From Gammaproteobacteria bacterium UBA6968 (GTDB lineage Bacteria > Pseudomonadota > Gammaproteobacteria > Pseudomonadales > Azotimanducaceae): a stretch of 10,718 nucleotides of DNA. Below the pieces are notes generated by a model. It saw only the letters and a list, made by a program, of their open reading frames with translations, was not told the DNA's origin and ran no database searches. Within the stretch, counting starts at the first letter, position 1. Each line of letters begins with the position of its first letter. A program made the translations under genes and the position numbers. Shown piece by piece: positions 1 to 10,718 of this stretch. The stretch spans positions 1 to 10,718 of the forward strand of contig DJYW01000094.1 in the NCBI GenBank assembly GCA_002450255.1, in the 5' to 3' direction.

Positions 1-390
1 GTGCGCCTCTTTGGGCGTCTCTTTATGCATCTCTCGCCGCACGTGTTGCTGCTTCTCTTGCCGGACCGGGTCGCCTGCTTGCGCGGCACTCACCGCAATA
101 TGCGAGTGGCCCAAGCGGGCCACCTTGGCACCGCTAACAAGCGCGATGCTCTGTACCACAGCGGCCGCTAAACGTATCCCAGTAAACGAACCAGGTCCCG
201 CATTAAATCCAATCAGGGCAATATTGCTGGGCGCAATCAGCGCTTCGGCCAACACAACATCAAGCATCTCTAATAACACCTCGTTGTGACGCCGCTCCAA
301 ACGCTGTGAGTCGCTATAAACTTTTCCCGCATGGGCGAGGACGACGCTACAATAGGCCGTCGCGGTATCAATACAAAGGGTCGTTTTCAT
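1..390 (-). CDS. tsaB: tRNA threonylcarbamoyladenosine biosynthesis protein TsaB, N-terminal 130 residues (cut by window edge)
   Basis: TsaB is a non-catalytic ASKHA-fold partner of TsaD. Together with TsaE it forms the cytoplasmic complex that transfers threonylcarbamoyl to A37 of ANN-decoding tRNAs (t6A). The visible part opens with MKTTLCIDTATAYCSVVL, the usual start of the family, and carries the signature GPGSFTGIR at about residues 69-77. The C-terminal part lies outside the window. After LGHSHIAVSAAQ, where the family normally runs quickly into a VLAAIDARM-like strand, there is a strongly charged stretch (AGDPVRQEKQQHVRREMHKE) and the expected strand has not appeared by the edge. This may be an insertion. 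The ATG at 388-390 is chosen because it gives the family N-terminus. An in-frame GTG at 427-429 with a perfect AGGAGGT upstream would add 13 residues and overlap moeA by 40 bases. The gene is divergent from moeA with no intergenic space. Confidence 0.9.
   Translation of the reverse strand, partial: MKTTLCIDTATAYCSVVLAHAGKVYSDSQRLERRHNEVLLEMLDVVLAEALIAPSNIALIGFNAGPGSFTGIRLAAAVVQSIALVSGAKVARLGHSHIAVSAAQAGDPVRQEKQQHVRREMHKETPKEAH
348..353 (+). promoter_or_regulatory. Possible -10 box for moeA inside tsaB
   Basis: TACAAT lies about 37 bases before the proposed moeA TTG start. Transcription from it would give a leader of roughly 30 bases that contains the AAAGGG ribosome binding site at 375-380. 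No convincing -35 box is seen 16-18 bases upstream, so this is tentative. Because tsaB and moeA abut head to head, any moeA promoter must lie inside tsaB. Confidence 0.25.
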
Positions 391-1631
391 TGCGCCAGAA
401 TAGCCAACCCATTGATCTGGAGGAAGCACTAGCGCACCTCCTAGAGCAGATTCAGCCTATTTCAGGGATTGAGTCCTGTGCGCTAGCAGATGCGCCGGGA
501 CGCATTCTGGCCGAAGCTATAACTGCGCCGATCTCATTGCCTCCGTTTGCAGCCTCTGCAATGGATGGATACGCACTGCGCCGAACCGATTTTTTGGAGG
601 CCCCAGCGCGGGCTTTTCACCTGCGCGGTACCAGTCTTGCAGGCCATCCTTGCAATATTGAACTGGGCGCCTTCGAGTGCGCCAGGATTTTCACCGGCGC
701 AGTGCTGCCTGCCGGCGCGGATCAAGTGCTCTTACAGGAGGAAGTCACGACGGCAACGGCGGATGAGATCTGCTTCAAAACGCACAGCCCCGATGAAAGC
801 TATATTCGTCCGGTTGGTAATGATGTCAGCGCTGGCGATCTACTACTTGCTGCGGGAGAGCGATTAAACCCGTTTAACATGGCAGGCCTGGCAGCAGCGG
901 GAATCGTTACCGTGCCGGTTAAGAGCAAACCGCGTATCGGGATTTTTTCGAGCGGCGACGAATTGCGTCCCATCGGCACATCAGTCGCTGATCTCGGCCC
1001 TGGCGATATTTTTGATTCAAATCGGTTCAGTCTGCTCAGACTGTTCCATCGTCTTCCTGTTGAACTGCAGGATCTGGGCTGTATTCGTGACGATCCAGAC
1101 GAGACAAAGGCTCTGTTACATGAGGCGGCAGCAAATTGCGACTTGCTGATCACTAGCGGCGGCGTCTCAGTCGGTGATGCAGATTATGTGGGCAATACCA
1201 TCCGTGAGTTGGGCCATCTTAACTTTTGGCGAATAAACATGAAGCCCGGTAAACCTGTCGCTTTCGGCCGCATCGACGCCTGCCATATCCTTGGCTTACC
1301 CGGCAACCCGGTATCCACCATGGTCACGGGGTTGTTGCTAGGACGGCCGGCGTTACTGCGGCTTTGCGGCGGCGCATCACCCACACCGCTGGCTTTTCCG
1401 GCAAAGTTAGACGAACCGATTACGCGCCAGCCCGGGCGACGCGAATACCAGCGCGGCACTTATACGCAGACGAAATCAGGCATAACGGTCCGAGCAACCG
1501 GCGCTCAGGGGTCAAATCGATTGAGCACCTTCGCTACAGCTAACTGTTTGATCTGCGTACCCGCTGAAACAGCCAGCCTGCCCACGGGTAGCCAAGTCGA
1601 CATTTTGCCACTGTTTCAATTTACCGAGTAA
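390..1631 (+). CDS. moeA: Molybdopterin molybdotransferase MoeA
   Basis: MoeA inserts molybdate into adenylylated molybdopterin, the last step of Mo-cofactor synthesis, in the cytoplasm. With the TTG start the protein is 413 residues (E. coli MoeA is 411). The start of domain I ends in PPFAASAMDGYALR, whose Asp falls at residue 59 as in E. coli. Then come FTGAVLPAGAD (about 101-111), SSGDEL (about 187-192), ITSGGVSVGDADY (about 254-266), KPGKPVAFG (about 285-293) and GLPGNPVS (about 302-309), the MoCF-type active-site segments. Domain IV follows to the end. The TTG has AAAGGG nine bases upstream. The frame stays open back to a GTG at 306, but those extra 28 residues are antisense to the tsaB start and look unnatural. 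It is the only plus-strand gene, with no other molybdenum genes nearby, and faces adk tail to tail. Function is secure; the start is fairly secure. Confidence 0.93.
   Translation: MRQNSQPIDLEEALAHLLEQIQPISGIESCALADAPGRILAEAITAPISLPPFAASAMDGYALRRTDFLEAPARAFHLRGTSLAGHPCNIELGAFECARIFTGAVLPAGADQVLLQEEVTTATADEICFKTHSPDESYIRPVGNDVSAGDLLLAAGERLNPFNMAGLAAAGIVTVPVKSKPRIGIFSSGDELRPIGTSVADLGPGDIFDSNRFSLLRLFHRLPVELQDLGCIRDDPDETKALLHEAAANCDLLITSGGVSVGDADYVGNTIRELGHLNFWRINMKPGKPVAFGRIDACHILGLPGNPVSTMVTGLLLGRPALLRLCGGASPTPLAFPAKLDEPITRQPGRREYQRGTYTQTKSGITVRATGAQGSNRLSTFATANCLICVPAETASLPTGSQVDILPLFQFTE
436..442 (-). promoter_or_regulatory. Perfect Shine-Dalgarno for an alternative upstream tsaB start
   Basis: On the minus strand AGGAGGT is followed by six bases and then GTG (427-429), which is in frame with tsaB 13 codons before its ATG. 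The same bases encode the conserved AHLLEQ stretch of moeA on the other strand, so a coincidence is possible. The canonical ATG at 390 has only a poor Shine-Dalgarno, which makes this site a real competitor for the tsaB start. Confidence 0.35.
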
Positions 1632-1639
1632 GGGTATTT

Positions 1640-1675
1640 CGCTAGATATAGTGCTAGGAATAGCGCTAGGCATAG
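1640..1675 (+). repeat. Three tandem 12-base repeats downstream of moeA
   Basis: Three contiguous copies read CGCTAGATATAG, TGCTAGGAATAG and CGCTAGGCATAG (consensus YGCTAGRNATAG), and the next bases CGC begin a fourth. The array starts eight bases after the moeA stop codon, in the gap between the convergent moeA and adk genes. The third copy plus the following bases also forms a hairpin. Confidence 0.75.
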
Positions 1676-1678
1676 CGC
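1663..1678 (+). terminator. Hairpin after moeA, possible weak terminator
   Basis: GCGCTA and TAGCGC form a perfect six-base stem around a GGCA loop, about 32 bases after the moeA stop. There is no T tract on the plus strand, so it is not a canonical intrinsic terminator. Its position in a convergent gap makes a role in 3'-end formation reasonable but unproven. Confidence 0.3.
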
Positions 1679-1748
1679 CTGCTTCAAGTGTCCGCCAGGC
1701 TCGTGCGCTCGATCGATAAGTGATTGCAATGATGGCGTCTGGTGGGGC

Positions 1749-1785
1749 TGTGTATAAGAGACTTCCGGCTGTCTCAGCGAGACTT
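1749..1785 (+). repeat. Tn5 mosaic-end-like 14-mer followed by nested inverted repeats
   Basis: TGTGTATAAGAGAC at 1749-1762 is identical to 14 of the 19 bases of the Tn5 mosaic end. Next to it GAGACTT occurs twice (1758-1764 and 1779-1785), with GTCTC at 1771-1775 between the copies. Either GAGAC could pair with the central GTCTC, giving two mutually exclusive five-base hairpins. No transposase is present. It may be chance, an old insertion scar or a library-preparation artefact. Confidence 0.4.
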
Positions 1786-1829
1786 GCATCCGTCCAAAAA
1801 CACGCGCTGCCAGATTTGGGCGATAACGG

Positions 1830-2619
<790 letters not shown>

Positions 2620-2651
2620 GCCAGCACCTTCTTCAGCGGGATCGCAGTGTA

Positions 2652-2666
2652 AACTGGCTCGCGCCG
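2652..2666 (-). repeat. GNRA-type hairpin motif directly after the relA stop (copy 1)
   Basis: CGGCGCGAGCCAGTT begins at the base after the relA stop codon. GGC and GCC can pair around GCGA, a GNRA tetraloop. The same 15-mer with one change follows recO at 6146-6160. The stem is short and no T tract follows, so it is more likely an mRNA 3'-end or processing element than a terminator, if it is functional at all. Confidence 0.35.
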
Positions 2667-4628
2667 CTATTCGACCATTCGATGTGCATCAATTACGCCT
2701 TCAATCCCGCAAATATAGTCGAGTAAGACAAAGAACCCTAACCAGTCACCGAACTGAACCGTAATGGTGATTTCGGCGTGGGTCGGCGGCTGAGTGGTTG
2801 TCGCCGACGTCGCCAGCAGCGATAGATGGTTAATGCTTACCGCCTGGGTGACGTTGTTAAGCAAGCCATCTCGGTTTACAGCATAAATCGAAATACTTGT
2901 GGCTTCGCCCAAGCGACTTTCCGGCCTGCCACTATTCGTCAAAAGGCCCACAACAGCTGCGACGGCGGAGCGTTCTGCGCTACCGATCTGCGCGTAAAAG
3001 ACATCCGTCTGGATGTCGAAAACCGCTCGAATCAGTTCGTCTAGCGGCGCCTGAAAAGCCTCCCATAGAGCAGCACGAACCAGCAAGTCTTGCACCACAT
3101 CGCGGCCAACCGATATTTTTTGCGTGACGGTTAGGGTTCGGAAATACGCTAGAACTTTGCTTCTGGCACGATGGGTTTGCAGAATGCCTAGAGATGTCTC
3201 AGCCCAGAAACGCTGCGGAACTTGTTCTGCGTCAGTCAGCACCACGACCTGTTGACCAGTCGTCAGAGGCTCGCGCAACGATTTGACCACGCCATTGACC
3301 CGGCCACCGATGCACCGGTTGCCCAATTCAGTGTGTACTCGGTAAGCAAAGTCGAGGATCGTACTGCCCTCGGCCATAGCGACAACGTGCCCGTCCGGCG
3401 TAGTCACAAAGACACGATCTTCGACCACACGGCGCTGCAACAGATCTCCTAACGCCTCAAAACCATTGGCCTCTTCATGCCATTCCATTACCTGGCGGAG
3501 CCAATCCATTTTAGCCGCATACGCCTTATCTTCCTGCCGAGTCTGGCCGTGCCGATCTTTGTAAACCCAATGTGCGCAGACGCCAAGTTCAGCCTCGTAA
3601 TGCATTACTTCGGTACGAATCTGGATTTCCAGCGTTTGTCCGTCGTCCATGGTCACTGCAGTATGAATACTCCGATAACCGTTTTCTTTCGGCATCGCGA
3701 TATAGTCGTCAAACTCATGCGGAATGTGTTGCCAACGAGTGTGTACGACCCCAAGCGCGGCATAACAATCCGCCAGGTCTTTTACGACAATACGCACAGC
3801 GCGCGCATCGTAAACTTCCCCAATGGCAATGCCTTTACTCTGCATTTTGCGCCAGATACTGAAGATATTTTTTGCCCGTCCCTGTATTTCAGCGGTAATG
3901 CTCTGACGTGCCAGCAGGCCTTTTACCTCAACTTTCAACGCTTCGATCTGGGCTTCGCGCTCGGTGCGGCGCGCGGTCAGCTGACGCGCTATACCCATGT
4001 AAATGTCCTCGCGTAAATATCGCAGTGACAGGTCCTCAAGTTCCCACTTGAGTTGCCAAATGCCAAGTCGATCGGCGAGTGGTGCATAGACTGAGGCAAT
4101 TTCCTGCGCCATGTCACGGCGCACCTCATGCGACGCTTGTTTCGCTCGCCGCAACGCAATGACCCGCTCGGCCAGCTTGATCACCGCCACGCGGGCATCG
4201 TCGATCATGGCCACGAGCATGCGTTTGATGTTTTCGACCTGGCTCTCTCGCTCGCTGTCTAACAACGGAGCATCGGCCATAGTCAGCAGGCTAATGTTGG
4301 CCATCGCAACGACGCTCTCGGTAAGCTGATACGCATCCACACCGATGCAGGCAACTGCCTCATCACGCAAGGTCGGTGATTGTGCTTGCCAAGGTAAGGT
4401 GAGTGCGGCAATGACCGCAGGTTGGTCCATCTCAAGGGCCAGCATGATTTCGGCAAGTTCCATACCCTGAGCGAGCAACTCAGGCGCAGTCTCTGCAATT
4501 TGATGACAGCACTGATCGATAACCGCGATGTCCAGATCAACTTGTCTGGTTTTGAGGGAGGCGGACCATGCGGCCGAATCTGGTGTGCCGGCTTCGGTTA
4601 ACGGGATATCTTTTGCAACACTGACCAA
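2667..4628 (-). CDS. relA: RelA-type ppGpp synthetase lacking the zinc-finger domain
   Basis: RelA makes (p)ppGpp from ATP and GTP/GDP when uncharged tRNA occupies the ribosomal A site. At 653 residues it is about 90 shorter than E. coli RelA (744). Residues 1-190 form a degenerate, hydrolase-dead HD domain: no HDxxED is seen, as usual in RelA. The synthetase domain (about 190-360) is intact: GRAKNIFSIWRKM, YDARAVRI, and HEFDDYIAMPKENGYRSIHT with the RelA-type EFDD at 305-308. The TGS domain spans about 404-465 and a helical region about 470-560. The ACT domain starts near 576 (SISIYAVNRDGLLNNVTQAV). Between helical region and ACT only about 15 residues remain, so the CCxPIPGD...HRxDC zinc-finger domain is missing. 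The reading frame is continuous. TTG is chosen as start because MVSVAKD matches the family and GGAG lies nine bases upstream. Confidence 0.95.
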   Translation of the reverse strand: MVSVAKDIPLTEAGTPDSAAWSASLKTRQVDLDIAVIDQCCHQIAETAPELLAQGMELAEIMLALEMDQPAVIAALTLPWQAQSPTLRDEAVACIGVDAYQLTESVVAMANISLLTMADAPLLDSERESQVENIKRMLVAMIDDARVAVIKLAERVIALRRAKQASHEVRRDMAQEIASVYAPLADRLGIWQLKWELEDLSLRYLREDIYMGIARQLTARRTEREAQIEALKVEVKGLLARQSITAEIQGRAKNIFSIWRKMQSKGIAIGEVYDARAVRIVVKDLADCYAALGVVHTRWQHIPHEFDDYIAMPKENGYRSIHTAVTMDDGQTLEIQIRTEVMHYEAELGVCAHWVYKDRHGQTRQEDKAYAAKMDWLRQVMEWHEEANGFEALGDLLQRRVVEDRVFVTTPDGHVVAMAEGSTILDFAYRVHTELGNRCIGGRVNGVVKSLREPLTTGQQVVVLTDAEQVPQRFWAETSLGILQTHRARSKVLAYFRTLTVTQKISVGRDVVQDLLVRAALWEAFQAPLDELIRAVFDIQTDVFYAQIGSAERSAVAAVVGLLTNSGRPESRLGEATSISIYAVNRDGLLNNVTQAVSINHLSLLATSATTTQPPTHAEITITVQFGDWLGFFVLLDYICGIEGVIDAHRMVE

Positions 4629-4658
4629 GGATCGCTTCTCCGCCTGGACACCTGTCTC

Positions 4659-4667
4659 TGTATAGCA
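4659..4667 (-). promoter_or_regulatory. Possible extended -10 promoter for relA
   Basis: On the minus strand TGCTATACA matches the extended -10 pattern TGnTATAAT with two differences. Transcription would start near 4650, leaving a leader of about 20 bases that holds the GGAG ribosome binding site before the TTG. No good -35 box is seen, which extended -10 promoters can do without. It would let relA be expressed apart from rlmD. Confidence 0.3.
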
Positions 4668-4712
4668 CCGCGTTCACTCAAAGACCATCTCAGCGGGGCA
4701 AGATGCCCATCT

Positions 4713-6041
4713 TTAGCGCTGGAATACCCCGATCGTCTCTACGTGTGCGGTTTGGGGAAAAAGATCATATACCCCCACTTCTTGAAACGAAAATCCCGCA
4801 TCCAAAATGATTTTAGCGTCATCAGCGAATGTCGCTGGGTTACAGGAAACATAGACGATGCGCGACAGCTTGGTTTGGGCAAGCCAGTTCGCCAAATGCG
4901 GCCCAGCACCGCTACGGGGCGGATCTAATAACAGCGCGTCGTAGGCGCTACTTGCCTCGCTTTGGCTGCTAACGTTCGGTAAGGACTCAGTCGAGTACAA
5001 ATCCGCCACGCCAAACCGAGCTTTGCCCCCCAGACGATTGCGGGCCGCGTTGACCTCAGCCATGGCGACCGCAGCGTCGCTAAATTCAAGTCCGTAAACC
5101 TGGGCACCCAGGCGTGCGGCAGGCAGGCTGAAGTTACCGACGCCACAAAACAAATCCAGTAGTTTTAGACCCGGCAACGGGTGCAAGTAACCCATCACTG
5201 TGGAAACCAGCTCCCTATTCATTCGCGTATTCACCTGAATGAACTGGTCTGGGAAAAAGCCTAGTGTCAGCCCATAGTCCTGTAACTGATAAGTCAGGTG
5301 CTGCGGTGGCGCCTGGTTAAAAACATTTGCCAAACTGTCGTAACCCTTGCTCTGCAATAACAGCTCAACCCGTTGCTGCCTGGCAAAATCTTGTAACAGC
5401 CCGAGGTCCGCATCCGAGAGCGGTTTGAGATGCCGCAACATCACACAAATATCGAGATCCCCCTGGGCAAATTCAATTTGTGGGACCGCATCGGCGATTG
5501 ATAGTTGAGGTAGTAACTGCTGGAGTGGGACCAATAAGCGACTAAGCTCCGGCGTGAGCGTCTGACAGTGGCTGATCTGAGCAACTCGACTGCTAAAAGA
5601 CTCGCGAAAACCTACCAGCACGCGATCACCCAAAGCTCGCACGCCGAGCCGCGCTTTACGTCTGTAGCCAAGGCGCACCTCTCCAACTGGTTTGCGCCAT
5701 GGCAGCGAATCCGGCTCGATGCCGACTCGCGCCAGTTGCTTATGCAAGCCTGCTTCTTTATGTCGCAGCTGCGCCGCGTAGCTCAGATGATGCAGGCTAC
5801 ATCCGCCACAGCGAGGAAAATACTCGCAGGCAGAGGGCTGTCGATCTGGGTGTGCGTCAGCCAGCCACTCTCCATCCGCAAAGCGAATACCGCGACGACG
5901 CTTTAAAATACGAGCCTTGACCGTCTCACCGGGCAGCGCGTTACGCACCCATACCGGGCGCTCGTTTAACTCACTGTGGCCTAGACCGTCCTCGCCTAAC
6001 TCAGTAACAAGCAGCTCAACTTCCGTAGGTTGTTTACTCAC
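4713..6041 (-). CDS. rlmD: 23S rRNA (uracil-1939-C5) methyltransferase RlmD
   Basis: RlmD (RumA) methylates U1939 of 23S rRNA using SAM. The 442-residue protein has an N-terminal TRAM domain (about 1-60) and a 4Fe-4S site. The cluster cysteines are C72, C78 and C81 (CEYFPRCGGC) plus C159 (ISHCQ), spaced as in E. coli RumA. The SAM-binding motif LLDLFCGVGNFSLPAA spans about 294-309. LLDPPRSGA (about 371-379) and the catalytic-cysteine motif YVSCNPATF (C400) follow. The C-terminal FPQTAHVETIGVF holds the general base E436. These favour RlmD over the related RlmC and TrmA. A GTG start is used, with only a weak GGGA upstream. relA starts 84 bases downstream, the same neighbour as in Pseudomonas. 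A small GGGC/GCCC hairpin follows the stop without a T tract. Confidence 0.94.
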   Translation of the reverse strand: MSKQPTEVELLVTELGEDGLGHSELNERPVWVRNALPGETVKARILKRRRGIRFADGEWLADAHPDRQPSACEYFPRCGGCSLHHLSYAAQLRHKEAGLHKQLARVGIEPDSLPWRKPVGEVRLGYRRKARLGVRALGDRVLVGFRESFSSRVAQISHCQTLTPELSRLLVPLQQLLPQLSIADAVPQIEFAQGDLDICVMLRHLKPLSDADLGLLQDFARQQRVELLLQSKGYDSLANVFNQAPPQHLTYQLQDYGLTLGFFPDQFIQVNTRMNRELVSTVMGYLHPLPGLKLLDLFCGVGNFSLPAARLGAQVYGLEFSDAAVAMAEVNAARNRLGGKARFGVADLYSTESLPNVSSQSEASSAYDALLLDPPRSGAGPHLANWLAQTKLSRIVYVSCNPATFADDAKIILDAGFSFQEVGVYDLFPQTAHVETIGVFQR

Positions 6042-6145
6042 CGGGGCATCCCATTCGTTGTTACCACTGCCTCATGCTCTAACTCTGTCTCTGTGATGCG
6101 GACCAATTTCAGTCTAACATTTAAAATTCGTAACCTGTTTTACCT

Positions 6146-6160
6146 AACCGGCTCGCGCCG
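6146..6160 (-). repeat. GNRA-type hairpin motif after recO (copy 2)
   Basis: CGGCGCGAGCCGGTT lies five bases after the recO stop. CGGC and GCCG form a four-base stem closed by the GCGA tetraloop. It differs at one position from the motif immediately after relA (2652-2666), so two genes of this cluster share a 3' element. It could be a weak attenuator, an RNA 3'-end stabiliser or chance. Confidence 0.35.
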
Positions 6161-6165
6161 TGGGT

Positions 6166-6882
6166 TTATGTCGTATCCTTGAATAACGCCCGACTTGTTA
6201 ACGGTTTTGGACCAAGCACCTCCGCAAGACTCTCGCGCAGCAACAGTTTGGCCGCCTTCCGGACGGTTGGATCAGCAAAGTCTCTGGCGGCAATAGCAAG
6301 AATTGTTGCGCCAGCATAGGTGGTTACCGGCGGTCCAGCCGACCCCGCACTGACCGAGTTCTCCAGAAATCCCAGCGCAGGGACAAATCCGTAATGAGCG
6401 CCTGGATCGATCAACTCGCCACTCTGCGCATCGAACTCAAAGTTCACGCCATATCCCAGATGTTCCAAAAGTTGCAGCTCAAAGCGGCGTAAGCAAATTT
6501 CCACCTCGGCACCCGCCTCCAACTGCTGCAATGCCGCTAGCGTATCTCTAAACAAACCTTCTTCAGCCTCCCGCTCAGGCACCAGCCGCGTCAATAGCTC
6601 CAGCAAGTAAAACCCAGAATAAAGCGTGACACCCTGCAGCTGAAAAAAATGTATCGATTCAAATCCGCTGACGGTGGCCAAGTTGGTATTGCCAAAGTAA
6701 GTGACCTCACCGAAATAAAAGGGTTGTACCTTAACGCCACGCGTTTGCTTCGTAGACTTAGGTCGGGCACCTCGCATGACACCAGCCAAGCGTCCTTGAC
6801 TGGGTGTTAAACACTGCACGATTGCGCTGGTCTCGCGATACGGACGGACATGGAGTATTAAAGCGGGTTCTGTGGTTCGCAC
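6166..6882 (-). CDS. recO: DNA repair protein RecO
   Basis: RecO works with RecR to load RecA onto SSB-coated single-stranded DNA and anneals complementary strands, in RecF-pathway gap repair. The 238 residues match the family length (E. coli 242). The N-terminal OB-fold domain (about 1-80) opens with EPALILHVRPYRETSAIVQCL and continues with GRLAGVMRGAR, both typical. The helical C-terminal part contains YLLELLTRLVPEREAEEGLF (about 92-111) and CLRRFELQLLEHLGYGVNF. The usual zinc cysteines are absent, as in E. coli RecO. The GTG start is set by alignment with the family; the Shine-Dalgarno is poor. It follows era by 44-50 bases, as in many proteobacteria. pdxJ, which often comes next, is absent. 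Confidence 0.93.
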   Translation of the reverse strand: MRTTEPALILHVRPYRETSAIVQCLTPSQGRLAGVMRGARPKSTKQTRGVKVQPFYFGEVTYFGNTNLATVSGFESIHFFQLQGVTLYSGFYLLELLTRLVPEREAEEGLFRDTLAALQQLEAGAEVEICLRRFELQLLEHLGYGVNFEFDAQSGELIDPGAHYGFVPALGFLENSVSAGSAGPPVTTYAGATILAIAARDFADPTVRKAAKLLLRESLAEVLGPKPLTSRALFKDTT

Positions 6883-6926
6883 TGTCTTTCTCGGTGTACT
6901 CGCCTAGGCCAACGGCAGCGATCCGG

Positions 6927-7814
6927 CTAGTCGTAACCCAAGCGGCGCATATGGCCGGCATGATTGGTCCAACCTTTGCGAACTCGCACCCACAAATGCA
7001 ACATCACCTGCCGTTCCAGAAGTCGCTCAATATCCTGCCGTGCATCTTGGCCAATACTCTTCAGACGACTGCCGGCATTACCAATCACAATGCGTTTCTG
7101 ACCATCACGCTCCACATAAATATCCGCATGAATGCGAGTGATATTTACCTCGTCCTGGAAGGATTCAATGACCACCGTTGCGCTGTGTGGAATCTCGTCA
7201 CCCAACTGCCGCATCACCTTTTCGCGCACAATCTCAGCAACTAAGAAACGCTCCGACTGATCCGTTATCTCATCTTCCGAAAAGATATGCTTACGAAATG
7301 GCAGGTGTTTGAAGACCTGCTCGCGGAACTCGGCAACGCCGTCGTCTTTGAGCGCGCTGACCGGTACGATTGCATCAAACGCAGCTTTTTCATTGATTTG
7401 GGCCATCTGTGGGAGCAGCAGCGCTTTATCGGCAAGCAGATCGATCTTGGACAACACAACGAATCTTGGCCCGTCGATTCGCTCAATGAGTTTGAGCACG
7501 TATTCGTCTTCTTCGCGAACCTTGCCGCCTTCCAATAAACACACCACCAGGTCGACACCGCCAAGCGCGGTGGTCGCGTGATCAACCATGTATTTATTCA
7601 GACGGCGCTCAATGCGCTGATGAATTCCCGGCGTATCAACGTAGATCGCTTGACAGTCGGCTGCCGTATCAACACCAAGTAAATTACGACGCGTGGTTTG
7701 CGGTTTGCGCGAGGTAATGCTGATTTTTTGACCCAACACATGGTTAAGCAGCGTCGACTTACCAACATTCGGACGGCCAACAAGCGCCACATAACCACAA
7801 CGGGTAGTTTCCAT
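6927..7814 (-). CDS. era: GTPase Era, 30S assembly factor
   Basis: Era is an essential GTPase that binds the 3' end of 16S rRNA and assists 30S maturation near the inner membrane. The 295-residue protein has G1 GRPNVGKS (13-20), the G2 region with QTTRRNLLGV (about 39-48), G3 DTPG (60-63), G4 at 122-125 and G5 SAL (153-155). A C-terminal KH domain carries the GxxG loop as GNAG (245-248) and ends in the family tail WVRVRKGWTNHAGHMRRLGY. G4 reads SKID instead of the usual NKxD, a Ser replacing the guanine-contacting Asn; the codon is TCC. ATG at 7812-7814 is preferred to the GTG just before it. The start is nine bases after the rnc stop with no good Shine-Dalgarno, suggesting translational coupling. 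Confidence 0.96.
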   Translation of the reverse strand: METTRCGYVALVGRPNVGKSTLLNHVLGQKISITSRKPQTTRRNLLGVDTAADCQAIYVDTPGIHQRIERRLNKYMVDHATTALGGVDLVVCLLEGGKVREEDEYVLKLIERIDGPRFVVLSKIDLLADKALLLPQMAQINEKAAFDAIVPVSALKDDGVAEFREQVFKHLPFRKHIFSEDEITDQSERFLVAEIVREKVMRQLGDEIPHSATVVIESFQDEVNITRIHADIYVERDGQKRIVIGNAGSRLKSIGQDARQDIERLLERQVMLHLWVRVRKGWTNHAGHMRRLGYD

Positions 7815-7823
7815 CACGTTGCG

Positions 7824-8801
7824 CTAGGCTCGCTTTGAGGCAGGTTTAGTCTTCGCATAGGCATCCGTTTGAGGCTTCTTTTTAAGCTTCGATTTAGCAG
7901 ACTCCTTAGCCTTCTTAAGTTTTGAATTCTCGATCTTATCGGGCTCAGGCTCTGTGCCAGTCAGTTGCAGTTGCGTCAGCACCTGTGTCAACACCTCGGC
8001 CGCCGCCAGCTTTTCTGCACCGCGCCGTGACGAAGCGATGCCCTCGGCCGAGATCTGTAAATCATCGACCTGACAGCTGACTGTGTATTCACGCTTGTGA
8101 TCGGCGCCTGCAACCCTAGCTACAGCGTAAACTGGCACATCAATGCCTTGGGCTTGCAGCGCCTCTTGCAGAGCCGTTTTAGCATCACGAAGCTCTTCTG
8201 TGCCTAAGTCTTGCATACGCGGCGAAAACAGCTTTCCAACCACTTGTAGGCATGCCTCAATGCCGCCATCTTCGTGCACGGCGCCAATGATGGCTTCCAA
8301 TACATCGGCCAAGATCGAGGCTCGTTCTCGCCCTCCATTCTTCGCTTCGCCACTCCCAAGACGGACAAAGGGCGCAACGCCCAACTGGCCTGCCACCTCG
8401 GCAAGAGCCTTGCCGCTAACCAAACGAGATCGCATCAAAGACAGCCGATCTTCCTGACAATTGGGGTAGAGCAGATAGAGCTGAATACCAACCAAGTAAC
8501 CCAGAACCGCATCACCAATGAATTCGAGCCGCTCGTTATTCTGTTGGGCAAAACTCTTATGGGTGAGCGCCAGCTCAAGTAATGAGTGATCGGCAAAAAC
8601 GTAATCAATCTTGGCTTCAATAGAGGTATAAACGGCACCGCCGCGTTTTCGCTCCATTTCCGCCTTAGCCTTTTCGTCTTTTTTTCTGTGCTTAATATTA
8701 TTGTTAGGAGCAGAGGCACCAGCTGTAGGTAACACCACCGTGTCGCTCTGGCGTTTGCCTTGGCTGACTGCTGACGACTTAGTCGTTTTAACTTTTGACA
8801 T
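7824..8801 (-). CDS. rnc: Ribonuclease III with basic N- and C-terminal extensions
   Basis: RNase III cuts double-stranded RNA, including the rRNA precursor. With the ATG at 8799-8801 the protein is 325 residues, about 100 more than E. coli RNase III. The catalytic domain spans about 58-200, with NERLEFIGDAVL (E90, E93, D97) and ASILADVLEAIIG (D166, E169) supplying the metal ligands. The dsRNA-binding domain covers about 206-275 and includes SSRRGAEKLAAAEVL. Extra material is a polar, basic N-terminus of about 57 residues and a C-terminal tail (about 281-325) rich in lysine. The last 35 residues contain 12 Lys and one Arg. Both tails look disordered and may bind RNA. A GTG four codons upstream is an alternative start. 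It lies between lepB and era, the usual gammaproteobacterial order. Confidence 0.95.
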   Translation of the reverse strand: MSKVKTTKSSAVSQGKRQSDTVVLPTAGASAPNNNIKHRKKDEKAKAEMERKRGGAVYTSIEAKIDYVFADHSLLELALTHKSFAQQNNERLEFIGDAVLGYLVGIQLYLLYPNCQEDRLSLMRSRLVSGKALAEVAGQLGVAPFVRLGSGEAKNGGRERASILADVLEAIIGAVHEDGGIEACLQVVGKLFSPRMQDLGTEELRDAKTALQEALQAQGIDVPVYAVARVAGADHKREYTVSCQVDDLQISAEGIASSRRGAEKLAAAEVLTQVLTQLQLTGTEPEPDKIENSKLKKAKESAKSKLKKKPQTDAYAKTKPASKRA

Positions 8802-8878
8802 TATCTGGTGCACCCATTCGGTGTTCGCTTGATTGCGGCATTAACTCCGCCACGCAACGCTGCAATTATTTCTCTTGC

Positions 8879-8929
8879 TTACCGCTGTTTCTTACCACTG
8901 CTCTATTTACGCAGTACTTTTTTACGCTG
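8879..8929 (-). repeat. Four degenerate repeats in the lepB-rnc gap
   Basis: On the plus strand TTACCGCTG, TTACCACTG, TTACGCAG and TTACGCTG recur every 13-15 bases, separated by T-rich spacers. On the transcribed minus strand this reads as CAGCGGTAA-like units with purine-rich spacers. They lie about 80-130 bases before the rnc start. The copies differ enough that chance is not excluded. No protein domain is recognisable in this gap. Confidence 0.4.
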
Positions 8930-8954
8930 CTTTTCGGTCATCTACCTCAATGGC

Positions 8955-8979
8955 AAGGCGTTTGCGACGCACTCGCCTT
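8955..8979 (-). promoter_or_regulatory. Hairpin in the rnc leader, possible RNase III target
   Basis: AAGGCG and CGCCTT form a perfect six-base stem. Inside it TGC and GCA can pair around GTC, with an AG/AA internal loop between the two stems. It lies in the lepB-rnc gap about 155 bases before rnc. In E. coli the rnc leader holds a stem-loop that RNase III cleaves to lower its own expression; this hairpin sits in a comparable place but is shorter. No T tract follows, so it is not an obvious terminator. Confidence 0.3.
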
Positions 8980-9027
8980 ATCAATCTAGCAGCGCACGCT
9001 TTCCCTTTCCGGTGTTTCAGGCGAAAC

Positions 9028-9777
9028 CTAAAGCCAGCGATTTTGGATAAAAGTTGGCCAGTTCCAACCTGGCTCTTTATGCATCCATACCGCCACGGCA
9101 CGACCAACGATATTCTTCTCATCAGCCAGTCCCCAAGCTCTAGAATCCGCAGAATTATCGCGATTATCGCCCATCATCAGATACTGACCAGGACCAATTT
9201 CCCACTCTTGGGTCGGTTCAAAGCCCGTTGTGCGGTAAATGCTATGCGCTTGCTCGCCGAGCAATTCAGAGTATTCCTGCACACGCACGCCGGTTCGACC
9301 GTCACGAAACTCACCTAACAATTTATAGGAAACACGCACGCCATTAATCCACAGCGCTTTATTTTGATATTTAACCCGATCGCCCGGGATGCCGATTACC
9401 CGTTTAATGAAGTAACGCTCATCATGCGGCGGCACAAAAACCATCATATCGCCACGGGCTGGCTCCCCTATCGAGACTAATTTGGTGCCAAACACGGGCA
9501 TGCGTAAACCATATTCGTATTTGTTGACCAAAATAAAGTTGCCGACCTTGAGGTTAGGCACCATAGACTCTGACGGTATTTGGTACGGCTCAATGACAAA
9601 ACCACGAACCACGAATACGAGCAACAGAATCGGAAAAAAAGATCGTGAATACTCGATCACGATTGGCATATTTGCTTCTGGGTCGCGACGCGGTCGCAGA
9701 TAAAACTGGTCAGCTAGGGTCAGAGCACCGGTAACCACCACCCCCCAAAACAAGTAAAAAGGTAAATCTATATCCAT
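9028..9777 (-). CDS. lepB: Signal peptidase I
   Basis: LepB is the inner-membrane serine protease that removes signal peptides from exported proteins. The 249-residue protein has two N-terminal membrane segments (about 5-22 and 46-63) separated by a short basic loop with RPRRDP. The periplasmic catalytic domain follows. The nucleophile is S71 in IPSESMVPNL and the general base is K125 in YFIKRVIGIPGD. GDNRDNSADSRAWG is the conserved box E. The protein is shorter than E. coli LepB (324) and closer to the Pseudomonas form. The ATG has no strong Shine-Dalgarno. lepA ends 158 bases upstream, and that gap contains an AAGGAG near 9870 with no start codon at the right distance. The lepA-lepB-rnc order is typical of gammaproteobacteria. 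Confidence 0.96.
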   Translation of the reverse strand: MDIDLPFYLFWGVVVTGALTLADQFYLRPRRDPEANMPIVIEYSRSFFPILLLVFVVRGFVIEPYQIPSESMVPNLKVGNFILVNKYEYGLRMPVFGTKLVSIGEPARGDMMVFVPPHDERYFIKRVIGIPGDRVKYQNKALWINGVRVSYKLLGEFRDGRTGVRVQEYSELLGEQAHSIYRTTGFEPTQEWEIGPGQYLMMGDNRDNSADSRAWGLADEKNIVGRAVAVWMHKEPGWNWPTFIQNRWL

Positions 9778-9935
9778 CCAAGCATCTATCCGGTTTGCAG
9801 GGCTGCTGTGCGACTTATTCGCTACTTGCGAGCCATCTGTCGATTATCTGGTTAGGTCTCCTTGCGGACTATTTATTGACCATCGCTATCGCTCGCGGCA
9901 ACGTTTAACTTCTGCGAGTTCCCGTACGGCACTGG

Positions 9936-10718
9936 TCAACGCTCCACTTTCAACGCCGCCAAGAACGCTTCTTGAGGAATCTCTACACGCCCCAGTTGCT
10001 TCATGCGCTTTTTGCCCTGCTTTTGCTTTTCCAACAACTTTTTCTTCCTGGTGATGTCACCACCATAGCACTTAGCGGTCACATTTTTACGCAGCGCTTT
10101 CACCGTTTGGCGAGCAATAATTTGACCTCCAACCGCTGCTTGCAGCGCCACATCAAACAATTGCCGGGGAATAAGCTCTTTCATTTTTTCGGCGAGACCA
10201 CGACCACGGCCCTGAGCCTGATCGCGATGCACGATACTCGCCAGCGCATCGACGCGGTCGCCGTTAATCAGAATATCCAACCGGACTAGATTCGCGGCCT
10301 GAAATTCGCTAAACGCATAATCCAACGAAGCAAAGCCTCGGCTCACGGACTTCAGCCGATCAAAAAAGTCCATGACCACCTCGTTCATAGGCATCTGCCA
10401 GTGCATCGAAACCTGGCCGGTGGAAAACTGCATATTTCTTTGCACTCCACGACGTTCAACACACAAGCTCATGACACTACCGACAAACTCTTGTGGCACC
10501 AAAATGTTCACGTCAGCCATAGGTTCACGCATGGCGCGATAATTGGTCGGCAGGCGAGACGGATTGTCGATATGAATGACTGATCCATCATTCAACTCCA
10601 CTTCGTACACCACCGTGGGCGCAGAAGTGATTAGATCGAGGTCGTACTCGCGCTCCAAACGCTCCTGAATGATCTCCATATGCAGCATTCCCAGAAAGCC
10701 GCAGCGGAACCCAAAACC
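9936..10718 (-). CDS. lepA: Elongation factor 4 (LepA), C-terminal 260 residues (cut by window edge)
   Basis: LepA is a ribosome-associated translational GTPase related to EF-G and acts in translation or 30S biogenesis. Only the C-terminal part is present; the GTPase domain lies beyond the right edge. The fragment begins [20 protein letters not shown], a conserved EF-4 block, and continues with [11 protein letters not shown]. The LepA-specific C-terminal domain follows, with [40 protein letters not shown] and the terminal [18 protein letters not shown]. The frame is intact to a TGA. An internal ATG at 10688 is not the real start, because the conserved sequence continues upstream of it to the edge. 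Confidence 0.97.

What the first reader, a model, noticed from the sequence alone, without database searches (positions are those of the whole stretch)
2667..4628. RelA that has lost its zinc-finger domain but kept the ACT domain
Sequence: the frame is unbroken and the synthetase EFDD site, TGS domain, helical domain and ACT domain are all recognisable. The step from helical domain to ACT takes only about 15 residues (561-575, bases 2904-2948). The CC...HxxDC zinc-finger block of about 75 residues is gone, and the C-terminal 220 residues contain only C439 and C640. Established: in long RSH proteins this domain lies between the helical and ACT domains and helps bind 23S rRNA in the A site. Inference: this RelA may be activated differently, bind ribosomes more weakly, or be a variant retained for another signal.
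Basis: partly seen in the sequence, partly recalled or inferred. Interest (0 to 1): 0.7.

Follow-up and report, generated by a model that had tools for sequence, protein, structure and literature searches.

The report
RelA without its zinc-finger ribosome anchor
A marine-type gammaproteobacterium carries a starvation-alarm enzyme (RelA) from which one of the domains that grips the ribosome has been cleanly removed, and the same removal happened separately in the genus Pseudohongiella, so the need for that grip can be tested in nature's own variants.

Summary
The minus-strand frame 2667-4628 encodes a 653-residue RelA: dead HD, intact synthetase, TGS, helical and ACT domains, no zinc-finger domain (ZFD/CC/RIS). 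It is not an assembly error. All 25 complete RelA frames among 37 same-genus genomes lack the ZFD, as do four further genera of the family; three other genera keep it. SpoT, the second RSH, keeps its ZFD. The same loss occurs in another family, Pseudohongiellaceae, including a Pseudohongiella record not marked as a MAG. One shared loss is rejected (AU p = 0.0024), so there were at least two. Catalytic residues checked and the CCA-sensing TGS histidine (E. coli H432) are kept in 39 of 39 ZFD-less proteins. The 23S A-site finger that the ZFD grips shows no indel in the five ZFD-less genomes where it could be read. ZFD-bearing kin of both groups have lost the GRG loop (R629) facing this rRNA (0 of 38 and 0 of 5; 70 of 73 named loci keep it), suggesting erosion before excision. 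Best reading: a deacyl-tRNA-gated, ribosome-activated RelA with weaker standby binding. Shown: anatomy, conservation, convergent loss. Inferred: biochemistry. No report of RelA lacking only this domain in the papers searched. New variant, directly testable.

The parts
2667..4628 (-). relA, 653 aa, TTG start; ZFD-less long RSH
4056..4502 (-). HD_4 (pseudo-hydrolase, no HDxxED) residues 43-191
   Evidence: alignment to E. coli RelA
3552..3881 (-). RelA_SpoT synthetase domain residues 250-359 with EFDD
3234..3413 (-). TGS domain residues 406-465, with the equivalent of E. coli H432
2934..3173 (-). helical (AH/HEL) domain residues 486-565, including linker helix 2 equivalent 555-565
   Evidence: AlphaFold2 model; alignment
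2904..2933 (-). short linker residues 566-575 where the zinc-finger domain would be
2679..2903 (-). ACT/RRM domain residues 576-650
4713..6041 (-). rlmD-like 23S rRNA methyltransferase upstream of relA, the same neighbour as in E. coli K-12

Best explanation
This is an orthologue of E. coli RelA that lost only the zinc-finger domain. SHOWN: clean ZFD loss, conserved across a clade, with the catalytic and tRNA-sensing residues checked all kept; a second loss in Pseudohongiellaceae; an A-site finger without indels in five ZFD-less genomes. INFERRED: the enzyme still makes (p)ppGpp on starved ribosomes. TGS grips the CCA end of deacylated A-site tRNA, and the helical domain with linker helix 2 leads straight into ACT, which keeps its seat between the A-site finger and L16. 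[quoted passage not shown] It would then depend on deacyl-tRNA to be recruited: a stricter, lower-affinity sensor.
For: Domains. Orthology: best NCBIfam hit is the GTP diphosphokinase RelA model PRK10872 (466.6 bits, below its cut-off of 728). An rlmD neighbour lies on the fetched locus in 30 of 40 loci of this type (two of the 40 are repeat contigs), 6 of 6 Pseudohongiella and 72 of 86 ZFD-bearing loci (flanks 1.5-3 kb, so misses are not absences). Constraint: 25 of 25 complete same-genus frames are ZFD-less and open. G251, D275, D308, D309, E335 and H432 are kept in 39 of 39 ZFD-less rows. SpoT keeps the CC...H...C finger in 16 of 16 ZFD-less genomes whose SpoT was fetched. Partner RNA: the H38 finger has no indels in 5 ZFD-less genomes, as in 13 others. 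Literature: linker helix 2 packs on ACT and ACT itself touches the A-site finger and L16 (PMC4974054, passages), so excising the ZFD could leave the helix-ACT packing intact. E. coli RelA with C612G, D637R or C638F in the ZFD fully complements a relA deletion on SMG (PMC6719525, passages). A-site-finger deletion leaves residual RelA function (PMC5829649, passages). In B. subtilis Rel, R619E (R629E in E. coli) lowers recruitment; the authors suggest that deacyl-tRNA offsets it (PMC7058999, passages).
Against: I saw no biochemistry for a ZFD-less RelA that keeps ACT in the papers searched. The ACT residue D675, which contacts L16 in E. coli, is N in 14 of 24 proteins of the window's type, so the ACT seat may have changed too. 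R670 is not conserved even in ZFD-bearing RelAs. The AlphaFold domain arrangement is not trustworthy (pTM 0.43), only the domains are. The own genome has no 23S match, so the A-site finger was read in relatives only. The two relatives of the window's family that could be read have the lowest identity of the 18 to E. coli in this rRNA stretch (85%), with a one-base gap just outside the finger, as in two ZFD-bearing genomes.
Confidence: 0.66

Rival explanations
1. The ZFD-less RelA has left the ribosome: it is a ribosome-independent or protein-regulated (p)ppGpp synthetase in which ACT senses a small molecule or partner.
For: [quoted passage not shown] ACT D675 is changed in 14 of 24 proteins of the window's type. 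ACT domains of metabolic enzymes match the model's ACT fold.
Against: The TGS histidine that reads the tRNA CCA end is kept in 39 of 39, as are TGS and helical domains. Pseudohongiellaceae keep D675 in 15 of 15. A ribosome-free synthetase would have no evident reason to keep these.
Confidence: 0.17
2. The gene is decaying: ZFD loss is one step in loss of a dispensable RelA, as several related genera seem to have lost relA altogether.
For: Only one RSH, SpoT-like, is found in G117/G173 (same family as Pseudohongiella, another genus), G060/G100/G132, G077 and G044, and in family members G592 and G719. Branches of the window's type are long.
Against: 25 of 25 complete same-genus frames are open, catalytic residues checked are invariant in 39 of 39, and the form is old enough that same-genus copies are only 44-50% identical to the window's.
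Confidence: 0.1
3. A new ribosome anchor replaces the ZFD: the short linker, the altered ACT, or another protein supplies the lost contact.
For: Some same-genus linkers share an LPG motif before ACT, and N at the D675 position is seen in the same-genus rows.
Against: The window protein lacks the LPG motif and has the shortest linker of 73 rows, 8 residues. No added domain was found.
Confidence: 0.06
4. Assembly deletion or sequencing artefact in this copy.
For: The window is on a 187-contig draft genome.
Against: The deletion is shared by 24 other same-genus genomes and other genera, and none of the 120 best homologues listed has a ZFD hit; one of them is the window's own protein and two are short or truncated.
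Confidence: 0.01

Closest known systems
Escherichia coli RelA (NP_417264.1, 744 aa)
   Same: Dead HD, synthetase with EFDD, TGS with H432, helical domain, ACT, rlmD as upstream neighbour; best PDB relatives 5iqr and 5kps
   Different: E. coli has the 66-residue ZFD block 597-662 (boundaries as I cut them) between helical domain and ACT; absent here
Pseudohongiella / Pseudohongiellaceae RelA (675-717 aa)
   Same: Same architecture, ZFD lost and ACT kept, H432 and catalytic residues kept
   Different: Separate loss: deletion ends differ (22-41 residues remain against 8-21), D675 kept, and homologues at 62-72% identity still carry a ZFD
Francisella and Methylotenera RelA lacking ACT (Atkinson et al. 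2011, PMC3153485, passages)
   Same: Natural loss of one C-terminal domain of RelA
   Different: They are listed as lacking ACT, not the CC/ZFD domain; here the ZFD is lost and ACT kept
Haemophilus ducreyi / Actinobacillus pleuropneumoniae SpoT (PMC3153485, passages)
   Same: Internal deletion that keeps ACT
   Different: SpoT, and the helical domain is lost too

Membership tests
RelA (monofunctional long RSH of beta/gammaproteobacteria) | Synthetase domain with catalytic residues (E. coli G251, D275, E335; EFDD) | tested here: met
   PF04607 131 bits; residues kept in the window protein and in 39 of 39 ZFD-less rows, except the E (22 of 24) and F (23 of 24) of EFDD in proteins of the window's type
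RelA (monofunctional long RSH of beta/gammaproteobacteria) | Degenerate HD hydrolase, lacking HDxxED | tested here: met
   No HDxxED where E. coli RelA also lacks it; SpoT in the same genome has it
RelA (monofunctional long RSH of beta/gammaproteobacteria) | Accompanied by a separate SpoT | tested here: met
   Two RelA_SpoT genes in the genome; the other is SpoT, 735 aa, with HD, TGS, AH_RIS and ACT
RelA (monofunctional long RSH of beta/gammaproteobacteria) | TGS domain with the CCA-binding histidine | tested here: met
   TGS 60.9 bits; H432 equivalent kept
RelA (monofunctional long RSH of beta/gammaproteobacteria) | Zinc-finger (CC/RIS) domain | tested here: not met
   No Pfam or custom-profile hit, so it is a variant of RelA rather than a canonical six-domain long RSH
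RelA (monofunctional long RSH of beta/gammaproteobacteria) | ACT/RRM domain | tested here: met
   ACT_4 29.0 bits against a cut-off of 27; custom ACT profile 68.6 bits; fold match
RelA (monofunctional long RSH of beta/gammaproteobacteria) | Activation by ribosomes with deacylated A-site tRNA | not testable with these tools
   Needs purified protein and starved ribosomal complexes
NCBIfam equivalog PRK10872 (GTP diphosphokinase RelA) | Score above the curated cut-off | tested here: not met
   466.6 bits against 728; the best stretch ends at residue 518, before the place of the missing domain. ZFD-bearing relatives were not scored against this model.

The most novel reading that the evidence does not exclude
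RelA's ribosome anchor is evolutionarily removable. At least two Pseudomonadales lineages first lost the rRNA-gripping GRG loop of the zinc finger, then the whole domain, while keeping the tRNA sensor and ACT. The result would be RelAs that cannot stand by on vacant ribosomes and are recruited only together with deacylated tRNA, a different order of events from the E. coli model in which RelA binds the empty A site first.
Probability: 0.4. Interest if true: 0.78.

Novelty: new variant of a known kind. Interest (0 to 1): 0.6.

Why it matters
[quoted passage not shown] Natural RelAs that lost exactly this domain, at least twice, with the tRNA sensor kept, separate 'anchoring' from 'sensing' in a way that the deletion constructs I saw in passages (ACT removed, or ZFD and ACT removed together; PMC6719525 and PMC7058999) do not. 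A Pseudohongiella record not marked as a MAG carries the form, so a strain may be available. It also warns annotators that genuine RelAs can fall below family cut-offs.

Tried and rejected
Assembly artefact: rejected by relatives. Co-loss or shortening of the partner rRNA (A-site finger, H38): tested in 18 of 56 genomes that had a match, 5 of them ZFD-less; no indel was seen within the finger. A one-base gap just outside it occurs in two of the window's family and in two ZFD-bearing genomes. Single origin of all ZFD-less RelAs: rejected (delta lnL 172, AU p 0.0024). Single loss within Pseudohongiellaceae: not rejected (p 0.124), so I claim two losses, not three. Monophyly of all RelAs of the window's GTDB family, ZFD-bearing ones included, is also rejected (p 0.0025); I leave open whether this is long-branch error or gene replacement.

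Wider distribution: a profile of the helical-ACT junction (A2, 8 rows: 6 of the window's family, 2 Pseudohongiella-type) gave through-matches in 17 of 390 order genomes (11 of the window's family, 6 of Pseudohongiella's genus; 3 further hits were partial). In 323 class genomes the only full through-match among listed rows was the window's own; the listing was cut. Two listed rows crossed the junction columns in part: G278 (747-aa frame; its fetched locus L190 does carry a ZFD) and G241 (730-aa frame, one stop, not followed). In 299 phylum genomes only the own genome passed E 1e-24. A2 missed G141 and G193, which are ZFD-less by alignment, so these counts are lower bounds.

Faults and how they were dealt with: the tree is superseded. 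mis-handled strands (redone). One search cut the ZFD slice wrongly (redone). One search took wrong frames for L095 and L097 (redone). Some residue labels carry B. subtilis numbers on E. coli positions (superseded). Constrained fast tree searches were poor (redone). Nine of the 16 SpoTs counted as ZFD-bearing were among the 29 sequences from which the ZFD profile was made, so one search checked the finger motif directly. Papers: PMC7058999, PMC3153485, PMC4974054, PMC5829649, PMC6719525 and PMC9974481 were seen as passages only; others as search listings. A search for Pseudohongiella with stringent response found no paper.

Full report
WHAT IS THERE. The minus-strand frame 2667-4628 encodes 653 residues from a TTG start. 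The start is plausible: several relatives begin MVxV, and a GGAG lies about 10 nt upstream. Pfam gives HD_4, RelA_SpoT, TGS and ACT_4 but no RelA_AH_RIS, even at E 10. AlphaFold2 (16-row alignment, mean pLDDT 78.5, pTM 0.43) puts helical-domain helices at 486-565 and ACT at 576-650, with about 10 residues between them (pLDDT 82-86 in those blocks). The domain arrangement is not reliable at that pTM. The ACT part superposes on the M. tuberculosis Rel ACT domain with rmsd 1.2 over 77 residues. The stretch equivalent to E. coli 566-666 has 8 residues, the shortest of 73 RelAs, against 85-100 in 34 ZFD-bearing ones.

THE GENOME. The window's genome has two RelA_SpoT genes: this one and a 735-residue SpoT with a complete CC...HLEPC zinc finger. 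SpoT keeps the CC...H...C finger in 16 of 16 ZFD-less genomes whose SpoT was fetched (the own genome, G112, G169, G141, G193, G080, G146, G197, G218, G556, G576, G735, G667, G631, G685, G612). Nine of these were among the sequences behind the ZFD profile, so the motif, not the profile, is the evidence there. The loss is specific to RelA. Upstream of relA lies rlmD, as in E. coli K-12. An rlmD hit is on the fetched locus in 30 of 40 loci of the window's type (two of the 40 are repeat contigs), 6 of 6 Pseudohongiella loci and 72 of 86 ZFD-bearing loci.

NOT AN ARTEFACT. Of 37 same-genus genomes, own included, 25 have a complete RelA frame and all 25 lack the ZFD; the others are split, partial or not found. 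A further same-genus genome, G075, gives a through-match to the helical-ACT junction. Other genera of the family (g23, g24, g25, g342) lack the ZFD too, while g337, g339 and g340 keep it. Of the 120 best homologues listed for the window's protein, 0 have a ZFD hit; one is the window's own protein and two are short or truncated. In one search, 41 of 143 RSH frames lacked a ZFD hit. One of these, L171, is on a locus cut short and also lacks ACT; the other 40 keep ACT. This set contains duplicates: L002 and L004 are the same gene, and L093 and L094 repeat L021 and L023. Named records with this form include a MAG labelled marine gamma proteobacterium HTCC2089 (L092) and MAGs of Pseudomonadales, Proteobacteria and Gammaproteobacteria (L093-L096, L133). 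That the family may be GTDB's HTCC2089 is my recollection, not tested.

A SECOND LOSS. Genus g47 of family f44 also has RelAs of about 680 residues without a ZFD in 6 of 6 genomes fetched. I name this group Pseudohongiella from the protein search with the g47 protein L038: P0151, 81% identical, also ZFD-less, is named Pseudohongiella sp. O18 and not marked as a MAG, and P0195 is named Pseudohongiellaceae. Of the 120 best homologues listed, 39 carry a ZFD hit (one of them, P0223, only half a finger), so losers and keepers are close kin. Some proteins of this group have intermediate lengths, with what looks like the last ZFD strand left behind (for example LIEMDW in P0195 against LIEVNW in P0201). 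So there were at least two losses. Against a simple story, the ZFD-bearing RelAs of the same GTDB family (G572, G650, G702) do not group with the ZFD-less ones, and forcing them together is rejected. Long branches or gene replacement are both possible.

WHAT IS KEPT. In 39 of 39 ZFD-less rows, G251, D275, D308, D309, E335 and the TGS histidine H432 are unchanged. In 34 of 34 ZFD-bearing rows the conserved finger positions C612, C613, H634 and C638 are unchanged. The equivalent of R629, which lies against the A-site finger in E. coli (PMC7058999, passages), is R or K in 21 of 34 ZFD-bearing rows. The GRG or GKG loop around it is present in 70 of 73 named ZFD-bearing loci. The three without are L139, which has TRG, and L168 and L170, which group with ZFD-bearing RelAs of the window's family. 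It is present in 0 of 38 ZFD-bearing homologues of the Pseudohongiella protein that have a whole finger. Among ZFD-bearing RelAs of the window's family and the two that group with them (L223, L226, L228, L168, L170), 0 of 5 have GRG/GKG and 1 of 5 has a basic residue there. Two other ZFD-bearing lineages (L037, L043) also lack it, so loop erosion is not confined to kin of the losers, and the family's ZFD-bearing RelAs are not sisters of its ZFD-less ones in the tree. The pattern suggests, but does not prove, that grip was lost before the domain.

THE PARTNER. The A-site finger (23S H38) could be read in 18 of 56 genomes: 2 of the window's family (G018, G141), 3 Pseudohongiella and 13 others. 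The finger itself, from CCGGGGG (E. coli 853) to ACCGG, has no indel in any of the 18. G018 and G141 have a one-base gap just past it, as do the ZFD-bearing G055 and G041 at about the same place, and they have the lowest identity to E. coli of the 18 (85%). The window's own genome has no 23S match. The RNA that the ZFD grips is therefore still there in the relatives tested.

MECHANISM. In E. coli RelA on the ribosome, ACT sits against the A-site finger and L16. [quoted passage not shown] The helix that precedes the ZFD packs on ACT (PMC4974054, passages). Excision of the ZFD therefore need not disturb helix-ACT packing, and the modelled protein runs from that helix to ACT in about 10 residues. 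ZFD substitutions in B. subtilis Rel lower ribosome recruitment, and the authors state that they do not completely abrogate activation (PMC7058999, passages). E. coli RelA with C612G, D637R or C638F complements fully on SMG (PMC6719525, passages). Ribosomes without the A-site finger retain residual RelA function (PMC5829649, passages). [quoted passage not shown] One result against an unchanged ACT seat: D675, which touches L16, is N in 14 of 24 proteins of the window's type, though D in 15 of 15 Pseudohongiellaceae.

KNOWN OR NEW. Atkinson et al. 2011 list rare exceptions to the six-domain long RSH: RelAs without ACT, and SpoTs without helical and CC domains. The passages I saw name no RelA lacking only the CC domain (PMC3153485). 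Searches (listings) showed no report of one, and one search found no paper on Pseudohongiella and the stringent response. The library holds only openly licensed papers, so this is not proof of absence. I rate it a new variant of a known kind.

Noticed in passing
G117, G173, G060, G100, G132, G077, G044; G592, G719: No RelA found, only one SpoT-like RSH, in several Pseudomonadales genomes, including another genus of the Pseudohongiella family and two genera of the window's own family.
   Followed up: partly
P0223 (733 aa): A Pseudohongiellaceae-like RelA with half a zinc finger: the CC half is gone, the HRPDC half is kept.
   Followed up: no
L223, L226, L228: ZFD-bearing RelAs of the window's GTDB family do not group with its ZFD-less RelAs; possible gene replacement or long-branch effect.
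   Followed up: partly
L037, L043: Two other Pseudomonadales RelAs keep the finger cysteines but have lost the GRG loop that meets the A-site finger; candidates for the next loss.
   Followed up: no
L046, L047 (845-872 aa frames): One family (f36) has unusually long RelA frames with the ZFD kept.
   Followed up: no
linker before ACT in some same-genus RelAs, e.g. L005, L010, L011: A recurrent LPG[MI] motif sits where the ZFD was; it is absent in the window protein.
   Followed up: no
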